Source: Halorarum salinum
Lineage (GTDB): Archaea; Halobacteriota; Halobacteria; Halobacteriales; Haloferacaceae
Assembly (NCBI RefSeq): GCF_013402875.1
Contig: NZ_CP058579.1
Span: 2,046,001 to 2,110,000, forward strand
DNA length: 64,000 bases
Reading direction: 5' to 3'
The notes under the pieces were generated by a model. That model saw only the letters and a program-made list of their open reading frames with translations. It had not been told where the DNA came from and did no database searches. Shown piece by piece: positions 1-64,000 of this stretch (its first letter is position 1; every line of letters starts with the position of its first letter). The position numbers and the translations under genes are program-made.

Positions 1-74
1 CCTATTCCGTCTCCGTTCTTCGTTTCTTCACCACATGCTCGGCACTCGAATGTCGCACTACCCACGATATTCAC
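1..74 (-). CDS. N-terminal fragment of a small zinc-ribbon protein (cut by window edge)
   Basis: A GTG start at 74 overlaps the end of the DUF4325-like gene in the same way as neighbouring junctions. The 24 readable codons give FECRACGEE, a CxxC knuckle typical of the small zinc proteins in this operon. The rest lies beyond position 1. The function is unknown; only the start, frame and zinc knuckle are visible. Confidence 0.55.
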   Translation of the reverse strand, partial: MNIVGSATFECRACGEETKNGDGI

Positions 75-315
75 CCTGAGATTCGTCTCGGAACCCTACC
101 TTGTCGAACATCGTTTCCACATCACCGGATAGCCCGGTTATCGCAATATCTCGGAGATCGGCCTGTTTCACCGCTTCATCCGCGAACGCCCGCCCAACGA
201 ACTCCACAGCACTGAAGTCTACTTCGTCGTCTCCCTGTCTTTCTGCATTCTTCATCAGGCGCTTGGCTTCGTTCCGTGTGCTCAGTGTGCCCAGCTCAAT
301 TTCCAGCGTTCTCAC
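58..315 (-). CDS. STAS-like DUF4325 family protein
   Basis: This 85-residue protein carries the signature VDFSAVEFVGRAFADE at about residues 32-47. That matches the STAS-like DUF4325 family (a D-F-S motif followed by an S/A-F-A-D-E helix). Such proteins are small alpha/beta domains that often accompany ATP-binding or regulatory proteins. It starts with GTG inside the sequence GGTGAGAACGCTG, overlapping the upstream gene by 20 bases, so translation is almost certainly coupled. Partner and function are not shown by the context. Confidence 0.65.
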   Translation of the reverse strand: MRTLEIELGTLSTRNEAKRLMKNAERQGDDEVDFSAVEFVGRAFADEAVKQADLRDIAITGLSGDVETMFDKVGFRDESQGEYRG

Positions 316-562
316 CCTCTATTTCCATGTACTCTGGATGCTGTAGCTGGAACAGCGTCACGACACCTGCTTCGAACTTTGCGTCCGGATCGTGTAGCGT
401 GTGGCCGCAGGCCAGTTCGTAGCGTTTCGCGTAGTGGTAGTCATCGTCCTGCTTCGGCCCGACCACGGCCTTGTGAATGCCTTCTTTCGCACCGCATACC
501 TCGCATGTCGGGTACAGTGCGGGACCTTTCCGTTCCGTGATTTCAGCGTCCAGTGTTCTCAC
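296..562 (-). CDS. Small zinc-binding protein
   Basis: This 88-residue protein has a CEVCG knuckle near residue 21 and a later ELACGH, which together could form one zinc site. The GTG start at 562 lies in GGTGAGAACACTGG and overlaps the upstream membrane-protein gene by 20 bases. The C-terminus EGENAGN is created by the Shine-Dalgarno/start region of the next gene. No family was recognised. It may be a nucleic-acid or protein-binding accessory protein, but this is not shown. Confidence 0.55.
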   Translation of the reverse strand: MRTLDAEITERKGPALYPTCEVCGAKEGIHKAVVGPKQDDDYHYAKRYELACGHTLHDPDAKFEAGVVTLFQLQHPEYMEIEGENAGN

Positions 563-740
563 CTTGCGTTTTCTGTCCGAACTCTCGAATACTTCTATAG
601 TACAACCAAAGCAGATACGACCCCATTACACCGGTTACGATAGCGGTATGAATATTTTGTAAACCCACTTGATCAGGCATACTTCCAAGCACAACTACTC
701 CCAAGACGAACAACACAAAATTCCAGTATTCCTCATTCAT
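543..740 (-). CDS. Small two-helix membrane protein
   Basis: From the ATG at 740 the product is 65 residues with two hydrophobic segments (about residues 6-21 and 33-50). I prefer 740 to the longer frame because it forms an ATGA overlap with the stop of the upstream gene and follows GGTGGTAG. The tail EFGQKTQGEN is encoded by an 18-base stretch (568-585) that recurs exactly at 12983-13000. The function is unknown. Confidence 0.55.
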   Translation of the reverse strand: MNEEYWNFVLFVLGVVVLGSMPDQVGLQNIHTAIVTGVMGSYLLWLYYRSIREFGQKTQGENTGR

Positions 741-1080
741 CACTACCACCAGCGTTCGCTCCGGAAACTCGTTCTCGTTTACGCTGAACCGTCCAGCTGC
801 ATGAATCACACCAAGGGCCAATGTCCTCTTCTTTGAACCCTGTCCATTCGTTTCCAGATTTCTCTACATCATTACGAAATATCTCTGCCGTGCTGCCTCC
901 CGCATCCTTACCAACGTCTTCGTCGTCAACGTAGTAGCCGCCGAATCCGGAATCAAACAAGAGGCCGCAATTCCGGCATCTCATCAAATCACCGCACAAC
1001 TCAGAGCATTCCTTCTCATGCTCTCGCCTGTCTTTGATCTCTTCACCACAAGCTACACATTCATCTCCCAGCGTTCTCAC
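733..1080 (-). CDS. Cysteine-rich zinc-binding protein
   Basis: This 115-residue protein contains three CxxC-type knuckles: CVACG at about residue 8, CRNCG at about 35 and CDSC at about 91, plus CSELC. That is enough for two zinc sites. The GTG start at 1080 sits in GGTGAGAACGCTG and overlaps the preceding gene by 20 bases. The C-terminal GANAGGSDE carries the ribosome-binding sequence of the next gene. No specific family was recognised. Confidence 0.6.
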   Translation of the reverse strand: MRTLGDECVACGEEIKDRREHEKECSELCGDLMRCRNCGLLFDSGFGGYYVDDEDVGKDAGGSTAEIFRNDVEKSGNEWTGFKEEDIGPWCDSCSWTVQRKRERVSGANAGGSDE

Positions 1081-1315
1081 CTTCTTTCTCTGCGGAAACT
1101 GGCTCGTACCCGTTTTTCCAGATGCGACCCTCCTTCAATAGATGCAGATCGACAACGTAGGTGAGTTCTTCGTTTGCTTTCTCAAGCTTCCGATAGAAGT
1201 CCGCTACATGGTCAAGACACAGCGGCTTGTCCTGAATCCTTCCGTGGACAAGGTACTTCATCAGCACCGTCGCGTCCTGATGGCACTCCTCGTGTAGATA
1301 ATCGCATTCAGTCAT
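1061..1315 (-). CDS. Small treble-clef-like zinc protein
   Basis: This 84-residue protein shows CDYLHEEC near the N-terminus and PLCLDH at about residues 32-37. The C..C..CxxH spacing is usual in small haloarchaeal treble-clef proteins. The ATG at 1315 overlaps the upstream stop as ATGA. It ends EGENAGR over the next gene's start signal. The precise role is unknown. Confidence 0.55.
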   Translation of the reverse strand: MTECDYLHEECHQDATVLMKYLVHGRIQDKPLCLDHVADFYRKLEKANEELTYVVDLHLLKEGRIWKNGYEPVSAEKEGENAGR

Positions 1316-1560
1316 TGATTCTCACCTTTCTCGCGGAACTCTTTCGCCTTCTCCATCGTTTCCTCCGTCTCCTCCCGAAGCTTCTCAACCGTCAAATCTC
1401 CGTGTCGCAAATCCTGAATCGCATTCGTAGCATTCTGCCGAAGCATCACCAACGAGGATTCCTTCTCCTCATACCGAGGGTGGTGCAGGAAATACTCTAT
1501 CCGGGCTCTCATGTACCCGATCACCGCACTCAGCTCCTCACCCATTTCGCTCTCATCCAT
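1312..1560 (-). CDS. Small helical protein of unknown function
   Basis: This 82-residue, highly charged protein is predicted mostly helical and has a Lys/Glu-rich C-terminal half that could form a coiled coil. It has no cysteines and no recognised family. It is coupled by an ATGA overlap to the next gene at 1315. Codon use and position in the small-gene operon support it as real. Confidence 0.5.
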   Translation of the reverse strand: MDESEMGEELSAVIGYMRARIEYFLHHPRYEEKESSLVMLRQNATNAIQDLRHGDLTVEKLREETEETMEKAKEFREKGENQ

Positions 1561-1587
1561 TCAGTCATCACCAGTATTATTCCGGAA

Positions 1588-1788
1588 TTAGAGCGGGATC
1601 TCGCGATCCCACCACCACGTGAGCCGGTTCGACAACTCCTTCTTCGCCACTTCGCCTTCCGCAAGCATCTCGTGGAGATCGTCGTTGACGGATTTCCAGT
1701 GTTCGTCGACCGTGTCCGCTACCTGGTTGGTGGAGAGCGGCTGGTCGGCGTCCTCGAGCGCCTGGAGTATGCGTTGTTTGCGGTCCAC
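1588..1788 (-). CDS. Winged-helix DNA-binding protein
   Basis: From the GTG at 1788 the product is 66 residues: an N-terminal RKQRILQAL helix, then QPLSTNQVADTV (recognition-type helix-turn-helix) and a wing ending in TWWWDREIPL. A longer frame starts at 1845, but a TATA box lies inside it at 1821-1829, so the shorter start fits transcription better. It is the first gene of the operon running to position 1 and may control it. This inference rests on position and fold only. Confidence 0.6.
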   Translation of the reverse strand: MDRKQRILQALEDADQPLSTNQVADTVDEHWKSVNDDLHEMLAEGEVAKKELSNRLTWWWDREIPL

Positions 1789-1818
1789 GTTACAATCACT
1801 GACGAGAACGTTCTCACG

Positions 1819-1830
1819 GAGTTTTATATA
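1819..1830 (-). promoter_or_regulatory. TATA box for the 1.8 kb leftward operon
   Basis: The minus strand reads TATATAAAACTC about 30-40 bases upstream of the GTG at 1788. That is a good archaeal TATA element, giving a very short leader. It faces leftward, into the small zinc-protein operon. Confidence 0.5.
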
Positions 1831-1933
1831 CACCACCCATGCCACTCCTCAGTTCTCAAAACCAAGTCTCTACTGATGAGTAATGAGCAGGGACAATGTT
1901 TAAGCATACTCGGACATAAGCATAGAGTGTCGT

Positions 1934-2479
1934 ATGACCGTGACCGTCACCATCTCCGGCGAAGGCATCGAATTCGAACGCGAAATCACCGAGAACACCG
2001 CCGTCCAACTCATGCAGCTCACCATCAACAACGGCGCCGCCGGCAACGGAACGTCAGAAGAAGCCCTCACTGACACGGCAGCCACCGAACCAACCGATGC
2101 GGACGACGAACACACCGCGCCAACGGACGCGAGCGACGACACCGACGCCGACCAGCAAGAGCCTGAAGCACTTCCAAGCAACTTCTTCCGTCGCCTATCC
2201 ACCAAGCAAGAAGCAATGATCAAGGTGCTGCTGGACGCCGACGGTCAACTCACCAGCAGCGAACTGCGACAACAGATGGAAGAGGACCACGGCGTCGAAA
2301 CCGGGGGCGGCCGCGCCCTCGCCGGCATCATCGCCGGACTCACCCGGAAGTACGGCAACGACTTCGAGCTCATCGACGTCCAATGGGGCGATGACCAGGG
2401 CCTGTACCAACTGAACCCGGATTACCCCCAGTATATCGAGGAGATCGAGGACTACTTCGGAGAACAGCAGGAAGACTAG
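1934..2479 (+). CDS. Winged-helix protein with acidic linker
   Basis: This 181-residue protein has three parts: residues 1-35 form a short beta-rich domain (TVTVTISGEGIEFER), residues 36-80 are an Asp/Glu/Thr-rich low-complexity linker, and residues 85-160 are a winged-helix domain (KQEAMIKVLLDADGQLTSSE). The sequence TTTAAGCATA ends about 25 bases before the ATG, suggesting a leaderless transcript. The next gene, an Mrr-like nuclease, follows on the same strand after 114 bases, so it may act as its regulator. That link is inference. Confidence 0.6.
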   Translation: MTVTVTISGEGIEFEREITENTAVQLMQLTINNGAAGNGTSEEALTDTAATEPTDADDEHTAPTDASDDTDADQQEPEALPSNFFRRLSTKQEAMIKVLLDADGQLTSSELRQQMEEDHGVETGGGRALAGIIAGLTRKYGNDFELIDVQWGDDQGLYQLNPDYPQYIEEIEDYFGEQQED

Positions 2480-2593
2480 AGAACTTTGAGAGGCAAGCGT
2501 GGTGGTACATTCTTACCGGAATCCCGGCCAGCGGTTTCGTATCCGACCTCTTCATCACTAGAATTATCCTGATAGACACCTCACACCACTCCA

Positions 2594-3772
2594 ATGCCAA
2601 ACACACGGATCGAAGCCGTCCTCCACGGAATCGGGGACGGTGCCCGCCTTGAACAACTCGTCTCCGATCTCCTCCAACGCGAAGGCTACGACGTCGACCC
2701 CACCGGGACACGAGGCCCTGACGGAGGCCGAGACGCCCTCCTCCAACGCGACAGTGAACACGGAATCCTCCACTGCAGCGTCAGTCAAGACTGGGAGCCA
2801 AAAGTCCATGAGGACGCTGAAAAAGCTGCGGACCGTCCCGAGGACTTCGACTTCTTCATCTTTGCCACCACACAGAATCCCGCAGCTGTAAAACGCGACC
2901 GTGTGGAAGACGAGATCCACGAGGAATACGGCTGGCGAGTAGAGATACGGGATCTAGAACGGCTCAGAAACCAGTTAGCTGGCGATTCTGAAAACCATGA
3001 TCTGGTGCGTGATCATCTCAATATCGATCCCAGCTCTGCGTTTCACGATCCTACTGCCGACGCAGAGGAGTTCTATGAATCCCGCCTCCAAGCACTACAC
3101 GAGCGAGAGGGATACTACGGTACGATCGCATCAGACCACGAGTTCACTGATCATGAAGACCTACCCATCCTCGCAATCCATATCATCCCGGCCGAAACAT
3201 TCGGCAGTGATCACGACAGATTAGGGTCCGACCTGCCAGACCCACCCGGAATAGGCGGGAAGGGACGAACGGAGCAATACGGTGACTTCGTTCTTACCGG
3301 GAGCAACTTCGGTCTCAACGGTGATGATCCCTTCAGATACTATGCCTGTTTCCACGAGGAGGGGTGGGCAGAGGCGGTAACTGTGGACATTATACCTCGA
3401 ACCGATGACCTCGAACTCACTACCACGATAGACAAGATAGTTATCGAGTATATCGAGGACGCGTTAGACTGGTACGAAGATGTCGGTATCGCACCCCCGT
3501 ACTACGTATACGTAACACTTCTTAACGCAGCAGATTACACCATCTTCGTTCCGAATAGGATCTCTGGGCCCTTGAACCGGCGTGAGATCGGGAGTGACGA
3601 ATTCCAGTTCGGGGATGTAATCATTGATCGGAACGACGTCGACGTTCCAGCGTTCATGCGGAAACCGATGTACCGCCTCTGGAATCGGACCGGATGGCAG
3701 AAGTCGCTCAACTATAATGAGATCGAGGAGGAAGGCGGTGAAACAAGGTATGAGTGGGATCCTCGCAGGTGA
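2594..3772 (+). CDS. Mrr-like restriction endonuclease family protein
   Basis: This 392-residue protein begins with a restriction-endonuclease-like domain: RLEQLVSDLLQREGYDV (residues 19-35), GPDGGRDALL (41-50) and an ILHCSVS strand (58-64) with a lysine at 70. This is the layout of PD-(D/E)xK nucleases of the Mrr/type IV kind. The third catalytic position is degenerate, since the usual E-x-K on the strand is not seen, so activity is uncertain. Residues 150-392 form an unrecognised, tyrosine-rich alpha/beta region that could sense or bind a partner. It lies 1.6 kb from a Pycsar-like pair, supporting a defence role. Confidence 0.65.
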   Translation: MPNTRIEAVLHGIGDGARLEQLVSDLLQREGYDVDPTGTRGPDGGRDALLQRDSEHGILHCSVSQDWEPKVHEDAEKAADRPEDFDFFIFATTQNPAAVKRDRVEDEIHEEYGWRVEIRDLERLRNQLAGDSENHDLVRDHLNIDPSSAFHDPTADAEEFYESRLQALHEREGYYGTIASDHEFTDHEDLPILAIHIIPAETFGSDHDRLGSDLPDPPGIGGKGRTEQYGDFVLTGSNFGLNGDDPFRYYACFHEEGWAEAVTVDIIPRTDDLELTTTIDKIVIEYIEDALDWYEDVGIAPPYYVYVTLLNAADYTIFVPNRISGPLNRREIGSDEFQFGDVIIDRNDVDVPAFMRKPMYRLWNRTGWQKSLNYNEIEEEGGETRYEWDPRR

Positions 3773-3836
3773 ATCTGCTGACGTGATCAAAACTTCGCCG
3801 GAGTTGTCCTCCCGCGCCTCGTAGAATTTACCCCCA

Positions 3837-4682
3837 TCACGGCCGAGTCAACAGCACGTCCTCCAGCGTTTGCCCCCGGTCCGGCGGCACACCCTTCGCC
3901 GCACTGTTCCCGCAGAACACTTCGATCACGTCCCGGATCGAATCCCCGTGCCCGAGACGGTCGAACAACGACCAGCCCGTCTCATACTGCAGCAGCTGCG
4001 TTCGTACGTGCCCATCCTGCCAGTCCGGCATCCAGTCCGTCGGTGTCTTCGGCTTCAGGAACGGTTCCTCCGGCTGCTCGACGAACGTCCCGACCGTCCG
4101 CTGTGCCACCTCCTTCAGGTAATGAAGCCCCTGATCACCGTACTGGTCCTGCTCGGCCTTCATCGTGGCCACGAACAGGTTCTCCGTGTTGAACCCGGTC
4201 GCATCCAGGATCTCGGCGATCACCCACGGCCGCGCCCACTCGTTCGCATATACCCGCTCGAGGTTCCCCGGGTTCCCGACCAGGATCTTATTCAGCACCA
4301 CCCGCGGCTGCCCGTTGGCGAACCCGATGATGAACGGAAACCCGCGCAGGTACACGTCCTGGGCCTGCCGATGCATCTGGACCGGGAGCGCACCCACCCA
4401 CGTCTCCTCGGCGGCGATCTCCTGCCACGCGTCTTCGACCGGGACGCTGGTCGCCGTCTCAGTGCGGGCGGCTACCATCCCTGCTGACTGTTCGTAGACG
4501 CCGGGGGAAAGGAAGGTCTCCGGACCCTCCCGACTCTGGTATTCGTCTACCGCCTTCTCTTGGTGGAACTTCGCCTTGTGAAGGTGAACAGCAAGCAACG
4601 GCTCGATGTCGTTCTCCGCGATCTCCTGATGCAGTCGGAGCTGTGTACGGTGTGGCTCAGGGAGCCTATCGTCACCTGGCAT
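3837..4682 (-). CDS. Protein of unknown function, 281 residues
   Basis: A soluble, mixed-charge protein with no signal peptide, membrane segment or cysteine pair. The middle (about residues 85-175) contains an aromatic-rich core including RGFPFIIGFANGQPR, which might be a binding domain. It converges tail-to-tail with the nuclease gene, 64 bases apart. A TATA-like TACTTAAATG lies near 4762. No family was recognised. Its place between a nuclease and a Pycsar-like pair makes a defence accessory role possible but unproven. Confidence 0.55.
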   Translation of the reverse strand: MPGDDRLPEPHRTQLRLHQEIAENDIEPLLAVHLHKAKFHQEKAVDEYQSREGPETFLSPGVYEQSAGMVAARTETATSVPVEDAWQEIAAEETWVGALPVQMHRQAQDVYLRGFPFIIGFANGQPRVVLNKILVGNPGNLERVYANEWARPWVIAEILDATGFNTENLFVATMKAEQDQYGDQGLHYLKEVAQRTVGTFVEQPEEPFLKPKTPTDWMPDWQDGHVRTQLLQYETGWSLFDRLGHGDSIRDVIEVFCGNSAAKGVPPDRGQTLEDVLLTRP

Positions 4683-4846
4683 ACCTGTACTAACGTGGTG
4701 AAACCGGGTATAGTTCCGGACACATCCTCCCCCGGCGCCGTCGTTCGATTCGCCGATTTCATTTAAGTAGCCTCCGTGTTTCGGTATCGGAGTGATTCTA
4801 CAGCCGGGAGAGCCCTACCACCACCAACGACCGGTCAAATTCCCCC

Positions 4847-5275
4847 TCACCGGCCGGCGATATACCAGTCACCGTCATCGTAGATGTGTTGCGGAATCTG
4901 CTCCTCCGGTGGCTGCTTATCAAATAGGAGCGTGTCCCCATCGATATTACCCGGACCGAGATCCACAAACAGGGACTTGATCTCGTCCCAGCTCTCCCGC
5001 AGCCGCCCGGACATGATCTGGACTGCTTCTCCCTGCCCGACGTCGCGGCCCGTCCGGTCATAGACCAGCTGAACACAGCACTCCGGGCAGAAATACAGTG
5101 CTGCCTCGTCCTGAACCGCGTGGATGTGGCCGCCGTTCTTCACCACGAGGTTGCGTTCCTCCATCGGGCCGTGATGGACACATTCGCCTTCCTCCTCGTT
5201 GGTTCCCAAGTAGAACGGGTGATAGTCGCTGTCAGCAAGGTCGTCCGGGAGGTCGTCAGGAATATCGTCAGCCAT
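4847..5275 (-). CDS. Zinc-binding hypothetical protein
   Basis: This 142-residue acidic protein has ECVHHGP at about residues 31-37 and CPECC at about 63-67, which could form one zinc site. The ATG at 5275 is the first start of the open frame. It lies downstream of the cyclase/effector pair on the same strand, 88 bases after the effector, and could be co-transcribed. The function is unknown. Confidence 0.55.
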   Translation of the reverse strand: MADDIPDDLPDDLADSDYHPFYLGTNEEEGECVHHGPMEERNLVVKNGGHIHAVQDEAALYFCPECCVQLVYDRTGRDVGQGEAVQIMSGRLRESWDEIKSLFVDLGPGNIDGDTLLFDKQPPEEQIPQHIYDDGDWYIAGR

Positions 5276-5363
5276 ACCGTCTTCTCGTTAACGCCACGGC
5301 ATTAATGGTGTGTACTTCCTCTGCCCAGCACTGAATGCAAGGTACCGCTTCAAGAACAACGGG

Positions 5364-5852
5364 CTAAAAGAACAAGAAAACCACTCCAGCAATCACCGCA
5401 AATACAACGGTCCCGGCCGTGAGCCGTAGCGACCACCGGAGAAAATGGTACTTGTTGTGCGCCACCGTGGCCAGATCATAATTCTCCTCGATCAATTCTT
5501 CTCGCGGTCCCCCATCCTCCAATTGCTCGAACTCCTCCCGGAACGTCTCCTTCGAATCATACTCGACGATGTTTTCCCAGAAAAAGAGGCCAGTCTCAGG
5601 TTTCGGGGTCCGAGGATACACGACCCACCCCGAGAGGAACACCCCAATCACGGTGAACCCCGCGCTCATAAGGGCACTCCACCACACGATCGGCGCCTCG
5701 ATCGAGAGGTTGCTCACAGCGTTTGCGAACAGCCCCAGAAACGCCACTTGTGCCGTGAGCAGGATTGACGCCTTGTTATCCGCCAGTGAAATGTACTGGT
5801 TGAGATGATCATGAGTCCGCGTGACCAGGTCATCAGGAGAAATATCTGGCAT
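5364..5852 (-). CDS. pycTM: Pycsar-type transmembrane effector (DUF5706-like)
   Basis: This 162-residue membrane protein has a soluble N-terminal helix with YISLADNKASILLT (about residues 20-33), matching the A-D-x-K-A-S signature of the Pycsar effector domain (DUF5706). Membrane helices follow at about 30-48, 55-77 and 141-161. A cytoplasmic stretch carries VAHNKYHFLRWSLR, also typical of the family. Known PycTM effectors bind cCMP or cUMP made by the paired cyclase and depolarise the membrane, stopping growth of the infected cell. It starts 9 bases after the cyclase stop, so the two form an operon. Ligand specificity is not readable from the sequence. Confidence 0.82.
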   Translation of the reverse strand: MPDISPDDLVTRTHDHLNQYISLADNKASILLTAQVAFLGLFANAVSNLSIEAPIVWWSALMSAGFTVIGVFLSGWVVYPRTPKPETGLFFWENIVEYDSKETFREEFEQLEDGGPREELIEENYDLATVAHNKYHFLRWSLRLTAGTVVFAVIAGVVFLFF

Positions 5853-5861
5853 TAGTACCTG

Positions 5862-6614
5862 TTACCGCAAATTGTCTGTCTCGGTGCCAGTCCAGATTCC
5901 GCTGAAGTTGTAGTAGTGTTGTGTCTCCCAGCCTGAATCGTCGCTTCCCCACCTAAACCCTTCAAGCCGGCCCTTGTCCGTCAAGTACTGTCCCCAGCCA
6001 TCCTCTTTATCCGCGTGCCGGTGGATACCTTCGTTCACGAAATACTGGTTGGTCTCCGCCATGTCCTCAAGTTTGGAAGCGCTGTTTGCTGTGGTTCCAA
6101 CGGCAGTTCGCCGGTTCAGACTGTGCTTGCCGATCCTGGAGACATGGATATTCTTACCGATTCCAGCCCCGCCACTGATGGTAATGGGTTCGATATCGTG
6201 GTCTTCCAACGTGGGATTCACGTGATTCGCCAAGGCGTACTTCACGGTAGCAATATACTCGAGAACGGTTTCACTGATGGTTGGATAGTCCTTACCGACG
6301 CCAAAGTAAGCAAGGATTCCATCGCCAGTGTTCTTCTCGAAGTAGCCATCGTAGTCACGGACGATCTCCATGATTTCCGGGATGAACAGGTTCAGCATGA
6401 ATAACACGTCCCGCTCCGGGTTGTCGCTGGAGTAGTTGGAGAAGTCGTTGATATCGATGAAGACGATGCCCAATGTGAACTTCTTGGCCGAGGCCAGAAG
6501 CATGTCCTCCCGGTCCGGCATTGTCTGGCCATCCGGAATGTGCTCTAGTCTTTCCTCCACCTTCTCGGCCTGCTCATCAACACGTTCCTCGATTTCTTCC
6601 TGATCGAATCCCAT
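5862..6614 (-). CDS. pycC: Class III nucleotide cyclase, Pycsar-type
   Basis: This 250-residue soluble protein starts at the ATG at 6614; a longer TTG frame reaches 6665. Residues 1-30 form a charged helix. The cyclase domain carries FIDINDFS with metal ligand D54, EKNTGDGILAYFG with D98, and AVGTTANSASKLE matching the V-G-x-x-x-N-x-A-x-x-L-E region of class III cyclases. Stand-alone cyclases of this size next to a DUF5706 effector are the hallmark of Pycsar, where they make cCMP or cUMP on phage infection. Whether this one is pyrimidine-specific cannot be told here. The effector follows after 9 bases. Confidence 0.82.
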   Translation of the reverse strand: MGFDQEEIEERVDEQAEKVEERLEHIPDGQTMPDREDMLLASAKKFTLGIVFIDINDFSNYSSDNPERDVLFMLNLFIPEIMEIVRDYDGYFEKNTGDGILAYFGVGKDYPTISETVLEYIATVKYALANHVNPTLEDHDIEPITISGGAGIGKNIHVSRIGKHSLNRRTAVGTTANSASKLEDMAETNQYFVNEGIHRHADKEDGWGQYLTDKGRLEGFRWGSDDSGWETQHYYNFSGIWTGTETDNLR

Positions 6615-6785
6615 TAGCCCGAAATAGCTTGACACGATGAAAAGCTCTGTGATAGAGATGCACAAGGATGTCGTCCGCTCTCAATATGCTCCTACCGTTC
6701 ACTGCACTCGTTCTAGAGGCCAGAATTAGCTCGTTCACTGGAGCGGCGGGGGATATCGGCCGTGGCTCTGAGACGGCCCTCCCTG

Positions 6786-7193
6786 TCACGCGAGTTCCGC
6801 AGCCACTCGCACTGAGAACCCAACCGCAACAAGGACGAACCCGCTGAACGCATCCACCACCATCCCCCCAACTCTGACCCGGTACTCAGCCGTTGTCTCC
6901 TCAATCGCCTCTGGCGAGCGGGTTGATTCGTAGAATTTTCGCATATGGGTGTGTGCCGAGGTAAGCGCCAGCCGCGTTGCTCCCAGCGCCACAATCACAA
7001 TCCCCAGACTCGACAACTGAACAGGGTTCACAACTGAATGCCACGCGGCGACAACCAGCAACACCACCAAGAGTAGACTGAGATTGGCGAGGACGCGGCC
7101 CTTCATCTTCGCAGCGATGTCATTCCACTGCTGCTCGTGATGCTGCTTAAAATGGCCGCGTGCATGACCGAATAAGTGGTACAGTTCACGCAT
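6786..7193 (-). CDS. Membrane protein of unknown function
   Basis: From the ATG at 7193 this is a 135-residue protein with a basic, His-rich N-terminus (HARGHFKQHH) and three hydrophobic segments at about residues 32-48, 54-74 and 112-133. No domain was recognised. It is upstream of the cyclase on the same strand with a 171-base gap, so co-transcription is uncertain. An extra membrane component of the defence locus is possible but not shown. Confidence 0.5.
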   Translation of the reverse strand: MRELYHLFGHARGHFKQHHEQQWNDIAAKMKGRVLANLSLLLVVLLVVAAWHSVVNPVQLSSLGIVIVALGATRLALTSAHTHMRKFYESTRSPEAIEETTAEYRVRVGGMVVDAFSGFVLVAVGFSVRVAAELA

Positions 7194-7302
7194 ACTGCCC
7201 CGACTTTCGCCAAGACGTAAATACACTCACCAATCGCTGGTATCGGTGCATCACTCCAACGGGCCAGCGGTTCACTCCCGTAATTTCCGTCCCGGTTCCA
7301 GG

Positions 7303-7497
7303 TCAGTCCTCTTCAAGCGACGCTTCAAGAAACGCCCGTCCACGGTCTAATGCGGTCTGGGCCTGCTCAAATGCGAGCATCGCTGCTTCAGGTTCACCCA
7401 GCCCGGCATAGAAGATCGCCTCCTCTAAGTGCCGACTCACCCGTTGCGTATGGCCGAGGAGCTTGGCGTCCCGCTGGACCTCAGCGTATGATTTCAT
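7303..7497 (-). CDS. Small helical protein
   Basis: The ATG at 7497 gives a 64-residue all-helical protein (EVQRDAKLLGHTQRV, HLEEAIFYAGLGEPEAAMLA). Its alternating small and hydrophobic residues resemble one or two tetratricopeptide-like helices. Two upstream ATGs at 7509 and 7575 are possible starts. No family was recognised. Confidence 0.45.
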   Translation of the reverse strand: MKSYAEVQRDAKLLGHTQRVSRHLEEAIFYAGLGEPEAAMLAFEQAQTALDRGRAFLEASLEED

Positions 7498-7561
7498 CGC
7501 TTGGGGCATGTATTGGTCACGGCCTGTCTTCCCCGTTTCGCGCACCAGGATACCGCTCCGG

Positions 7562-7915
7562 TCACCCGGTGGCACGGAGCCGCCGCAACTCCGGCCATAC
7601 CCCCACGCCGCCGATCACCAGCCAGAACCCGGTTACCAATGCAATCGGCAGTGACGGCCTCGTAAACAGTTCCCACCCGCCCCACACCACCATCCCAGCT
7701 ACGAGCAGCATACTCAATCCCTGCTGTAGCCGGGGTGGAAGCGACCTGGATTCGATGTGCCACCAAACGGTGAGGAGCGCAAAAACCGTGAATGCGGCCG
7801 CCCCGACGAGCATCATCCACCACTCTCCCGGAGCCAGTGGCCACGACAAAACGGTGGACACTGCCATTGCTGCGAGGAAAATCCCGATCCCGACCAGTGC
7901 GAAACGGCGCATCAT
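7562..7915 (-). CDS. Four-helix membrane protein
   Basis: From the ATG at 7915 the product is 117 residues with four membrane helices (FALVGIGIFLAAMAV, WMMLVGAAAFTVFALL, GLSMLLVAGMVVW, ALVTGFWLVIGGVGV). A longer frame to 7990 adds a hydrophilic N-terminus that is less likely. It overlaps the upstream frame of the small helical gene by a few codons at most. The function is unknown; it is one of several membrane proteins around the cyclase/effector pair. Confidence 0.5.
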   Translation of the reverse strand: MMRRFALVGIGIFLAAMAVSTVLSWPLAPGEWWMMLVGAAAFTVFALLTVWWHIESRSLPPRLQQGLSMLLVAGMVVWGGWELFTRPSLPIALVTGFWLVIGGVGVWPELRRLRATG

Positions 7916-8038
7916 ACACTCGTGTTCGTACTGCACCGAGAAAAGCATTCCGAATGTTTTAGCGTTCAGCATCGTCAATACCGGCATCAAATTATCTGTG
8001 TCGCTGGTAGAGAGAAGAAAGAAAAAGAACGCCGGCCG

Positions 8039-8719
8039 TCAAGCCGGTAACGCCTCGGCCTCCGGATGCCCCCACGTTCTGCCGTTCCGGATGATCCGAC
8101 CCTCGTCCACCATCTCATCGAGCAGGTCACGAACCTCGTCCCGTAATATCCAGCTCTCCTTGTTAGGCGCCTTCTCACTGTCCAGCAACATCTCCTCGTG
8201 GAGTTCTCTGAGCGTCAGGGTGTACTCATGGTCGCGGAGGATGCGCTCGATCCGCCGCTTCTTGCCCTCGATCTCTTTCGGGTGCGTCCAGTTCGTCCCG
8301 CGAGCATCGTAGATCACCAGCCAGTGCGGGTCAATCACCTCATCGTCCAGCTCAGACAACCGGTTGTGGACTTTCTTCCCGTCGGCATCCTGTTTCGCTG
8401 CATCGGGAACGTGTTCGGTCCATTCGTGCCACTGCGCCTGGTCACCTTTGGAAAAGGCAGCCCCGCACAGGCAACAGAGGTAGCTACCGGATGCCGAGGA
8501 GTCTACGACCTCGAAGATCGTCGATTCTTCTCGACGGACCTTCTCAACGGTTTGAACACCGCCGTGGACGATGCCTTCGTGACTGGTACGGCTATTGTGG
8601 CTATCGAAGGCCCGAGAGCAGTTGTCAGCACGGCACTCGTACGCACCGTCCTCATCGGTGTCTGTGTCTGCTGTGGCCGTACTGGTTGCAAGGGGGACTA
8701 CGCCTGAGTCGTCACTGAC
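8039..8719 (-). CDS. C2H2 zinc-finger plus winged-helix protein with no standard start codon
   Basis: The frame is open from 8752 to the stop at 8039. Two classical fingers are clear: C-x4-C-x12-H-x4-H (YECRADNCSRAF) and C-x2-C-x12-H-x4-H (CLCGAAF..WHEWTEH). They are followed by DPHWLVIYDARG and a C-terminal winged-helix region (TLRELHEEML, ILRDEVRDLLDEMV, IIRNGRTWGHP). No in-frame ATG, GTG or TTG precedes the fingers. The only one is a TTG at 8359, after both fingers. The reported start at 8719 (GTC) is a guess from the likely N-terminus SDDSG. A frameshift from the overlapping upstream gene or a near-cognate start could explain it. It is probably a DNA-binding regulator. Confidence 0.6.
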   Translation of the reverse strand, partial: VSDDSGVVPLATSTATADTDTDEDGAYECRADNCSRAFDSHNSRTSHEGIVHGGVQTVEKVRREESTIFEVVDSSASGSYLCCLCGAAFSKGDQAQWHEWTEHVPDAAKQDADGKKVHNRLSELDDEVIDPHWLVIYDARGTNWTHPKEIEGKKRRIERILRDHEYTLTLRELHEEMLLDSEKAPNKESWILRDEVRDLLDEMVDEGRIIRNGRTWGHPEAEALPA

Positions 8720-9774
8720 CCTGGACGCGTCCCCTGCCGATTTTTTCCTGCATCACCTTCGGACTCAGCCTCGTCAACGGTGACATAGCCATCATCCGTC
8801 GATTCTACCCGGTCGCTGAGCCATTGGTTGATCCGGTTCAACACTTCCTGGTACATCGAGGTCCCGGATGTTGCGTCACCGCCGAACACGTGCTGGGCGA
8901 GCTCCACGCCACCGACAGGTTGCTCGTCCGCGATAACGTCGTAGATGATGTCAGCCCGGTCCGCCGTCGAGAGCTCACGGAATTCAGACAGCGTATACGT
9001 CGACATGTCGGCGTCGGGGTCGCTGTCCGTTGCGTCATCATCCGGGTCACCCAGCAGTTCCGGTTTCCGGCCGCGGTAGTACAGTTTCTTCGTCCCGCCG
9101 TTCGGGTGTGGTACGGACTTGATAGCGAAACTGGTGCGGTCTTTGAGCTGGCTGAGTGTGCCGCGTTCGCTGGCACCGACCTCGTCCTCATCGATGTCGA
9201 AGGCGATGGCCGCGAGTTCGTGACTGGTGTAGGCGGTGCCGTGGTCCATCTTGTTCTCGAGGCGGGCGACTCGCCGTGCTGTGACCGAGGCAGTGGTCTC
9301 ATCGGGTGCCTCGTCCGTGGGTTCGTTGGTGCGCTCCTCGTTACTGTCGTCGGCGTCTCCGTTTTCCTCGTTCGCGTCCGCTTCGTCCGTTTCTTCGTCC
9401 TGTTCTTGTTCCAGCTTATCGGCGTCCACTGCTTCACGGAGCTTCTGGTGCTGTGCCGGTGTAACCCGGTTGTCTTCCTCGTCGTTCACCGGTTCTTCGA
9501 TGAGCTGGTCCAGCTTCTTCTCGAAGCGTTTCAGCGCGTCGTCGATCTGTTCCTGGATCTGGTCGTTGGTCCAGTGAGGGTACTCGTCCGTGTCGTCGAT
9601 AGTGTCGTCCGGTCCCGGGCGTCGAATGGTGATCGTGCCTGCGGCCAGGTGCTCGTCGATAACGAATCCGGCGCCGTTCAACGCTGTCTTCACTCGATGG
9701 AGATCCTCGACCGAGAGTGCTTCCTGGAGTTTACCAACGAGTATTGGCTCCTGATCAGTGTCCTGGTCACTCAT
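8698..9774 (-). CDS. Acidic modular protein with winged-helix-like ends
   Basis: From the ATG at 9774 this is a 358-residue protein; it follows the sequence GAGGGTGATGCCG. Residues 1-90 contain EDLHRVKTALNGAGFVI and a coiled segment. Residues about 110-160 are Glu/Asp/Asn-rich low complexity. The middle (MDHGTAYTSHELAAIAFDI) and C-terminal parts (YTLSEFRELSTADRADIIYDVIADEQPVGG) look like helix-turn-helix or winged modules. It may be a DNA-binding replication or partition accessory protein, but no family was recognised. Its last 22 bases overlap the zinc-finger frame. Confidence 0.55.
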   Translation of the reverse strand: MSDQDTDQEPILVGKLQEALSVEDLHRVKTALNGAGFVIDEHLAAGTITIRRPGPDDTIDDTDEYPHWTNDQIQEQIDDALKRFEKKLDQLIEEPVNDEEDNRVTPAQHQKLREAVDADKLEQEQDEETDEADANEENGDADDSNEERTNEPTDEAPDETTASVTARRVARLENKMDHGTAYTSHELAAIAFDIDEDEVGASERGTLSQLKDRTSFAIKSVPHPNGGTKKLYYRGRKPELLGDPDDDATDSDPDADMSTYTLSEFRELSTADRADIIYDVIADEQPVGGVELAQHVFGGDATSGTSMYQEVLNRINQWLSDRVESTDDGYVTVDEAESEGDAGKNRQGTRPGSVTTQA

Positions 9775-9904
9775 CGGCATCACCCTCAACGGGTGTGAAG
9801 TCTGCGTAGCGGTTTGAGATAGAACAGTGTGGACATTTCTTTGGTTCGTCTTTGCGAGGCTCCCACTGGTAATCGCAGTTGGAGCACTCAAGTTGATTTG
9901 AAAT
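9767..9904 (-). CDS. Rubredoxin-like zinc ribbon starting at ATT
   Basis: The frame reads SNQLECSNCDYQWEPR then KKCPHCSIS: a C-x2-C..C-x2-C zinc ribbon of about 45 residues. No ATG, GTG or TTG lies in frame before the first knuckle, and an in-frame stop at 9917-9919 limits the choice. A strong Shine-Dalgarno GGAGG sits eight bases before the ATT at 9904-9902, which would give M-S-N-Q-L-E-C. The gene ends VEGDADE, overlapping the next ATG through its ribosome-binding sequence. The competing TTG frame through this region lacks all four cysteines and is rejected. Confidence 0.6.
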   Translation of the reverse strand: MSNQLECSNCDYQWEPRKDEPKKCPHCSISNRYADFTPVEGDADE

Positions 9905-9934
9905 TAGTATCCCCTCCTACTCCTACAGGAACAG

Positions 9935-9950
9935 ATGAATCTTTTATAAC
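9935..9950 (-). promoter_or_regulatory. Promoter TATA box for the zinc-ribbon operon
   Basis: The minus strand reads TTATAAAAGATTC at about 9937-9949, roughly 40 bases upstream of the ATT start and its GGAGG. This is a reasonable archaeal TATA element for the leftward operon beginning with the zinc ribbon. Confidence 0.45.
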
Positions 9951-9969
9951 TAATCCACAGGCTCCTAAG

Positions 9970-10061
9970 CTACCGATACTCAGGCTCGTACACCCCTCCG
10001 GTAAAACACCTGGATGATGGTCAGTCCGCCACCGGAGGTCTCCGCACCGGCCGCTGCGTAA
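9970..10061 (-). pseudogene. Decayed C-terminal copy of the 13.1 kb gene
   Basis: Reading leftward, the sequence encodes GGGLTIIQVFY and, after a one-base frame change, GVYEPEYR then stop. The intact gene at 13055-13345 ends GGGGLTVIQVIYQGMYDPEY. The copy stops abruptly at 10062, where a GGCTCTGTTGAAAT terminus begins, so it was probably truncated by a mobile element. It is non-functional. Confidence 0.55.
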
Positions 10062-10187
10062 GGCTCTGTTGAAATTCTCCAAAGATGACATTGAGGAAAG
10101 CTACTCATCCCACCGGTTTTAACGAACCCAATTGGAAACTCGTTTCTTTGCAAAATCGTAAGACGTGAAGAGGATTTCAATAAAACC
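10062..10187. mobile_element. MITE-like remnant with degenerate terminal inverted repeats
   Basis: The left end GGCTCTGTTGAAAT is the same terminus that bounds the cassette at 18107-19084. The right end, read in reverse, is GGTTTTATTGAAATCCTC, which matches at 16 of 21 positions. The 126 bp between them encode nothing. No target duplication is visible (CTGCGTAA versus TGAATTCT), so this is an old or rearranged copy. Confidence 0.45.
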
Positions 10188-10194
10188 TGAATTC

Positions 10195-10203
10195 TATAAA
10201 TTA
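10195..10203 (+). promoter_or_regulatory. TATA box for the beta-propeller gene
   Basis: TATAAATTA lies about 50 bases before the ATG at 10250, giving a leader of some 25 bases. It sits just outside the right end of the MITE-like remnant. Confidence 0.45.
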
Positions 10204-10249
10204 TCTGATTATAACTAAGCCATTGTCACCCGATATCGAAAACCAAGAT

Positions 10250-12478
10250 ATGAAGAGAACTCTACCGCGACGTCACTTCTTGAGTCTAGGTGCGGTCGCC
10301 ACGGCGGGATGCCAAACGATCATTCCCGCCAGGAGCCAAACAGACGTAACCAGAAAACAGGTGTTGCGTATAGGCGGAGAACCCGCAATAGAAGCCGAAG
10401 TTAGAATTATTGACGTCTCCGAATCAGATAGTCACCAATCATTTCCTGTTGATTCTAACGGCCGGGTAGAATTACCGGTCAACTCCATCGAAGATAACCT
10501 GCTACTGGCCGCAGAACAACGACAAGGAGAGAATAAGTGGATTGGTGTGCGACCAGATTTTCATGGAGTCGAACCGTTCGAGTCCAACCAACAAATAACT
10601 CTTAATCAGGAACTCATCTTCGGTCCCACCCGTGGTGGAATAAACACAGCAGTCTCATTTTGGCGATGGATCGATCCGGGTAACCCTAACCGCCAAACGC
10701 TGTATATCGAACTCGTCGATGTTCGAACTCGCGTGGGGGTCGCTCCTTGGGAGATTGACAAATTAGAAGTAGATAGGGGTGCACCGGAAGAAGCCATCTT
10801 TTCGCTTACGCTTCCTGAGCAAGTTTTTGTTGGCTATACTGAAGGAGATCTGGATGAGCAAGTCCACGTGGTGGAACTTCGGGATGAAGACACCGTTATC
10901 CAGTGGCACTCTCTTCGAGATCCGGCCATACCAATCCGTACCGTTCCACTCGCAGATCAGGAATATGAAGTATTTACCAAGTCGGACGAAGAGCAGCGTC
11001 AACGGTTTCAAGAAAGAAGAAATAGGCTCGCGGACATGATCTTCGACAATCTTCTAGGTGCTGTTCCTATTCCTGGTACTGAAGCTCTCGGATTAGTTAA
11101 TGGCTTTTTTGGGTCAATGATTGAACAGGTAATAGAAGATTCGGGGAGTATCGGAGACTCCTTCGCCGATCCAGATTCTTTTGAGCGGCCAAGTAGGAAC
11201 ACCCATGATCTGATCAGCCGGGGATACTTCTCTAGGTCTGTCCAATCTCCTGCCGTCTGTTTTGGCGTGCCTGTCCGATTTGAGTCTGATAGATCAGACC
11301 CCGTACGATTCATTGCTGAAGCTGAATGGGAAGCCGGTGCCGGATCATTCCGCTTTGGGAAACAACTCGAAGTCAATACGTCATCGGAACCAGATAATGG
11401 CGGCGGTAATACGGTGAACGGCACATGGGCGATGTTCCAGGCTGACGCTGCCAACACCGGGGTCACTACCACTACCGGTCCAACCGCCGACGTGATCCAA
11501 CAGTGGCGCTTCCAGACCGGCGACCCAGTAACCTCATCACCGGCCGTGGTTGACGGCACCGTCTATGTCGGAAATAGTGGAGGAACATTGTACGCTCTGA
11601 ACGCGAGCGATGGCACTGAACAGTGGCGATTCAGTGCTGATAACGAGTTAGTCTCCTCCCCGGCAGTCGCGGGCAATACTGTTTATATTGGAAATCGAGA
11701 GCATTTTGACTCAAGCGAGATCTCTTTCTATGCTATAGATGCGGAGACTGGTTCGATCCGGTGGCAAACGAAAGCTGCCGGGGGATACTCTACGCCGACG
11801 GTACTTGACGGCACTGTCTATGTCGGTAGTGTTGAGGGGGTGTTCGCGCTGGACACGGCTCAGGGGACCGAGAGGTGGCATTTCGAAACGGATAGATTTG
11901 TAAACACAGTTCCGGCTATCCTCGACGGAACAGTCTACGTTGGTAGTTTGGATCACTACGTCTATGCGATCCAAGTGAGTGACGGAACTGAGCGTTGGCG
12001 ATTCGAAACTGGTGGTCCGATATCAAATTCCTCGCCAGCGGTCGCCAACAACACTGTCTATATCGGTAGTGGGGAAACCGATACCAATGTATATGCGATA
12101 GATACAGAGCAAGGAACTGAGCAATGGCGCTTCCAAACCACCGACGGAGTGTTTGCTTCCCCTGCAATCAATGAGAATACGGTCTATGTAGGAGGTAGAG
12201 ATGGAAGATTATCGGCTCTGGAAGCAAGTAGCGGCCGAGAACAGTGGTCATTCCAGACAGGGGACAGTGTGGATTCGTCTCCCGCGATAGCGGGTGAAAC
12301 TGTCTATTTGGGGAGTGGCGATGGGAACGTGTATGCGGTTTCCACGGATGACGGAACGGAACGATGGAACTTTGAAACGGATGGCTGGATTTCCTCTTCT
12401 CCCGCCGTTGTCGATCGAACTGTCTGCGTCGGCAGTGCGGATGGGAATGTTTACTCACTGGGAGTCAACTCCCGATAG
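10250..12478 (+). CDS. Secreted lipoprotein with PQQ-like beta-propeller
   Basis: From the ATG at 10250 the product is 742 residues. The N-terminus has a twin-arginine motif (PRRHFLSLG) and a lipobox AGC, so it is exported folded and lipid-anchored. Residues about 35-390 form an unrecognised beta-rich region with a helical insert. Residues about 400-742 contain eight repeats of the form WRF-x-T..SSPAV..TVYVGS..G.LYAL, an eight-bladed PQQ/BamB-type propeller. The upstream TTG at 10223 is an alternative start but falls at the expected transcription start. It stands alone on the plus strand. Binding partner and role are unknown; such propellers often serve in surface protein assembly. Confidence 0.75.
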   Translation: MKRTLPRRHFLSLGAVATAGCQTIIPARSQTDVTRKQVLRIGGEPAIEAEVRIIDVSESDSHQSFPVDSNGRVELPVNSIEDNLLLAAEQRQGENKWIGVRPDFHGVEPFESNQQITLNQELIFGPTRGGINTAVSFWRWIDPGNPNRQTLYIELVDVRTRVGVAPWEIDKLEVDRGAPEEAIFSLTLPEQVFVGYTEGDLDEQVHVVELRDEDTVIQWHSLRDPAIPIRTVPLADQEYEVFTKSDEEQRQRFQERRNRLADMIFDNLLGAVPIPGTEALGLVNGFFGSMIEQVIEDSGSIGDSFADPDSFERPSRNTHDLISRGYFSRSVQSPAVCFGVPVRFESDRSDPVRFIAEAEWEAGAGSFRFGKQLEVNTSSEPDNGGGNTVNGTWAMFQADAANTGVTTTTGPTADVIQQWRFQTGDPVTSSPAVVDGTVYVGNSGGTLYALNASDGTEQWRFSADNELVSSPAVAGNTVYIGNREHFDSSEISFYAIDAETGSIRWQTKAAGGYSTPTVLDGTVYVGSVEGVFALDTAQGTERWHFETDRFVNTVPAILDGTVYVGSLDHYVYAIQVSDGTERWRFETGGPISNSSPAVANNTVYIGSGETDTNVYAIDTEQGTEQWRFQTTDGVFASPAINENTVYVGGRDGRLSALEASSGREQWSFQTGDSVDSSPAIAGETVYLGSGDGNVYAVSTDDGTERWNFETDGWISSSPAVVDRTVCVGSADGNVYSLGVNSR

Positions 12479-12713
12479 ATGATACTAACCAAGCACGTTT
12501 TTCCATACTGGTCACTAAGGTAAGAACTATGGATTATTTATATAGAAATCAAATTATTGACTGATTCGGAATGGTCCGGGACGATGAGGGAGGTTCGTGG
12601 ACCAAGAGGATTTGTAGATCTATGAGTTGCCACGGCGCTCCATCGAACTCAACATCCCAGGAGTAGATCTCTTCTTCTGTTTTTGTTGAGCCTCAAACCT
12701 TGCCGGACATTTT
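12479..12713. other. Intergenic, possible coding remnant on the minus strand
   Basis: Between convergent genes. On the minus strand a five-codon ATG frame at 12710 hits TGA. The same frame then continues open as TEEEIYSWDVEFDGAPWQL, which looks like a decayed coding remnant. AT-rich sequence near 12534-12560 may be a transcription stop region. Nothing else is supported. Confidence 0.3.
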
Positions 12714-12806
12714 CTACGATTCGTCTCGGATAACTACGTAGGCGATTGCAGCATTCCACCCCGTTATAAGGATGCTTGCCAGTATCGTCTCAGTCCACGC
12801 ATTCAT
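12714..12806 (-). CDS. Tiny single-helix membrane protein
   Basis: ATG at 12806; 30 residues with one membrane helix (ILASILITGWNAAIAYVVI) and the end RDES. The spacer between the upstream stop and this ATG (12807-12824), with the flanking codons, is identical over 25 bases to that before the glycine-zipper gene at 19990. That supports a real translated gene with a GAGGGAAAG ribosome site. The function is unknown. Confidence 0.5.
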   Translation of the reverse strand: MNAWTETILASILITGWNAAIAYVVIRDES

Positions 12807-12824
12807 CGTCTTTCCCTCGGAAAC

Positions 12825-12971
12825 CTATGCAGAGTCTCCGCCTTCTGCGACATCTCGTAGATCCTCAACGAACTCGTCAATGAATGTCTCGTTGACTTCG
12901 AGGCCGCGTAACTCCATGAGTTTGCGTCGAACTGTCGCCAATGAAATTTTCGTTGTAATCTCGTCAGTCAT
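12825..12971 (-). CDS. Small helical protein, 48 residues
   Basis: ATG at 12971, overlapping the end of the preceding mini-ORF. The product is charged and helical (ITTKISLATVRRKLMELRG, NETFIDEFVEDLRDV), loosely like a ribbon-helix-helix or antitoxin-sized protein, but no family is firm. It precedes the tiny membrane protein by 18 bases. Confidence 0.5.
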   Translation of the reverse strand: MTDEITTKISLATVRRKLMELRGLEVNETFIDEFVEDLRDVAEGGDSA

Positions 12972-13023
12972 CGTCTGCACCTGTTTTCTGTCCGAACTCT
13001 TCTGCCCGCGTTTTCGTACTCAT
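12964..13023 (-). CDS. 19-codon mini-ORF
   Basis: ATG at 13023, product ending EEFGQKTGADDD. Its stop overlaps the next start (ATGACTGA). Its DNA shares an exact 18-base stretch (12983-13000) with the end of the gene at 543-740. It may serve mainly to carry a ribosome-binding sequence for the next gene. Confidence 0.35.
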   Translation of the reverse strand: MSTKTRAEEFGQKTGADDD

Positions 13024-13054
13024 CTTTAAATCAGTGAGTGCCTGAACCAGTGCC

Positions 13055-13345
13055 TCAGTACTCAGGATCGTACATCCCCTGATAGATCACCTGGATCACG
13101 GTCAGTCCACCACCGCCATAGGCATCCCCACCGGCATCGGTGTACAGATGAACGGTCTCTGTAGCGGCGCTGTAGTCGTTGCTGTCACCATCCAGCACGG
13201 ACTCGATGTACGAGTCGTGGCCGCCCAGCAACTCCTGCATGTACGAGGTGTGGCCGCCAGACAGGCGTTCACGATACAGGTCCACCAAATCACCTGTAGC
13301 ACCGTACCGGTCGGTATAGAGGTCGTTCTCGCCGTAGGTTATCAC
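13055..13345 (-). CDS. Protein of unknown function, intact copy of a duplicated gene
   Basis: This 96-residue acidic protein (GTG start at 13345) is rich in Tyr, Gly and Asp and ends GGGGLTVIQVIYQGMYDPEY. A truncated copy of its C-terminus lies at 9970-10061. It has no cysteines or membrane segment. The neighbouring gene at 13370 also has a decayed copy elsewhere, suggesting the pair was duplicated as a unit. The function is unknown. Confidence 0.5.
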   Translation of the reverse strand: MITYGENDLYTDRYGATGDLVDLYRERLSGGHTSYMQELLGGHDSYIESVLDGDSNDYSAATETVHLYTDAGGDAYGGGGLTVIQVIYQGMYDPEY

Positions 13346-13369
13346 GTACTACTGTGGCCACGAATTCCT

Positions 13370-13747
13370 TTATAACAGTTCGTCGACAGCCACCACCAAC
13401 TCCTCGCAACCATCCCGCTCCCAGCGTCGCTGTACCATCCGTCTCGCAGCCTCACTCTGCGGCACCACAGCATCAAGCCAATAGAACGGATCCTCCGCAT
13501 CCGGGGTCTGATTCCGCACGAACAGCCGGGCATCCAAGTAGAAGTAGAACCCGATGTGCTGCTCGATCTCGCGGCGCCACCGCCGATCCCAGACGAACAC
13601 CTGGGTTGCGAACGGGGTTTCCAGCAAGGTGTACGCGTTCCCGTTCCGACTGACCTGCCGCGGTTTCACCCGCAGGATGTCCGCGGTGAGTTCTTCCACT
13701 GCCGGTGTGTCCTGCCGTGGTGGCCGTGCGGCCTTCGTGATATCCAT
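13370..13747 (-). CDS. Protein of unknown function, intact copy of a duplicated gene
   Basis: This 125-residue protein has an aromatic-rich centre (FYFYLDARLFVRNQTPDAED, FYWLDAVVPQS) and a charged helical end (RRMVQRRWERDGCEE). A decayed copy is recognisable at 16071-16232. It is separated by 24 bases from the 13055 gene on the same strand. No family was recognised. Confidence 0.55.
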   Translation of the reverse strand: MDITKAARPPRQDTPAVEELTADILRVKPRQVSRNGNAYTLLETPFATQVFVWDRRWRREIEQHIGFYFYLDARLFVRNQTPDAEDPFYWLDAVVPQSEAARRMVQRRWERDGCEELVVAVDELL

Positions 13748-13959
13748 GCCTCGGTGCCTCCGCTGTGGGAAAAACTGGGTGTTGCCGGTTTAAGAGGGTC
13801 TGTGTGTCGGTTCCGCCAGTTCCGGTACCCTATCCCGCCATACTTCATTATTCGATGAACCATCCCATCACCTAGCGTCCTGTCACACCTGTAGTTCACC
13901 AACCGCAAACGCCTTTGCTACACAGTCCCACCCTCCAACTGCAACAGACACCCCGCACC

Positions 13960-14361
13960 ATGGTGGGACTCATCACCCTCCTCGGCACCCTACTGATCGC
14001 CCTCACCTTCATCGGCAGCTACCGGCTAGCCACCTCCCTCACCCCCACCAACGACGCCGACCTGTACCCCGCATTGATCGCCACCACACTCACACTGACC
14101 TTCATCATCATCGTCGATATCATCCTCCTGCTCACCGGCCTCCTCATCATCATACTGCCCGTCCTCTACCTGCGAAGAACCCCCGAACCCGGCCTCGACC
14201 TCGGTCTCGAGGACCTCACCACCCGGATACAAAAACAGCTCACCGACTGGCAGAACCGCCTCCACCACCCAGACTGGCTCGACCGCTCCCAGAACAAACA
14301 CCGAGACAGAGACACCGACACCGACCACACCATCGACATCCAGCCACCCGACGACCGATGA
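13960..14361 (+). CDS. Membrane protein with three helices and acidic tail
   Basis: ATG at 13960 is preferred over the TTG at 13915, whose extra residues are unlike coding sequence. The 133-residue product has hydrophobic helices at about residues 2-20, 34-55 and 57-72. A soluble tail follows, with DLTTRIQKQLTDWQNRL and an Asp/Arg-rich end. The stop overlaps the next ATG as ATGA, so it heads an operon of three genes. The function is unknown. Confidence 0.55.
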   Translation: MVGLITLLGTLLIALTFIGSYRLATSLTPTNDADLYPALIATTLTLTFIIIVDIILLLTGLLIIILPVLYLRRTPEPGLDLGLEDLTTRIQKQLTDWQNRLHHPDWLDRSQNKHRDRDTDTDHTIDIQPPDDR

Positions 14362-14903
14362 CCCCGACCACCCTCCTGCTCTCACACTCAGCGGGCGACC
14401 GCCCGGTCATCCCCCTCACCGAAAAACAGATCATCGAACTGGCCGCCGGCTTCATCCTACTCGCCGCCGCCTACTACGCCCTCATCGCCCGCCGATCCAC
14501 CGACCCCTCCGAACGCAAACAGTCCCGCCGCCTCGTCCTACAGGCAGTAGCCGGATTCCTGATGCTCGCATACGCCGCCGAAATCATCGCCCCGGAAACC
14601 GGTGCCTGGCCCGTCGCCATCGGCCACGACCTCTACCACTACTTCGCCGCCCTGGAGACCGTCCCGCATTATGCAGACGCGCAGCTCACCGACTTCTACG
14701 ACGCGTTACTGCACCAGATCGGGGCGGCCACCGGTCCCACGCACACCCAACCAGGCCCCCTCGGACAGGTCGAGGGAGTGGTCCGGACCATCGGCCTCGT
14801 CGTCTACACCCTGTTTTTCAGTGCAGCCAGTCTCGGAGCACAGATCCCACGCCGCATAGCAGCCGGACTAAGCGGACTTGTTAACAAGGCAGAAGAGGAA
14901 TGA
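14358..14903 (+). CDS. Membrane protein with three predicted helices
   Basis: This 181-residue protein has hydrophobic helices at about residues 26-46, 60-76 and 145-165, and a periplasmic-type loop (HDLYHYFAALETVPHYADAQL). It overlaps both neighbours by four bases (ATGA), so it is translationally coupled to the membrane protein before and the HalOD1-like protein after. No family was recognised. It may be a surface or secretion accessory of the element. Confidence 0.6.
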   Translation: MTPTTLLLSHSAGDRPVIPLTEKQIIELAAGFILLAAAYYALIARRSTDPSERKQSRRLVLQAVAGFLMLAYAAEIIAPETGAWPVAIGHDLYHYFAALETVPHYADAQLTDFYDALLHQIGAATGPTHTQPGPLGQVEGVVRTIGLVVYTLFFSAASLGAQIPRRIAAGLSGLVNKAEEE

Positions 14904-15166
14904 CCCCAAGAACCGGCTTCCACGGGACATCACGGAGTACCCAACCAATGCCGACCACCACGCCATCGTTGACACACCGTATCGTCGAGCAGCTCGAAGC
15001 ACAGGGATTGGACCGGAACGACTACCAACTGTATGACGTGATCGATAGTGAGGCGGTAAGCCAGGTGGTTGCCTCGACCGGGCCCGAAACCCGGATCCAG
15101 TTCTACATCGAGGAGTTCCGGGTGACAGTGACTGGTGACGGGGATGTGGACGTCCAGGCAGTATAA
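14900..15166 (+). CDS. HalOD1-like output-domain protein
   Basis: This 88-residue protein has SLTHRIVEQLEAQG followed by LYDVIDSEAVSQVV and IQFYIEEFRVTVTGDGDVDV. That is the layout of the halobacterial output domain HalOD1 (helix, L-Y-D-V-I-D helix, beta hairpin). It resembles the chromosomal protein at 35050. It starts by ATGA overlap at 14900; an ATG at 14948 is an alternative. HalOD1 proteins are common in haloarchaea and their molecular role is not well defined. Confidence 0.55.
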   Translation: MTPRTGFHGTSRSTQPMPTTTPSLTHRIVEQLEAQGLDRNDYQLYDVIDSEAVSQVVASTGPETRIQFYIEEFRVTVTGDGDVDVQAV

Positions 15167-15199
15167 ACTGGAGCGCGGTGCTGTTCACTGCGGACCCAG

Positions 15200-15289
15200 C
15201 TACTCCTTGAATCGGGCAACATCGTCGGCCAAGAGTGCAGCCAGGAGTATTCGCACGTTCTCCTGAATCGTGTACGGCTGCGCTGTCAT
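15200..15289 (-). CDS. Possible 29-residue small protein
   Basis: ATG at 15289 just after GGTGGTG. The product contains NVRILLAALLADDVARF, an amphipathic helix. It lies in the gap between plus-strand genes. Support is limited to a plausible ribosome site and amino-acid make-up. Confidence 0.25.
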   Translation of the reverse strand: MTAQPYTIQENVRILLAALLADDVARFKE

Positions 15290-15401
15290 CACCACCGAAA
15301 TATCTGCGATCAACGGCTAACCCATCAGCCAGTCACAGAACCTTCAAGTATTGTCCGGGATTCCCCGAAAAATACGCAACCCCGGCGTAACCCTACCACC
15401 C

Positions 15402-16070
15402 ATGGAGATCACACTCGACAAAGATGATTGGCGCCTCTGGTTGACTCTCTCCATTTCAGCACTCCTCCTCATCGGCTTCGCGACCTACTATGATTCCATT
15501 CTCATTCTGCTTCCCGCCATCACGCCCGAACAAGGGCTCAACTCGATCGGGACCGTCGGCAAAATCGTTGCACCGATCTCAGGGCTTGCAACACTGTACA
15601 CCTTCTTCTCTTCATCCCCGACTGACGAACAGTATGCTTCCATCCTCAGCCAGTTAGAAGAGACACCGACGACAGACGAACTGGTTGATCTACTGGAGGA
15701 ACATGGAGACGGCGAAGACCCGCTGAAGAGCGCTGAGGTTCTCATTTCGTTTCTCTTCCCTGCAGAGATCCTGGAGGAACTGGACGCAGTGTACCGCCAG
15801 AATATCGAGCAGATCATGGAAGTCGCAGATCAGCAGCGTCCAACCCCCATGGACAACGTGCAGTTCCATCATCCGCTCCCGCTGGCATTTGAGATTGGTT
15901 CGCTTATATCGGTGGTCTTGACGGAGGAGATCGAAGAAGGGGTTCGAGGAGATGTTCTGGGCGGGACCACACAATACCTGACGTCCTACTTTTTCGGGAT
16001 ACGGGCGATGCAGGACGCAGGTATTTCGGTCGAAATTTCGACGCCTCCGCAACCCCGACCACAAAAGTAG
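15402..16070 (+). CDS. Membrane-anchored protein of unknown function
   Basis: From the ATG at 15402 the product is 222 residues, with helices at about residues 12-31 and 48-69 and a cytoplasmic helical domain (ILSQLEETPTTDELVDLLEEHG, LDAVYRQNIEQIMEV, TEEIEEGVRGDVLGG). The extended frame to 15351 is less likely. It has no recognised motif and stands alone between an HalOD1-like gene and a pseudogene fragment. Confidence 0.55.
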   Translation: MEITLDKDDWRLWLTLSISALLLIGFATYYDSILILLPAITPEQGLNSIGTVGKIVAPISGLATLYTFFSSSPTDEQYASILSQLEETPTTDELVDLLEEHGDGEDPLKSAEVLISFLFPAEILEELDAVYRQNIEQIMEVADQQRPTPMDNVQFHHPLPLAFEIGSLISVVLTEEIEEGVRGDVLGGTTQYLTSYFFGIRAMQDAGISVEISTPPQPRPQK

Positions 16071-16232
16071 TCATCCAGCTGTCGACGGCCGCCAGTATGT
16101 CGTCGCGGCCGGCACGCCGCCACCGCCGCACCCCTCCCGGGTCGCACCGTCACTCTGCGGCAGCACCGCCTCCAACCAGTAGAACGTATCCTCCGCATCC
16201 GAGGTTTGATTCCGGACAAACAACCCGGCGAC
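16071..16232 (-). pseudogene. Decayed copy of the 13370 gene
   Basis: Read leftward it encodes GLFVRNQTSDAEDTFYWLEA then VLPQSDGATREGCGG and runs into unrelated sequence and a stop. The intact gene reads RLFVRNQTPDAEDPFYWLDA then VVPQSEAARR. The N-terminal half is missing, so it cannot be functional. Confidence 0.6.
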
Positions 16233-16286
16233 TCAGGAGATACCCTCCGGCCAAAAGATATCCCGCCAGCTACCATATGAAGGAGC

Positions 16287-16559
16287 ATGGCACGCCCAGA
16301 ACTCCCGATGCTGCCCGATGGAACCGGGCTCCGATTCCAGCACCTGGAAGCAAACGGATTCGAATACATAGCAACCGTCGAAGATGGTCGCATCGTTGAT
16401 CCTCACGGTGATCGACGATCGCCCTCCGGAGCTGCAAGAGAAGTTGACAAAATCATCCGGCCTGATGAGTGGCACGATAGCTGGAACGGGTGGGACGACT
16501 GGGAATGGTTCGCAGAAGACGGGTGGGAACCGATTCGTTCGCTGCAGGACACATACTAG
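16287..16559 (+). CDS. Small RAMA-like domain protein
   Basis: This 90-residue protein matches the core of RAMA (restriction enzyme adenine methylase-associated) domains: FEYIATVEDGRIVDPHGDRR, SPSGAAREVDKII and the terminal NGWDDWEWF. RAMA domains occur in modification and restriction systems and are thought to bind modified DNA. Here the domain stands alone with no methylase next to it. Neighbours are a pseudogene fragment and a secreted protein. The assignment rests on the S-P-S-x-A-A and N-G-W-x-x-W pattern. Confidence 0.55.
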   Translation: MARPELPMLPDGTGLRFQHLEANGFEYIATVEDGRIVDPHGDRRSPSGAAREVDKIIRPDEWHDSWNGWDDWEWFAEDGWEPIRSLQDTY

Positions 16560-16691
16560 GCGCCCCACCCCTCCAGACCGGGTCTGACACTGTCAGATAT
16601 CTTGAAGAGAAGTACAGAGATGTAAGCGAGAAGTCTCCTGCAATCACCCTGTCACAACACCGATAATTGACCAAATGGTACCTCCATTCCT

Positions 16692-18098
16692 ATGCCACAT
16701 GATAACAATGAACGTAGCAACAACACAAGTAGACGGGTCGTCCTCGGCGGCGTAGGAGCAGGTTTCATAATCAATCCACTCCTCCACCAGGAACTCTCAG
16801 AACCGTCCTCATGGAACGATACCCAGAATCCGCAGTCCGCTACGACGACCAACAATCAGCAATCAGGAGGCGAGGAAATCTTCTCCGACGACTTCAATGA
16901 TGGACAGTTAGACTGGACAGACGTCGATCACCCCGAATTTTGGTCAGAAGAGAATGGCCAAGTCCTCTATACGCCGTCAACCTCGGCCGGCAGTCGAGGG
17001 GATAATGCACTGTACGCGGATGAAACGGTTGACGATGACCAGGGCACGTTGAGGTGGCCTCTCTCATTGGAGTTCGAAGGCGGCGCGACCGACACCTCCG
17101 CCGGCGTGGGCGCCCTCGCAGTAAGCGGTGGGCCAAAAGACTGGGGGCCAACCCGGAATAACGTCCGGCTTGGGCTTGCAGACACGGCGTACAACGACCA
17201 GATCACCGTATGGAACTCCGAGGGTGACTCGTTCGAGGTAGGGTCATCCCGGGAGAACCGGCAGTGGTACAGGTATCAGTTGATCCCGGACCTCGAGGAG
17301 AACGTCATCCACGTGCACCGGGACGACGAGTCGTGGACAGTGCCGGAACCCCGGACGGAACCGCTCGAGAACATCGCACTCGTGTTGGGCGGGGGAACGT
17401 GCTGGGGCTGTGGTGGTCCTGGCCGACGCCGGTACCGAACGATCCGCGCACAGAGCGTGCAAACCGGTGCACTGCCGCCCGACCCAGACTATGAACACGC
17501 CTACAACGTAGAGTTCACCCCGATCGCTGCGAGTCCAACGCAGGCCTGCGTCGAGGTATCCATAGAAGGGACCGGGAATGATGCAGCCCCACCAGGGTTG
17601 CAGGAGGTCGGCCCGCTGCATATCGGGGTGGAAAACTTGACGATAAACGAAGAGGGGCGAATTGCCGGCCCAGGTATCAAATTGGCGAAGATGGTTCCTG
17701 TGCCGAAGGAGGAGGATGGGAACGTTGAGCTGGCGCTCAGTGCCGGGAGAATCGCGCTGAGTGTTGCCAGTCTGGGGACGAGTTCGGCGGCGATTGAAGC
17801 GGTGGATGCGACAGTGACGATTGCTGAGGAAATGATGAAGCTGAATGAGCAGCACCCGGACGATGGCGTTTCAGGAGCGATGTTCGGCTCGAATGATCGA
17901 TTCGCTGTCGGTGATGCATATGTCGGGGAGGCGACGTACTTGTTCCTTCTTGAGACCGTGGATGCGGATGAGACGGTTGAAAATTGGTCGCTGAATGCGA
18001 GTTATGAAGCTCGGCCGCACGGTCCGGTTGGATCAACCCAGCAGGATATTCGAGGGTTCAGTCCGAACGGGATATCTATGCCGACTGAGGATTTTTAG
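16692..18098 (+). CDS. Twin-arginine exported LamG-like protein
   Basis: This 468-residue protein has a twin-arginine signal (SRRVVLGGVGAGF, residues 13-25) and a Ser/Asn/Gln-rich linker. A beta-sandwich module begins FSDDFNDGQLDWTDV and runs to about residue 250, like concanavalin/LamG domains. It contains a short CWGCGG knuckle. The C-terminal 200 residues are a separate domain with a long helix (TIAEEMMKLNEQHP). It is likely a cell-surface or secreted binding protein. The stop codon lies just before the target duplication of the cassette at 18107. Confidence 0.6.
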   Translation: MPHDNNERSNNTSRRVVLGGVGAGFIINPLLHQELSEPSSWNDTQNPQSATTTNNQQSGGEEIFSDDFNDGQLDWTDVDHPEFWSEENGQVLYTPSTSAGSRGDNALYADETVDDDQGTLRWPLSLEFEGGATDTSAGVGALAVSGGPKDWGPTRNNVRLGLADTAYNDQITVWNSEGDSFEVGSSRENRQWYRYQLIPDLEENVIHVHRDDESWTVPEPRTEPLENIALVLGGGTCWGCGGPGRRRYRTIRAQSVQTGALPPDPDYEHAYNVEFTPIAASPTQACVEVSIEGTGNDAAPPGLQEVGPLHIGVENLTINEEGRIAGPGIKLAKMVPVPKEEDGNVELALSAGRIALSVASLGTSSAAIEAVDATVTIAEEMMKLNEQHPDDGVSGAMFGSNDRFAVGDAYVGEATYLFLLETVDADETVENWSLNASYEARPHGPVGSTQQDIRGFSPNGISMPTEDF

Positions 18099-18106
18099 GC
18101 CCATGG

Positions 18107-19084
18107 GGCTCTGTTTGAATCTTCAGAATATGACACATCTTGTCTAGGCTGCGGTCAATACAGTTGAGAGCCTTATCGGTACGAATTGCATAGGTGAAGG
18201 ATGTAACGTTGAAGATTCGCGAGGCTACGTCTTTTTGGGCATTCCCGCGTCACGTGTTCACATGGTCGCGACGTATCGAATCCTCTCAGTCCTGGTCATC
18301 TTCGCCCTCTCGGTGCTCATCATCCGCATCGGGTCGGTCGCGTTCAGGATGACCGGCCTCTCACCGGACGTTGCGTCGTTTCAGTCGATGTCGGCGTTCT
18401 CCGGCACCGGATTCACGACCGACGAGGCCGAGCAGGTGACCTCGACGCCTCAGCGACGGACGGTGGTGAAGGCGCTCATTAGGCTTGGAAGCATCGGGCT
18501 CGTGGGTGCACTTGCCTCCCTCACCCTCTCGTTTACTCGGACCAACGCGAATGACGCGGTCACGCTGGCGTCCATCCTCGGCGGTGTCGGGCTGCTCATC
18601 ATTCTCGCGCGGAGTCACTGGCTCAACCGGGTGATGACGCCGCTCATCGAACGGGCGCTCAGTGGAACGACCGACCTCGCTCTCACCGACTATACCCGGA
18701 TGCTCGGTCTCCAACGGGAGTATCGAATCGCCGAAGTCGACGTCCGGGAGAGCGACTGGCTTTCGAACTGGGACGCTGAGGAGATGAACCTCTCCGACGA
18801 AGGCGTCCTCTTGCTCGGCATCCGGCGGGGCGACGACTACATCGGTGCACCAGGGTCAGACACGGAGATTCGAGAGGGTGATACCATCGTCCTGTACGGG
18901 AAAGAAAACCGCTTACAGGAACTGGCCGACCGCGACGAAGGAGACATCGAGGCTCATGAGGATGCAGTCGAAGAGCACGAGACGGTCCTCCAGGACCAAG
19001 CGAAACTCATTGATTCATAAGCAGACCCACGTACCGGATATTACACGCTGTGTTATATCTGAAGGAGATGATTTCAACAGAGCC
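18107..19084. mobile_element. Transposon-like cassette without transposase, carrying a TrkA-C membrane gene
   Basis: The left end reads GGCTCTGTTTGAATC and the right end, in reverse, GGCTCTGTTGAAATC; 15 of the first 18 positions match. Flanking 8-mers GCCCATGG (18099-18106) and GCCCGTGG (19085-19092) differ at one base and look like a target site duplication. The 978 bp hold one gene and no transposase, so the unit would need to be moved in trans. An inverted repeat at 19038-19060 follows the gene. An 8-bp duplication is compatible with IS6- or IS1595-type elements; the family is not assigned. Confidence 0.65.
18262..19020 (+). CDS. TrkA-C (RCK_C) domain membrane protein
   Basis: From the ATG at 18262 the product is 252 residues. 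Helices lie at about residues 5-22, 76-95 and 105-122. The conserved loop FQSMSAFSGTGFTTDEAE is typical of this channel-like family. A C-terminal TrkA-C domain follows (RIAEVDVRESDWLSN to EGDTIVLYGKENRLQEL). Such proteins are related to cation transport regulation, but the ion is not known. The length equals chromosomal family members, so it appears intact. It is the only gene inside the 978-bp cassette. Confidence 0.75.
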   Translation: MVATYRILSVLVIFALSVLIIRIGSVAFRMTGLSPDVASFQSMSAFSGTGFTTDEAEQVTSTPQRRTVVKALIRLGSIGLVGALASLTLSFTRTNANDAVTLASILGGVGLLIILARSHWLNRVMTPLIERALSGTTDLALTDYTRMLGLQREYRIAEVDVRESDWLSNWDAEEMNLSDEGVLLLGIRRGDDYIGAPGSDTEIREGDTIVLYGKENRLQELADRDEGDIEAHEDAVEEHETVLQDQAKLIDS

Positions 19085-19116
19085 GCCCGTGGATGTCTGA
19101 GGGGTCGTACTCGTCA

Positions 19117-19416
19117 TCACTGATTATCGGTGGCACCCTGTTTGCCGACGAATCTGGCCAGTTTGGCGGTGCCCTCCGCCATGTGATGGGCGCGGATCTC
19201 CTTCACGATGGTTGGCGGTTCTTCCCTGTCACTGCCGCGGATCGGCTTGTCGGCCTCGTCGTAGCCGTAGAAGGCGAACCCGTCTCGCAGGTCCAGATAG
19301 TAGGCCTCGCCGCGATGCGTGGTCAACGGTTCGATGACGAATAAGCCGGGTTTGCCCTCGACCTCGGTCAGGTCCTCCGCGTCCCGGGCCTGCTTAATCG
19401 CGTCCAGTGTCCTCAC
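19117..19416 (-). CDS. Small protein of unknown function
   Basis: This 99-residue protein starts at the GTG at 19416 within GGTGAGGACACTGGA, giving the recurring N-terminus MRTLD. The centre has GLFVIEPLTTHRGEAYYLDL and FAFYGYDEADKP, a likely small beta domain. No cysteines, no recognised family. It is the last gene of the leftward operon starting at 22629. Confidence 0.55.
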   Translation of the reverse strand: MRTLDAIKQARDAEDLTEVEGKPGLFVIEPLTTHRGEAYYLDLRDGFAFYGYDEADKPIRGSDREEPPTIVKEIRAHHMAEGTAKLARFVGKQGATDNQ

Positions 19417-19552
19417 CGTCTTCGTTGGCCTCGTAGCTGTTCATAAACATCTCAATGCCGCGGGTGGCCACGTATTTCCGCGAAAATCCGTGGTCGTCGC
19501 AAAAGTTCTCGAACCGTGTTCGGATCGCGTCTTCGTATTTCGTTGTTCCCAT
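19394..19552 (-). CDS. Small protein with strong ribosome site
   Basis: ATG at 19552, 52 residues (KYEDAIRTRFENFCDDHGFS, ATRGIEMFMNSYEANE). It is preceded by AGGAGGTGAACAAC, one of the best Shine-Dalgarno sequences in the element. It overlaps the next gene by 23 bases through the GGTGAGGACACTGG junction. Its helical make-up resembles small DNA-binding proteins, but no family was recognised. Confidence 0.55.
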   Translation of the reverse strand: MGTTKYEDAIRTRFENFCDDHGFSRKYVATRGIEMFMNSYEANEDGEDTGRD

Positions 19553-19840
19553 TGTGTGTTGTTCACCTCCTGTGTTCGTTCCCCCGCCGGGTCCGGTCCT
19601 GTGTGACTACAATGCCAGTGACACACCACTGGAAATGATCGGGGGAGTGGACCGTACACCGGCGTCTAGGGGGATGAGTGCGGCCGCCGGGGGTCAACCC
19701 CGAACGCATAGGTGTTCCTCTCCGCCACGTCTTTCGGTCTCCCTTCCGGGCACGTGTACGAAGCAGTTGTAACCAACACGCGCTGCGGCGCACGGCAGTT
19801 TGGGGGTGCCAGCCACAGTGAACGAGCCTGGTCCAACCAG
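19553..19840. other. Gap with inverted repeat and weak ORF
   Basis: This stretch separates the glycine-zipper gene from the next small gene. It holds a perfect inverted repeat CCAGTG-n6-CACTGG at 19615-19632 that may be an operator or hairpin. A weak minus-strand frame (19666-19857, 63 codons) overlaps the upstream gene end but lacks convincing coding features. Confidence 0.35.
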
Positions 19841-19990
19841 CTACTCGTCCGCATCATTGTCTCGGGAAACTACATAGCCCAGCAGTGCGCCGACAATCAT
19901 GCCGCCTCCACCGCCGAAGACTTCTGCAAGCGAGGCACCGAATAAAGCGCCGCCAGCAACACCTGCCACAACTACGCTTTCATCACTCAT
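19841..19990 (-). CDS. Small glycine-zipper membrane protein
   Basis: ATG at 19990, 49 residues. Repeated G-x3-G spacing in VAGVAGGALFGASLAEVFGG and MIVGALLGYVVS gives two packed membrane helices of the glycine-zipper type. The 25 bases from the upstream stop to this start are identical to those at 12803-12827. Glycine-zipper proteins insert in membranes and occur in phage and toxin contexts; the role here is unknown. Confidence 0.6.
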   Translation of the reverse strand: MSDESVVVAGVAGGALFGASLAEVFGGGGGMIVGALLGYVVSRDNDADE

Positions 19991-20008
19991 CGTCTTTCCC
20001 TCGGAAAC

Positions 20009-20191
20009 CTACACCGTCTGATACTCTTTTTCATAGTCTGTTTCGCTATCCGCAATTACGTCGTCCCGGTTACGGCACTCTTCTCGGTGATCCTCACAGG
20101 ACCACGTTCCATCGCCTTCCTTTGTCTCGTAGTAGTACCGGGCCGTTTCTGGGCAATCTCGTTTACAGCATTGATCAATCAGCGTTCTCAC
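20009..20191 (-). CDS. Small treble-clef-like zinc protein
   Basis: GTG start at 20191 within GGTGAGAACGCTG, giving MRTLIDQCCKRDC. The 60-residue protein has CCKRDC at residues 8-13 and CEDHREEC at about 31-38, a zinc-binding pattern shared with several genes of the element. It overlaps the upstream gene by 17 bases. The function is unknown. Confidence 0.55.
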   Translation of the reverse strand: MRTLIDQCCKRDCPETARYYYETKEGDGTWSCEDHREECRNRDDVIADSETDYEKEYQTV

Positions 20192-20585
20192 CCTCCTGTC
20201 CGGATTCTAAGTCTGCCCACTTTTCTAGGAACTTGGCTAAGTGTTTGAGCCGACCAGCATCCTCGAATTGCTTCATTACGTAACTGTATTGGCTCTTATC
20301 GGGCTTCCATCCGTCCTCCATCATGTAGTATAGCGTTTCAGCGGTAGCATCCATCCATTCAGAGTTATCGGCTGCTATCTCTTCCAGCAGGTCCTCGTAT
20401 CTGTGGTCGAAATCGTCCCCGACAAAGGATACCTTGGCATCTTCCCTGTGGGCGGACATCAACAGGTAGTTCGTGATAATCCGGTTCGAAAACCGATTAC
20501 CCGCTATCTCTCGCGCTTTGTGCGCTCCTGGTAGGTTCAAGTATTCTTTCTTGGTCCAATTCACGAACCGTAGCAGCTCTCCCAT
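20175..20585 (-). CDS. Helical protein of unknown function
   Basis: From the ATG at 20585 (GTG at 20597 also possible) the product is 136 residues, helical and charged, with aromatic clusters (NRIITNYLLMSAH, ATAETLYYMMEDGW). It ends GQEGENAD, encoding the next gene's ribosome site. A ten-codon mini-ORF immediately precedes it. No family was recognised. Confidence 0.55.
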   Translation of the reverse strand: MGELLRFVNWTKKEYLNLPGAHKAREIAGNRFSNRIITNYLLMSAHREDAKVSFVGDDFDHRYEDLLEEIAADNSEWMDATAETLYYMMEDGWKPDKSQYSYVMKQFEDAGRLKHLAKFLEKWADLESGQEGENAD

Positions 20586-20586
20586 C

Positions 20587-20619
20587 TCATGCCTCACCCT
20601 TCTCTTTCTCTGCGAACAT
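20587..20619 (-). CDS. Ten-residue mini-ORF before the 20.6 kb gene
   Basis: ATG at 20619 overlaps the upstream TAA (TAATG). The product MFAEKEKGEA ends at a TGA inside GAAGGGTGAGGCATGA, the ribosome site of the next gene. It probably acts as a translational coupler rather than as a protein. Confidence 0.3.
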   Translation of the reverse strand: MFAEKEKGEA

Positions 20620-21017
20620 TAGGACCACGTCCGATGTTTCTCCGCGATGTGTTCTGCCCCATCGTACTCATCGATCTTCCACTCCACGCCCTCGGGGACT
20701 TCCACGATTTTCAGGTCAGCGAGATCTGCGTTCGCATCGTCCTCGAGCCGTTCCACAACCTCGATAACATCGGGGTCCGTCCGGAGGTCTTTATCCCACG
20801 AGTCCTTGGCAAGGTAGTACTTCGGATGGACCGACGGATACTTCCGGTATTGCTCGCTGTCGGTGTTGTCAACAACGTCGGCGTCTGGATCGGCATATTC
20901 GCCATCCTCCCAATGGGTCACTTCCCAGCCGTACTCCTCGATAAGGAGTTCGATCGCTGTCTCGCTGAGGCCGAAGCCACCGAAGCAGGTGTTGATGATG
21001 ATTTTCTGGACGATCAG
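20619..21017 (-). CDS. Conserved phage-type protein starting at CTG
   Basis: The frame from the CTG at 21017 gives 132 residues beginning KIIINTCFGGFGLSETA, a conserved N-terminus I recognise from phage and plasmid proteins. A GTG at 20921 would delete it. The CTG lies in a CTGA overlap with the upstream stop and seven bases after GAGG, exactly where ATGA overlaps sit at other junctions. The remainder is acidic (LLIEEYGWEVTHWEDGEYAD, VPEGVEWKIDEYDGAEHI). The function is unknown. Confidence 0.65.
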   Translation of the reverse strand: MIVQKIIINTCFGGFGLSETAIELLIEEYGWEVTHWEDGEYADPDADVVDNTDSEQYRKYPSVHPKYYLAKDSWDKDLRTDPDVIEVVERLEDDANADLADLKIVEVPEGVEWKIDEYDGAEHIAEKHRTWS

Positions 21018-21481
21018 TTATCACCCTCTCTGTTGATACAGATCTCATCCCACCCGATGCTCGCAGCCACGTAGTACGTGCCATCGATCACCACGATATC
21101 ACCGACCGACATACTGCGCTCCCCGCGCACGTAGTCCGGTTCGCCAGTCTCGGTCAAGGCGTCGTACCCGTGGTTCTGCACCGCGTGGGTGACGCCTTCT
21201 GCGATTCCTTCGATGTAGGTGTCGCAGCGTTCGCAGTACCGCAGTGAGAGGAATGCCTCGGATTCGCGGCGGCTGCCCCGGTTCCACTGCTCCCAGACCT
21301 GTTCGGGGTTGTCCACGCCATCGACCTGGATGACTTCGCAGTACAGTTGGTCGAACTCCTCGCGACTCAACCGGTCGGGAGTGTCCTCGATGTGGAGGTC
21401 GTGGAATAGCTGGGCGGCATCGCCCCGTTGTTCGCGGTCCCAGTTCAGGTAGTAGACGGTGGCCTCAGCGATCAGTACCAC
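21014..21481 (-). CDS. Zinc-knuckle protein of unknown function
   Basis: About 155 residues beginning IAEATVYYLNWDREQRGDAA, with a CERCDTY knuckle near residue 83 followed by AVQNHGY that could supply a histidine ligand. The listed start is the GTG at 21481, but it falls inside GAGGGTGG. The CTG at 21475, six bases after GAGG, would match the neighbouring CTG-started gene. The last codons form its CTGA overlap. No family was recognised. Confidence 0.55.
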   Translation of the reverse strand: MVLIAEATVYYLNWDREQRGDAAQLFHDLHIEDTPDRLSREEFDQLYCEVIQVDGVDNPEQVWEQWNRGSRRESEAFLSLRYCERCDTYIEGIAEGVTHAVQNHGYDALTETGEPDYVRGERSMSVGDIVVIDGTYYVAASIGWDEICINREGDN

Positions 21482-22112
21482 CCTCTGATGCTCGTTTCCG
21501 AAGTTCCTGCAACTCCTCGTCGCCGGTCATCCACCGGAGTTCCATCGGAATAGAACCACAGAACTGCCGCAGATTGAAGGAATACTCGCCAGCCGTCTTC
21601 CGGAGCTCCGTGATGTTCCCCAGACAGTGATACACCCACTTCTCGTCCTCAGCTGGCCGGGGAAGATCCTCACGTTCCCGGATCTCGTCCTCGGACTCGC
21701 CGCGATAATACTCCCACCGGTCTTTGTACCGGCCGTCGTCCGTCGTTTTGACGAATACGTAGACGTGTTCGATAGGGTCCTGTTGAGCCGTGATGCGGTT
21801 GAACCAGCGCTTTCGATCATCATCCTCGAGATTGCCGCAATCAAGAATCTCCGCTTCAAGCCCGTCAAGCATGTTGTTGTGGAGGGCCTGTCGCGTCCGA
21901 TACTTGGTACGACGGAAAACTCCTGGAGTTAACAGTGCGTAGATGTCTCTTCCTTCGCTGTTGAACGCGTAGGTGACGTCGACGGTGACCGATTCGTCCT
22001 TCTTCGGTGGCTTGATTGTGAACCGTATGAGCTTGTCCTGGTCCTCTGTAATTTCGTCGATGAGGGCCAAGATATCGTCATTGACGGTTTCCTCTGCGCC
22101 GGGGAGCTTCAC
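21465..22112 (-). CDS. Protein of unknown function, 215 residues
   Basis: GTG at 22112 in a TAGTG overlap with the upstream gene. The product has beta strands at the start (LIRFTIKPPKKDESVTVDV), a basic helix (RRTKYRTRQALHNN) and a Tyr/Trp-rich middle (DRWEYYRGESEDEIRERE). It ends RASEGGTDR over the next gene's ribosome site. No cysteine cluster, no recognised family. It is the largest protein of its operon. Confidence 0.6.
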   Translation of the reverse strand: MKLPGAEETVNDDILALIDEITEDQDKLIRFTIKPPKKDESVTVDVTYAFNSEGRDIYALLTPGVFRRTKYRTRQALHNNMLDGLEAEILDCGNLEDDDRKRWFNRITAQQDPIEHVYVFVKTTDDGRYKDRWEYYRGESEDEIREREDLPRPAEDEKWVYHCLGNITELRKTAGEYSFNLRQFCGSIPMELRWMTGDEELQELRKRASEGGTDR

Positions 22113-22480
22113 TAGGCACCACCCTTCTCACTCGCTGCGTCATCACCGTTGTCTGGATTGTAATTGTCACACGCTTCTAGATCGTCGGCCAGTACGTCGG
22201 AGTCGGTGACCGGCCGCGTGTTGTAGGAGATGACGCGGTCACTGCGGACCGTCACGCTCTCGCCGTCGACCATCAGCTCGTACGCCTCACTGCTACCGTG
22301 GTGTTTGGCCAGGACATCCTCGACCGTCCCACCCATGAATTCGTCCCCGATCTCGACGTGGCGGGCCTCGCTCTCGACTTCGAGCAGGATGCTCTGGCAG
22401 GTATCGACGATGAGGAACCGGTCGGCCGCCCCGGTGAAATAGTGGATACCGGTCGGTGTTGCGCTCCACGGTTTCCGCAT
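22112..22480 (-). CDS. Protein of unknown function, 122 residues
   Basis: ATG at 22480 overlapping the upstream TAA (TAATG). The product is mainly beta (GAADRFLIVDTCQSILLEVE, SEAYELMVDGESVTVRSDR) with an acidic tail ending SEKGGA, which carries the AAGGGTGGTG ribosome site. No recognised family. Confidence 0.55.
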   Translation of the reverse strand: MRKPWSATPTGIHYFTGAADRFLIVDTCQSILLEVESEARHVEIGDEFMGGTVEDVLAKHHGSSEAYELMVDGESVTVRSDRVISYNTRPVTDSDVLADDLEACDNYNPDNGDDAASEKGGA

Positions 22481-22629
22481 TATGCCTCACCCGCGATTTT
22501 CTCCAAGCGGAAGGCTAGGTCCTCCGCGCTTTGAGCTTCGTGAATAGCCTGCTCTACGGGTTTGTTTGCTCCTTCTGCCGTGGTTTCAAGCCACGAGATT
22601 ACGTCTGATATGCCTGTGCTGTCGCTCAT
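22480..22629 (-). CDS. Small helical protein, first gene of its operon
   Basis: ATG at 22629 after GGTGACACACCACA; 49 residues, helical (VISWLETTAEGANKPVEQAI, SAEDLAFRLEKIAGEA). A TATA box and palindrome lie about 40-60 bases upstream. The same leader is found before the gene at 25273. The function is unknown. Confidence 0.55.
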   Translation of the reverse strand: MSDSTGISDVISWLETTAEGANKPVEQAIHEAQSAEDLAFRLEKIAGEA

Positions 22630-22660
22630 TGTGGTGTGTCACCTTGTATTAATAACTTTA

Positions 22661-22692
22661 TATGTAGATTTATATACGTTACCGAGGGTAAC
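22661..22692 (-). promoter_or_regulatory. Promoter with palindromic operator
   Basis: The minus strand carries GTTACC-n3-GGTAAC (22678-22692), immediately followed by GTATATAAATCTACATAT containing the TATA box. The same 18-base TATA block and a related palindrome stand before the gene at 25273. A regulator binding next to the TATA box could repress or recruit TFB at both promoters. Confidence 0.6.
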
Positions 22693-22699
22693 CGCATGG

Positions 22700-23197
22700 T
22701 CAGAAGCCATCCAACGACGCCTGCCGAGCGGGCATCTCCTCTGGCACATCCTGCTTCTGCAGCCACTGTCGCGTCCGCACCACGTTCTTCTCGCTACCGC
22801 TGCCTACCTCTCCGGCATCCACATCCTCGATGAACTTGTCCACATCATCGTAGCAGTGGTACCGCGCCCAGAACTCCACCCCGCGCTCATTGATCAACTG
22901 CAGCAGGAACAGGCACAGATCTTCGTCCCGAGCCATCTCGATCTGTTTGCGCCACCGCTTAACGGACATCACTGATGTCCCCGTGTTCTCCGGTAAGAGC
23001 CCGGCATCACACGCCGCCGTCACCAGCGGCCCAGACAGAGACGTGATGCGTCGGAGCGGGTCCAGTACGTCTTCTTTCCACGCACTGTACTCGTTAGTCC
23101 TGCGAGCGTCCGGTGCGCCCAGTTCTTCGGCCCGGGCACGGATGGAGTCCAGCTCTGCACGAATCTGGTCCGGGTCGAACGCTGCATCATCGGCCAT
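22700..23197 (-). CDS. Helical protein of unknown function
   Basis: ATG at 23197 (a GTG lies one codon earlier). The 165-residue product is helical: IRAELDSIRARAEELGAPDA, DPLRRITSLSGPLVTAACD, SVKRWRKQIEMARDEDLCLF. It resembles small regulatory or adaptor proteins, but no family was recognised. It is the last gene of the operon beginning at 25273. The next promoter starts just beyond its end. Confidence 0.55.
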   Translation of the reverse strand: MADDAAFDPDQIRAELDSIRARAEELGAPDARRTNEYSAWKEDVLDPLRRITSLSGPLVTAACDAGLLPENTGTSVMSVKRWRKQIEMARDEDLCLFLLQLINERGVEFWARYHCYDDVDKFIEDVDAGEVGSGSEKNVVRTRQWLQKQDVPEEMPARQASLDGF

Positions 23198-23670
23198 CAC
23201 GGATGCACCTCACTCGCCGGGACAGTGTGCTGGTCCGTCCAGCACGCATCACACAGGAAGCCGTCACCTTCCTCATACACGGTTTCATCAGCCCGGAGCT
23301 GGTTTCCACAGTCAAGACAGTCGTACCGGGTTCCTTGCTCACAGTGGAGGCAGATTTCGGTACTGACCGGCCAGATCACCAGCTTCGGTTTTCCACGGTC
23401 ATCGGTACACTGGCGGCACGCCCACCGATCCAAGATGGTACGGTCATCCTGCACAACGTGGTCCGTATCAAGGTCTCTGAGTTGGCCGCTATCCACGAAC
23501 ATCGTCCAGCCGTGACCGAACTCACAGCGGTACGCGGCACCATACACACGGCCATCATCGTCTCGATACACGTCCTCGACGGCAGCGATTCCCGCACAGC
23601 AGAATCGGCCGGTCCAGTTCGACCGGCATTGGATGCGGGGAAATTGCCACCCGTTCACCTTCGCCTGCAT
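23197..23670 (-). CDS. Cysteine-rich zinc protein, 157 residues
   Basis: ATG at 23670 in a TGATG overlap. Zinc knuckles are spread along the chain: CCAGI near residue 24, YRCEFGH near 47, CRQC near 84, CLHC..CLDC near 107-120 and CDAC near 137. Probably three or more zinc sites. It looks like a multi-ribbon nucleic-acid or protein-binding scaffold. No named family. Confidence 0.6.
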   Translation of the reverse strand: MQAKVNGWQFPRIQCRSNWTGRFCCAGIAAVEDVYRDDDGRVYGAAYRCEFGHGWTMFVDSGQLRDLDTDHVVQDDRTILDRWACRQCTDDRGKPKLVIWPVSTEICLHCEQGTRYDCLDCGNQLRADETVYEEGDGFLCDACWTDQHTVPASEVHP

Positions 23671-23861
23671 CACTGCTGCACCTCTCCCACTCGTTCCAAC
23701 AGCGGCGGATTGTCCGTATCTACCCGGCAACTCGGACAGGTGAAACTCCCTTTCCCGATCATCCGCTCAACGTCGTACGGTGCTGACCGACCGCAGTCTG
23801 GGCACGCGTATGTCGCCCGTCCTGACTGGCCGAAAAATGCTCCCAGTGATTTCTCTTCCAC
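23670..23861 (-). CDS. Small zinc-ribbon protein, 63 residues
   Basis: GTG at 23861 follows AGGTGAT by three bases. The product has YACPDCGRSA and FTCPSCRVD, two knuckles of one zinc ribbon. A longer frame to 23903 is rejected because it overlaps the cysteine-rich gene upstream. Confidence 0.6.
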   Translation of the reverse strand: MEEKSLGAFFGQSGRATYACPDCGRSAPYDVERMIGKGSFTCPSCRVDTDNPPLLERVGEVQQ

Positions 23862-23869
23862 GCAATCAC

Positions 23870-24040
23870 CTAACAGCAGCAGTCGTTCCGGTTCGCGCCG
23901 CACTTCTTGCAGCGTCCGGTCTTCTCTCTACACGGTTTGCATTCGTCTTTCCCCCACGGCACTTGGGCCGCGATAGCCGGGCGTTCACCGCAGGTGGCAC
24001 ACAGTGATGCGTCGTTAGATGGGGAGGAAGGGCGAGACAT
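23870..24040 (-). CDS. Cysteine-rich small protein, 56 residues
   Basis: ATG at 24040 overlapping the upstream TGA (TGATG). It contains CATCG, CKPC, CKKCG and a terminal NDCCC: ten cysteines in 56 residues, enough for two zinc sites. The pattern is unmistakably coding although the frame is short. The function is unknown. Confidence 0.6.
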   Translation of the reverse strand: MSRPSSPSNDASLCATCGERPAIAAQVPWGKDECKPCREKTGRCKKCGANRNDCCC

Positions 24041-24285
24041 CACGCCTCGCCTCCGTCTCCCTCGCGCTCGATGGCTTCCTCGTGGAGCGTCACGCGGTAT
24101 ACGTTGATGGCCGGGTTATCATACCCGTCCCGTGTCCGATCCCGAAGCCACAACGCGTCCTCCTTCTCCTCGACGATGATTGGGTTTCCTGCCCCGTCGA
24201 GGCAGAATGGGATGCACACGTCGTTCTCGGGTGCTGTTGGTGTGTGGTTGTCGTTGATGACCGCGAAGTACTGTTCGTCCGGCAT
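24040..24285 (-). CDS. Small beta protein of unknown function
   Basis: ATG at 24285 one base after the upstream TGA; 81 residues (EQYFAVINDNHTPTAPENDV, GNPIIVEEKEDALWLRDRTR, NPAINVYRVTLHEEA). Strand-rich, ending GDGGEA over the next ribosome site. No family recognised. Confidence 0.55.
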   Translation of the reverse strand: MPDEQYFAVINDNHTPTAPENDVCIPFCLDGAGNPIIVEEKEDALWLRDRTRDGYDNPAINVYRVTLHEEAIEREGDGGEA

Positions 24286-24762
24286 TCAGGCATCACCCCC
24301 GGCCTGCTGGTTTAGCTCGGCCAGTTTCTCCGCGAACACGTCCGCGGTCTCCAAGACCGTCGCCCGGATTTCCTCGAACCGGGCCTCGGACACATCCTCC
24401 GTAAGCATCGGTTGGCACAGCTCGCGGGCCTGCTTCAACGCCACATTACACCGGATGCTCCGGGCACGCGGCGACTCAAACACCTCACTACCACCCGCAT
24501 CGGCCTCCGTCTCGGGTTCGGTGATGTCAGGGTCCGTATCGACCACATCCACCGTCCCGTCCTTGATGTTCCAATGCCCCTTGTTTTGGACGGCCACGAA
24601 CGCCACCTTCACCCCTTCCTCGATGGGGTCAGCGGTCTCAGCGGTGAACGTGGAGAACTTCCCGTCCTCACTATCCACGTACACGTTGTACGGGTCATTC
24701 TCGCCTTCGCTCGGATAGTAGGCCGTGACAATCCCGACCACTTCTTTCTGTTCGGCACTCAC
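24286..24762 (-). CDS. Protein with OB-like N-terminus and helical C-terminus
   Basis: GTG at 24762 in a GTGA overlap. Residues 5-70 form alternating strands (VVGIVTAYYPSEGENDPYNV, FSTFTAETADPIEEGVKVAF) reminiscent of an OB-fold. An acidic linker and a helical end follow (NVALKQARELCQPML, VLETADVFAEKLAEL). This two-part layout resembles small single-stranded-DNA-binding accessory proteins. The assignment is tentative. It ends QQAGGDA with the next ribosome site. Confidence 0.5.
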   Translation of the reverse strand: MSAEQKEVVGIVTAYYPSEGENDPYNVYVDSEDGKFSTFTAETADPIEEGVKVAFVAVQNKGHWNIKDGTVDVVDTDPDITEPETEADAGGSEVFESPRARSIRCNVALKQARELCQPMLTEDVSEARFEEIRATVLETADVFAEKLAELNQQAGGDA

Positions 24763-24872
24763 TGGGTATCACCCGGTACGAACACCGATTTCGCGGGTTT
24801 CCGGTTCCGAAGAGCGTCCTCGATGCGGTCCGGCACATCGTGCGAAACATCTTCGTCCTGCTTCGGATGCAT
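24759..24872 (-). CDS. Small charged protein, 37 residues
   Basis: ATG at 24872 overlaps the upstream TGA; product HPKQDEDVSHDVPDRIEDAL then RNRKPAKSVFVPGDTQ. It ends in a GTGA overlap with the next gene. No family. Position and overlaps on both sides support translation. Confidence 0.5.
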   Translation of the reverse strand: MHPKQDEDVSHDVPDRIEDALRNRKPAKSVFVPGDTQ

Positions 24873-25273
24873 CACGCGCTCACCTCCTCCTGTGAAGTAG
24901 CAGGAGAAGAAGAGACGGCCGCACGGGCCGCCTCCACGAATCCCTGCTCCTGGATGTTCTTATCCCACGTGTTCACCGCGAACGCCATCGCCGCGATAAG
25001 CCCGTTCTCATCGTACTCGTACGTGAACGGATCCTGAATGTACTCGATGGGAACCCAATTGCCATCGTCCAGTACCTCGAAAACGATCTCCGGGTCACGC
25101 ATGTAGTCGTGGTTCTGCACGTAGTAGTGGGCGACAGAAATCTGGGAGTCACCGACCTTTTCGATGCACAGCGGCATGAAGCCGTCTACGTCAAGTTTGA
25201 TGTAGTCGTCAATGGTCATCTCGGCCACGGACGCGATGCCGTGGATGTGGAGTATTTCTTTGATTGTATCCAT
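24872..25273 (-). CDS. Protein of unknown function, first gene of its operon
   Basis: From the ATG at 25273 the product is 133 residues (DTIKEILHIHGIASVAEMTI, FMPLCIEKVGDSQISVAHYY, DPFTYEYDENGLIAAMAFAV). The longer frame to 25372 runs through the TATA box and palindrome and is rejected. It follows the GGTGACACACCACC leader. It is probably a mixed alpha/beta protein; no family recognised. Confidence 0.6.
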   Translation of the reverse strand: MDTIKEILHIHGIASVAEMTIDDYIKLDVDGFMPLCIEKVGDSQISVAHYYVQNHDYMRDPEIVFEVLDDGNWVPIEYIQDPFTYEYDENGLIAAMAFAVNTWDKNIQEQGFVEAARAAVSSSPATSQEEVSA

Positions 25274-25302
25274 TGGTGGTGTGTCACCTTTATTACACAC
25301 TC

Positions 25303-25337
25303 TGATATGTAGATTTATATACGTTACCCACAGTAAC
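25303..25337 (-). promoter_or_regulatory. Promoter with palindromic operator
   Basis: The minus strand reads GTTAC-n5-GTAAC (25323-25337), directly followed by GTATATAAATCTACATAT. The TATA block is identical to that at 22661-22677 and the palindrome is one of the same type. The leader GGTGACACACCAC is also shared. The two operons are therefore likely co-regulated. Confidence 0.6.
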
Positions 25338-25339
25338 GA

Positions 25340-25662
25340 CCATCGTAAACGGCCTCTCACCCGCGAAAACACCGGATAACGGCATTCCCAAAACCGGAGT
25401 TTCCCGCTCCAACACCCGGCACTCGGTCAGTAAATCCCGCCGCTCCGCTTACCGCATAGTCCACAGCAGCCGCGACATACCGCCGACCACCTCCACCCCA
25501 TTCAACTCACGGACAAGCAGAACCCACAGACTGCGACACTCACCGCCCTGCCAACATCCGACTGAGACAAGCACCGGTATTCGCCCCGACCTCTCTTCGG
25601 GGTTTACTTCAAGGACTGGCAAGCTCGTCCCGGTAGGGAGGAGGATGTGCGCTGTTTGGGAG
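25340..25662. other. Intergenic region with a hairpin
   Basis: 323 bases between the promoter at 25.3 kb and the gene at 25663. An inverted repeat CCCCGA-n7-TCGGGG lies at 25584-25602. The minus-strand frame at 25449-25694 lacks coding character. I see no RNA gene. Confidence 0.35.
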
Positions 25663-26322
25663 TTAGCGTTGATTCCCGAAGGCCGAGGCGTCACTCGGCG
25701 CGTCTTGGATGATGTACGGTGCCCGCTCAGCGTTCGTCACCCGCACCGGTCGGCCAGCCGGCACCCAATCAGCGATCACCCCCATCTCCGGTAACCGGAG
25801 CACGGTCGTTCCCGGCGATAACCGGCCATCCTTCCCCACCAACGTGTCATCCGGCGATGCCCGATACACCACCGCGTCGTACTCGACCTCGGCGTCCATC
25901 ATCCCGTTCCGCACCAAGGTCAACAATTGCCACGCCGTCCATAACGACCACAGCTCATTTTGCGGCTCGATCTGGAGCACGCGGCTGACCGGGCCACTCC
26001 CCGTTCCGAACTCCGGGCCGTCGAACATGTCCACGAGAGCCACGTGATCCGCGTCTCCCGCGTCCAATGCTGCGTCTTCGCTCTCGTCGTCTCCGGCCGT
26101 GGTGTCGAATTCGCCGGCAGCAACCGCATCCAAATGGTTGAACGCCGCATCCGCACCCTCAAACGTGAGCCCGCACGAACACTGCGCCAACAGCACCGGC
26201 CACTCATCCGGGAACTCATCCTTGGTAACCCCGAGGCGCTCGTGAATACCGTCGGAGTCCCCGGGCTCCCACTTCGTGACTGCAACCCCGCGCCGCGTGA
26301 TCGTGACTCGGTGCTCGCTCAT
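25663..26322 (-). CDS. Protein of unknown function with one zinc knuckle
   Basis: From the ATG at 26322 the product is 219 residues. The N-terminal third has AQCSCGLTFEGADAAFNHLD, a C-x-C..H pattern like a degenerate zinc finger. The centre is acidic (DDESEDAALDAGDADHVALV) and the C-terminal half is beta-rich (LSPGTTVLRLPEMGVIADWV, GRPVRVTNAERAPYIIQD). The sequence TATTATTG about 35 bases upstream may be its TATA box. No family recognised. Confidence 0.55.
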   Translation of the reverse strand: MSEHRVTITRRGVAVTKWEPGDSDGIHERLGVTKDEFPDEWPVLLAQCSCGLTFEGADAAFNHLDAVAAGEFDTTAGDDESEDAALDAGDADHVALVDMFDGPEFGTGSGPVSRVLQIEPQNELWSLWTAWQLLTLVRNGMMDAEVEYDAVVYRASPDDTLVGKDGRLSPGTTVLRLPEMGVIADWVPAGRPVRVTNAERAPYIIQDAPSDASAFGNQR

Positions 26323-26393
26323 CCACTCTCTGTAGAAACAGACGGGCCGCGACACAATAATACGCACACCCCCAGACCACCCCTCTCGGGAGA

Positions 26394-26576
26394 CTAGCGT
26401 TCCAGCTCGTCGATCCGATCCCGGATCTTCTGCTCGGCGTCGTCACTCCACTCGTGATCAACCAGGCAGTGATGCAGGTGCTCGCGTTCAGCGTGGTCCT
26501 CCGTATGCCCGACCGCGATGTGGCCGCACCGTGTTCCATCCGGTAAGGCGGTGTGCTCGATCTCGAACCGGTTCAC
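26394..26576 (-). CDS. Small His/Cys zinc-binding protein, 60 residues
   Basis: GTG at 26576 in a GTGA overlap. The product has TRCGHIAVGHTEDHAEREHL and HHCLVDHEW, with several His and Cys ligands. The longer frame to 26732 reads through the upstream gene and is rejected. It is the last gene of the operon starting at 29599. Confidence 0.55.
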   Translation of the reverse strand: MNRFEIEHTALPDGTRCGHIAVGHTEDHAEREHLHHCLVDHEWSDDAEQKIRDRIDELER

Positions 26577-26863
26577 CGCGAACCACCCTTGGCCGCCTGA
26601 TTTGGAAGCTCCGTTGGAGGCCATAGATGATACGTGTAAATTAACACGGCCACTGTAACCCCTGCCAGAGCAAAGTGTGTCCAGAACCACTGATGCGCCG
26701 TCATACTCCACCCAATCAACGGCACCGGCCATCCCAACTGCGTTGCAGGCGACACCATCGTCACTACATCATAGGCTAATTCAATCCACGCAAGATTCAT
26801 CCCGAGAAACAAAATCAACAGGGAACGAATGCCGGCGATAGAGACGCCTCTAACCGCTACCAC
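26573..26863 (-). CDS. Two-helix membrane protein
   Basis: From the GTG at 26863 the product is 96 residues with helices LLILFLGMNLAWIELAY and HFALAGVTVAVLIYTYHLW. The start lies within GAGGGTGG at the end of the upstream gene. The longer frame to 26953 overlaps that gene more than any other junction. It ends QAAKGGSR over the next ribosome site. The function is unknown. Confidence 0.5.
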   Translation of the reverse strand: MVAVRGVSIAGIRSLLILFLGMNLAWIELAYDVVTMVSPATQLGWPVPLIGWSMTAHQWFWTHFALAGVTVAVLIYTYHLWPPTELPNQAAKGGSR

Positions 26864-27149
26864 CCTCGAAGAGCGCATCCACGTGTTCACCGATAGCCTT
26901 GAGCTCAGGACTGATCTCCTCCAACGCATATTCAAACCCGTTCGTCCCAGCATCGAACCCTTTCAAGAACATCCAGCGCCCAACCTCCGAAATCTTCCCA
27001 GCCATCTCCTCCTCGATAAACCGTTCCAACGCCTGCTCCCGGAACGCAAACAGGTGATGAATAAACAGCTTCGCCCGCTCCAGTTCTTCACCGTCCAGCA
27101 CATCCTCCAGGGCTGCAATGACCTCCTCGAGCTCCGCTGGCTCACTCAC
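26850..27149 (-). CDS. Helical protein, 99 residues
   Basis: GTG at 27149 in a GTGA overlap. The product is helical and acidic: LEEVIAALEDVLDGEELERA, FIHHLFAFREQALERFIEEE, GFEYALEEISPELKAIGEHV. No cysteines. It ends FEGGSG with the next ribosome site. Unknown function. Confidence 0.6.
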   Translation of the reverse strand: MSEPAELEEVIAALEDVLDGEELERAKLFIHHLFAFREQALERFIEEEMAGKISEVGRWMFLKGFDAGTNGFEYALEEISPELKAIGEHVDALFEGGSG

Positions 27150-27472
27150 CGCGTCCCACCCTTTGCCGCCGCCTGATCTGCCAAGTACACCGCGAAATCC
27201 TGCATCCGCTCGTGCTTCTCCTCGTTCGAATGCCCATCAAACGGCACATCCATCCGATCCAGCCACTCCGGCAACTCCTCACGCGGGACGTGCCACGCCA
27301 TCTGCCCAGCCGGAGTTCCAGCAAAGACAATCGGCCAATCCCCATCCTCGTCATCCTCGTCGATGCGGTACCCGACCGTATGCCCCCGATCCTTCAACAG
27401 GGCAAGAGTGAGGAAGACCGCCTGATTCCGCTCGTAGAACGCCTCGTCTACCGACTGCTCATCACCGATCAG
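27146..27472 (-). CDS. Conserved small protein starting at CTG
   Basis: The frame from the CTG at 27472 gives 108 residues: EQSVDEAFYERNQAVFLTLA and then RGHTVGYRIDEDDEDGDWPI, AGQMAWHVPREELPEWLDRM, NEEKHERMQDFAVYLADQ. This matches a haloarchaeal phage-type family in which the N-terminal Y-x-E-R-N helix is conserved. A TTG at 27397 would remove that helix. The CTG lies in a CTGA overlap six bases after GAGGGTG, the position of ATG at sister junctions. The function is unknown. Confidence 0.7.
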   Translation of the reverse strand: MIGDEQSVDEAFYERNQAVFLTLALLKDRGHTVGYRIDEDDEDGDWPIVFAGTPAGQMAWHVPREELPEWLDRMDVPFDGHSNEEKHERMQDFAVYLADQAAAKGGTR

Positions 27473-27732
27473 GCACCACCCTCAAGGATTTCTTCAAACA
27501 ACGTGAGCTCCCGACACCCGTCTTCTATCGTGTGGGAAAACGCCTCTCGACGGTAGCCCGTCTCATCACCGTACACATCTTGAATCACCATACCGACCTC
27601 GGCCCCAGCAACGGTCTCCGTCTCAATCACCACCTGCCACGAATCCGGAATAGGACCCGTCTGCTTGTGATCCCATACCCCAACGAAAACATTCTCCAGT
27701 TCCACGGCAGCAACCAACGCCTGGACAATCAT
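27469..27732 (-). CDS. Small protein of unknown function, 87 residues
   Basis: ATG at 27732 in an ATGA overlap. Strand-rich N-terminal half (VQALVAAVELENVFVGVWDH, DSWQVVIETETVAGAEVGMV) and a helical end finishing LEGGA with the ribosome site for the CTG-started gene. No recognised family. Confidence 0.6.
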   Translation of the reverse strand: MIVQALVAAVELENVFVGVWDHKQTGPIPDSWQVVIETETVAGAEVGMVIQDVYGDETGYRREAFSHTIEDGCRELTLFEEILEGGA

Positions 27733-28022
27733 TCAGCACCACCCTCTTCCCGTCCGTATTCCCGATCCCACCAGTCGAGGAGCATCCGCTTCCGCGACCG
27801 AATCCCATACCACGTAATCAGACCAAACATCACAGCACCGCCCGCCAGCAACTCGTTAAAACGGGGAGCGGCAACCGCCATCATCACAAACACACCAGTC
27901 ATACCCCCAGAAAACGCAGAGGACCACGCCTCCCGCGCATACCAGTGGGCCGGACAGTACATCGACAAGGGCATCGCCGGCCGCTCACCAAGACACGCCG
28001 CACACCCTTTCTTCAATTCCAC
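27729..28022 (-). CDS. Zinc-knuckle membrane protein
   Basis: GTG at 28022 directly after the upstream TGA; 97 residues. The N-terminus has CAACLGERPAMPLSMYCPAH, a C-x2-C..C-x2-H zinc site. Two membrane helices follow (AFSGGMTGVFVMMAVAA, LAGGAVMFGLITWYGI) and a basic-acidic tail ending EEGGAE. It may be a membrane-anchored zinc protein; the role is unknown. Confidence 0.6.
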   Translation of the reverse strand: MELKKGCAACLGERPAMPLSMYCPAHWYAREAWSSAFSGGMTGVFVMMAVAAPRFNELLAGGAVMFGLITWYGIRSRKRMLLDWWDREYGREEGGAE

Positions 28023-28268
28023 TCAGGCATCACCCTCTGTGTTTCCGGCGTGCTGGAACCAACCCAGCTCCCGGTACACCTCATCCATCATACCCAGCAA
28101 CACCACCAGACCAACAAAACAGACGATGCCGCCCAGGACCACCAGTCCGTCACTGCCGCCACTGATCGCCGCCCAGAACAGGACACCACCACCGACCAGG
28201 ATCAGGACCGCCATCAAGATATGGGCCGTCCACCGCTGATGCATCAATTGACGGCGGTTAATCAGCAC
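28023..28268 (-). CDS. Two-helix membrane protein
   Basis: About 81 residues with helices HILMAVLILVGGGVLFWAA and LVVLGGIVCFVGLVVLLGMM, ending TEGDA. The start is uncertain: GTG 28268 lies inside the ribosome site, CTG 28265 has the spacing seen at the CTG-started genes, and ATG 28244 is a late alternative. The longer frame to 28352 overlaps the upstream gene too far. Confidence 0.5.
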   Translation of the reverse strand: MLINRRQLMHQRWTAHILMAVLILVGGGVLFWAAISGGSDGLVVLGGIVCFVGLVVLLGMMDEVYRELGWFQHAGNTEGDA

Positions 28269-28563
28269 CACCCTCTTTCCGAACGATGTCTTCGCCGAAC
28301 CAGGTACGACCCTGATAGAGGTTCCAGAATCCGTTTCCAAATGCAGTTCCAAATAGGAGAAGATACGCTCCTGCCGCGGTCGCCCCGGGAACTATCATTG
28401 TGCTTTTCGGGATTGCTGGATGAAGTTGGGCTATCCCGGTTAGTGCCATTGCGAACGCGCTCGCCGCCAACAACCATACGGAAAATATGATAATTCGTTC
28501 GACAGGGTTTCCTTCTTTAAATTCTCGGTAGGTTGCTTCATTTGGCCTATAGCGTATCGTCAT
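28258..28563 (-). CDS. Two-helix membrane protein
   Basis: ATG at 28563 (a GTG lies one codon earlier); 101 residues. Helices IIIFSVWLLAASAFAMAL and IVPGATAAGAYLLLFGTAF with a short soluble N-terminus (YRPNEATYREFKEGNP). It ends RKEGGAD with the next ribosome site. Third of three consecutive small membrane proteins in the operon. Confidence 0.55.
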   Translation of the reverse strand: MTIRYRPNEATYREFKEGNPVERIIIFSVWLLAASAFAMALTGIAQLHPAIPKSTMIVPGATAAGAYLLLFGTAFGNGFWNLYQGRTWFGEDIVRKEGGAD

Positions 28564-29599
28564 CACCCTCGACGTGAATCTGCTTGTCGTTCGTCACCCG
28601 AATCCACGTCACCACCTTATCCTCGCACAACACCGACAAATCATCACGGTCCGGTTCAACCTTCTCCACCTCAAATCCAGCCGTCCGCAGCGGCAACCGC
28701 ACCGCATCACACTCGAGCCCGATCACCTCGATCACCTCCGGGCGCGTCCCACGCTCATCACGAACCGGCTCCACCCGGTCCGCATCCCGATTCACCGCAT
28801 CAACCTCCCGCACCAACTCCAAATAATCAGCCGTGAACCAGTCTCTGGCCCGGAAGAACAACGGGTTCTCAAAGTCCTCATACGACGGCAAGTACCTGTC
28901 CACCCCGAACTCAATACGGGACGGATCCGTCACCCAGATCGGCACCGTCACGGACTGAAACCCATTCCGATACTGGTACAACCCAGGACCCAACCACTCA
29001 CCATCAGCATTAGACGCGTAATTACTCATCACGCCATCCAGCAACCGCGTCAACCGACCAAGCACATAATCGAACAGGCCCTGATACCGGTCCGCGAACT
29101 CACAAACGTGGTCAGCCGCCTCCTCATCCGGCACGCCTTTCCGTCCGGCCTTGTCGAACTCGTGGCCACACGATCCGCACGAATAGCACGAAGTATCTTC
29201 CTCATCTAACGCGTCAAAATCCAGGTCGATATCATCCGACCGGCACTCCGGACACACGCTCTGATCGATACTCTCGCCGTTCACGAACCCCAGCTCATCC
29301 AGCGTCCGGAACCCATACGTCACACCCTCATACACGATATCGAAGTACCCCTCATCAACGTGCTCCACCGAGTCGATATCATACCGGTCCTTGAGCGCAT
29401 CACACCGCGCCTCATACCGCTGCTTCTCATCGGCCATGAACTGGACGATAAGCTCCTTGATGCGCTCCCGACGCTCCTCGATGTCAAGCCCGGTCCGCAC
29501 CAGCCGCGTATACATCGCCGGCTTCTGCAGCCCGGTTTCATCCGCTAACGTTTTCACCCGCTCAGAATCATCCTCAGACAGTTTTGTATCAATACGCAT
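28547..29599 (-). CDS. Ribbon-helix-helix and zinc-ribbon protein
   Basis: This 350-residue protein starts at ATG 29599. Residues 1-45 fit a ribbon-helix-helix DNA-binding fold (MRIDTKLSEDDSERVKTLAD, QKPAMYTRLVRTGL). A charged helix follows. At about residues 117-145 there is a four-cysteine zinc ribbon (CPECRSDD, CYSCGSCGHEF). The C-terminal two thirds are an unrecognised alpha/beta region with a strand pair near the end (DDLSVLCEDKVVTWIRVTND). It heads the operon to 26394. A palindrome over its own start suggests autoregulation. It could be a master regulator or copy-control protein of the element. Confidence 0.65.
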   Translation of the reverse strand: MRIDTKLSEDDSERVKTLADETGLQKPAMYTRLVRTGLDIEERRERIKELIVQFMADEKQRYEARCDALKDRYDIDSVEHVDEGYFDIVYEGVTYGFRTLDELGFVNGESIDQSVCPECRSDDIDLDFDALDEEDTSCYSCGSCGHEFDKAGRKGVPDEEAADHVCEFADRYQGLFDYVLGRLTRLLDGVMSNYASNADGEWLGPGLYQYRNGFQSVTVPIWVTDPSRIEFGVDRYLPSYEDFENPLFFRARDWFTADYLELVREVDAVNRDADRVEPVRDERGTRPEVIEVIGLECDAVRLPLRTAGFEVEKVEPDRDDLSVLCEDKVVTWIRVTNDKQIHVEGDDDTL

Positions 29600-29612
29600 A
29601 CATAACTATGTA
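29599..29612. promoter_or_regulatory. Palindrome at the start of the RHH gene
   Basis: TACATA-n2-TATGTA overlaps the first codon of the RHH protein gene. A TATA-like TTATATTG lies just upstream at about 29614-29622. RHH proteins bind such palindromes, so this is a candidate autoregulatory site. Confidence 0.45.
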
Positions 29613-30218
29613 CAATATAACATTTTTAATAGTAACCCCTCTCCCACAGGAGCGGCCCACCCCACCACGTCCCGCGGCAAACGCCTACCCACTCGCGGAC
29701 CACAGGCCGCAATCTCGCACACCGAAATCAGTCACACTGATTCGAATCTGTCACACCGACCAAACACCCTCCAGGTCCGACCGCACCAACCCAGCGGCCA
29801 GACGCCATCGACCCCCCACCCCCTACCCCAAAAAGGTGATACGAGACAAACGACCCCCACCGGACCGGCACACCGAACCACCGCCACCACCACCCCCACA
29901 AGAGAACCCCCTCGGTTCTCCACACCACCGACACCAGTCGGCCCAGCCGACCACCCCCCACTCCACCACATTCCCCCTCTTTCCTATCACATCCCCCACT
30001 CCTCTCCTCTTCCATTCCTTCCCTACCCTCCTCTACCCCTTCTTATTCGGCAGGAGAACGATAACTGGGAATGACTGAGAACCACTTAGAGAATCTCTCC
30101 CCAATTCTCAGGCCATAGAATAATAGAATAATCAACCCGCATACGGCGGTATTCCGCAGTATTCAATCTCTCCGTGTAGAATAATCGGACAACCCCTTCT
30201 ACTGTCCAACCTACCAGT
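29613..30218. other. Non-coding C-rich region with repeats
   Basis: About 600 bases without a credible gene. The plus strand from 29640 to 30050 is strongly C-rich and G-poor (CCACC and CCTC runs), an unusual strand bias. A perfect inverted repeat AATCAGT-n3-ACTGATT lies at 29726-29742. From 30117 there are three direct repeats AGAATAAT (30117, 30125, 30178) around GCGG-n4-CCGC. The plus-strand proline/arginine-rich frame here is an effect of composition. A replication origin or transcription stop region is possible. Confidence 0.45.
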
Positions 30219-32276
30219 TCACACGTACTCGGCGACATCCACGAACACCACCTGATCCGGCACCCCATCGAACTCGTCCCGGACCGCCGCCTCGATCCGC
30301 TCCCGGACACCCTCTTCCAGGGTCGCGACCTCCACCCGGTCAACATCAAGACCGAGACACTTCCGCACATTCGCCACCTCGTGTTCCGGGCTCCGTGCGA
30401 CCTCAACTGCCACCACTTCACCCGTCGTTTCAGCGTACACATCCACGAACCCATCACTCACTGCTGACTCGATCTCCACCGAGAACCCGTCCGCCTCATA
30501 GTACTCCTTGATCTGCTGCTGCCAGTACCGATGCACCACCCCCCGACGACCTGTCGCCACCACATCATACCCGCGCTCGGCCAACACCTCCTTCCCGGCC
30601 TCTGTCAACTCCAGCAGCTTCGGATTCCGGCCGGGCTTCCGCGTATCAACCTCGACCTCCCGCACCAATTCCAGGGCCACCAGCTGGTTCTTCGCTTCGT
30701 TCCCGGTCTTCGCCCCGACGTCAACCGCGTCGTATCGCTGGCTCATCGACAGGAACGGCTGGTCATTCACCGAGGCCAGCACTGCCTCAGCCACGTCCCC
30801 AACCGCTCCACCGTCCTCGTCCGTCTCGGCATCGGTATCATCGGTAGCGTCCGTCGTTTCCCAGTGCCGACCAACCACCTCGAGGAACCGGTCCGGCCGA
30901 ACCCGCTCCCCATACGCCAGCTCGTCCAGCACCGACTGCATCCGCTCGCGTACCACTTCCTCCGTCGTGGACTTCTCCACGAAATACGGCGGTAACCGCA
31001 CCGGCACCGGGTCACAGCTCGCTGCCTTCACCACCGCCTCCCCTCGCTCCAAGGTCCGCGTGAACCCGACCTCATCATCCTCGATGCCGAACGTCTCCGC
31101 CATCTCCTGCGTGTCGTGGCCCGACCCCAACGACATCCATACCTTCAGGTTCGTATTCGCCTTCAGACTGTCCGATAACTTACTGGGTTCGTGGTCCGCC
31201 ACCACCAACGCTTCCCCGAACTCACGGACCCGCCCCATCAAACTCGTGATCGGTGGCTGCGGCGTATCCACGTTCTGCTCACGGTGCACGTCGAACACCT
31301 GCTTGGCCTCATCGAATAACACCGCGTGCCGCAACCCGTCCCGGTGGCCCTGTGCATCCCGGTAGTAGAACAGCCACGTCAACAACACCTCCACCATGAA
31401 CGTCTGGACGTCCTGATTCGGTTCCTGCAGCTCGACCACCACGTTCCGGTCTAACAACTCCTCGATGGGAAACCCGGTGCTACACTCAAAGATGTCACCA
31501 CCGAACCCGAGCATCCCGGTCAACCGGTTCTCCACGCGCTCCTTGTACCGGTACCGTGGACTCGCGTACGGGATCTCCTGGGCCGCCACTACATCCCGTA
31601 ACTCGAACAATGACGGGTACGCCCCATCCGCCATCTGCTCGTCATATAGGTTGTACAGGACACGGAGGTTCCCGAGGAAGTGGTTGCGGGACGCGTTCAA
31701 CAGACCGACCGCGTGACTCCACGTATCCGCCAAGACCTCTCCCCACTGCTCGATACGGACACCCGGCGGTGGCTGCAACGGGTTGAACTTGAGATCCTGC
31801 CAGTTGATCACCGTCAGGTCGAACTCATCGACGACATGCCGGTAATCGTTCTTGAAGTCGAACACGAGAAACGGGATGTCCACCCCGTCCAGCAGGCTCA
31901 TCATATTGTAGAAGAACGTGGTCTTCCCCGCCCCACTCCGACCGACCACCAGCATATGCTCGTTCAACTGCTGGCGCGTCACGCACACCGGCCGCTCATC
32001 CGGGTCCGCCCCCAGCATGAACTCACCGAGATACGCCGGGTACGGCGTGGCAAACGGCCGGCCGATCGGCTCTTCGTGCATCCGCTTGCGCCGATACAGC
32101 TCCCGGATATCCGCGAAGAACTCCCGGTCTACGGCTGCCACCCGGGACACGTTCGCGATCTTCTCATCCGGCTCACCAACCGCTTTCATATCGTCCTGCA
32201 ACGCCTCGAGCTCCTCCTGGTCCGTCAGGGACGAACGTTCCGCGGTTGACCTTCCCGAGTTTGAGTGTTCCGGCAT
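30219..32276 (-). CDS. HerA/VirB4-like ATPase with winged helix and nuclease-like tail
   Basis: This 685-residue protein has Walker A GRSGAGKT at residues 112-119, the coupling-type strand FLVFDFKNDYRHV, and Walker B HAVLFDEAKQVFD. These are typical of the HerA/FtsK/VirB4 motor family. A central acidic linker (DATDDTDAETDEDGG) leads to a winged-helix domain (KNQLVALELVREVEV, LLELTEAGKEVLAERGYDVV). The last 110 residues (GFSVEIESAVSDGFVDVYAE, VVAVEVARS) have the strand order of a PD-(D/E)xK fold. It probably moves or processes DNA during transfer, packaging or plasmid maintenance. It is the gene next to the tRNA attachment site. Confidence 0.75.
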   Translation of the reverse strand: MPEHSNSGRSTAERSSLTDQEELEALQDDMKAVGEPDEKIANVSRVAAVDREFFADIRELYRRKRMHEEPIGRPFATPYPAYLGEFMLGADPDERPVCVTRQQLNEHMLVVGRSGAGKTTFFYNMMSLLDGVDIPFLVFDFKNDYRHVVDEFDLTVINWQDLKFNPLQPPPGVRIEQWGEVLADTWSHAVGLLNASRNHFLGNLRVLYNLYDEQMADGAYPSLFELRDVVAAQEIPYASPRYRYKERVENRLTGMLGFGGDIFECSTGFPIEELLDRNVVVELQEPNQDVQTFMVEVLLTWLFYYRDAQGHRDGLRHAVLFDEAKQVFDVHREQNVDTPQPPITSLMGRVREFGEALVVADHEPSKLSDSLKANTNLKVWMSLGSGHDTQEMAETFGIEDDEVGFTRTLERGEAVVKAASCDPVPVRLPPYFVEKSTTEEVVRERMQSVLDELAYGERVRPDRFLEVVGRHWETTDATDDTDAETDEDGGAVGDVAEAVLASVNDQPFLSMSQRYDAVDVGAKTGNEAKNQLVALELVREVEVDTRKPGRNPKLLELTEAGKEVLAERGYDVVATGRRGVVHRYWQQQIKEYYEADGFSVEIESAVSDGFVDVYAETTGEVVAVEVARSPEHEVANVRKCLGLDVDRVEVATLEEGVRERIEAAVRDEFDGVPDQVVFVDVAEYV

Positions 32277-32581
32277 CTAATCAATTCGCCTCTACGGTGC
32301 GGAAACAGTAAAACCTTAGTATAATCAACGTCCCTATTCCTCCCCTTGCGGCCAGCAGTCGCTGACTGGCCGAAATAAACGGGTATTGACGCAGAATGGG
32401 CTTCCATCAGTGCGGCAATCCCCTAGGACTATGAGGACTGCCCGTGATTCAAATGCAGGCGAATCGCATGACATCGGAGACCCCCATCATGCGGCATGAT
32501 GAAATCACCCACCGGACCCGCGGGGTGTTTTATAAGCATCCCGCCGCAGTCCCGCGAATGCGGACCATCATGCAGAAGGAT
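32277..32581. other. Intergenic boundary region next to the tRNA
   Basis: Holds the presumed right attachment junction. A palindrome CATCATGC-n1-GCATGATG lies at 32485-32501, and CATCATGC recurs at 32566-32573. A second inverted repeat GGCCAG..CTGGCC lies at 32350-32371. The minus-strand TTATAAAA at about 32530 is a possible leftward promoter, with only a 22-codon frame (ATG 32497) after it. No gene is convincing here. Confidence 0.4.
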
Positions 32582-32655
32582 GGGCGCTGCAGGATTTGAA
32601 CCCACGGCAACTTGGTCCGAAGCCAAGCACTCTGTCCAGACTGAGCTAAGCGCCC
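32582..32655 (-). tRNA. tRNA-Arg (anticodon TCG)
   Basis: The minus strand folds as a complete cloverleaf. The acceptor stem pairs GGGCGCT with AGCGCCC, the anticodon arm is CTTGG-CTTCGGA-CCAAG with anticodon TCG, and the T-loop is TTCAAAT. No CCA is encoded and no intron is seen. Its 3' end faces the low-GC mobile tract, so it is the likely integration target. Confidence 0.95.
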
Positions 32656-32784
32656 TCACTCCCCCGTACACGAGGCCGGCCTTTAACTCCCGCGTTTCCA
32701 CCCGACGTCGCGATCACCTCGCCGACCACCTACCGGCCACGTGTCGCGTCATTTATGCCGACCGCCCCGGGACACGCTGACGAC

Positions 32785-33618
32785 ATGGGGGACACGCGGG
32801 GGTCCGGCCTGCTCGAACTCACCCGCCCGGGCAACGCGGTCGCCGCCGGCGCGCTCACCTTCATCGGGGCGTACGTCGGCGGGGGCCTCCTGCCCATCCC
32901 CCTCACGCTCGCGGTCGCGGCCACGATCCTCGCTGTCGCGGCCGGCAACGCGGCGAACGACTACTTCGACCGCGACATCGACCGGGTGAACCGCCCGGAC
33001 CGCCCCATCCCGAGCGGCCGCGTCTCGCCGCGGGAGGCGCTCGTCTTCGCCGCCGCGCTCTTCGCGGGCGCCGTGCTGGCCGCGGCCACCCTCCCGCCGC
33101 TCGCGCTCGCCATCGCGGTCGTGAACCTCCTCGCGCTGGTCGCCTACACGGAGCTGTTCAAGGGGCTGCCCGGCGTCGGCAACGCGGTCGTGGCGTACCT
33201 CACGGGGAGCACCTTCCTCTTCGGCGCGGCCGCGGTCGGCGCGCTCGGCCCGGACGTGTGGGTGCTGTTCGGCCTGGCCGCGGTGGCCACGTTCGCCCGC
33301 GAACTCGTGAAGGACGTCGAGGACGTGGCCGGGGACCGCGAGGAGGGGCTGTCGACGCTCCCCATCGTCGCCGGCGAGCGGGCCACGCTCGCGGTCGCGG
33401 TGGCCGCCATGACGGTCGGCGTGGCCGCGAGCGCGTTGCCGTACGCGCGGGGGACGTTCGGCGGGGCCTACGCCGCGCTCGTCGTCCCCGCGGACGCGGT
33501 CATGCTGGGGGCGACGGCGTGGGGGTTCCGGAACCCGGCGGCCGCCCAGCGGTGGCTCAAGCGCGGGACGTTCCTCGCGGCCGCGGCGTTCGTCGCCGGC
33601 CGGTACGCGGTCGGTTGA
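32785..33618 (+). CDS. ubiA: UbiA-type prenyltransferase, likely DGGGP synthase
   Basis: This 277-residue membrane protein starts at ATG 32785. The first aspartate motif NAANDYFDRDIDRVN (residues 55-69) is followed by RPDRPIPSG, and the second motif is KDVEDVAGDREEG. These are the Mg/prenyl-diphosphate sites of the UbiA superfamily, spread over about nine membrane helices. In haloarchaea this protein, geranylgeranylglyceryl-phosphate geranylgeranyltransferase, adds the second C20 chain of archaeol. Other UbiA paralogues (menaquinone, haem) are possible, but length and motifs fit the lipid enzyme. It is the first chromosomal gene beyond the tRNA. Confidence 0.85.
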   Translation: MGDTRGSGLLELTRPGNAVAAGALTFIGAYVGGGLLPIPLTLAVAATILAVAAGNAANDYFDRDIDRVNRPDRPIPSGRVSPREALVFAAALFAGAVLAAATLPPLALAIAVVNLLALVAYTELFKGLPGVGNAVVAYLTGSTFLFGAAAVGALGPDVWVLFGLAAVATFARELVKDVEDVAGDREEGLSTLPIVAGERATLAVAVAAMTVGVAASALPYARGTFGGAYAALVVPADAVMLGATAWGFRNPAAAQRWLKRGTFLAAAAFVAGRYAVG

Positions 33619-33674
33619 CTCCCCGACCAATCAAAAAGAATATTACCGGTTCACGGCATGAAGGGGAACGTCCG

Positions 33675-33755
33675 ATGACTCCCGGCGAGACGGCACGTCC
33701 CGTGCACGCACCGCGGAGCGTCGACGGTCCGGTAGCGGGGATCGGCCATGTATGA
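33675..33755 (+). CDS. Possible 26-residue leader ORF
   Basis: ATG at 33675, ending in an overlap with the next gene's ATG (ATGTATGA). The product is TPGETARPVHAPRSVDGPVA and on. It may be a translated leader coupled to the RecA-like gene. Evidence is limited to the overlap. Confidence 0.25.
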   Translation: MTPGETARPVHAPRSVDGPVAGIGHV

Positions 33756-34356
33756 GGTCACAGCCTTCGAGGAGAGCATCGAGCCGGGATCGAACGTGCT
33801 CGTCTCCGGCCCGCCGCTGAGCGGCAAGCGGGACCTGGCGCTCGACGTTCTCGCGGAGGGAACCGACGCCGGCGAGGGCGCCATCGTGGTGACGACGAAG
33901 GACGGCGCGGACCGGCTGCTTGAGCAGTTCGCCCGCCGCACCGGGTACGAGGGGAAGCCGGTCGCCGTCGTCGACACCGTCACCCGACAGCAGGGGGTCG
34001 GCGACGTGCTCGAGGACGACCGCGTGAAGTACACCTCCTCGCCGGTCGACCTCACCGGCATCGGGATCAAGCTCTCGGAGTTCCTCGAACAGTTCCACGA
34101 GGTCCGGGGGATCGAGCGGAACCGCGTCGCGGTTCACTCGCTCTCGACGCTCCTGATGTACGCCGACCTCCAGACCGTCTTTCGCTTCCTCCACGTCTTC
34201 ACCGGCCGGATCCAGAGCGTCGACGGACTCGGGATCTACTGCATCGACTCGACCGCCCACGACGACCGGACCATGAACACGCTGAAACAGCTGTTCGACG
34301 GCGTCGTCGAGACGGGTGACGGCTCGGAGTTGGCGGTCAGACTCGCGGACGCGTGA
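33748..34356 (+). CDS. RecA-superfamily HTR-like protein
   Basis: This 202-residue soluble protein has a P-loop GPPLSGKR (residues 21-28) and the overall strand order of archaeal Rad55/KaiC-type proteins: AIVVTTKDGADRLLEQF, PVAVVDTVTR, RNRVAVHSLSTLLMYAD, GLGIYCIDSTAHDD. It is a single RecA core without a lid domain. In haloarchaea such proteins are called HTR-like and are thought to take part in signalling. The nucleotide substrate is presumably ATP. It stands alone between UbiA and a CoA-binding protein. Confidence 0.7.
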   Translation: MYEVTAFEESIEPGSNVLVSGPPLSGKRDLALDVLAEGTDAGEGAIVVTTKDGADRLLEQFARRTGYEGKPVAVVDTVTRQQGVGDVLEDDRVKYTSSPVDLTGIGIKLSEFLEQFHEVRGIERNRVAVHSLSTLLMYADLQTVFRFLHVFTGRIQSVDGLGIYCIDSTAHDDRTMNTLKQLFDGVVETGDGSELAVRLADA

Positions 34357-34530
34357 TCGACGAGCGCGTTCACGGACCGCGGGCGACGGGCGAACTCGCG
34401 GGCGGTCGGCGACGTCGCGAGCGGCGACGCGTGATCGACCGTCGAACGACGCGCTCGGTCGGGGTTCGGTCCTCCGGTCGGCCCGCCGGCGCGCCGAACG
34501 CTTTTCGCTGACGCGGGACTACGTCGCGGT

Positions 34531-34953
34531 ATGCCCGCGACAGACGACGAGGGGCTCCGTGAACTGCTCTCGATGGATCCGGTCGCGGTGATCGGCTGCT
34601 CGAGCACGCCCGGCAAGGCCGCCCACGAGATCCCGAAGTACCTGAAACGGCACGGCTACGAGGTGATCCCGGTCAACCCGTACGCGGACGAGATCCTCGG
34701 CCGCGGGGCGTACGACTCGCTGGCGGACGTCGAGGAGGACGTCGAACTCGTCGACGTCTTCCGACCGAGCGAGGAGGTGGCGGGGATCGTCGACCAGGTG
34801 ATCGAGCGGCGGGAGACCCGTGGCGACGTGCGCGGGCTCTGGCTCCAGCTCGGCATCACCGACGACGAGGCGCTCGCCCGCGCCGAGGACGCCGACCTCC
34901 TCGCGGTGCAGGACCGATGTATGAAGGTCGAACACGGCAGGCTGATCGGCTGA
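34531..34953 (+). CDS. CoA-binding domain protein
   Basis: This 140-residue protein has the Rossmann-like CoA-binding signature VAVIGCSSTPGKAAHEIPKY (from residue 18), then GYEVIPVNP and ELVDVFRPSEEV, ending VQDRCMKVEHGRL. It matches the YccU-type CoA-binding family. The ligand is probably CoA or a nucleotide; the physiological role is not established. It is monocistronic, with a 174-base gap upstream that shows no other gene. Confidence 0.85.
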   Translation: MPATDDEGLRELLSMDPVAVIGCSSTPGKAAHEIPKYLKRHGYEVIPVNPYADEILGRGAYDSLADVEEDVELVDVFRPSEEVAGIVDQVIERRETRGDVRGLWLQLGITDDEALARAEDADLLAVQDRCMKVEHGRLIG

Positions 34954-35049
34954 CCCGTCACCGGGAGTCGGACTCGTGTCAGCCCGGCCGCCCGGCTCGG
35001 CCGCTGACGTTTACATTAAGTGGAGGGCAACGGAGGATACTGAGTACCG

Positions 35050-35361
35050 ATGGCGCGCTCGAAGAACGATCTACCGCCGACCGCCGACCACGAACAGGGG
35101 GCAGGCTCCGCGGTAGAGACGTACACCCCCGATCAGGGACGATCGCTCACGGACGCGGTACTCGCCGCGCTCGACGCATACACCGACGTCGACCTGAGCG
35201 GGTCCGAGTTCGTTCTCAACGACGTGATCAACCCGGACGCGCTCAACGCGCTCATCCGCCACGGCGCGGGCGCGAACGCGACGGTCGCGTTCGACGTGAA
35301 CGACGTCAGAGTGACGATTCGCGAGGACGAACAGGTGCACGTCGTGGTCGGCGAACGCTAG
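35050..35361 (+). CDS. HalOD1 domain protein
   Basis: This 103-residue acidic protein has SLTDAVLAALDAYTDVDLSG, FVLNDVINPDALNALI and VAFDVNDVRVTIREDEQVHV, the helix-D-V-I-x-P-D-hairpin layout of the halobacterial output domain HalOD1. No other domain is attached. A TTAAGTGG sequence about 35 bases upstream is a likely promoter. The function of stand-alone HalOD1 proteins is unknown. Confidence 0.75.
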   Translation: MARSKNDLPPTADHEQGAGSAVETYTPDQGRSLTDAVLAALDAYTDVDLSGSEFVLNDVINPDALNALIRHGAGANATVAFDVNDVRVTIREDEQVHVVVGER

Positions 35362-35415
35362 GAGCGGGCGACGGGAGCACGGCACCCCCGTTCCGTCCAG
35401 TTCTGTCGCGGTGGC

Positions 35416-36396
35416 CTATCCGGTCCACTCCTCGAACGACCGGTAGACGCCCTTGGAGAGGTAGCGCTCGCTGGAGTCCGGAAACACGGTGACGACCGAG
35501 TCGTGGGGGACGTCGACCTCGCCACGCTCGATCTCGCGTGCGACCGCCCGCGCCGCGAGCGAGTTCGCCGCGGAGCTCGACGCGACCAGGTGGCCCTCCT
35601 CGCTCGCCAGCCTGGCCATCTCGGCGTGGACGTCCGCATCGGGGATCGTCTTCAGGTCGTCGACGAGGTCGGGATCGAACAGCTCGTTCGTCGAGACGTC
35701 GTGGGTGCCGATCCCCTCCGTCCTGTACTCGCCCTCCTCGGCGTCCTCGCCGAAGAACTCGCCGAACGTCGACCCCTCGGGCTGGACGGCGACGACGCGG
35801 GCGTCCGGGACCCGCTCCAGCGCGTACTCCGCCATCCCCATCAGCGTCCCGGCGGTGCCACAGCCCGCGACGACCGCGCCGACCTCGCCGTCGAGCGCCT
35901 CGAACGCCTCCGGCCCGGTCGTCTCGTAGTGGGCCTCGACGTTGAGGGGGTTCGCGAACTGCTGGGGAACGACGGCGTCGTCGAGTTCCTCGGCTAGCTC
36001 GTGTGCCCGCTCGATGGCGCGGCCCATCCCGTCCTCGCTGGGGGTGTTGATGACCTCGGCGCCGAGCGCGCGCATCAGCTGCTGTTTCTCGACGCTGAAG
36101 CGCTCGGGGACGACGAAGACGGCGTCCACGCCCAGTCGTCCGGCCGCGACCGCGAAGCCGATGCCCGTGTTGCCCGCGGTCGGTTCGACCACGGTGCCGC
36201 CCGGTTCGAGCGTCCCGTCCGCCAGCATCGCCTCGATCATGTACGCCCCGATGCGGTCCTTCACGGACGCGCCGGGGTTGAACGACTCCAGTTTCGCGTA
36301 CACTGGGACCGCGTCGGGCGCGGCGTGCACCCGGACCAGCGGCGTCTCGCCGACCGCCTCCAGCACGGAGTCGAGCGGCTCCCGGTGGGTGGTCAT
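35416..36396 (-). CDS. Cysteine synthase-family PLP enzyme
   Basis: This 326-residue protein belongs to fold-type II PLP enzymes of the CysK/CysM/cystathionine beta-synthase group. GETPLVRV is near the N-terminus, the PLP lysine is in NPGASVKDRIG (about residue 47), the substrate loop is EPTAGNTGIG, and the phosphate-binding loop is GCGTAGTLMG. It replaces the leaving group of O-acetylserine or O-phosphoserine with sulfide or homocysteine. Which substrate is used cannot be told. It is transcribed leftward, convergent with the HalOD1 gene. Confidence 0.85.
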   Translation of the reverse strand: MTTHREPLDSVLEAVGETPLVRVHAAPDAVPVYAKLESFNPGASVKDRIGAYMIEAMLADGTLEPGGTVVEPTAGNTGIGFAVAAGRLGVDAVFVVPERFSVEKQQLMRALGAEVINTPSEDGMGRAIERAHELAEELDDAVVPQQFANPLNVEAHYETTGPEAFEALDGEVGAVVAGCGTAGTLMGMAEYALERVPDARVVAVQPEGSTFGEFFGEDAEEGEYRTEGIGTHDVSTNELFDPDLVDDLKTIPDADVHAEMARLASEEGHLVASSSAANSLAARAVAREIERGEVDVPHDSVVTVFPDSSERYLSKGVYRSFEEWTG

Positions 36397-36472
36397 ACGG
36401 TGGCAAAGATTGCCCCGGGTTAGGTATCTTGCTATCCGTCGCGGCGTTCGGCGGTCGCCCTCCGAGCGCGGC

Positions 36473-36811
36473 TCAGGCCGTCGACCCGTCGACGGCGTCA
36501 GTCGAGCCGTCGCCGCCGTCGTCGGACGCGGCGTCCGCGGTGTCGTCGCGTTCGCCGTCGTCGGGGTGCGCCGGCGCCTCCGCGTCGGCCAGTACCGATT
36601 CGACGTCGACGCCCTGCTCTTCGGCCAGCGCGGCGACGAGCGCGCGCTGCTCGGCGAGCTCGGCCTCGACCCGCTCGACGCGCTCCTCGGTCGTCGACAC
36701 CGTGTCGCGCAACCGGTCGACCTGCTCGCGCATCTCGTTCACCCGGGCGTACAGCTTCTCGGCGGTGTCCGCGACCGTCTGGATCTTCTTCGCCGTGCTT
36801 CCGAGTCCCAT
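36473..36811 (-). CDS. DUF5798-like coiled-coil protein
   Basis: From the ATG at 36811 this is a 112-residue protein. Residues 5-70 form a continuous coiled coil (TAEKLYARVNEMREQVDRLR, EERVERVEAELAEQRALVAA) and the tail is Asp-rich low complexity. It starts MGLGSTAKK, as in the haloarchaeal DUF5798 family. The longer frame upstream overlaps the promoter of surE. The function is unknown. Confidence 0.65.
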   Translation of the reverse strand: MGLGSTAKKIQTVADTAEKLYARVNEMREQVDRLRDTVSTTEERVERVEAELAEQRALVAALAEEQGVDVESVLADAEAPAHPDDGERDDTADAASDDGGDGSTDAVDGSTA

Positions 36812-36932
36812 GGTCGGGCTATACGGCTCGCGTATCCTACCTCTTGTGGTGTGGGACGTTCCGTGGAGCGCCGCGGCGTGTCGGCGGGATCGAACCCCGG
36901 CCGCTTTTGCTCCCCGTCGCCGACCCCCCGCC

Positions 36933-37739
36933 ATGAACACGAGCGGCGGGCCGCGGATCCTCCTGACGAACGACGACGGCATCGACAGCCCCGGCTTCCG
37001 CGCGCTACACGCCGCGCTCTCGTCGGTCGGCGAGGTCGTCGCCGTCGCGCCCGCGGACGACCGGAGCGCGGTCGGGCGGTCGCTCTCCCGCCGCGTCGAC
37101 GTCCAGGACCACGATCTGGGCTACGCCATCGAGGGGACCCCGACCGACTGCGTCGTCGTCGGACTGGAGTCGCTGTGTCCGGACGCCGACGTGGTGGTCT
37201 CGGGCTGTAACAAGGGCGCGAACGTCGGCGCGTACGTCCTCGGGCGCTCGGGAACCGTCTCGGCCGCCGTCGAGGCTGCGTTCTTCGACGTGCCGGCCGT
37301 GGCCGTCTCGCAGTACGTCCCCGCGGGCACGGGCGAGGCGTACCGGGCGTTCGAGGTCGACGAGCCGGACTTCGCGGAGGCGGGCCGGGCCGCCCGGTAC
37401 CTCGTCGAGCGCGCCGAGGGGGCGGGCGTGTTCGAGACCACCGACTACCTGAACGTGAACGCCCCGTGGACCGACGGCGGCCCCGCCGAGATGACGGTGA
37501 CGAGACCCTCCACGCTGTACGACATGACCGCCGAGCGCGACGGGGGCGGGGTCACGCTGCTCGACCGGACCTGGGACCGGATGAAGGAGGGGAGCGTCCC
37601 GGACCCGGTCGGGACCGACCGGCGCGCGATCGCGGACGGCTACGTCTCCGTCTCGCCGCTGACCGCGCCACACACGACCCGCCACCACGGGGCGCTGGAC
37701 GGGCTGGCGGAGTCGTATCCCGGCCGGGAGGAGGAGTGA
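36933..37739 (+). CDS. surE: 5'/3'-nucleotidase SurE
   Basis: This 268-residue protein starts at ATG 36933 and opens with ILLTNDDGIDSPG, the metal-binding SurE signature. VAPADDRSAVGRS, VVSGCNKGANVG and YLNVNAP follow in the family order. SurE removes phosphate from nucleoside monophosphates and helps in stationary-phase survival. It is divergent from the DUF5798-like gene. Confidence 0.92.
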   Translation: MNTSGGPRILLTNDDGIDSPGFRALHAALSSVGEVVAVAPADDRSAVGRSLSRRVDVQDHDLGYAIEGTPTDCVVVGLESLCPDADVVVSGCNKGANVGAYVLGRSGTVSAAVEAAFFDVPAVAVSQYVPAGTGEAYRAFEVDEPDFAEAGRAARYLVERAEGAGVFETTDYLNVNAPWTDGGPAEMTVTRPSTLYDMTAERDGGGVTLLDRTWDRMKEGSVPDPVGTDRRAIADGYVSVSPLTAPHTTRHHGALDGLAESYPGREEE

Positions 37740-38178
37740 CGCCGCGTCCGTCGGGTCAACTGGGAACGTTTTGTCAACGTGGGAAGGCGGCAGCGGCGGC
37801 GCGCGGCGGCTGGCCTCCGTGCCAGCCGAACGCGCGCAAGGGACGAGCACCGCAGCGGAGTGAGCGGAGCGAACGGAACGAGGAGCACAGGGGGCTGGGG
37901 AGGGTGAGGTGCGGTCCGGGAGGGACTGAAAGGGGCCGCGAATCTCGGCTCGGTGCGGCCGCTGCGCGCCTCGGCTCACTTCGTTCGCCTGCGGTGCTTG
38001 ACGGTCCGCGCCAGCGCCGAGGTTCGCGGGGGCTTTCGGGAACTGCGCAGCGATAACTGAACCGACCGATGAACCGCGAGGACTTTCGAAGCTATCCGAC
38101 TCCCGAATTCCAGCGAACCAGCACGCCGTCGCCGGAGTGGACACGCTTAAGCGGGGGCGGGCGGAACCGTCGCCCACC
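37740..38178. other. Long GC-rich intergenic region with repeat-like sequence
   Basis: About 440 bases with no credible gene. It contains purine-rich and inverted segments such as GCGGAGTGAGCGGAGCGAAC, GGGACTGAAAGGGGCCGCG and GGGGGCTTTCGGGAACTG. Similar sequence is, as far as I recall, scattered between genes in other haloarchaeal genomes. It could be an interspersed repeat or a structured RNA. The minus-strand frames crossing it lack coding features. Confidence 0.4.
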
Positions 38179-38304
38179 ATGAGTCCGCTCCTCCTCCTCG
38201 CCCAGTCGGAGGCGCCGCGCCTGCCCGTCACGGAGACGGCCACCGTCGTGCTCGTCGCCAGCCTGGTCATCACCGTCGCCTGGTTGCTCCACCTGTACAG
38301 CTGA
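38179..38304 (+). CDS. Small single-helix membrane protein
   Basis: ATG at 38179, 41 residues ending in one membrane helix (TATVVLVASLVITVAWLLHL). A CTTAAG element lies about 30 bases upstream. It has the size and shape of small haloarchaeal membrane proteins; no function is known. Confidence 0.5.
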   Translation: MSPLLLLAQSEAPRLPVTETATVVLVASLVITVAWLLHLYS

Positions 38305-38348
38305 GGCGTCGGTCCCGATCCCGGGACTGACGCCGTCCCGGGACGGCG

Positions 38349-39041
38349 TCAGTCCTCGACCGGTTCCACGCGCTCGCGGAGCCACGCGGCCGCGCGCTCG
38401 GCCTCGCCCGCCTCGCCGGCGGTGAGCCGTACCCGGACGGCGTCGCCCGGGTACGAGCCCACGGTCACGTCGAACTCCTCGCGCACCGCCGCCAGCCGAT
38501 CGAGCAGCGTCGACTCCGGCTCGGGCGTCTCGACCGTCTCCGTGTGGGTGATCTGCCCCTCGAACTCGTCGGCGACCGACTCGAACATCGCCTCCATCTC
38601 CGCGGGGACGCCCGGGAACACGTACACCGAGTCGAGCACGCAGCCCGGCGCGACGCCGACCTCGTTGTTGAGCGGGCGCGCGCCCGCCGGCAGCGCGGTC
38701 GTCCCCTCGTCGAGGTCGCCCGCCGCGTAGCCCCCTTCCCCGGTGAGCCAGTCGTGCGCCTCGCCGTTCCGTTCCAGCCCGCGGCCGAACGCCGCGGCGA
38801 CGCCCTCCAGGGTGACGTCGTCGTGGGTCGGCCCGACGCCCCCGGTGACGAGGACGGCGTCGTACTCGGCGCGGTACTCGTTCACCACCCGGGCGACGTC
38901 GGCGACCCTGTCGGGCACGGTGGTCGCCCGCTCGACTGTCACTCCCCGGTCGTGGAGGCGCGACGCGAGCCACGTCGCGTTGGTGTTCGCGGTGTCGCCG
39001 TTGAGGAGCTCGTCCCCCACGGTGACGATGGCAGCCTGCAT
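38349..39041 (-). CDS. CinA-type molybdopterin-binding domain protein
   Basis: This 230-residue protein starts QAAIVTVGDELLNGDTANTN and has VLVTGGVGPTHDDVTLEGVA, the two signatures of the MoaB/Mog-like competence/damage-inducible protein A domain. It lacks the C-terminal amidase of bacterial CinA. In bacteria the domain hydrolyses ADP-ribose and related pyrophosphates. The archaeal role is not settled. Confidence 0.85.
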   Translation of the reverse strand: MQAAIVTVGDELLNGDTANTNATWLASRLHDRGVTVERATTVPDRVADVARVVNEYRAEYDAVLVTGGVGPTHDDVTLEGVAAAFGRGLERNGEAHDWLTGEGGYAAGDLDEGTTALPAGARPLNNEVGVAPGCVLDSVYVFPGVPAEMEAMFESVADEFEGQITHTETVETPEPESTLLDRLAAVREEFDVTVGSYPGDAVRVRLTAGEAGEAERAAAWLRERVEPVED

Positions 39042-39301
39042 GCGCGTGAGGAGGGGGGAGACGGGGATAAGTTCGCGGGACCGGTCGAGTTCGTCCCCGG
39101 ATCGGCGTGAAGGACCCGTGGTGATGGGGCCGTGCCCTCGAAAGCCCCCGCGGGTCCGAACTCGTCCCGTCGTGCTCCTCGTGCGCGGCCGCCGCGCGCC
39201 GCTGCACGACGGCTCCCCCGGGACGGAGATGCGCGTCCGAGAACGGAAGCGACACCGCCCGTGGTACCCCGCTACCCTGTCACCGTCGCTGACGAACGGT
39301 T

Positions 39302-40087
39302 TCAGCCCATCCCCGGCGGCGGGTCGCGCCCGGAGTCGTCCTCGACGTCCACGTCGAGGCCGAGTTCCTCCCGCTGTTCGCGGAGTTCCCGGAGCTTCCG
39401 CCGGAAGTACGCCAGCCCCACGAGCGCGACGACGCTGAACACGGCCACCAGCCCGCCGAACAGCGTGAGGTCACGCTGGAGGTAGAACTGGACGAGCACC
39501 CTGTCGGCCGTCACGTCCTCCCACGTGATGTGGACCCGGTTCCGGTCGTCGACGGCGGTCTCAGAACCGCCCGGCCTGATCCGACCGAACACCGGCGCGG
39601 ACGCCCGCCGGTCCGGCGGGAGGACGACCTCGTAGGAGCCGTCGACGTACGTCGGGAGCGAGAAGCGCTTGGGCGTGCTCCCCGCGGTGAACGCCAGTTC
39701 GCCCCCCTCCTCGGGGGTCGTGATGACCACCTCGTCGCGGGTCTCCTCGACGTTCCCGCGCTCGGCCAGCGTCGAGCCGTTGATGACGGTTCCGTTCGGG
39801 TACCGGTACCTGACGGCCCGGACGTCGAGCGGGTTCTGCCCGCCCAGCCCGTCGTTGCGGTACAGCGTCAGCTCCGTGCCGTTCACGCTGTAGACGCCCT
39901 GGAACGTCGAGTCGGCACGGACGGTGAGGTGGACGTCGGCGCTCTCGTTCCACGCGTACCCCTCGCCCGCGGGCTCCTCGTCCAGCCGCTCGGCCGGAAT
40001 CGAGTCGTCGCCGAAGAGGCCGAGACAGCCCGACAGCGCGAGCATGCCGACGACGGCGGCGAGCGCGAGGAGCCGACGCCGCCTCAT
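39302..40087 (-). CDS. Lipoprotein, DUF5803-like
   Basis: From the ATG at 40087 the product is 261 residues. A basic N-terminus and LALSGC lipobox (cysteine at residue 21) give a lipid-anchored exported protein. The body is beta-rich (ADVHLTVRADSTFQGVYSVN, DEVVITTPEEGGELAF). One C-terminal membrane helix (LTLFGGLVAVFSVVALVGLA) precedes a charged cytoplasmic tail. It follows the DUF2110-like gene, overlapping by four bases, so both belong to the TFE operon. The function is unknown. Confidence 0.65.
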   Translation of the reverse strand: MRRRRLLALAAVVGMLALSGCLGLFGDDSIPAERLDEEPAGEGYAWNESADVHLTVRADSTFQGVYSVNGTELTLYRNDGLGGQNPLDVRAVRYRYPNGTVINGSTLAERGNVEETRDEVVITTPEEGGELAFTAGSTPKRFSLPTYVDGSYEVVLPPDRRASAPVFGRIRPGGSETAVDDRNRVHITWEDVTADRVLVQFYLQRDLTLFGGLVAVFSVVALVGLAYFRRKLRELREQREELGLDVDVEDDSGRDPPPGMG

Positions 40088-40755
40088 GGAATGACGGCTT
40101 TCAGCTCCGCGGGGAGGTACCCGCCGATGGCCGCGAGCAGCCCCGGCGGGTCGGTCCCCTCCGCGCAGACGATGCTCTGTTCGAGCAGTCCGAGCCGCTC
40201 GACCGTCACGATGTCCTGTGCGTGTCCCGCCCGGTTCACCGTCGCGCGCACCTCTCCGCGCGTCGCGCTGTTCACGTTGACGCGGCCGGGACCGCGGGTC
40301 CAGTCGTACAGCCGGTCCCGTTCGGCCTCGGCCAGTTCGTTCGCGCCGTCCTCGCGGTACACGAACCGGAGCGGGAGGTGCTGGACGAGCCCGAAGCGGT
40401 CGCGGATCTGCGAGGGGCTCCCCCGACCGAGCCCGAGCTCCTCGGTCGGCACGCGGAGCTCGCGGCCGGCGTCGAGCGTGAACCCGTCCTCGTCCCAGCC
40501 TTCCAGGGTCCCGCGGTACGTCTCGCCGTCGGTGAAGTGCTCGGTCACCTCGCCCCAGTGCTCGCGGAGGACGTTCCGCGCGACCGTGGCGTCCTCGCCC
40601 TCGACGGTGACGGAGACGAAGTCGTCGCGCCGGACGCCGACCTCGTACTGGACGGCGAGGTCGCCCAGATCGTTGGCGACGAGCGAGGTCATCCCGTCGA
40701 GCGCCCGGTCGCGCGCGTCGCCGGAGACGTAGCACTTGGTCGCGAGAACGACCAT
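40084..40755 (-). CDS. DUF2110 family protein
   Basis: From the ATG at 40755, in a TAATG overlap with the TFE gene, this is a 223-residue protein. It begins VVLATKCYVSGDARDRALDG and has DDFVSVTVEGEDATVARNVL and RVNVNSATRGEVRATVNRAG. Size, gene order next to TFE and beta-rich make-up match the archaeal DUF2110 family. It may assist transcription or translation, but no activity is known. Confidence 0.7.
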   Translation of the reverse strand: MVVLATKCYVSGDARDRALDGMTSLVANDLGDLAVQYEVGVRRDDFVSVTVEGEDATVARNVLREHWGEVTEHFTDGETYRGTLEGWDEDGFTLDAGRELRVPTEELGLGRGSPSQIRDRFGLVQHLPLRFVYREDGANELAEAERDRLYDWTRGPGRVNVNSATRGEVRATVNRAGHAQDIVTVERLGLLEQSIVCAEGTDPPGLLAAIGGYLPAELKAVIP

Positions 40756-41291
40756 TACGCGCCGGCCCCGGCGTCGCGGTCGACGTTCAGCTCGTCGCGG
40801 AGCTGGTCGATGCGCCACTCCATCGCCTCGACGAGGCGGCTGTTCTCCATCGACTCCAGCGGGGAGCCGCACTCGGGACACTCGAAGCCGAACTCCATCG
40901 CCTCCTCGAACTCGAAGCGGATCGAGTCCACCTCACAGAGGTAGAACTGGTGGTCCTCCTCGTAGGACTCGCGCTCCTCGAGCCCCTCGAGGAGCCGGTA
41001 CATCTCCTCCTCCAGGTTCTCCGGGACGTTGTCGTACTCGAACGTCCACAGGTAGGTGAGCCAGCCGGAGTCCTCGTCGCGCACCCGGCGGTACGAGGCG
41101 AGGTCGTTCTCGTAGAGGATGAACAGCGCCCGCCGCACGTCGTTCAGCTCCAGCCCCAGTTCCTCCGCGAGTTCCTCGTCGGTGACCTCCCCGTCCGGCG
41201 GCGCGGCGGCGACGGGCATGCCGGTCGGACCGACGAGTTCGTGGAGGTACTTCTGGATGACCGGGTCCTCCAGGAGATCCTCAAAAGCCAT
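40755..41291 (-). CDS. tfe: Transcription initiation factor TFE (TFIIE-alpha)
   Basis: This 178-residue protein has the N-terminal winged helix of TFE (EVTDEELAEELGLELNDVRR, LFILYENDLASYRRVRDEDS) and a zinc-ribbon region (FYLCEVDSIRFEFEEAMEFG then CPECGSPLE). TFE stabilises the open complex with TBP, TFB and RNA polymerase. The first zinc knuckle has only one cysteine (LCEVD where CxxC is usual), so the ribbon may bind metal weakly. The DUF2110-like and DUF5803-like genes follow in overlap. Confidence 0.92.
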   Translation of the reverse strand: MAFEDLLEDPVIQKYLHELVGPTGMPVAAAPPDGEVTDEELAEELGLELNDVRRALFILYENDLASYRRVRDEDSGWLTYLWTFEYDNVPENLEEEMYRLLEGLEERESYEEDHQFYLCEVDSIRFEFEEAMEFGFECPECGSPLESMENSRLVEAMEWRIDQLRDELNVDRDAGAGA

Positions 41292-41384
41292 TGTCGATGC
41301 TCCGGCGCGAATTCGTTTAAAAGCACCGGATGCCGCGGTCGCGCCGACGAGGCGTTATGGCCCGTGCCACCGTCTCCCCTGCGT

Positions 41385-42041
41385 ATGGGTATCGCACCGC
41401 CGACGGTGCCCGCGGACCGTCTCGAGTCGGAGGGCTGGCGGGTGGCGGACCGCGCCGAGGGGACCGCGTTCGACGTCGGCGTCGTCGCGGTGGGGACACA
41501 CGCCGTCGTCTACGAGGACGCCCGCCTCCGTGAGGCGATCCGCGCGGAAACGGGAATCGACGGGACGTGGCGGTTCTTCCTCGCCTCGCGGGTCTCGTTC
41601 GCCGGTCCGGTTCCGAACTCGCGTCTCCTCGGGCGGTTCGTCGCCGACCGGGCACACGAGGGGTTCCGGGACGCCCTCCTCGAGCGGGGGTTCTCGAACC
41701 TCCGGACCACGGAACAGCGACGGATCAGCTTCGACGAGGCCGACGGAACTCCCGCCGGCATCGGCGTCGACGAGACCGTCGGTGCCGACGACGGCGACGG
41801 GTCGGAGCCGGCGGAACCGGTCGGCTACGACGCCGACTGCGTGCTCGATGCGGTGCGACTCCGGACCCGCGCGCTGGCCGCGGTTCGCGGGACCGACGAC
41901 GGACGCCTCCTCGTCGGCGGCGCCTACCCGACGGACGTGCGCGAGGCGCCCGACCCGGAGGTGCGGGAACGGCTCCGCGAGCACGTCGACCCCGAACGGT
42001 TCGAGGCGGATCTGCTCGCGCTCATTCGGGCGACCGGCTGA
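41385..42041 (+). CDS. Haloarchaeal protein of unknown function
   Basis: ATG at 41385, 218 residues. The chain has FDVGVVAVGTHAVVYEDARL, GTWRFFLASRVSFAGPVP, DRAHEGFRDALLERGFSNLR and a final DPERFEADLLALIRATG. It appears to be a soluble two-part alpha/beta protein conserved in haloarchaea, but I do not recognise the family. It overlaps the 3' end of the TbsP-like gene by 20 bases tail to tail. Confidence 0.6.
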   Translation: MGIAPPTVPADRLESEGWRVADRAEGTAFDVGVVAVGTHAVVYEDARLREAIRAETGIDGTWRFFLASRVSFAGPVPNSRLLGRFVADRAHEGFRDALLERGFSNLRTTEQRRISFDEADGTPAGIGVDETVGADDGDGSEPAEPVGYDADCVLDAVRLRTRALAAVRGTDDGRLLVGGAYPTDVREAPDPEVRERLREHVDPERFEADLLALIRATG

Positions 42042-42834
42042 CGTCGAGTCGGTCGCGGGCCGCCGACACGAGCGCGGCGCCGTCCATCGACGCGAGTTCC
42101 TCCTCCGCGAGCGAGAGCTGCTGGCGCGGCCGGCCGACCCCCGCGGGAACCCGCTTCGTCTCCACGAGCCCCGCCTTCGACAGTCGCTCCTTCGCCCGCG
42201 CGATCTCCGTCCTGCTGGAGAAGCCGATCTCGCGGGCCCACTCGCCGAGTTCGATGGAGAACAGTTCGTGTCGAGCCCCGACGAGCGTACAGGCGGTGAT
42301 CGCGTCGAACGGGCCGTCCTCGTTGATCGGGTCCTCCCCCTCGAGGATCGCCGAGAGGGTGCCGGCCGCGTCGGGCCAGCGGTCGCCGAAGCTCTCCAGC
42401 AGCGCAGTCCGGCCGGGCACGTCGGGGGCGTAGGTCGTCGCGTGTTCCCAACGGGCGTCGAACGTCTCGCGGAACGCGGCGATCGCCCCGGCGTCCTCGG
42501 TCGAAAGCGAACTCAGCCGGTTGTCGGTCCGTACGTGGACCCAGATGCGCTCCTCACCCAGCGTCAGGCTCGCGCCCGGGTCGGGGTCGGTCCGAACCGC
42601 GAGCCGCCCCTCCGCGACGGCGTCGGCGGCCGCGGTCGCCGCGCGGAACTCGCCGAACAGCCCTCCGGCGTGGTCGGGCGGGAGGAGGAGCCTGGCGCTG
42701 CCGTCCGTCGAGTGGACCGCGAGCGCGACGGCACGGGCGAGACTGGGCGAGGGGGACACGAACAGCGGGTCCCGGGCCTCGGCGACGAGCGTCTTCGCGA
42801 CGGAGGGCGTCGCGTCGAGCGGGCGAGCCGACAT
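42022..42834 (-). CDS. tbsP: TbsP-like transcriptional regulator (DUF5821)
   Basis: This 270-residue protein has an N-terminal alpha/beta domain (LLLPPDHAGGLFGEFRAATA, RIWVHVRTDNRLSSLSTEDA). The C-terminal winged helix (LGEWAREIGFSSRTEIARAK, AGLVETKRVPAGVGRPRQQL) ends in a short helix. This is the layout of the haloarchaeal TbsP/DUF5821 regulators, linked to control of sugar metabolism genes. DNA targets are not visible here. The symbol is given with moderate confidence. Confidence 0.65.
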   Translation of the reverse strand: MSARPLDATPSVAKTLVAEARDPLFVSPSPSLARAVALAVHSTDGSARLLLPPDHAGGLFGEFRAATAAADAVAEGRLAVRTDPDPGASLTLGEERIWVHVRTDNRLSSLSTEDAGAIAAFRETFDARWEHATTYAPDVPGRTALLESFGDRWPDAAGTLSAILEGEDPINEDGPFDAITACTLVGARHELFSIELGEWAREIGFSSRTEIARAKERLSKAGLVETKRVPAGVGRPRQQLSLAEEELASMDGAALVSAARDRLDVSRSPE

Positions 42835-42870
42835 GCACGCCCATGGTCAATCCACTGACTTCAAAGTTGA

Positions 42871-43614
42871 CTAATCGTTTCGCCCGAACGTAAGATACCC
42901 CGTGTGGCCGACTCCGGCCGTGCTCGGGCGGGTTCCGCGCTCGTCGACGTGGAGTTCGCGCTGGATGGTCTCCAGCGTCTCGACGTCGAGCAGGCCGGCC
43001 TCGCGTGCGGTCTCCTCCGCACGCCGGGCGTCCTCCACGAACGGCGCGTAGACGGCGCAGTAGCCGCCGCTGGCGAGCAGGTCGGGCGCGCGCTCGACGA
43101 CGGCGGCGGCGTCCCCCGTGTCGAGCGTCAGGAGGTCGAACGCGCCCCCGGCGAACCCGTCGAGTTCCTCCACCACGTCGCCGGTACGGACCTCGACCCG
43201 CTCGCCGACGCCGGCGAGCGCCATGTTCCCCCTGGCGACCTCGGCGAACTCGGGGTCGCGTTCGTAGGTCGTCACGTCGGCCCCGAGCCGACCGAGGTAC
43301 GCGGCGAGCACCCCCGTGCCGGTGCCGGCGTCGAGCACGAGGTCGCCCGACTGTGCGCCCGTGTGGCCGATCACGAGCCCGACGTCCCGGGGCATCATCG
43401 GCGCGCCCGTGCGCTCGAAGTGGGCGAACAGGTCCGGACCGCGGAGGCTCCGGACGCGAAACGTCTCGCCGAGATGCGTCTCGATCGTCTCGCCGGGCGC
43501 CGGGTCGTCGGGAACGGTCAGGACGCCGAGGTCCGTCTGGAGCTCCTCGCCGGGCGCCCGGAGGTACTCCCGGTCCGAGTCCGTGTGAACGAGGAGGACG
43601 GCGGCGTCGCTCAC
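42871..43614 (-). CDS. trmI: tRNA (adenine-N1)-methyltransferase TrmI
   Basis: This 247-residue SAM-dependent enzyme has [20 protein letters not shown] (SAM motif I), [18 protein letters not shown] and DLLTLDTGD. The preceding [20 protein letters not shown] is typical of TrmI. It forms m1A57/58 in the T-loop of archaeal tRNAs. It is coupled to the NAC gene by an ATGA overlap at 43611-43614, a conserved archaeal arrangement. Confidence 0.9.
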
Positions 43615-43997
43615 TCCAGCCGGGAGATGGCAGCCGCGAGATCGCCGTTCTCGGCTTCGAGTGCCTCGCGCGCGTCGTCGGTGCTCACGCCGGCCCGCTG
43701 GGCGACGATCTCCACGTCGTCCGCGGGGACCTCCGGGGCGCCCTCGTCGTCCCCGGCCGACTCGTCGGCGTCCGCGTCGCCGCCCTCGCCGCGTCCGCGC
43801 GTCTCGGGGGAGCCGACCACCTGGTAGGTCTGCTGGCCCTGGGCGTCCATGCGGGTGACCTCCGCGTCGGAGAACACGAGGTCCTCGTCGGCGGTCCTGA
43901 TGACGACCTCCTCGGCGTCGATCTCGGTCACGTCGATCCCCATCTGCTTCATCATCTGTTCCATCTTCCGCGGGTTCATGCCGCCGCCTCCGAACAT
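43611..43997 (-). CDS. nac: Nascent polypeptide-associated complex protein
   Basis: From the ATG at 43997 this is a 128-residue protein starting [20 protein letters not shown]. The NAC domain includes [16 protein letters not shown] and [15 protein letters not shown]. After an acidic linker comes a UBA domain ([20 protein letters not shown]). It binds nascent chains at the ribosome exit as a homodimer. It is the first gene of the NAC-TrmI pair. Confidence 0.92.
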
Positions 43998-44143
43998 GCC
44001 TGACTCGTCGGGGTGGCGGAGCAAAAGCGTGGCGACGTCCCTCGGGGCCGTGAACGGTTCACACGGGCCCGCGCCCGGCCCGTCGTCGGTTGGACGGCCG
44101 GTCACCCGCCCGTTTCTTGGCGAGCGCCGTCGTGCGGTCGACC

Positions 44144-44950
44144 ATGCAACTGGCCGAACGGACGTGGCCGGAGCTGGGCGAGTACGTCGCGGAGGAGTCG
44201 GTCGCGGTCGTGCCGCTCGGCTCGACCGAGCAACACGGCCCGCACCTCCCGCTGGCGACCGACCACCTCATCGCGGAGGCGCTGGCGAGCGAGGCGGCCG
44301 ACCGCGCCGGCTTCCTCCGTACGCCGCCGGTCCGCATCGGCGTCTCGGAGCACCACCGGCAGTTCCACGGGACGATGTGGGTCGACCCGGGGGCGTTCCG
44401 TGACTACGTGGAGAGCCTCACGCGGAACCTCACCTACCACGGCGTCGACCGGGTGGTGTACGTGAACGCCCACGGCGGCAACGTCCAGCACCTCCGCGAG
44501 GTGGGCCGGCGGCTCAGGCGCGACCGGACGGCCTACGCGATCGAGTGGATGTGGGACGAGTCCATCCCCGACCTGGTGTTCGACTCGTTCGCGCACAACG
44601 GTCCGCACGGCGGCCCGAAGGAGACGGCGATGATCCAGCACATCGCGCCCGAACTGGTCCGGGAGGGGAAGCTGGCGTCGGCGCGGGACGGCGGCGTCGT
44701 CGACCTCTCGGCGGCCCCGACACAGCAGTTCGGCGCGCGGACGTACTACGACAGCGCCGACAACTCCCCGAACGGCGTCTTCGGCGACCAGACGGAGGCG
44801 ACGGCGGAGATCGGCGCTGAACTGTTCGAGGCGGCGACCGAACAGCTCGTCAACCTGTTGGAGTGGCTCGACGGGCAGCCGTTCGAGGACCTCATGCCGA
44901 AGCCCCACGTCGACCCGCAGCCGGGAAGCGGTCGCTCGACGTCGAGGTGA
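44144..44950 (+). CDS. Creatininase family protein
   Basis: This 268-residue protein has [20 protein letters not shown] (the E-x-H metal motif of the creatininase family), [30 protein letters not shown] and [15 protein letters not shown]. Family members hydrolyse amide bonds in creatinine, in formamides of archaeal riboflavin or F420 synthesis (ArfB), or in mycofactocin maturation (MftE). No neighbour points to one of these. A plausible role is ArfB-like hydrolysis. Confidence 0.8.
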
Positions 44951-45178
44951 TGGCTGACGGGCGGCGTCGACGGCCCGCGGGATCGACCGTCGGAACCGGC
45001 CGACGATCGCGGGCGACTCGTCCGTCCGACGTGACGCCGCACACCCGCGGACGTCGGACGGCGGTTCTCAGCGCACGCCGGCCGTGGTCCCGCCCTCGTA
45101 TTTGAACCTCGGCGTCGGTCGCCCCGACCCGGCGGTCGGTTCCCCTCGGTGGTCTCCGCTCGGCGGCCCCTGCCCCGT

Positions 45179-45841
45179 TCACTCCGTGACCTTCGTGGTG
45201 ACGGCGAGCCCCGACCCCACCGGGAGGACGACCGTCTCGTACTCGGACGCGCCACAGACCGCGTCGAGGTAGCAGGCGATGCCGCGCGAGTCCTCGTCGT
45301 CCACGTCGATGGCGTGGGGCTCCCCTTCGAGGTGCGCGAGCAGCGCGTCGAAGTCCACCGGGCCGTACATGACGTTGTCCGCCACGACGACTCCCCCGTC
45401 CGCGAGTTTCGGCGCGGCGGCCTCGAACGCCTCCTCGTAGCGCTCCTTCTGGTGGTCGACGAGCACGACGTCGAACGGGCCGTCGTAGCGCTCGACCGCC
45501 TCGAGGGCATCGCCGCGTTCGAACCGACAGCGCTCGGCCAGCCCCGCCTCGGCCAGGAACTCCCGGCCCCGCTCCAGTTCGTCCTCGTCGAACTCGGTGA
45601 GGACGACGCGGTCGGCGCCGCCGCGGAGGAACCACGACGCGGAGTAGCCGAAGCCGGAGCCGAACTCGAACACGGTTTCCGCGTCCGTCAGGCGGGCGAG
45701 GAGGGCGAGGACGGCGCCGGCGTCGGGGCCGATGTTCGGGAACCGGCGCTCGCGCGCGAACGCCGCCATCCGCTCCTGTACCTCGGTGTGCTCCGGGCCG
45801 GCGGCCCGGACGAACCGCGCCACGTCCTCGCTGATCGCCAT
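45179..45841 (-). CDS. O-methyltransferase
   Basis: From the ATG at 45841 the product is 220 residues. SAM motif I is ETVFEFGSGFGYSASWFLRG; then RVVLTEFDEDELERGREFLA, FDVVLVDHQKERYEEAFEAA and GGVVVADNVMYGP follow, the order of the class I catechol-type O-methyltransferases. The acceptor is unknown. It is divergent from the acetyltransferase gene. Confidence 0.85.
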   Translation of the reverse strand: MAISEDVARFVRAAGPEHTEVQERMAAFARERRFPNIGPDAGAVLALLARLTDAETVFEFGSGFGYSASWFLRGGADRVVLTEFDEDELERGREFLAEAGLAERCRFERGDALEAVERYDGPFDVVLVDHQKERYEEAFEAAAPKLADGGVVVADNVMYGPVDFDALLAHLEGEPHAIDVDDEDSRGIACYLDAVCGASEYETVVLPVGSGLAVTTKVTE

Positions 45842-45924
45842 GGTCGATGCAACCACCGGCGTGACCGTGAGCCTTCGGGTCTCGCCGGGGAAAACGATTC
45901 GTGGCTCCCGGGAAACGGCGGGGC

Positions 45925-46344
45925 ATGGGCGGCACACGCGTCGAGGAGGTGACGACGAGCGAGGGCTGGGACCGCGCGGTCCCGGTGCTCCGTGAACTGT
46001 GGACCGACGCCGACGAGTCGTTCGTCCGCTCGTGGCGTGAGGAGGAGGGCTACCGCCTGTTCGGCCGCTACGACGGCGACGAACTGGTCGGCGTCGCCGG
46101 CGTCTCCGTCCGGCGGGTGGTCCACCACGAACGCCAGGCGTGGGTCCACGACCTCGTCGTGACGGGCCCCCGGCGCGGCGAGGGCCACGGCGCGGCGCTG
46201 CTGTCGTTCGTCGAGTCGTGGGCCCGCGAACGGGACTGCGAGCACGTGGTCCTGGCGAGCCTCCTCGACAACGAGGGGGCGATCGAGTTCTACGAGCGCG
46301 AGGGGATGGACCGCTGGGCGTACCTGTTCGAGACGGAACTCTGA
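45925..46344 (+). CDS. GNAT family N-acetyltransferase
   Basis: This 139-residue protein has the GNAT core: GYRLFGRYDGDELVGVAGVS, WVHDLVVTGPRRGEGHGAAL (acetyl-CoA loop R-x-x-G-x-G/A) and NEGAIEFYEREGMDRWAYLF. It transfers acetyl from acetyl-CoA to an unknown amine. The ATG at 45925 is chosen because it follows a short leader and matches the usual N-terminus. Confidence 0.85.
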   Translation: MGGTRVEEVTTSEGWDRAVPVLRELWTDADESFVRSWREEEGYRLFGRYDGDELVGVAGVSVRRVVHHERQAWVHDLVVTGPRRGEGHGAALLSFVESWARERDCEHVVLASLLDNEGAIEFYEREGMDRWAYLFETEL

Positions 46345-46403
46345 GGCGTCGGGGCCGTCGGGACGGGCACGGCGGGTGACGCCCCCGGTGATCGGTCGTC
46401 GCG

Positions 46404-46886
46404 TTACAGCCCCGGGCTGACCAGGTAGCCGCCGATGGTCAGCAGAACCAGTCCGACGGCGCTGGCCGCCTTGAGGAACGCGTCAGCGTCGCGGGCGGCG
46501 GTCCGGACCTTGCCGACGCCGAGCGCGGACCGAACCTTGCTCGCCCCGACCTCGACGAGCGCGGTCATCACGAGCCAGAGCGTCAGCATCGTGAGCACGA
46601 GGTGGCCCTGGCCGGTGCCGAACAGCCGTTCGCTCCCGTAGACGGTGGCCGCCATGTGGCCGCCGGTGGCGACGAAGACGAGCGCGCCGAGGCGGGTGAG
46701 CGTCGTGAGCCCCGACGTGACCGACGCGAGCGCGTCGGCGCCGAGGTCGCCGTCGCCCGCGAGCGGGAGCACCTTCCAGGCCGCGAGCAGGACGGCGCCG
46801 ACCCACGCGCCCGCGAACAGCGTGTGCAGGACGTACGCGACGGTGAGTGCAGTGGACACGTCGGCCACGTCGAATGGGGTCCGCAT
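46404..46886 (-). CDS. CopD-like integral membrane protein
   Basis: From the ATG at 46886 the product is 160 residues with four membrane helices and conserved histidines ([54 protein letters not shown]). This matches the haloarchaeal CopD/DUF420-like transporter group. A copper role is suggested by the family name only. Confidence 0.65.
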
Positions 46887-47015
46887 AAATCCCGGCAGGA
46901 TGGGCCGGTCGTGGAGGTACTCGGACGGTCGCACGGGGTCCGAGCGCCGTCGCCCCGAGGTGGTCCACGCGAGCACGTGGAGGCTTTAAGGTCCGACGGG
47001 GCCACGCCCTACGTG

Positions 47016-48698
<1,683 letters not shown>

Positions 48699-48828
48699 AG
48701 GGATCGGGGTTCGGGGGCCGTCCGGAACGGGTGGCTACCACGTCGTCACGGCTTACCGGCCCGCGGGACCGTGCCGGCGGGGGCGCTCGGACGCCCGGAT
48801 TTTTCTCGCTCGCCCCCGGAGGTCAGGC

Positions 48829-49215
48829 ATGCACCTCGATCACGTCGGCGTCGCCACCGACGACGCCGCGGCGCTCGCGGACCTGTTCACCGACCTGCTC
48901 GGCGCGAGCGTCGCCCACGAGGAGGAGTTCGACGGGATGGGCGTCGTCTTCCTCGAGACGGGCGACTCGTACCTCGAACTGCTCGAACCGCTCGAGGGGG
49001 AGGGAGCCATCGCGTGCTACCTGGAGGGGAACGGCCCCGGCATCCACCACCTCGCGTACGCCACCGAGGACGTCGAGGCCGCGCTCGGGCGGGCGCGTTC
49101 GATGGGCGTCGAACTCGTCGACGAGGAGCCCCGCGAGGGCGCCTGGGGCCACGAGGTCGCGTTCCTCCACCCGGGCTCGACCGGCGGCGTGCTCGTCGAG
49201 TTCGTCGGGCACTGA
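48829..49215 (+). CDS. mce: Methylmalonyl-CoA epimerase
   Basis: This 128-residue VOC-fold protein begins HLDHVGVATDDAAALADLFT and has DSYLELLEPLEG, GIHHLAYATEDVEAALGRA and VAFLHPGSTGGVLVEFV. Metal ligands H5, E51-type and H78-type residues are in place. It interconverts the (R) and (S) forms of methylmalonyl-CoA next to the mutase. Confidence 0.92.
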   Translation: MHLDHVGVATDDAAALADLFTDLLGASVAHEEEFDGMGVVFLETGDSYLELLEPLEGEGAIACYLEGNGPGIHHLAYATEDVEAALGRARSMGVELVDEEPREGAWGHEVAFLHPGSTGGVLVEFVGH

Positions 49216-49314
49216 GGTCGCGGGACACCTGTCAGTCACGAGGGGTTTCTTTCAGGCCGACCTGGACCGACCCGAGGCGGAAGAGTAGTAAGGCCCCGGT
49301 CCACCTCCCTCGGT

Positions 49315-51093
49315 ATGCGCGACTGGCTCGCCCATCGGGTCGCCGCCACGCCGGACGCGGAGGCGCTCGTCTCGGCGGCGACCGGGCGGACCTGGACGTA
49401 CGCGGACCTGGACGAGGCGGCCGACGAGATGGCCCGGCGGCTGGCGGGGCTGGGCGTCGGCCCCGGGGACCACGTCGCGGTCGTCGTGAGCCCCCGGATC
49501 GAGTACGTCACGCTGGTCCACGCGACGATGCGGCTCGGTGCCCGACTCGTCCCGACGAGCCACGAACTCACGCCGGCCGAGCTCCGTCCCCGCCTCGACG
49601 CGGCTGACGCGACCGTGCTCGTCTGCGAGGCCGACACCGAGGGGACCGCGGTGGAGGCGACGGCCGCGACCGACGAGGGGGAGGCGGAGGAGACCGGCGA
49701 GGGAAGGGAAGCGAGGAACGACGAGGGGGAGGCGGCGGGGAACGGCGACGAAGGGTCGACGACCGCGGACGGGCAGGCGGGGACGGCGGGCGAGCCGACG
49801 GTCCCCGTCGTCTCGCTCGACGAGGCGGACGCCGACCGGGTGGCGCACCTGAAGGCCGCCGAGGGGGGAGAGATCGAGCCCTCGCCCTGGACGCGCGGCC
49901 AGCCGCTCCTCATGCTGTTCACCTCCGGGTCGACCGGCACGTCCAAGCTGGTCGTGCTCACGATGGGGAACGTCCTCGCCTCCGCGACCGCCTCCGCGTT
50001 CCGGCTGGGCGTGAACCCCGACGCCCGCTACATGGCGGCGCTCTCGTTCCACCACACCGGCGGCATCATGCCGCTGTACCGCGCGGCGCTGTACGGCACG
50101 GGCGTCGTCCTCCGGACCGGGTTCGACGCCGGCGGCGTCGCCGACGACGTCCGCGAGTACGACGTGACGGGCATCTCGCTGGTCCCGACGATGCTCCGCC
50201 GGATGCTGGACGCGCGGGGGACCCTCTCCGACTCGCTCCGCGTCGTGCTGCTCGGCGGCGCCCCCGCCTCGGAGGAACTGATCGAGCGCTGTCGCCACTA
50301 CTCGATCCCGGTCCACCCGACGTACGGCATGACCGAGGCCGCCTCGGGAATCACCGTCGCCAGGCCCGGGGAGGCGTTCGACCGGGTCGGCACCGTCGGC
50401 AGACCCCTCCTCTGGACCGACGTCCGCGTCCGCGACGAGGACGGCGAGGAGCTCCCGCCCGGCGAGGTGGGCGAGTTCGTCGTCTCCGGGCCGTCGGTCA
50501 CCCCCGGCTACTATCGAAACCGCGAGGCGAACGAGTCCGCGCTCGGGGCGGACGGGCTCGCCACCGGCGACAGGGGGTACCGCGACGAGGACGGCTACTG
50601 CTACGTCCTCAACCGGGCGGACGACCGCATCCTCACCGGCGGCGAGAACGTCGACCCCGGCGAGGTGCTCGCGGCGCTGCGCGAGCACCCGGAGGTCGCG
50701 GACGCGGCGGTCGTCGGCGTCCCCGACGAGGAGTGGGGCGAGCGCGTCGCCGCGCTCGTGGTTCCGGCGGGCGAGGGGGCGGAACGCGGCCCCGGCGACG
50801 GACCGGCCGAAACTCCGGACGACGCGCCGGATCGACTGGACGCGGAGGAGCTGCGGGCGTTCTGTCGCGAGCGGCTCGCGGACTTCAAGCTCCCTCGGGC
50901 GATCCGGTTCGCGGAGGGGCTCCCGCGGACGGATTCGGGGACGGTGCGGCGTCCGGAGGTGCGGGAGCGGCTCGCTGACGCGACCGGAACGGGCGACGAG
51001 GGGCCGGGCGACGAGGAGGAGGGCGGTGCGGGTGCCGACCGGGAGGACGCCGCCGGGCGGGGCGACGAGGGGGTCGACACGGACGCCGGGTGA
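49315..51093 (+). CDS. Adenylate-forming acyl-CoA synthetase-like protein lacking the usual catalytic lysine
   Basis: This 592-residue protein has the phosphate loop FTSGSTGTSKLVVLT, VHPTYGMTEAASGI and TGDRGYRDEDGYCYVLNRAD, all typical of class I adenylate-forming enzymes, closest in style to MenE (o-succinylbenzoate-CoA ligase). Residues about 103-180 are an acidic low-complexity insert. The C-terminal motif reads LPRTDSGTVRR where LPRTxxGKxxR is usual, so the A10 lysine is a threonine. Activity in the adenylation step may be lowered or different. Its neighbours are acyl-CoA genes, so another acid substrate is also possible. Confidence 0.8.
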   Translation: MRDWLAHRVAATPDAEALVSAATGRTWTYADLDEAADEMARRLAGLGVGPGDHVAVVVSPRIEYVTLVHATMRLGARLVPTSHELTPAELRPRLDAADATVLVCEADTEGTAVEATAATDEGEAEETGEGREARNDEGEAAGNGDEGSTTADGQAGTAGEPTVPVVSLDEADADRVAHLKAAEGGEIEPSPWTRGQPLLMLFTSGSTGTSKLVVLTMGNVLASATASAFRLGVNPDARYMAALSFHHTGGIMPLYRAALYGTGVVLRTGFDAGGVADDVREYDVTGISLVPTMLRRMLDARGTLSDSLRVVLLGGAPASEELIERCRHYSIPVHPTYGMTEAASGITVARPGEAFDRVGTVGRPLLWTDVRVRDEDGEELPPGEVGEFVVSGPSVTPGYYRNREANESALGADGLATGDRGYRDEDGYCYVLNRADDRILTGGENVDPGEVLAALREHPEVADAAVVGVPDEEWGERVAALVVPAGEGAERGPGDGPAETPDDAPDRLDAEELRAFCRERLADFKLPRAIRFAEGLPRTDSGTVRRPEVRERLADATGTGDEGPGDEEEGGAGADREDAAGRGDEGVDTDAG

Positions 51094-51163
51094 CCCGATA
51101 AACGTCGTTCCCCTCGTCGGGCGTTTCAGGACGGTTATGGGCGGCCGCGGCGAACGCCGGCCC

Positions 51164-52324
51164 ATGCGTTCAGACCTCGACCTGCTCGACGAGTCGCTCG
51201 TCCCGGAGGACGCCCGCGAGGCCAAGCGGGAGGCCCGCGAGTTCGCGGCCGAGCACATCGCGCCCGTCGCGGAGGAGCACTTCCGCGAGGGCACCTACCC
51301 CTGGGATGTCCTGGAGGCCGGGCAGGAGGCCGGCCTCGTGGGGCAGGACGTCCCCGAGGAGTACGGCGGGCGGGGGCTCTCGCTCGTCGAACTGCTCGCC
51401 GTCGCCGAGGAGTTCTACCGCGCGGACGCCGGCATCGGGCTCACGCTGATGCTCGCCTCCTTCGGCAACGAACTCGTCTACGAGTACGGCACCGAGGAGC
51501 AGTGCGAGGAGTACGTCCGCCCCGTGGCCGAGGGAGAACAGCTCTCCGGGCTGGCGGTTTCGGAACCGGAGACCGGTTCGGACCTCGCGGGGATGACGAC
51601 CGCGGCAGAGCGGGTCGAGGGCGGCTACGAACTCACCGGCGAGAAGTACTGGGTCGGCAACGCCGTCGAGGCCGACTGGCTCACCCTGTACGCGAAGACG
51701 GGCGACCGGGAGGACCGCTACGGCAACTACTCGCTGTTCATCGTCGAGACCGACCGCGACGGCTACGAGGCCGAGCACATCCCAGAGAAGATGGGGATGC
51801 GCGCGTCCAAGCAGGGCCACGTCGTCCTCGAGGACTGCTTCGTTCCCGAGGGGAACCTCGTGGGCGCGGAGGGCGGCGGCTTCTACGCGCTCGCGGACTT
51901 CTTCAACCACGGCCGGGTCGTCGTCGGCGGCCACGGCCTCGGCCTCGCCGCGGCGGCCATCGAGGAGGCCTGGGAGTTCGTCCACGGGCGGAACGCGTTC
52001 GGCCGGAACGTCTCCGACTTCCAGTCGGTCCAGCACGACCTCGCGAACGCGCGGACGGAGTTCGAGGCCGCGCGGTCGCTGACCTACCGCGCGGCCGGGA
52101 AGGTCGAGGCGAACGAGGACGCGGGGCTGTGGGCCGCGATGGCGAAGCTGAAGGCGACCGAGACGGCCGTCGACTGCGCCGAGCGCGGCATGCAGCTCCA
52201 CGGCGGCCGCTCGGTGCTCGCGGACCGCCGCATCGCCCGCGTCTACCGCGACGTCCGCATCCCGGTCATCTACGAGGGTGCCAGCGAGATCCAGCGGAAC
52301 CTGGTGTACCGGCAGTCGAAGTAG
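51164..52324 (+). CDS. Acyl-CoA dehydrogenase
   Basis: From the ATG at 51164 the product is 386 residues: FAAEHIAPVAEEHFREGTYP, GLVGQDVPEEYGGRGLS, LSGLAVSEPETGSDLAGM (FAD/substrate strand), GEKYWVGNAVEADWLTLYAK and IPVIYEGASEIQRNLVYRQ with the catalytic-base region. It oxidises an acyl-CoA to enoyl-CoA, passing electrons to ETF. An ATG at 51137 is an alternative start. It follows the synthetase-like gene on the same strand after 70 bases. Confidence 0.93.
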   Translation: MRSDLDLLDESLVPEDAREAKREAREFAAEHIAPVAEEHFREGTYPWDVLEAGQEAGLVGQDVPEEYGGRGLSLVELLAVAEEFYRADAGIGLTLMLASFGNELVYEYGTEEQCEEYVRPVAEGEQLSGLAVSEPETGSDLAGMTTAAERVEGGYELTGEKYWVGNAVEADWLTLYAKTGDREDRYGNYSLFIVETDRDGYEAEHIPEKMGMRASKQGHVVLEDCFVPEGNLVGAEGGGFYALADFFNHGRVVVGGHGLGLAAAAIEEAWEFVHGRNAFGRNVSDFQSVQHDLANARTEFEAARSLTYRAAGKVEANEDAGLWAAMAKLKATETAVDCAERGMQLHGGRSVLADRRIARVYRDVRIPVIYEGASEIQRNLVYRQSK

Positions 52325-52349
52325 GGCGGCCGGGAACGCCCGCCCGTCG

Positions 52350-52982
52350 TCAGCAGACCGGCTTCACGTCGACGCCCAGCCCCCGCAGCGAGTCCGCGTA
52401 GTCGTCGTAGGCGAGCTGCACGACGTAGGCCGCGACCGCGGCCGCCGTCTCCCAGTCCTCCTCGTGATCGCAGTGGTCGTCGAGGTAGGCGAGTCCGCGC
52501 TCCAGTTCCTCCTCCGTCTCCGACCGGAGGTCCCGGAAGAGGTCCGCGCGCGGCTCGTCGGCCTCGTTCACGAAGTGGCTCACGATCTGCAGGTGCGCCC
52601 TGACGCTGACGAGCGGCCGGCCGACCAGCCCCGCGGCGACGCGCTCGACGGCGTCCGTTCGATCACGGAGGTAGGAGTGTACGGTTCCCCCGTCCCTCGG
52701 GTCGTACTCCTCCCCGAGGGTCTCGAGCACGCGGTCCCGGTGTTCGGCCTCCCGATCGGCGACCCAGCCGAACAGTTCCCGCGCGGCCGGGTCGTTCTCG
52801 TGGTCGGCCCACCGGCCGAAGGTGGCGTGGGCCGCGTGTTCGCTGTCGGCGGCCGCGCGGAGCACCGTCCCGGTCGCGAGGTCCGCGTCGGTGAGCGCGA
52901 CGAGGAACCTGTTCGAGCCCAGCCGTTCCAGTTCGGTGGCCTTCTCCGCCTCGACCCGCTCGCGCAGGGCGGCCGAATCCAT
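52350..52982 (-). CDS. Rubrerythrin-like ferritin-superfamily protein
   Basis: This 210-residue protein is all helical, with RAAADSEHAAHATFGRWADH and GWVADREAEHRDRVLETL in the first pair and QIVSHFVNEADEPRADLF and LERGLAYLDDHCDHEEDW in the second. The E-x2-H patterns are those of ferritin-like di-iron helices, as in haloarchaeal rubrerythrin family proteins. No rubredoxin knuckle is present. It is probably involved in oxidative stress. Confidence 0.65.
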   Translation of the reverse strand: MDSAALRERVEAEKATELERLGSNRFLVALTDADLATGTVLRAAADSEHAAHATFGRWADHENDPAARELFGWVADREAEHRDRVLETLGEEYDPRDGGTVHSYLRDRTDAVERVAAGLVGRPLVSVRAHLQIVSHFVNEADEPRADLFRDLRSETEEELERGLAYLDDHCDHEEDWETAAAVAAYVVQLAYDDYADSLRGLGVDVKPVC

Positions 52983-53041
52983 GTGGGGAGATGGCCGGCC
53001 GTCGGCGTTAACGTTTCCCCGCGCACGCCCCTACCGCTCCC

Positions 53042-54262
53042 ATGACTCACGAGGAGGAACTCGACCCCGAGACGCTCGCGCGCCGCCTCCGCGCCGGCGA
53101 GTCGGTCTCGATCCTCGACGTGCGAAACCGCGACGAGTACGAGACCTGGCGCGTGGAGGGCCGGAGCGTGACCGACGCGCAGGTGCCCCACGTGAAGTTC
53201 GTCGCGGCGGGAGCGACGGGGGACCCCGCGGACCTCCTCCCCGACGACCTCACGGATCCCGTCGTGTCAGTCTGCCCGCGCGGAGAGGCGAGCACGGAGG
53301 TCGCCGGCCTGCTCCGCGAGGCGGGCGTCGACGCAGTGAACCTCGCCGGCGGGATGACCGCCTGGGCGCGGACGTACCTCGCGGCGGAACTCGACGCGGG
53401 GGACGCGACGGTCCTCCAGTACCAGCGCCCCTCCTCGGGCTGTCTCGCGTACCTCGTCGTCTCCGGCGGCGAGGCGGCCGTGGTCGACCCCCTCCGGGCG
53501 TTCGCGGACCGGTACGTCGAGGACGCCGACGAGCGGGGCGCGACGCTCCGATACGCCCTGGACACCCACGTCCACGCCGACCACGTGAGCGGCGTCCGGG
53601 CGGTCGCCGAGCGGACCGACGCCGAAGTCGCCCTCCCCGACGGCGCGGCCGAGCGTGGGCTCGCGTTCGACGCGAGGCTCGTCGGCGACGGTGAGGAACT
53701 GCAGGTGGGCGACGCGACGCTCGCGGCGATCCACGCGCCGGGCCACACGAGCGAGCTAACGGCGTTCGCGCTCCGCGGCGGCCGAGGTGACGGCGGCGGC
53801 CGCGACGGGGACGGCGGCGGGAGCGGCCGCAACGGGGACGGGGACGAAGCCGCCCCCGACGTCCTCTTCACCGGCGACGCGCTGTTCCTCCGGAGCGTCG
53901 GCCGGCCCGACCTCGAGCGGGGCGACGAGGCGGCCCGCGAGTACGCCGTGCTGGCCCACGACACGCTCCACGACCGCCTGCTCGCGCTGCCGGACGACAC
54001 CCTCGTCGCGCCCGGCCACTACGCCGACCACGCGGACGCCCGGGGCGACGCCTACGCGGCGCCGCTCGGCGACCTGCGGGGGATGGACGTGCTCCAGTTA
54101 GACGAGGACGCCTTCGTCGACCGGGTCGCCTCGGACCTGCCGCCCCGGCCGTCGAACTACGAGCGGATCATCGCCACGAACCTGGGGCGCGAGTCGATGG
54201 ACGACGAGGCGGCGTTCGAGGCGGAACTCGGGCCGAACAACTGCGCGGTGTCGGCCGGCTGA
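53042..54262 (+). CDS. Rhodanese-metallo-beta-lactamase fusion
   Basis: This 406-residue protein has an N-terminal rhodanese domain (VSILDVRNRDEYETWRVEGR, active cysteine in VVSVCPRGEAS) and a C-terminal MBL domain (DTHVHADHVSGVRAVAE, HAPGHTSELTAFAL, LFTGDALFLRSVGRPDL, VAPGHYADHADA). A Gly/Asp-rich loop of about 30 residues (from about 245) interrupts the MBL domain. Such fusions act on persulfides and resemble persulfide dioxygenases. The tail ELGPNNCAV is shared with the paralogue at 61655. Confidence 0.85.
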   Translation: MTHEEELDPETLARRLRAGESVSILDVRNRDEYETWRVEGRSVTDAQVPHVKFVAAGATGDPADLLPDDLTDPVVSVCPRGEASTEVAGLLREAGVDAVNLAGGMTAWARTYLAAELDAGDATVLQYQRPSSGCLAYLVVSGGEAAVVDPLRAFADRYVEDADERGATLRYALDTHVHADHVSGVRAVAERTDAEVALPDGAAERGLAFDARLVGDGEELQVGDATLAAIHAPGHTSELTAFALRGGRGDGGGRDGDGGGSGRNGDGDEAAPDVLFTGDALFLRSVGRPDLERGDEAAREYAVLAHDTLHDRLLALPDDTLVAPGHYADHADARGDAYAAPLGDLRGMDVLQLDEDAFVDRVASDLPPRPSNYERIIATNLGRESMDDEAAFEAELGPNNCAVSAG

Positions 54263-54299
54263 ACGGTACGGTTTTCCTCGCGGGCGGGCTCGTTCGACC

Positions 54300-55097
54300 A
54301 TGACCGAACGCGACGTCGTCGAGCGGACGGACGAGCCGGCGACGGCAGAGCGCCTCCGGGCCGACCTCCGCGAACTGGGGATCTCGCCCGGCGACGCGGT
54401 GCTCGTCCACTCCTCGCTGTCGGCCGTCGGATGGGTCCCGGGCGGCGCCCCCGCGGTCGTCGACGCGCTGCTGGACGCCGTCACCGCGTCCGGGACGCTC
54501 GCGATGCCGACCCACTCCACGCAGCTGTCGGACCCGGCCGACTGGGAGCGTCCGCCGGTGCCGGACGACTGGTTCGAAACCATCCGCGAGGCCGCCCCGC
54601 CGTTCCGCCCGGAACTCACGCCGACCCGCGGGATGGGCGCCGTCGTGGACTGCTTCCGCGCGTACCCGGACGTCGTCCGGAGCGACCACCCCACCACCTC
54701 GTTCGCCGCGTGGGGCGCTGACGCGGACCGGGTGACGGCCGACCACGCCTACGACTCGCCGCTGGGGGAGGCCTCGCCGCTCGCGCGACTCTACGACCTG
54801 GACGCGACGGTCCTGCGCATCGGCGTGGACGCGAACACGTCGCTCCATCTCGCGGAGTACCGCGCCGACTACGACGGGGCGTCCGAAAGGAGTGGGGCCC
54901 CGGTGCTGACCGACGAGGGGCGGCGCTGGATCACCTGGGAGGAGCCCGCGAGCGAGGACGACTTCCGCGAGATCGAGGCGGCGTTCGAACGCGAAGGCGA
55001 CGTTGCTCGGGGGACGGTCGGCCTGGCGGAGTCGACGCTGTGCCGGATGCGCCCGCTCGTCGACTTCGCAGTCGAGTGGATGGGCGAGAACCGGTAG
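54300..55097 (+). CDS. AAC(3)-type N-acetyltransferase family protein
   Basis: This 265-residue protein has AVLVHSSLSAVGWVPGGAPA (acetyl-CoA loop), GTLAMPTHSTQL, TRGMGAVVDCFRAYPDVVRS and HLAEYRADY, matching aminoglycoside 3-N-acetyltransferases. In archaea the true substrate is probably not an aminoglycoside; family members also act on other amines. It follows the rhodanese fusion on the same strand after 37 bases. Confidence 0.85.
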   Translation: MTERDVVERTDEPATAERLRADLRELGISPGDAVLVHSSLSAVGWVPGGAPAVVDALLDAVTASGTLAMPTHSTQLSDPADWERPPVPDDWFETIREAAPPFRPELTPTRGMGAVVDCFRAYPDVVRSDHPTTSFAAWGADADRVTADHAYDSPLGEASPLARLYDLDATVLRIGVDANTSLHLAEYRADYDGASERSGAPVLTDEGRRWITWEEPASEDDFREIEAAFEREGDVARGTVGLAESTLCRMRPLVDFAVEWMGENR

Positions 55098-55439
55098 TCA
55101 GTCGTCCGCGGCCGCTCCGTTCGCGCCGTCCATCGCCGTCGCGTCGTCCTCGATGCTCGGGGGGTACTTCCCGCGGTCGAGTTTGAGGTCGGACTCCGGC
55201 CGGGCCATGCAGGTGAGCGCGTAGTCCTCGGCCTCCTCCTCGGTGAGCCCGCGGGCGACGGCGGCCTGCTGGGCCACCTCGCCCTCGACGATCTCGGCGG
55301 AGCAGGCGAGACACATGCCGACCCGGCAGGAGTACTCCTGGGCGATGCCGGCCTCGATGCACGCGCTCAGGATCGTCTGCTTGTCGGACATCTCCAGCGT
55401 CTCGCCCGTGCCGACGAACTCGACGGTGTGCTCGGTCAT
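55098..55439 (-). CDS. 2Fe-2S ferredoxin
   Basis: From the ATG at 55439 this is a 113-residue protein with the plant-type cluster motif YSCRVGMCLACSAEIVEG and a fourth cysteine in YALTCMARP. Q-T-I-L-S-A-C before it is also typical. It carries electrons for an unknown oxidoreductase. It ends in an Asp/Ala-rich tail. It converges with the AAC(3)-type gene. Confidence 0.9.
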   Translation of the reverse strand: MTEHTVEFVGTGETLEMSDKQTILSACIEAGIAQEYSCRVGMCLACSAEIVEGEVAQQAAVARGLTEEEAEDYALTCMARPESDLKLDRGKYPPSIEDDATAMDGANGAAADD

Positions 55440-55621
55440 ATCTCGGAGGGTCACGGGAGTCGGGCTAAAGTCTTGTTATGATTCCGCCGTCGACGCCGGA
55501 AATTTCGTCCCCGTCGTGCGGTCAGATGGCCTCGAATGGGGGATTCCGGGGTAGCCCCCGGTCCCGGCCGACCGTCCTCGGCAACGGCGACGGCCACGGG
55601 ACAGTCTCCCACCTCCGTTTC

Positions 55622-57232
55622 TCACTCGCCACGAAGCTCGAACTTCTGGACCTTCCCGGTCGTCGTCCGGGGAAGCTCCTCGACGAACGCCACCTCGCGC
55701 GGGTGCTTGTACTCCGCGAGGTTGTCGAGACAGAACTGCCTGATCCCGTCGGCCGACACCTCCCCGTCCGGCGCCCGGACGACGAACGCCTTCACCGTCT
55801 CGCCGCGGCGGTCGTCCGGGATCCCGACGACCGCGACGTCGGCGACCGCCTCGTGCTCGAACAGCAACTCCTCCACCTCGCGCGGGTAGACGTTGTAGCC
55901 CGCGGTGTTGATCATGTGCTTCCGCCGGTCGACCACGTAGTAGAAGCCGTCCTCGTCGTGGTAGCCGACGTCGCCTGTGTGGAACCAGCGTGTCCCCCCT
56001 TCGTGGGTGAACGCCTCCTCGTTCGCCTCCGGCCGGTCGTGGTAGCCCTGCATCACGTTCGGGCCGGCGACGACGAGTTCGCCCGTGACGTCGTCCAGGT
56101 CGGTTTCGCCGGACCCCGTCCGGCTCTCCGAGGCCGTTCCCCCCTCGCCGCCCTCGTCGACCGGCCCCTCGGGGACCGGGTCGACCGCCTCGAACCCGTC
56201 GTCGACGATCCGCGCCTCGACGCCCGGAAGCGTCCGCCCGATGGAGCCGACCCGCCGGCCCTCGTCGGCGCTGTTGAAGTGGGTGACCGGGCTGGTCTCG
56301 GTGAGGCCGTACCCCTCGTAGATCGTCGCGTCGAACAGTTCCTCGAAGCGCCGGAGCACCTCCACCGGGATGCCGGCGCCGCCGACCCCGCACATCCGGA
56401 GCGAGGAGAGGTTTCGGTCCTCGGCGTCCGGCTGGTTGACGACGTCGTTGTACATCGCGGGCACGCCGTGCATCATGGTCAGCCCCTCGCGCTCGATCAG
56501 GTCCATCGCCTCCTCCGCGTCCCACGAGGGGAGCGGGAAGTAGGCGCCGCCGGCGAACAGCGCCGCGTTCATCACGACGGTCATGCCGTATATGTGGAAC
56601 AACGGGAGCACCCCGAGCAGGCTATCGTCGGCGCGGACGCCGCCCCGGGGGAGCGAGCGCGACATCTCGGCGTTCGACCGGAGGTTCTCGTGGGTAAGGA
56701 GCACGCCCTTCGGCTGGCCGGTCGTCCCCGAGGTGTACGGCTGGCAGGCGACGTCGTCGGCGTCGCGCTCGACCGTCTCGAACCCGGGCGTCCCGCAGAA
56801 CTCCTCGAAGGCGACGGCGTCGTCGGCCCCCGCGTCGCCGTCCCCGCCGACCGTGACGAGGTGCTCGACGCCCGTCTCCTCCCGTACCTCCTCGACGAAC
56901 GGCGCGAGGTCCGCGAGCGCGACGACCACGTCCGCGCCCGAGTCCGAGAGGAGGTGCTCTATCTCCCGCGCCTTGTACTGGGGGTTCATCGGGACGACGA
57001 CACCCCCGGCCCGCAGGGTCCCGTGGAAACCCACGACGAACTGCGGGAGGTTCGGCAGGTAGAGCCCGACCCGGTCGCCGGGTTCGACGCCCGCATCGGC
57101 CAACCCCGAGGCGAACGCTCCGATCTGACCCCACAGTTCCCCGTAGGTGAGCTCCCGGCCGCGGAACCCGACCGCCGTCCCGTCCGCGTGTTCGTCGGCT
57201 GCCGCCGCGACGGATTCTACCAGATTGACCAT
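55622..57232 (-). CDS. Long-chain fatty-acid-CoA ligase family protein
   Basis: This 536-residue protein has QPYTSGTTGQPKGVLLTHEN, EGYGLTETSPVTHF, HTGDVGYHDEDGFYYVVDRR and LPRTTTGKVQKFELRGE, all with standard residues including the catalytic lysine. It activates a carboxylic acid as acyl-adenylate and transfers it to CoA. The chain-length preference is unknown. A short acidic insert (EGPVDEGGEGGTASESRTGS) lies near residue 370. Confidence 0.9.
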   Translation of the reverse strand: MVNLVESVAAAADEHADGTAVGFRGRELTYGELWGQIGAFASGLADAGVEPGDRVGLYLPNLPQFVVGFHGTLRAGGVVVPMNPQYKAREIEHLLSDSGADVVVALADLAPFVEEVREETGVEHLVTVGGDGDAGADDAVAFEEFCGTPGFETVERDADDVACQPYTSGTTGQPKGVLLTHENLRSNAEMSRSLPRGGVRADDSLLGVLPLFHIYGMTVVMNAALFAGGAYFPLPSWDAEEAMDLIEREGLTMMHGVPAMYNDVVNQPDAEDRNLSSLRMCGVGGAGIPVEVLRRFEELFDATIYEGYGLTETSPVTHFNSADEGRRVGSIGRTLPGVEARIVDDGFEAVDPVPEGPVDEGGEGGTASESRTGSGETDLDDVTGELVVAGPNVMQGYHDRPEANEEAFTHEGGTRWFHTGDVGYHDEDGFYYVVDRRKHMINTAGYNVYPREVEELLFEHEAVADVAVVGIPDDRRGETVKAFVVRAPDGEVSADGIRQFCLDNLAEYKHPREVAFVEELPRTTTGKVQKFELRGE

Positions 57233-57405
57233 GACGGATTCCCGGCGTGTCGCGGGTAAAGTCTTTCCCGCCGAGGGGGTGCGAACGGCGCGAACCTTGT
57301 CTCCCGTCTCGCCGGAACGGCGACGCGGCCTCGTCCGTCACGGCTGCTCCGTTCGGCCTGTAGTCAGCGAGGTATACTTTTCAGTCTCTCCAGCGTATCG
57401 GTGGC

Positions 57406-58668
57406 ATGGATCGGCGGGGCACGCGCTACGATCGCAGCCCGTTCGTGGACGGCGGCGGGCACTTCTCCGGCGTCGGAACGCCGACCGACTGCTCCGGACG
57501 GTCTGCCGCGGTCGTCGGGGGAGCGGTGAGCGGTCTGGCCGCGGCGTACGCCCTGCACACGCTCGGCTACGAGGTCACGCTGTACGAGCGCCAGGCCTAC
57601 ACGGCAAAGCGGGTCAACTGCGGCGAGGCGATGACCGCGGCGTCGGCCGTCCCGCTCGCGAAGACGCCCGAGAACGGGTTCGCGAACGACACGCCGGCGT
57701 TCGAGGTCGCCGTGTACACGGACACCGGTTCCGACCGGCGGCTCGTGGGGCAGGTGACGCTCCCGGCGGCCGACGCATACGTCACCGATCGGAACCTCGT
57801 GGAGCGACGCTGGGCCGAGCAACTGGCGGACGACGGCGTCGGCGTTGAGGCGGACCACTCGGTGACGAAAGCCGAGTTCGAGACGCTCGCGGACGCGCAC
57901 GACCTGCTCGTGGACGCGACGGGCCAACCGTCGCTCGCCAGCAAGGTGACCCGATCCACCGCCGAGTACAGCGGACACCTGACCGCGCTCAACGCCGACG
58001 TGACGGGGGACTTCTCCGAACAGTATCCGCGGTCGCGGATGGTCCTCGAGAACTACGTGGGCTACGCGTGGGCGTTCCCGAAGTCGCCAACGCGCGCCAA
58101 CGTCGGCATCGGCTGGGCGGGGCCCGACCGGCCCGACGACTACATGGCGGCACTGCGTGCGGCCTGCGAACGGAACGGGTGGCCCGTCCCGACCCGCGAC
58201 CGGACGAACGTCGCGATCATCCCCGAGGGGCCGAGTTTGGCCCCGACGCGGACGTACCTGCCGGAGTTCGGCGTCGTCCGGGTCGGCGACGCGGCGGGGA
58301 TCGCGAACCGCCTCACCGGGAAAGGGATCTCCCAGGGGATCCACTCGTCGTACCTGATGGCCGAACTCGCCGCCGAGGACCGCCTCGCCGACTACCCGTT
58401 CGTGCTCCACGAGCGGCTCCGCCCGGAGTACTTCCTCGCCCACGTCGTCCGTGGCGTTCTCGAGGTGGGGGAAGCCACGTTGCTCGGCGACGTCCTCGAG
58501 GCGGTCGCAGGGATCGACATCGAGGACGTGGACCGGTCGCCGCGGTTGGCCCTCGCTCGGCTCGCCCGGCGTCCCGCCCTGCTCGCCCGGTTGGTGACAC
58601 GCCCGTGGATCCTCCGGCGCGTGTTCGACGCCTACACCGACCGGTGGGAGTATCGGCGGGCGACGTAG
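57406..58668 (+). CDS. Geranylgeranyl reductase-like FAD oxidoreductase
   Basis: This 420-residue protein has an N-terminal FAD-binding segment AAVVGGAVSGLAAAYALHTL then VTLYERQAY, a Cys-containing VNCGEAMTAASAVPL, the domain strand LLVDATGQPSLASKV and the late FAD motif VVRVGDAAGIANRLTGKGIS. This is the pattern of the geranylgeranyl reductase family (lipid chain saturation, also menaquinone reduction). The first Gly-rich loop is G-x-G-x-x-G-like with one substitution. The start is the ATG at 57406. Confidence 0.8.
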   Translation: MDRRGTRYDRSPFVDGGGHFSGVGTPTDCSGRSAAVVGGAVSGLAAAYALHTLGYEVTLYERQAYTAKRVNCGEAMTAASAVPLAKTPENGFANDTPAFEVAVYTDTGSDRRLVGQVTLPAADAYVTDRNLVERRWAEQLADDGVGVEADHSVTKAEFETLADAHDLLVDATGQPSLASKVTRSTAEYSGHLTALNADVTGDFSEQYPRSRMVLENYVGYAWAFPKSPTRANVGIGWAGPDRPDDYMAALRAACERNGWPVPTRDRTNVAIIPEGPSLAPTRTYLPEFGVVRVGDAAGIANRLTGKGISQGIHSSYLMAELAAEDRLADYPFVLHERLRPEYFLAHVVRGVLEVGEATLLGDVLEAVAGIDIEDVDRSPRLALARLARRPALLARLVTRPWILRRVFDAYTDRWEYRRAT

Positions 58669-58785
58669 TGGGGCTGTCGAACCGACGTTCGGATCGCCGT
58701 CCGCGCGGTCGAACTCCTCGAGCGTCCACGTCCATCGTGAAGCGCTCAGCCTCCACGGCGTGCGGTCAGCGCCCCTCGGAACCGA

Positions 58786-59571
58786 TCAGAGTTCCGGGAC
58801 GGCCGTGAACAGTAGGACGAACGCGTTCACGGTCAGCAGCGCGAGGACGATCCACTGGAACACGCGCTCGGGGACGTGGTCGAAGATGTACACGCCCACC
58901 CACGCGCCGACGAACACCATCGGAATCGCGACCGCCGCCTCGACCATCAGCGGCGACGTTACGGCCCCCGTGTACGTGAGGCTCCCGAGCCGGTACAGCA
59001 TGAGCGTCCCGAAGAAGGCGGTGAACACCGCCTTCATCTCCTCGTCGCTCCAGAAGCCGCTCGCGGACATGAACGCCCCGTACACGATCATCGGCGGACC
59101 GGGGACGGCGACCGATCCGCCGAAGATCCCCGCGAGCAGGCCGGCGGTCGCGCCGACGAGCCGTCCCGGGCGGTACTCCCGCGCCTCGATCCAGTCCGTA
59201 ACGACGTCGAGTTGCTGGGTCGCCCCGACGACGATGACGGCTAACACGAGGACGGCCCCGATCGCGACGCGCATTTGTGCCGGGTTGAATCGGCTGAACA
59301 CGTAGATGCCCAGCGGCATCCCCACGGCGAGGCCTGCGACGGGGACGATCCACTTCCGCGGGTCGAACGCGTCGCGGACGCTCCACCAGACTCGCCCGTT
59401 GCTCACGACGGCAGTCGCCGTGAAGATGATCGACGCGCTCGACGGGGACCGGAACAGCGGCATCAACCCCATCGACACCTGCGCGAACCCGAACCCCGCG
59501 ATGCCGTGAACGACCGGTGCGACCAGGATGACGGCCGCGGTGAGGCCGGTCGTCACCCACTCGACTACCAT
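58786..59571 (-). CDS. TauE/SafE family permease
   Basis: From the ATG at 59571 this is a 261-residue protein with seven to eight membrane helices. It has the repeated gating motif GIAGFGFAQVSMGLMPLF in the first half and LAGIFGGSVAVPGPPMIVYG in the second, as in TauE/SafE sulfite or sulfonate exporters. An ATG at 59637 would add a soluble N-terminus. It is divergent from the SoxB-like gene, in keeping with sulfur metabolism nearby. Confidence 0.85.
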   Translation of the reverse strand: MVVEWVTTGLTAAVILVAPVVHGIAGFGFAQVSMGLMPLFRSPSSASIIFTATAVVSNGRVWWSVRDAFDPRKWIVPVAGLAVGMPLGIYVFSRFNPAQMRVAIGAVLVLAVIVVGATQQLDVVTDWIEAREYRPGRLVGATAGLLAGIFGGSVAVPGPPMIVYGAFMSASGFWSDEEMKAVFTAFFGTLMLYRLGSLTYTGAVTSPLMVEAAVAIPMVFVGAWVGVYIFDHVPERVFQWIVLALLTVNAFVLLFTAVPEL

Positions 59572-59760
59572 CGACACAGCCCCCGCTCGACGGTTCGACG
59601 ACTCATCCTCGCGAGGGACGAAGGGTTCCCGAATCATGCCCGTTGTGGTTGCAGACCGAACGGACCCCCGCGGGCTCCCACAGTGGTCGCCCTTTAAACT
59701 GCTTGAGATGGAGCCCACAACGCACGTGGCCGAACCCGACCTAGTCCGCCCCGTCGTCAC

Positions 59761-61542
59761 ATGTCCAGCGATGAGTCACCCGTGGGCCCCTGGCGGTCGC
59801 TCGACGGGGGACTAGCCGGCGACGGTGGGGACCCAGACCTCGTGTTCGCGCACGTCAGCGACCTGCACGGACAGCTGACCCCGCGGCATCAGGTCTACTA
59901 CGACAACCCCACGTCGGGGCCGGATTTCGAGTTCGGCGACGACGACCGCGTCGTCGAACGCGGCGGCGGCGTCCCGGTCCTCGCGGCGAAACTCGACGAA
60001 CTCCGCGGGCGACACGAGGTCCGAACGCTGATGAGCGGCGACACGTTCCACGGCTCCGCGGTGACGACGTACACGGACGGGCGGGCGATGCTCGACCCGA
60101 TCAACCGGCACCTCGAACCCGACGTGTACGTCCCCGGCAACTGGGACTTCTCGAACGAGGCAGCCGAGGACGGCAACTTCCTCGACCTGATGGACGCGCT
60201 CGACGCGCCGGTGCTCGCGAACAACCTCTACGACTGGGGGACGGGCGATCGTCTGTTCGACGCCTACGAGGTCTTCGACGTGGGCGGCGTCGCCGTCGGC
60301 GTCGTCGGGATGACGAACGTCTACGTCGACCGGATGGCGCCCGCGTTCGCCGAGGGGAAGTACCGGTTCGGGAAGCACCCGGCGCTCCTCGAGGAGTCCG
60401 CGGAGGCCGCACGCGAGGACGGCGCGGACGTCGTCGTCGCCGTCACCGAGATCGGCCTCCCCTGGATGGTGCAGGCCGCGAAGGACTGTGCGAACGTGGA
60501 CGTGATGTTCAGCGCGCACACCCACGAGTACACGTACGACCCAATCGTCGTCGAGGACACGGGGACGGTCGTCGTCGAGTCCGGGATGGGCGAGGCGCTC
60601 GGGCGGGTCGACCTCCGGCTTCGGGACGAGGAGGTGCAGTTCCGACACCACCTCTACTGTCTGACCGAGGGCGGCGAGCACACCCCGGAACCGGACCCCG
60701 AGGCAGCGGCGACGGTCGAGTCGGTACGCGCGCCGTTCCTCGAGGACGACCCGGGGTTCGAGCGCGGTGCCGGTCGGCTCGACCGTCCCCTCGACGCGGT
60801 CGTCGGGCGGACGGAGGAGCCGCTCTACCGGCAGTCGTTCCTCGAGAGCGCCTGGAACACGCTGTTCAACGACGCGCTCCGCGCCCACTTCGAGGCCGAC
60901 CTGGCCGTCTCGCACGGCTTCCGGTACGGGACCGCCGTCCCCCCGGGCGAGCTCACGCTCGGACAGCTGTACACGTTCTTCCCGCAGACGGTTCCGGTCG
61001 CACGCGGGGTCGCGTACGGCCAGCAGCTCACCTCCCACATGGAGACGTTCCTCGAGGACAACTTCACGCCGTACCCGTACGACCAGGAGGACGGCCGCGT
61101 CCGGAGCTACTCATCGAACGTCGAGGTGACGATCGACCCGACCGCCAAGCGCGGTCGTCGGCTGGTCGAGCTGCGGGTCGACGGCGAGCCGGTCGACCCG
61201 GAGGAACCGTACTCGGTGGCGACGTTCACCCGCCCCGGCGACCCCGAGCGCGACCTCGGGAACTGCGGGTTCCCCTTCCGGGACGTACGCGTCGACGACG
61301 GGACGGTCCCGGTCGACGTCGTCGCCGCGTACGTCGAGGAACACTCGCCGGTGGACTACGGGGTGACGGGGCTGGTCCGGACCGCCGACGACGGCGGCCG
61401 GGCCCAGAACACCCCCGCCGACGGCCCGTACCCGTTCGTCCAGCCGGGCGTCGACTACGCGGACGGCGAGACCTACTGCGGGACGGCGATGATCCCGCGG
61501 GGGAACGCCTTCCCCGACGAGGGGCGGAACCGGCGACGGTAG
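59761..61542 (+). CDS. SoxB-like metallophosphoesterase (5'-nucleotidase family)
   Basis: This 593-residue protein has the dimetal motifs FAHVSDLHGQL and LMSGDTFHGSAVTTYTDGRA. Where 5'-nucleotidases have GNHE it reads VPGNWDFSNEA, the change to G-x-W-(D/E)-F characteristic of SoxB thiosulfohydrolases. SAHTHEYTYDP and the C-terminal 5'-nucleotidase domain follow (TLGQLYTFFPQTVPVARGVA). No export signal is evident. A sulfur-ester or nucleotide substrate is possible. The SafE-type permease and rhodanese fusion next to it favour sulfur. Confidence 0.75.
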   Translation: MSSDESPVGPWRSLDGGLAGDGGDPDLVFAHVSDLHGQLTPRHQVYYDNPTSGPDFEFGDDDRVVERGGGVPVLAAKLDELRGRHEVRTLMSGDTFHGSAVTTYTDGRAMLDPINRHLEPDVYVPGNWDFSNEAAEDGNFLDLMDALDAPVLANNLYDWGTGDRLFDAYEVFDVGGVAVGVVGMTNVYVDRMAPAFAEGKYRFGKHPALLEESAEAAREDGADVVVAVTEIGLPWMVQAAKDCANVDVMFSAHTHEYTYDPIVVEDTGTVVVESGMGEALGRVDLRLRDEEVQFRHHLYCLTEGGEHTPEPDPEAAATVESVRAPFLEDDPGFERGAGRLDRPLDAVVGRTEEPLYRQSFLESAWNTLFNDALRAHFEADLAVSHGFRYGTAVPPGELTLGQLYTFFPQTVPVARGVAYGQQLTSHMETFLEDNFTPYPYDQEDGRVRSYSSNVEVTIDPTAKRGRRLVELRVDGEPVDPEEPYSVATFTRPGDPERDLGNCGFPFRDVRVDDGTVPVDVVAAYVEEHSPVDYGVTGLVRTADDGGRAQNTPADGPYPFVQPGVDYADGETYCGTAMIPRGNAFPDEGRNRRR

Positions 61543-61654
61543 GGCGGCCGCTGGCGGTCGACCGGCGGAGCCGGTGGCGGAGGGGCGAAGCGACCGACGG
61601 ACGGACGATGTGGGCGGAGAACCGACGCGAAACCACACGGGAACCCACGAAACC

Positions 61655-62803
61655 ATGGTCGAGAAAATCACCGCGGAACAGCTCGCGGACGGGATAGACG
61701 CCGGCGAACAGTTCACGCTCATCGACACGCGCCCGGAGGACAGCTTCGAGGCGTGGCACGTGCGGAACGCGGAGAACGTCCCGTACGACCCGCGGGAGGG
61801 ACTCGACGAGGGCCAGTTCGAGGAGGTGAAGGAGCTGGCCGACGGCCGCCCCGTCGTCGGCATCTGCGGCAAGGGGATTACATCGACGCCGTTCGGCTTC
61901 GAACTCGACGAGAGAGGCTACGACGACGTGTCGGTCGTCGCCGGCGGCATGGAGGCGTGGAGCAAGGTGTACGAGGTCGCCCCCGTCGAGACGGAAAACG
62001 ACGACCTCGTCGTCCGGCAGGTCCAGCGCCGGGCGAAGGGCTGTCTCGGCTACGTCGTCGGCTCGCGGGAGGCCGAGGAGGCGGTCGTCGTCGACGCGAC
62101 CAGACAGACCGACCAGTTCAAGGTCACCGCGGCGGACGCGGGGCTCACCGTCGCCCGCGTGTTCGACACGCACGTCCACGCGGACCACATCTCCGGCGGC
62201 CCGGCGCTCGCGGAGGAGGTCGGCGTCCCGTACCACCTGGGCGAGCCGGCCCACGACCGCGGCGTCGAGTACGAGTTCGACGCGCTCTCGGACGGGGAGG
62301 TCGTCGAGGTCGGCGACGTTAGGGTCGAGGCGCTCCACACGCCGGGGCACACCTCGGAGATGATGAACTACCTCGTGGACGACGAACTCCTGCTCACGGG
62401 CGACACGCTGTTCGTCGACTCGGTCGGCCGGACGGAGCTCCAGTTCGGCGAGGCGGACGCCTCCCGTGGCGCCGAACTCTTGTACGAGTCGCTCCACGAG
62501 ACCATCCTCGAGTTGCCCGACGACGTCCGGATCCTGCCGGGCCACCTCACGATCACGAGCGACGGTCGCTACGAGAACGGGACGCCGGGCGAGCCGCTCA
62601 CGGCCCGCCTCGGCGATCTCCGCGAGGAACTCGACCTCCTCGGGCTCGACGAGGCGGCGTTTGTCGAGCGGCTGACCGAGAACGCCCCCGAGAAGCCGCC
62701 GAACTACGAGTCGGTCATCGCCATCAACACCGGCCGGGAGACGGTCGAGGACGAGAGCGAGGCGACCGAACTCGAACTCGGCCCGAACAACTGTGCCGCG
62801 TGA
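61655..62803 (+). CDS. Rhodanese-metallo-beta-lactamase fusion
   Basis: This 382-residue protein has an N-terminal rhodanese domain (FTLIDTRPEDSFEAWHVRNA, active loop VVGICGKGITSTPFG) and an MBL domain (DTHVHADHISGGPALAEEVG, HTPGHTSEMMNYLVDDELLL, GDTLFVDSVGRTEL, ILPGHLT). Metal ligands H-x-H-x-D-H are complete. The tail ELGPNNCAA matches the paralogue at 53042. It probably acts on glutathione- or low-molecular-weight-thiol persulfides as a dioxygenase or sulfur transferase. Confidence 0.88.
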   Translation: MVEKITAEQLADGIDAGEQFTLIDTRPEDSFEAWHVRNAENVPYDPREGLDEGQFEEVKELADGRPVVGICGKGITSTPFGFELDERGYDDVSVVAGGMEAWSKVYEVAPVETENDDLVVRQVQRRAKGCLGYVVGSREAEEAVVVDATRQTDQFKVTAADAGLTVARVFDTHVHADHISGGPALAEEVGVPYHLGEPAHDRGVEYEFDALSDGEVVEVGDVRVEALHTPGHTSEMMNYLVDDELLLTGDTLFVDSVGRTELQFGEADASRGAELLYESLHETILELPDDVRILPGHLTITSDGRYENGTPGEPLTARLGDLREELDLLGLDEAAFVERLTENAPEKPPNYESVIAINTGRETVEDESEATELELGPNNCAA

Positions 62804-62923
62804 GCGGGGTCACGTCCCCGTGGGTGCCCCCGCGGGGACACCGCGACTCTCGTCCGCTCGGTCGGACCCCGGGAGGACGCGTCCGTCAAAACAGTAATCA
62901 CCGTTCGGAACGTCTTGCACGAT

Positions 62924-63310
62924 GTGTCCTATACTACACAAAAACAGGTGACCGGATCGTTCGACGACGTCGTCGAGCGGACGATCGACGCGCTGGAGGA
63001 CGAGGGGTTCGGGGTACTCTGTGACATCGACGTACGGGCCACGTTCGCGGAGAAACTCGACGAGGAGTTCCGCAACTACCGCATCCTCGGGGCGTGCAAC
63101 CCGCAACTGGCCTACCAGGGGCTCGAGGCCGAGATCGAACTGGGCGCGCTGCTCCCGTGTAACGTCGTCGTCTACGAGGCCGACGACGGCGACGTCGTCG
63201 TGAGCGCGGTCGACCCGGAGCAACTCGTCGGCATCACGGACAACCCGGAACTCGACTCCATCTCCGAGGACGTCGCGGGTCGGTTCGAGCGGGTGCTCGA
63301 CGCGCTGTGA
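62924..63310 (+). CDS. DUF302 family protein
   Basis: From the GTG at 62924 (TTG at 62915 also possible) the product is 128 residues: SFDDVVERTIDALEDEGFGV, DIDVRATFAEKLDEEFRNYR, LGACNPQLAYQGLEAEIELG and LLPCNVVVYEADDGDVVVSA. This matches DUF302, a small beta-sheet domain often found near sulfur oxidation and redox genes. Two cysteines (in GACN and PCN) are conserved in the family. The stop overlaps the next GTG as GTGA. Confidence 0.88.
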   Translation: MSYTTQKQVTGSFDDVVERTIDALEDEGFGVLCDIDVRATFAEKLDEEFRNYRILGACNPQLAYQGLEAEIELGALLPCNVVVYEADDGDVVVSAVDPEQLVGITDNPELDSISEDVAGRFERVLDAL

Positions 63311-64000
63311 GCGGCCGGTCGTCCCTCGATCGACGGCGGCTTCTTCGTGCGCTCGGCGGGGCCGGTGTGAGCGCGCTCGCTGGCTGTTCCTCGCTCGGCG
63401 GCTCGCCGTTCGACGGCTCCGCGTCGACGTCGACTCCCCGTCCGGCCCCCTCGGGCCCGGCCGACACGACCGCGACGCTGCGGGCGACAGCCGGGACGGT
63501 CGAGCCGGGCCCGGGGGAGTCCACAGAGAACTGGCTCTTCGACGGCGAGTTCCCCGGCCCCGAACTCCGGATGGCCGAGGGTGAGGTGTTCGAGCTCGAA
63601 CTGACGAACGACCTCCCGGAAGGGACGACGATACACTGGCACGGCGTCCCCGTGACGAACGGGATGGACGGCGTTCCCGACGTCACCCAGGCGCCGGTCG
63701 AACCCGGCGGCTCGTTCACGTACCGGTTCCGGGCGGAGCCCCCGGGCACGTACTTCTACCACAGCCACGCCGGCCTCCAGCTCGACCGCGGGCTGCTCGC
63801 TCCGCTCGTCATCGAGGAGTCCGACCCGCACGTGGCGTACGACCGCGAGTACACCGTCGTCGTCGACGACTACCTCGACCGTGCCCCGCGACCGCTCTCC
63901 GCCGCCGACTCGGACCGGGGCCCAGGGGGCGGTCCCGGCGGCACGGGCGGCGGACCGATGGCGACGAGACGACCGCCGTACGCCGGCCCCCTCGTCGACG
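63307..64000 (+). CDS. Multicopper oxidase, exported (cut by window end)
   Basis: The GTG at 63307 overlaps the DUF302 stop. The N-terminus has a twin-arginine motif (DRRRLLRAL) and lipobox LAGC, so it is an exported lipoprotein. A cupredoxin domain follows with IHWHGVPVTNGMDGVP and FYHSHAGLQ, the first two copper-ligand motifs of multicopper oxidases. The remaining ligands lie beyond the window. It may oxidise phenols, metals or act as a nitrite-reductase-type enzyme. A Gly/Pro-rich loop starts near residue 200. Confidence 0.85.
   Translation, partial: MSGRSSLDRRRLLRALGGAGVSALAGCSSLGGSPFDGSASTSTPRPAPSGPADTTATLRATAGTVEPGPGESTENWLFDGEFPGPELRMAEGEVFELELTNDLPEGTTIHWHGVPVTNGMDGVPDVTQAPVEPGGSFTYRFRAEPPGTYFYHSHAGLQLDRGLLAPLVIEESDPHVAYDREYTVVVDDYLDRAPRPLSAADSDRGPGGGPGGTGGGPMATRRPPYAGPLVD

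Follow-up and report, generated by a model that had tools for sequence, protein, structure and literature searches.

We predict that gene F, a small gene on the minus strand of a low-GC island in a haloarchaeal chromosome, is probably translated from an AUC codon (27469-27467), with the adjacent CUG (27472-27470) as the main rival start. It is well supported by sequence comparison that the start of F would lie upstream of TTG 27397, would be none of ATG, GTG and TTG (here termed canonical starts) and would be coupled to the stop of the preceding gene. Several features point this way. No canonical start precedes a conserved N-terminus, the ATC falls in the start column of the homologues and at the customary distance from an SD-like element, the same junction occurs in a second gene, and genes of a DUF932-like family carry AUU or AUC at their starts.

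The window (the whole stretch of DNA analysed, 64,000 nt) corresponds to C1 2046001-2110000 of a 4.26-Mb haloarchaeal genome. Leftwards from window position 32.4 kb the GC content drops from about 70% to 50-60%, and a tRNA-Arg(TCG) gene (32581-32655, minus strand) marks where host DNA of 70% GC gives way to the island, of 50-60% GC, that contains the operon. The island (window 1-32400 plus C1 1946001-2046000) covers at least 130 kb of the 70% GC chromosome. No repeat of the tRNA-Arg(TCG) end was found within the window, and no extra tRNA able to read AUC was found in the island.

Gene F sits in a tightly packed minus-strand operon that has a DUF87/HerA-like ATPase (30219-32276) as a neighbour. 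Taken jointly with the proposed coupled AUC start, the operon is likely to be virus- or plasmid-like and F an intact small member of it. The upstream gene E (27469-27732, minus strand) starts with ATG and its terminal TGA overlaps F, and the downstream gene G (26850-27149, minus strand) starts with a GTG in a GTGA overlap with the end of F. Sister junctions in the operon are of mixed type: ATGA (at 27732), GTGA (at 27149 and at the gene after 26573), a GTG straight after the stop (28022) and TGATG (at 23197, 23670, 24040 and 24872).

The stop-to-stop frame of F (27481-27146, minus strand) lacks ATG, GTG and TTG from the in-frame stop (TGA 27484-27482) down to TTG 27397; the preliminary description had reported no ATG or GTG between this TTG and CTG 27472, and codon reading bears this out. 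After the TGA the codons are GGG TGG TGC CTG (27472-27470) ATC (27469-27467) GGT GAT GAG CAG TCG GTA GAC GAG GCG TTC TAC GAG CGG AAT, and the frame continues to TTG 27397 and beyond. Read from ATC (27146-27469), F comprises 107 codons plus a stop and, by homologue alignment, would encode a WDGH/SH1-ORF11-like small protein. In the preferred ATC the A is also the last letter of the upstream TGA (TGATC), giving a same-strand overlap of 1 nt between E and F, and the first-proposed start, CTG, would form a CTGA overlap of 4 nt. The SD-like GAGGGTG (27477-27483, minus strand) lies inside the 3' end of gene E, and recurs in front of canonical starts of the operon, the one at 27732 included. In F it ends four bases before the CTG, not six as originally described, and seven before the ATC.

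Homologues of F were identified in the haloviruses SH1 (ORF11), PH1 (ORF9), HCIV-1 (ORF8) and SNJ1 (gp17), in HJIV1, in haloarchaeal plasmids and genomes, in Streptomyces phages and in many viral contigs. The protein matches phrog_16023 (E=4.8e-11) and, more weakly, Pfam WDGH (PF25311; E=0.0026, 18.5 bits, under the gathering score of 27). Its VDEAFYERN aligns with the N-terminal [VI]xEVYxxRN helix of the SH1-ORF11/WDGH-type family, and the PxGQxxWH and DGH...K motifs are present as PAGQMAWH and DGHSNEEK. A helix ending in YxxR(N) is kept by nearly all alignable homologues and in F is located upstream of TTG 27397, so a start at this TTG would remove the conserved VDExYxxRN segment. The earlier argument that the upstream codons are needed for a Y-x-E-R-N helix thus holds, this helix being real and conserved among homologues. 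About 115 homologues could be compared (invariant Arg aligned, unbroken contig), and F is the only one without ATG, GTG or TTG between the stop and the helix. The SH1, PH1, HCIV-1, SNJ1 and WDGH proteins, with about 30-35% identity, start with ATG or GTG, unlike F; SH1 ORF11 and PH1 ORF9 nevertheless resemble it in overlapping the upstream stop, in their case by 4 nt. Neither DNA comparison with 60 genomes, plasmids or phages nor neighbouring proteins in viral contigs revealed close relatives of the F locus for a synonymous/non-synonymous test.

The start in SH1, PH1, HCIV-1, L002, L051, L140, L151 and L157 lies 13 codons before the invariant Arg. The codon at this position in F is ATC, and CTG is at position 14. 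A check of whether the homologue ATG coincides with the CTG of F, as the preliminary description would have it, therefore misses by one codon and lands on the ATC; this match favours ATC but is suggestive only, as starts in the wider family span 6 to more than 20 codons before the Arg. Counting from the first G of GGTG, nine canonical junctions of the element have their start 11 or 12 nt downstream, and automated spacing counts for the island are highest at 11 and low at 8. Counted in this way, ATC of F is at 11 and CTG at 8. The GAGGGTGGTGC before the ATG of gene E is identical to the string in F, and this ATG is also at 11. The TGATC of F resembles TGATG, the overlap type seen four times in the element. 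Together, the SD spacing, the homologue start column and the likeness of TGATC to TGATG lead us to prefer ATC over CTG. Of the original proposal of a CTG start, the noncanonical, stop-coupled start above TTG 27397 is retained and the codon itself is replaced.

Initiation at CTG 27472, within a CTGA stop-start overlap and yielding a protein one residue longer, is unlikely, yet it is the alternative that survives best. CTGA mimics the ATGA and GTGA overlaps of the operon. The likeness to ATG at the sister junctions that was first claimed is correct for the CTGA overlap with the upstream TGA (27471-27469) but only in part for the sisters, given their mixture of ATGA, GTGA and TGATG. CTG is also present at the junctions of two other genes of the island (gene X and an integrase-like gene, below) and at the start column of one DUF932-like homologue (L236). 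It is the better known weak start of haloarchaea, with some support in H. volcanii (PMC12482152, PMC8305020), and AUG-to-CUG switches are more frequent than AUG-to-AUU switches (PMC5622118). The GGTGGTG string in F, which permits a second SD register, and the N-terminal length of the homologues, which differs by several residues, also count against the AUC reading. Weighing against CTG are its position one codon off the homologue start and its SD spacing of 8 versus 11-12, the large excess of AUU/AUC over CTG in the DUF932-like family, and the DUF932-like gene of the island itself, which has ATT without CTG.

Gene X (minus strand, 20619-21014 from ATC or to 21017 from CTG) is, after F, the second gene in the element to lack a canonical start. 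It encodes a phage-type NTCFGGFGLS protein and reads TGA TAA CTG (21017-21015) ATC (21014-21012) GTC CAG AAA ATC ATC ATC AAC ACC TGC TTC GGT, with a TAA immediately before the CTG. Its first canonical codon comes 32 codons in, beyond the conserved NTCFGGFGLS. The CTGATCG junction, with its upstream TGA, is the same as in F, the ATC again being 11 nt and the CTG 8 nt after GGTG. Phage and haloarchaeal homologues of X start 5-8 codons before the conserved Asn (that of Halobaculum is longer), and the coding potential of X extends to the junction. The integrase-like gene (C1 2023976-2024971; 332 codons; Pfam PF00589, E=1e-11) has the start region TGA TAC CTG ATC GAC and its first canonical codon only at 102. 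No homologues of this gene were found in plasmids or 243 genomes.

These genes bear on the remaining explanations. That F is decaying, has lost its ATG and makes little or no protein, or a truncated one from TTG 27397, is improbable. F is alone among its homologues in lacking a canonical start, so a recent loss is conceivable, and the same island contains a broken, frameshifted gene (C1 ~1951000). Against decay, the open frame is intact with every conserved motif kept, the junctions are tight at both ends, the same junction recurs in X, and AUU/AUC starts are conserved in another family. An assembly or base-call error that hides a true ATG at 27469, or an indel joining the out-of-frame GTG/ATG at 27464-27461, is very unlikely: a one-base change or the nearby out-of-frame ATG would make F a normal gene, but X and other sites in the island show the same arrangement (a search for another copy of the F locus to compare found none). 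We reject production of F as a -1 frameshift fusion to gene E without initiation of its own, hardly credible even though F is in the -1 frame relative to E, as GGT GCC TGA offers no slippery run, an in-frame TAA directly precedes the CTG in X, and the homologues of F are separate genes with their own starts.

A codon-usage scan covered 803 genes, drawn from sampled genome stretches. X, F, the DUF932-like gene and the integrase-like gene rank among those in which it showed most clearly that coding signal begins ahead of any canonical start. In a blind scan of genes without a canonical start, the position 10 to 12 nt after GGTG held ATT or ATC in 6 of 31 instances and CTG in none, in a small sample and with a spacing window picked after the pattern was known. 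The six include these same four genes; five are in the island, and they are mostly among the strongest cases. When codons behind SD strings were simply counted, with no gene calls, the noise was too great to tell start codons apart.

The DUF932-like family provides an independent case. The island gene (C1 1998111-1999115) reads AGGTGATCCCCG followed by ATT CCA CGC GAC CTC TAT, with neither CTG nor a canonical start near its beginning. We compared 26 distinct haloarchaeal loci, from several families (L216, L217-L249). Six have ATG at or beside the start column, and 16 of the 26 have no ATG, GTG or TTG from the in-frame stop down to the conserved YTFDDLDELYETAE segment. In 11 of these 16 the stop precedes the column by four codons or fewer, and nearly all of the 16 carry ATT or ATC where their sisters have ATG; one other relative (L236) has CTG. 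In all 18 genes counted, a conserved GGTG (GGTGA) precedes the ATT or ATC by 11 or 12 nt. On a quick tree the AUG/non-AUG label changes at least three times, which implies that the codon type switches and the site stays put. By comparison, the family makes a good case that AUU and AUC serve as start codons in haloarchaea.

We propose the following mechanism for F. Ribosomes that end gene E at TGA (27471-27469) would re-initiate on the overlapping AUC (27469-27467), held or guided there by the GAGGGTG at the end of gene E. The end of archaeal 16S rRNA, AUCACCUCCU, pairs with GGAGG/GGUGAU (PMC7531240), and overlapping genes of Haloferax volcanii are translated by termination-reinitiation (PMC6728339). 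The initiator Met-tRNA would place Met at the AUC, giving a product that begins M-GDEQSVDEAFYERN, or GDEQSVDEAFYER if the Met is removed. From this arrangement we infer that E-F is an ordinary coupled junction of the UGAUG type with AUC as its start codon, part of a wider haloarchaeal use of AUU/AUC at 11-12 nt from a strong SD. The weak start codon may keep the output of F low, tune it, or leave it sensitive to initiation fidelity, as in infC and sigR (PMC5472188).

Starts other than AUG, GUG and UUG are known from infC of Escherichia coli (AUU), infC of Streptomyces (AUC) and sigR of Streptomyces (GUC) (PMC5472188). These genes share with F an unusual start codon, an SD, a conserved N-terminus and a misannotated start (PMC5472188). 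In the manner of the infC type, F has no canonical start before its N-terminus, AUC in the AUG column of its homologues and a normal SD spacing (11 nt); it does not look like a CUG-start gene, its CUG being one codon above the column with a spacing of 8. The infC and sigR genes differ in being bacterial and controlled by IF3, and neither F nor the DUF932-like gene is an initiation factor. Archaea are not known to have IF3; in them aIF1 acts as a fidelity factor. We tentatively suggest, at somewhat less than even confidence, that mobile-element and DUF932-like genes represent a regular class of haloarchaeal AUU/AUC starts, located 11-12 nt after a strong SD, probably controlled by aIF1 as infC is by IF3, and missed by gene callers that accept only ATG, GTG and TTG.

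The termination-reinitiation overlaps of Huber et al. 2019 are ATGA or TGATG (PMC6728339), and that of F is TGATC or CTGA. Earlier work proposed CTG as a start codon for haloarchaea (PMC8305020, PMC11431627), and mass spectrometry detected small proteins of H. volcanii that start with CTG (PMC12482152). Orthologues of HVO_1510 (leuA2; PMC8305020) and the H. volcanii small proteins (PMC12482152) resemble F in having a conserved or detected N-terminus without ATG, GTG or TTG; for them an in-frame CTG or an out-of-frame ATG was proposed, not AUU/AUC. In prokaryotes AUG is described as switching only very rarely to CUG or AUU, with AUC unmentioned (PMC5622118). The literature searched, whose incomplete coverage leaves novelty unproven, yielded no description of archaeal AUU/AUC starts. 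The use of AUU/AUC in haloarchaea is apparently wider and overlooked. If so, start-codon rules for archaeal genome annotation are incomplete, conserved genes are annotated too short or as pseudogenes, and the weak-start control of infC and sigR has a testable archaeal counterpart in haloarchaea. The DUF932-like family would be a ready reporter system, with natural AUG, AUU, AUC and CUG versions behind a near-identical SD.

Other candidate starts were identified in the element and genome. The frameshifted, broken gene at C1 ~1951000 mimics a CTG start and was rejected as a CTG-start gene because of this damage. Two operon genes (28023-28352 and 21014-21481, minus strand) have ATT or ATC 10 nt past GAGGGTG, with nearby in-frame GTGs inside the GAGGGTG. 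In the latter, directly upstream of X, an annotated-type GTG (21481) lies within the gene's own GAGGGTG and the ATC (21472) 10 nt after it, making a further AUC start possible and ambiguous. On the second replicon, a livM-like gene (C2 173652 onwards) has GGAGGTGGGGGGCC and then ATT AG, overlapping the upstream TAG; this ATT is a possible start but no more than a candidate, because a GTG at codon 44 could serve instead. At C1 ~2031500, a gene for a membrane-anchored protein runs for 112 codons without a canonical start codon, and its likely start is an ATC that follows GGTGAT by 12 nt and has a TATA-like box upstream.
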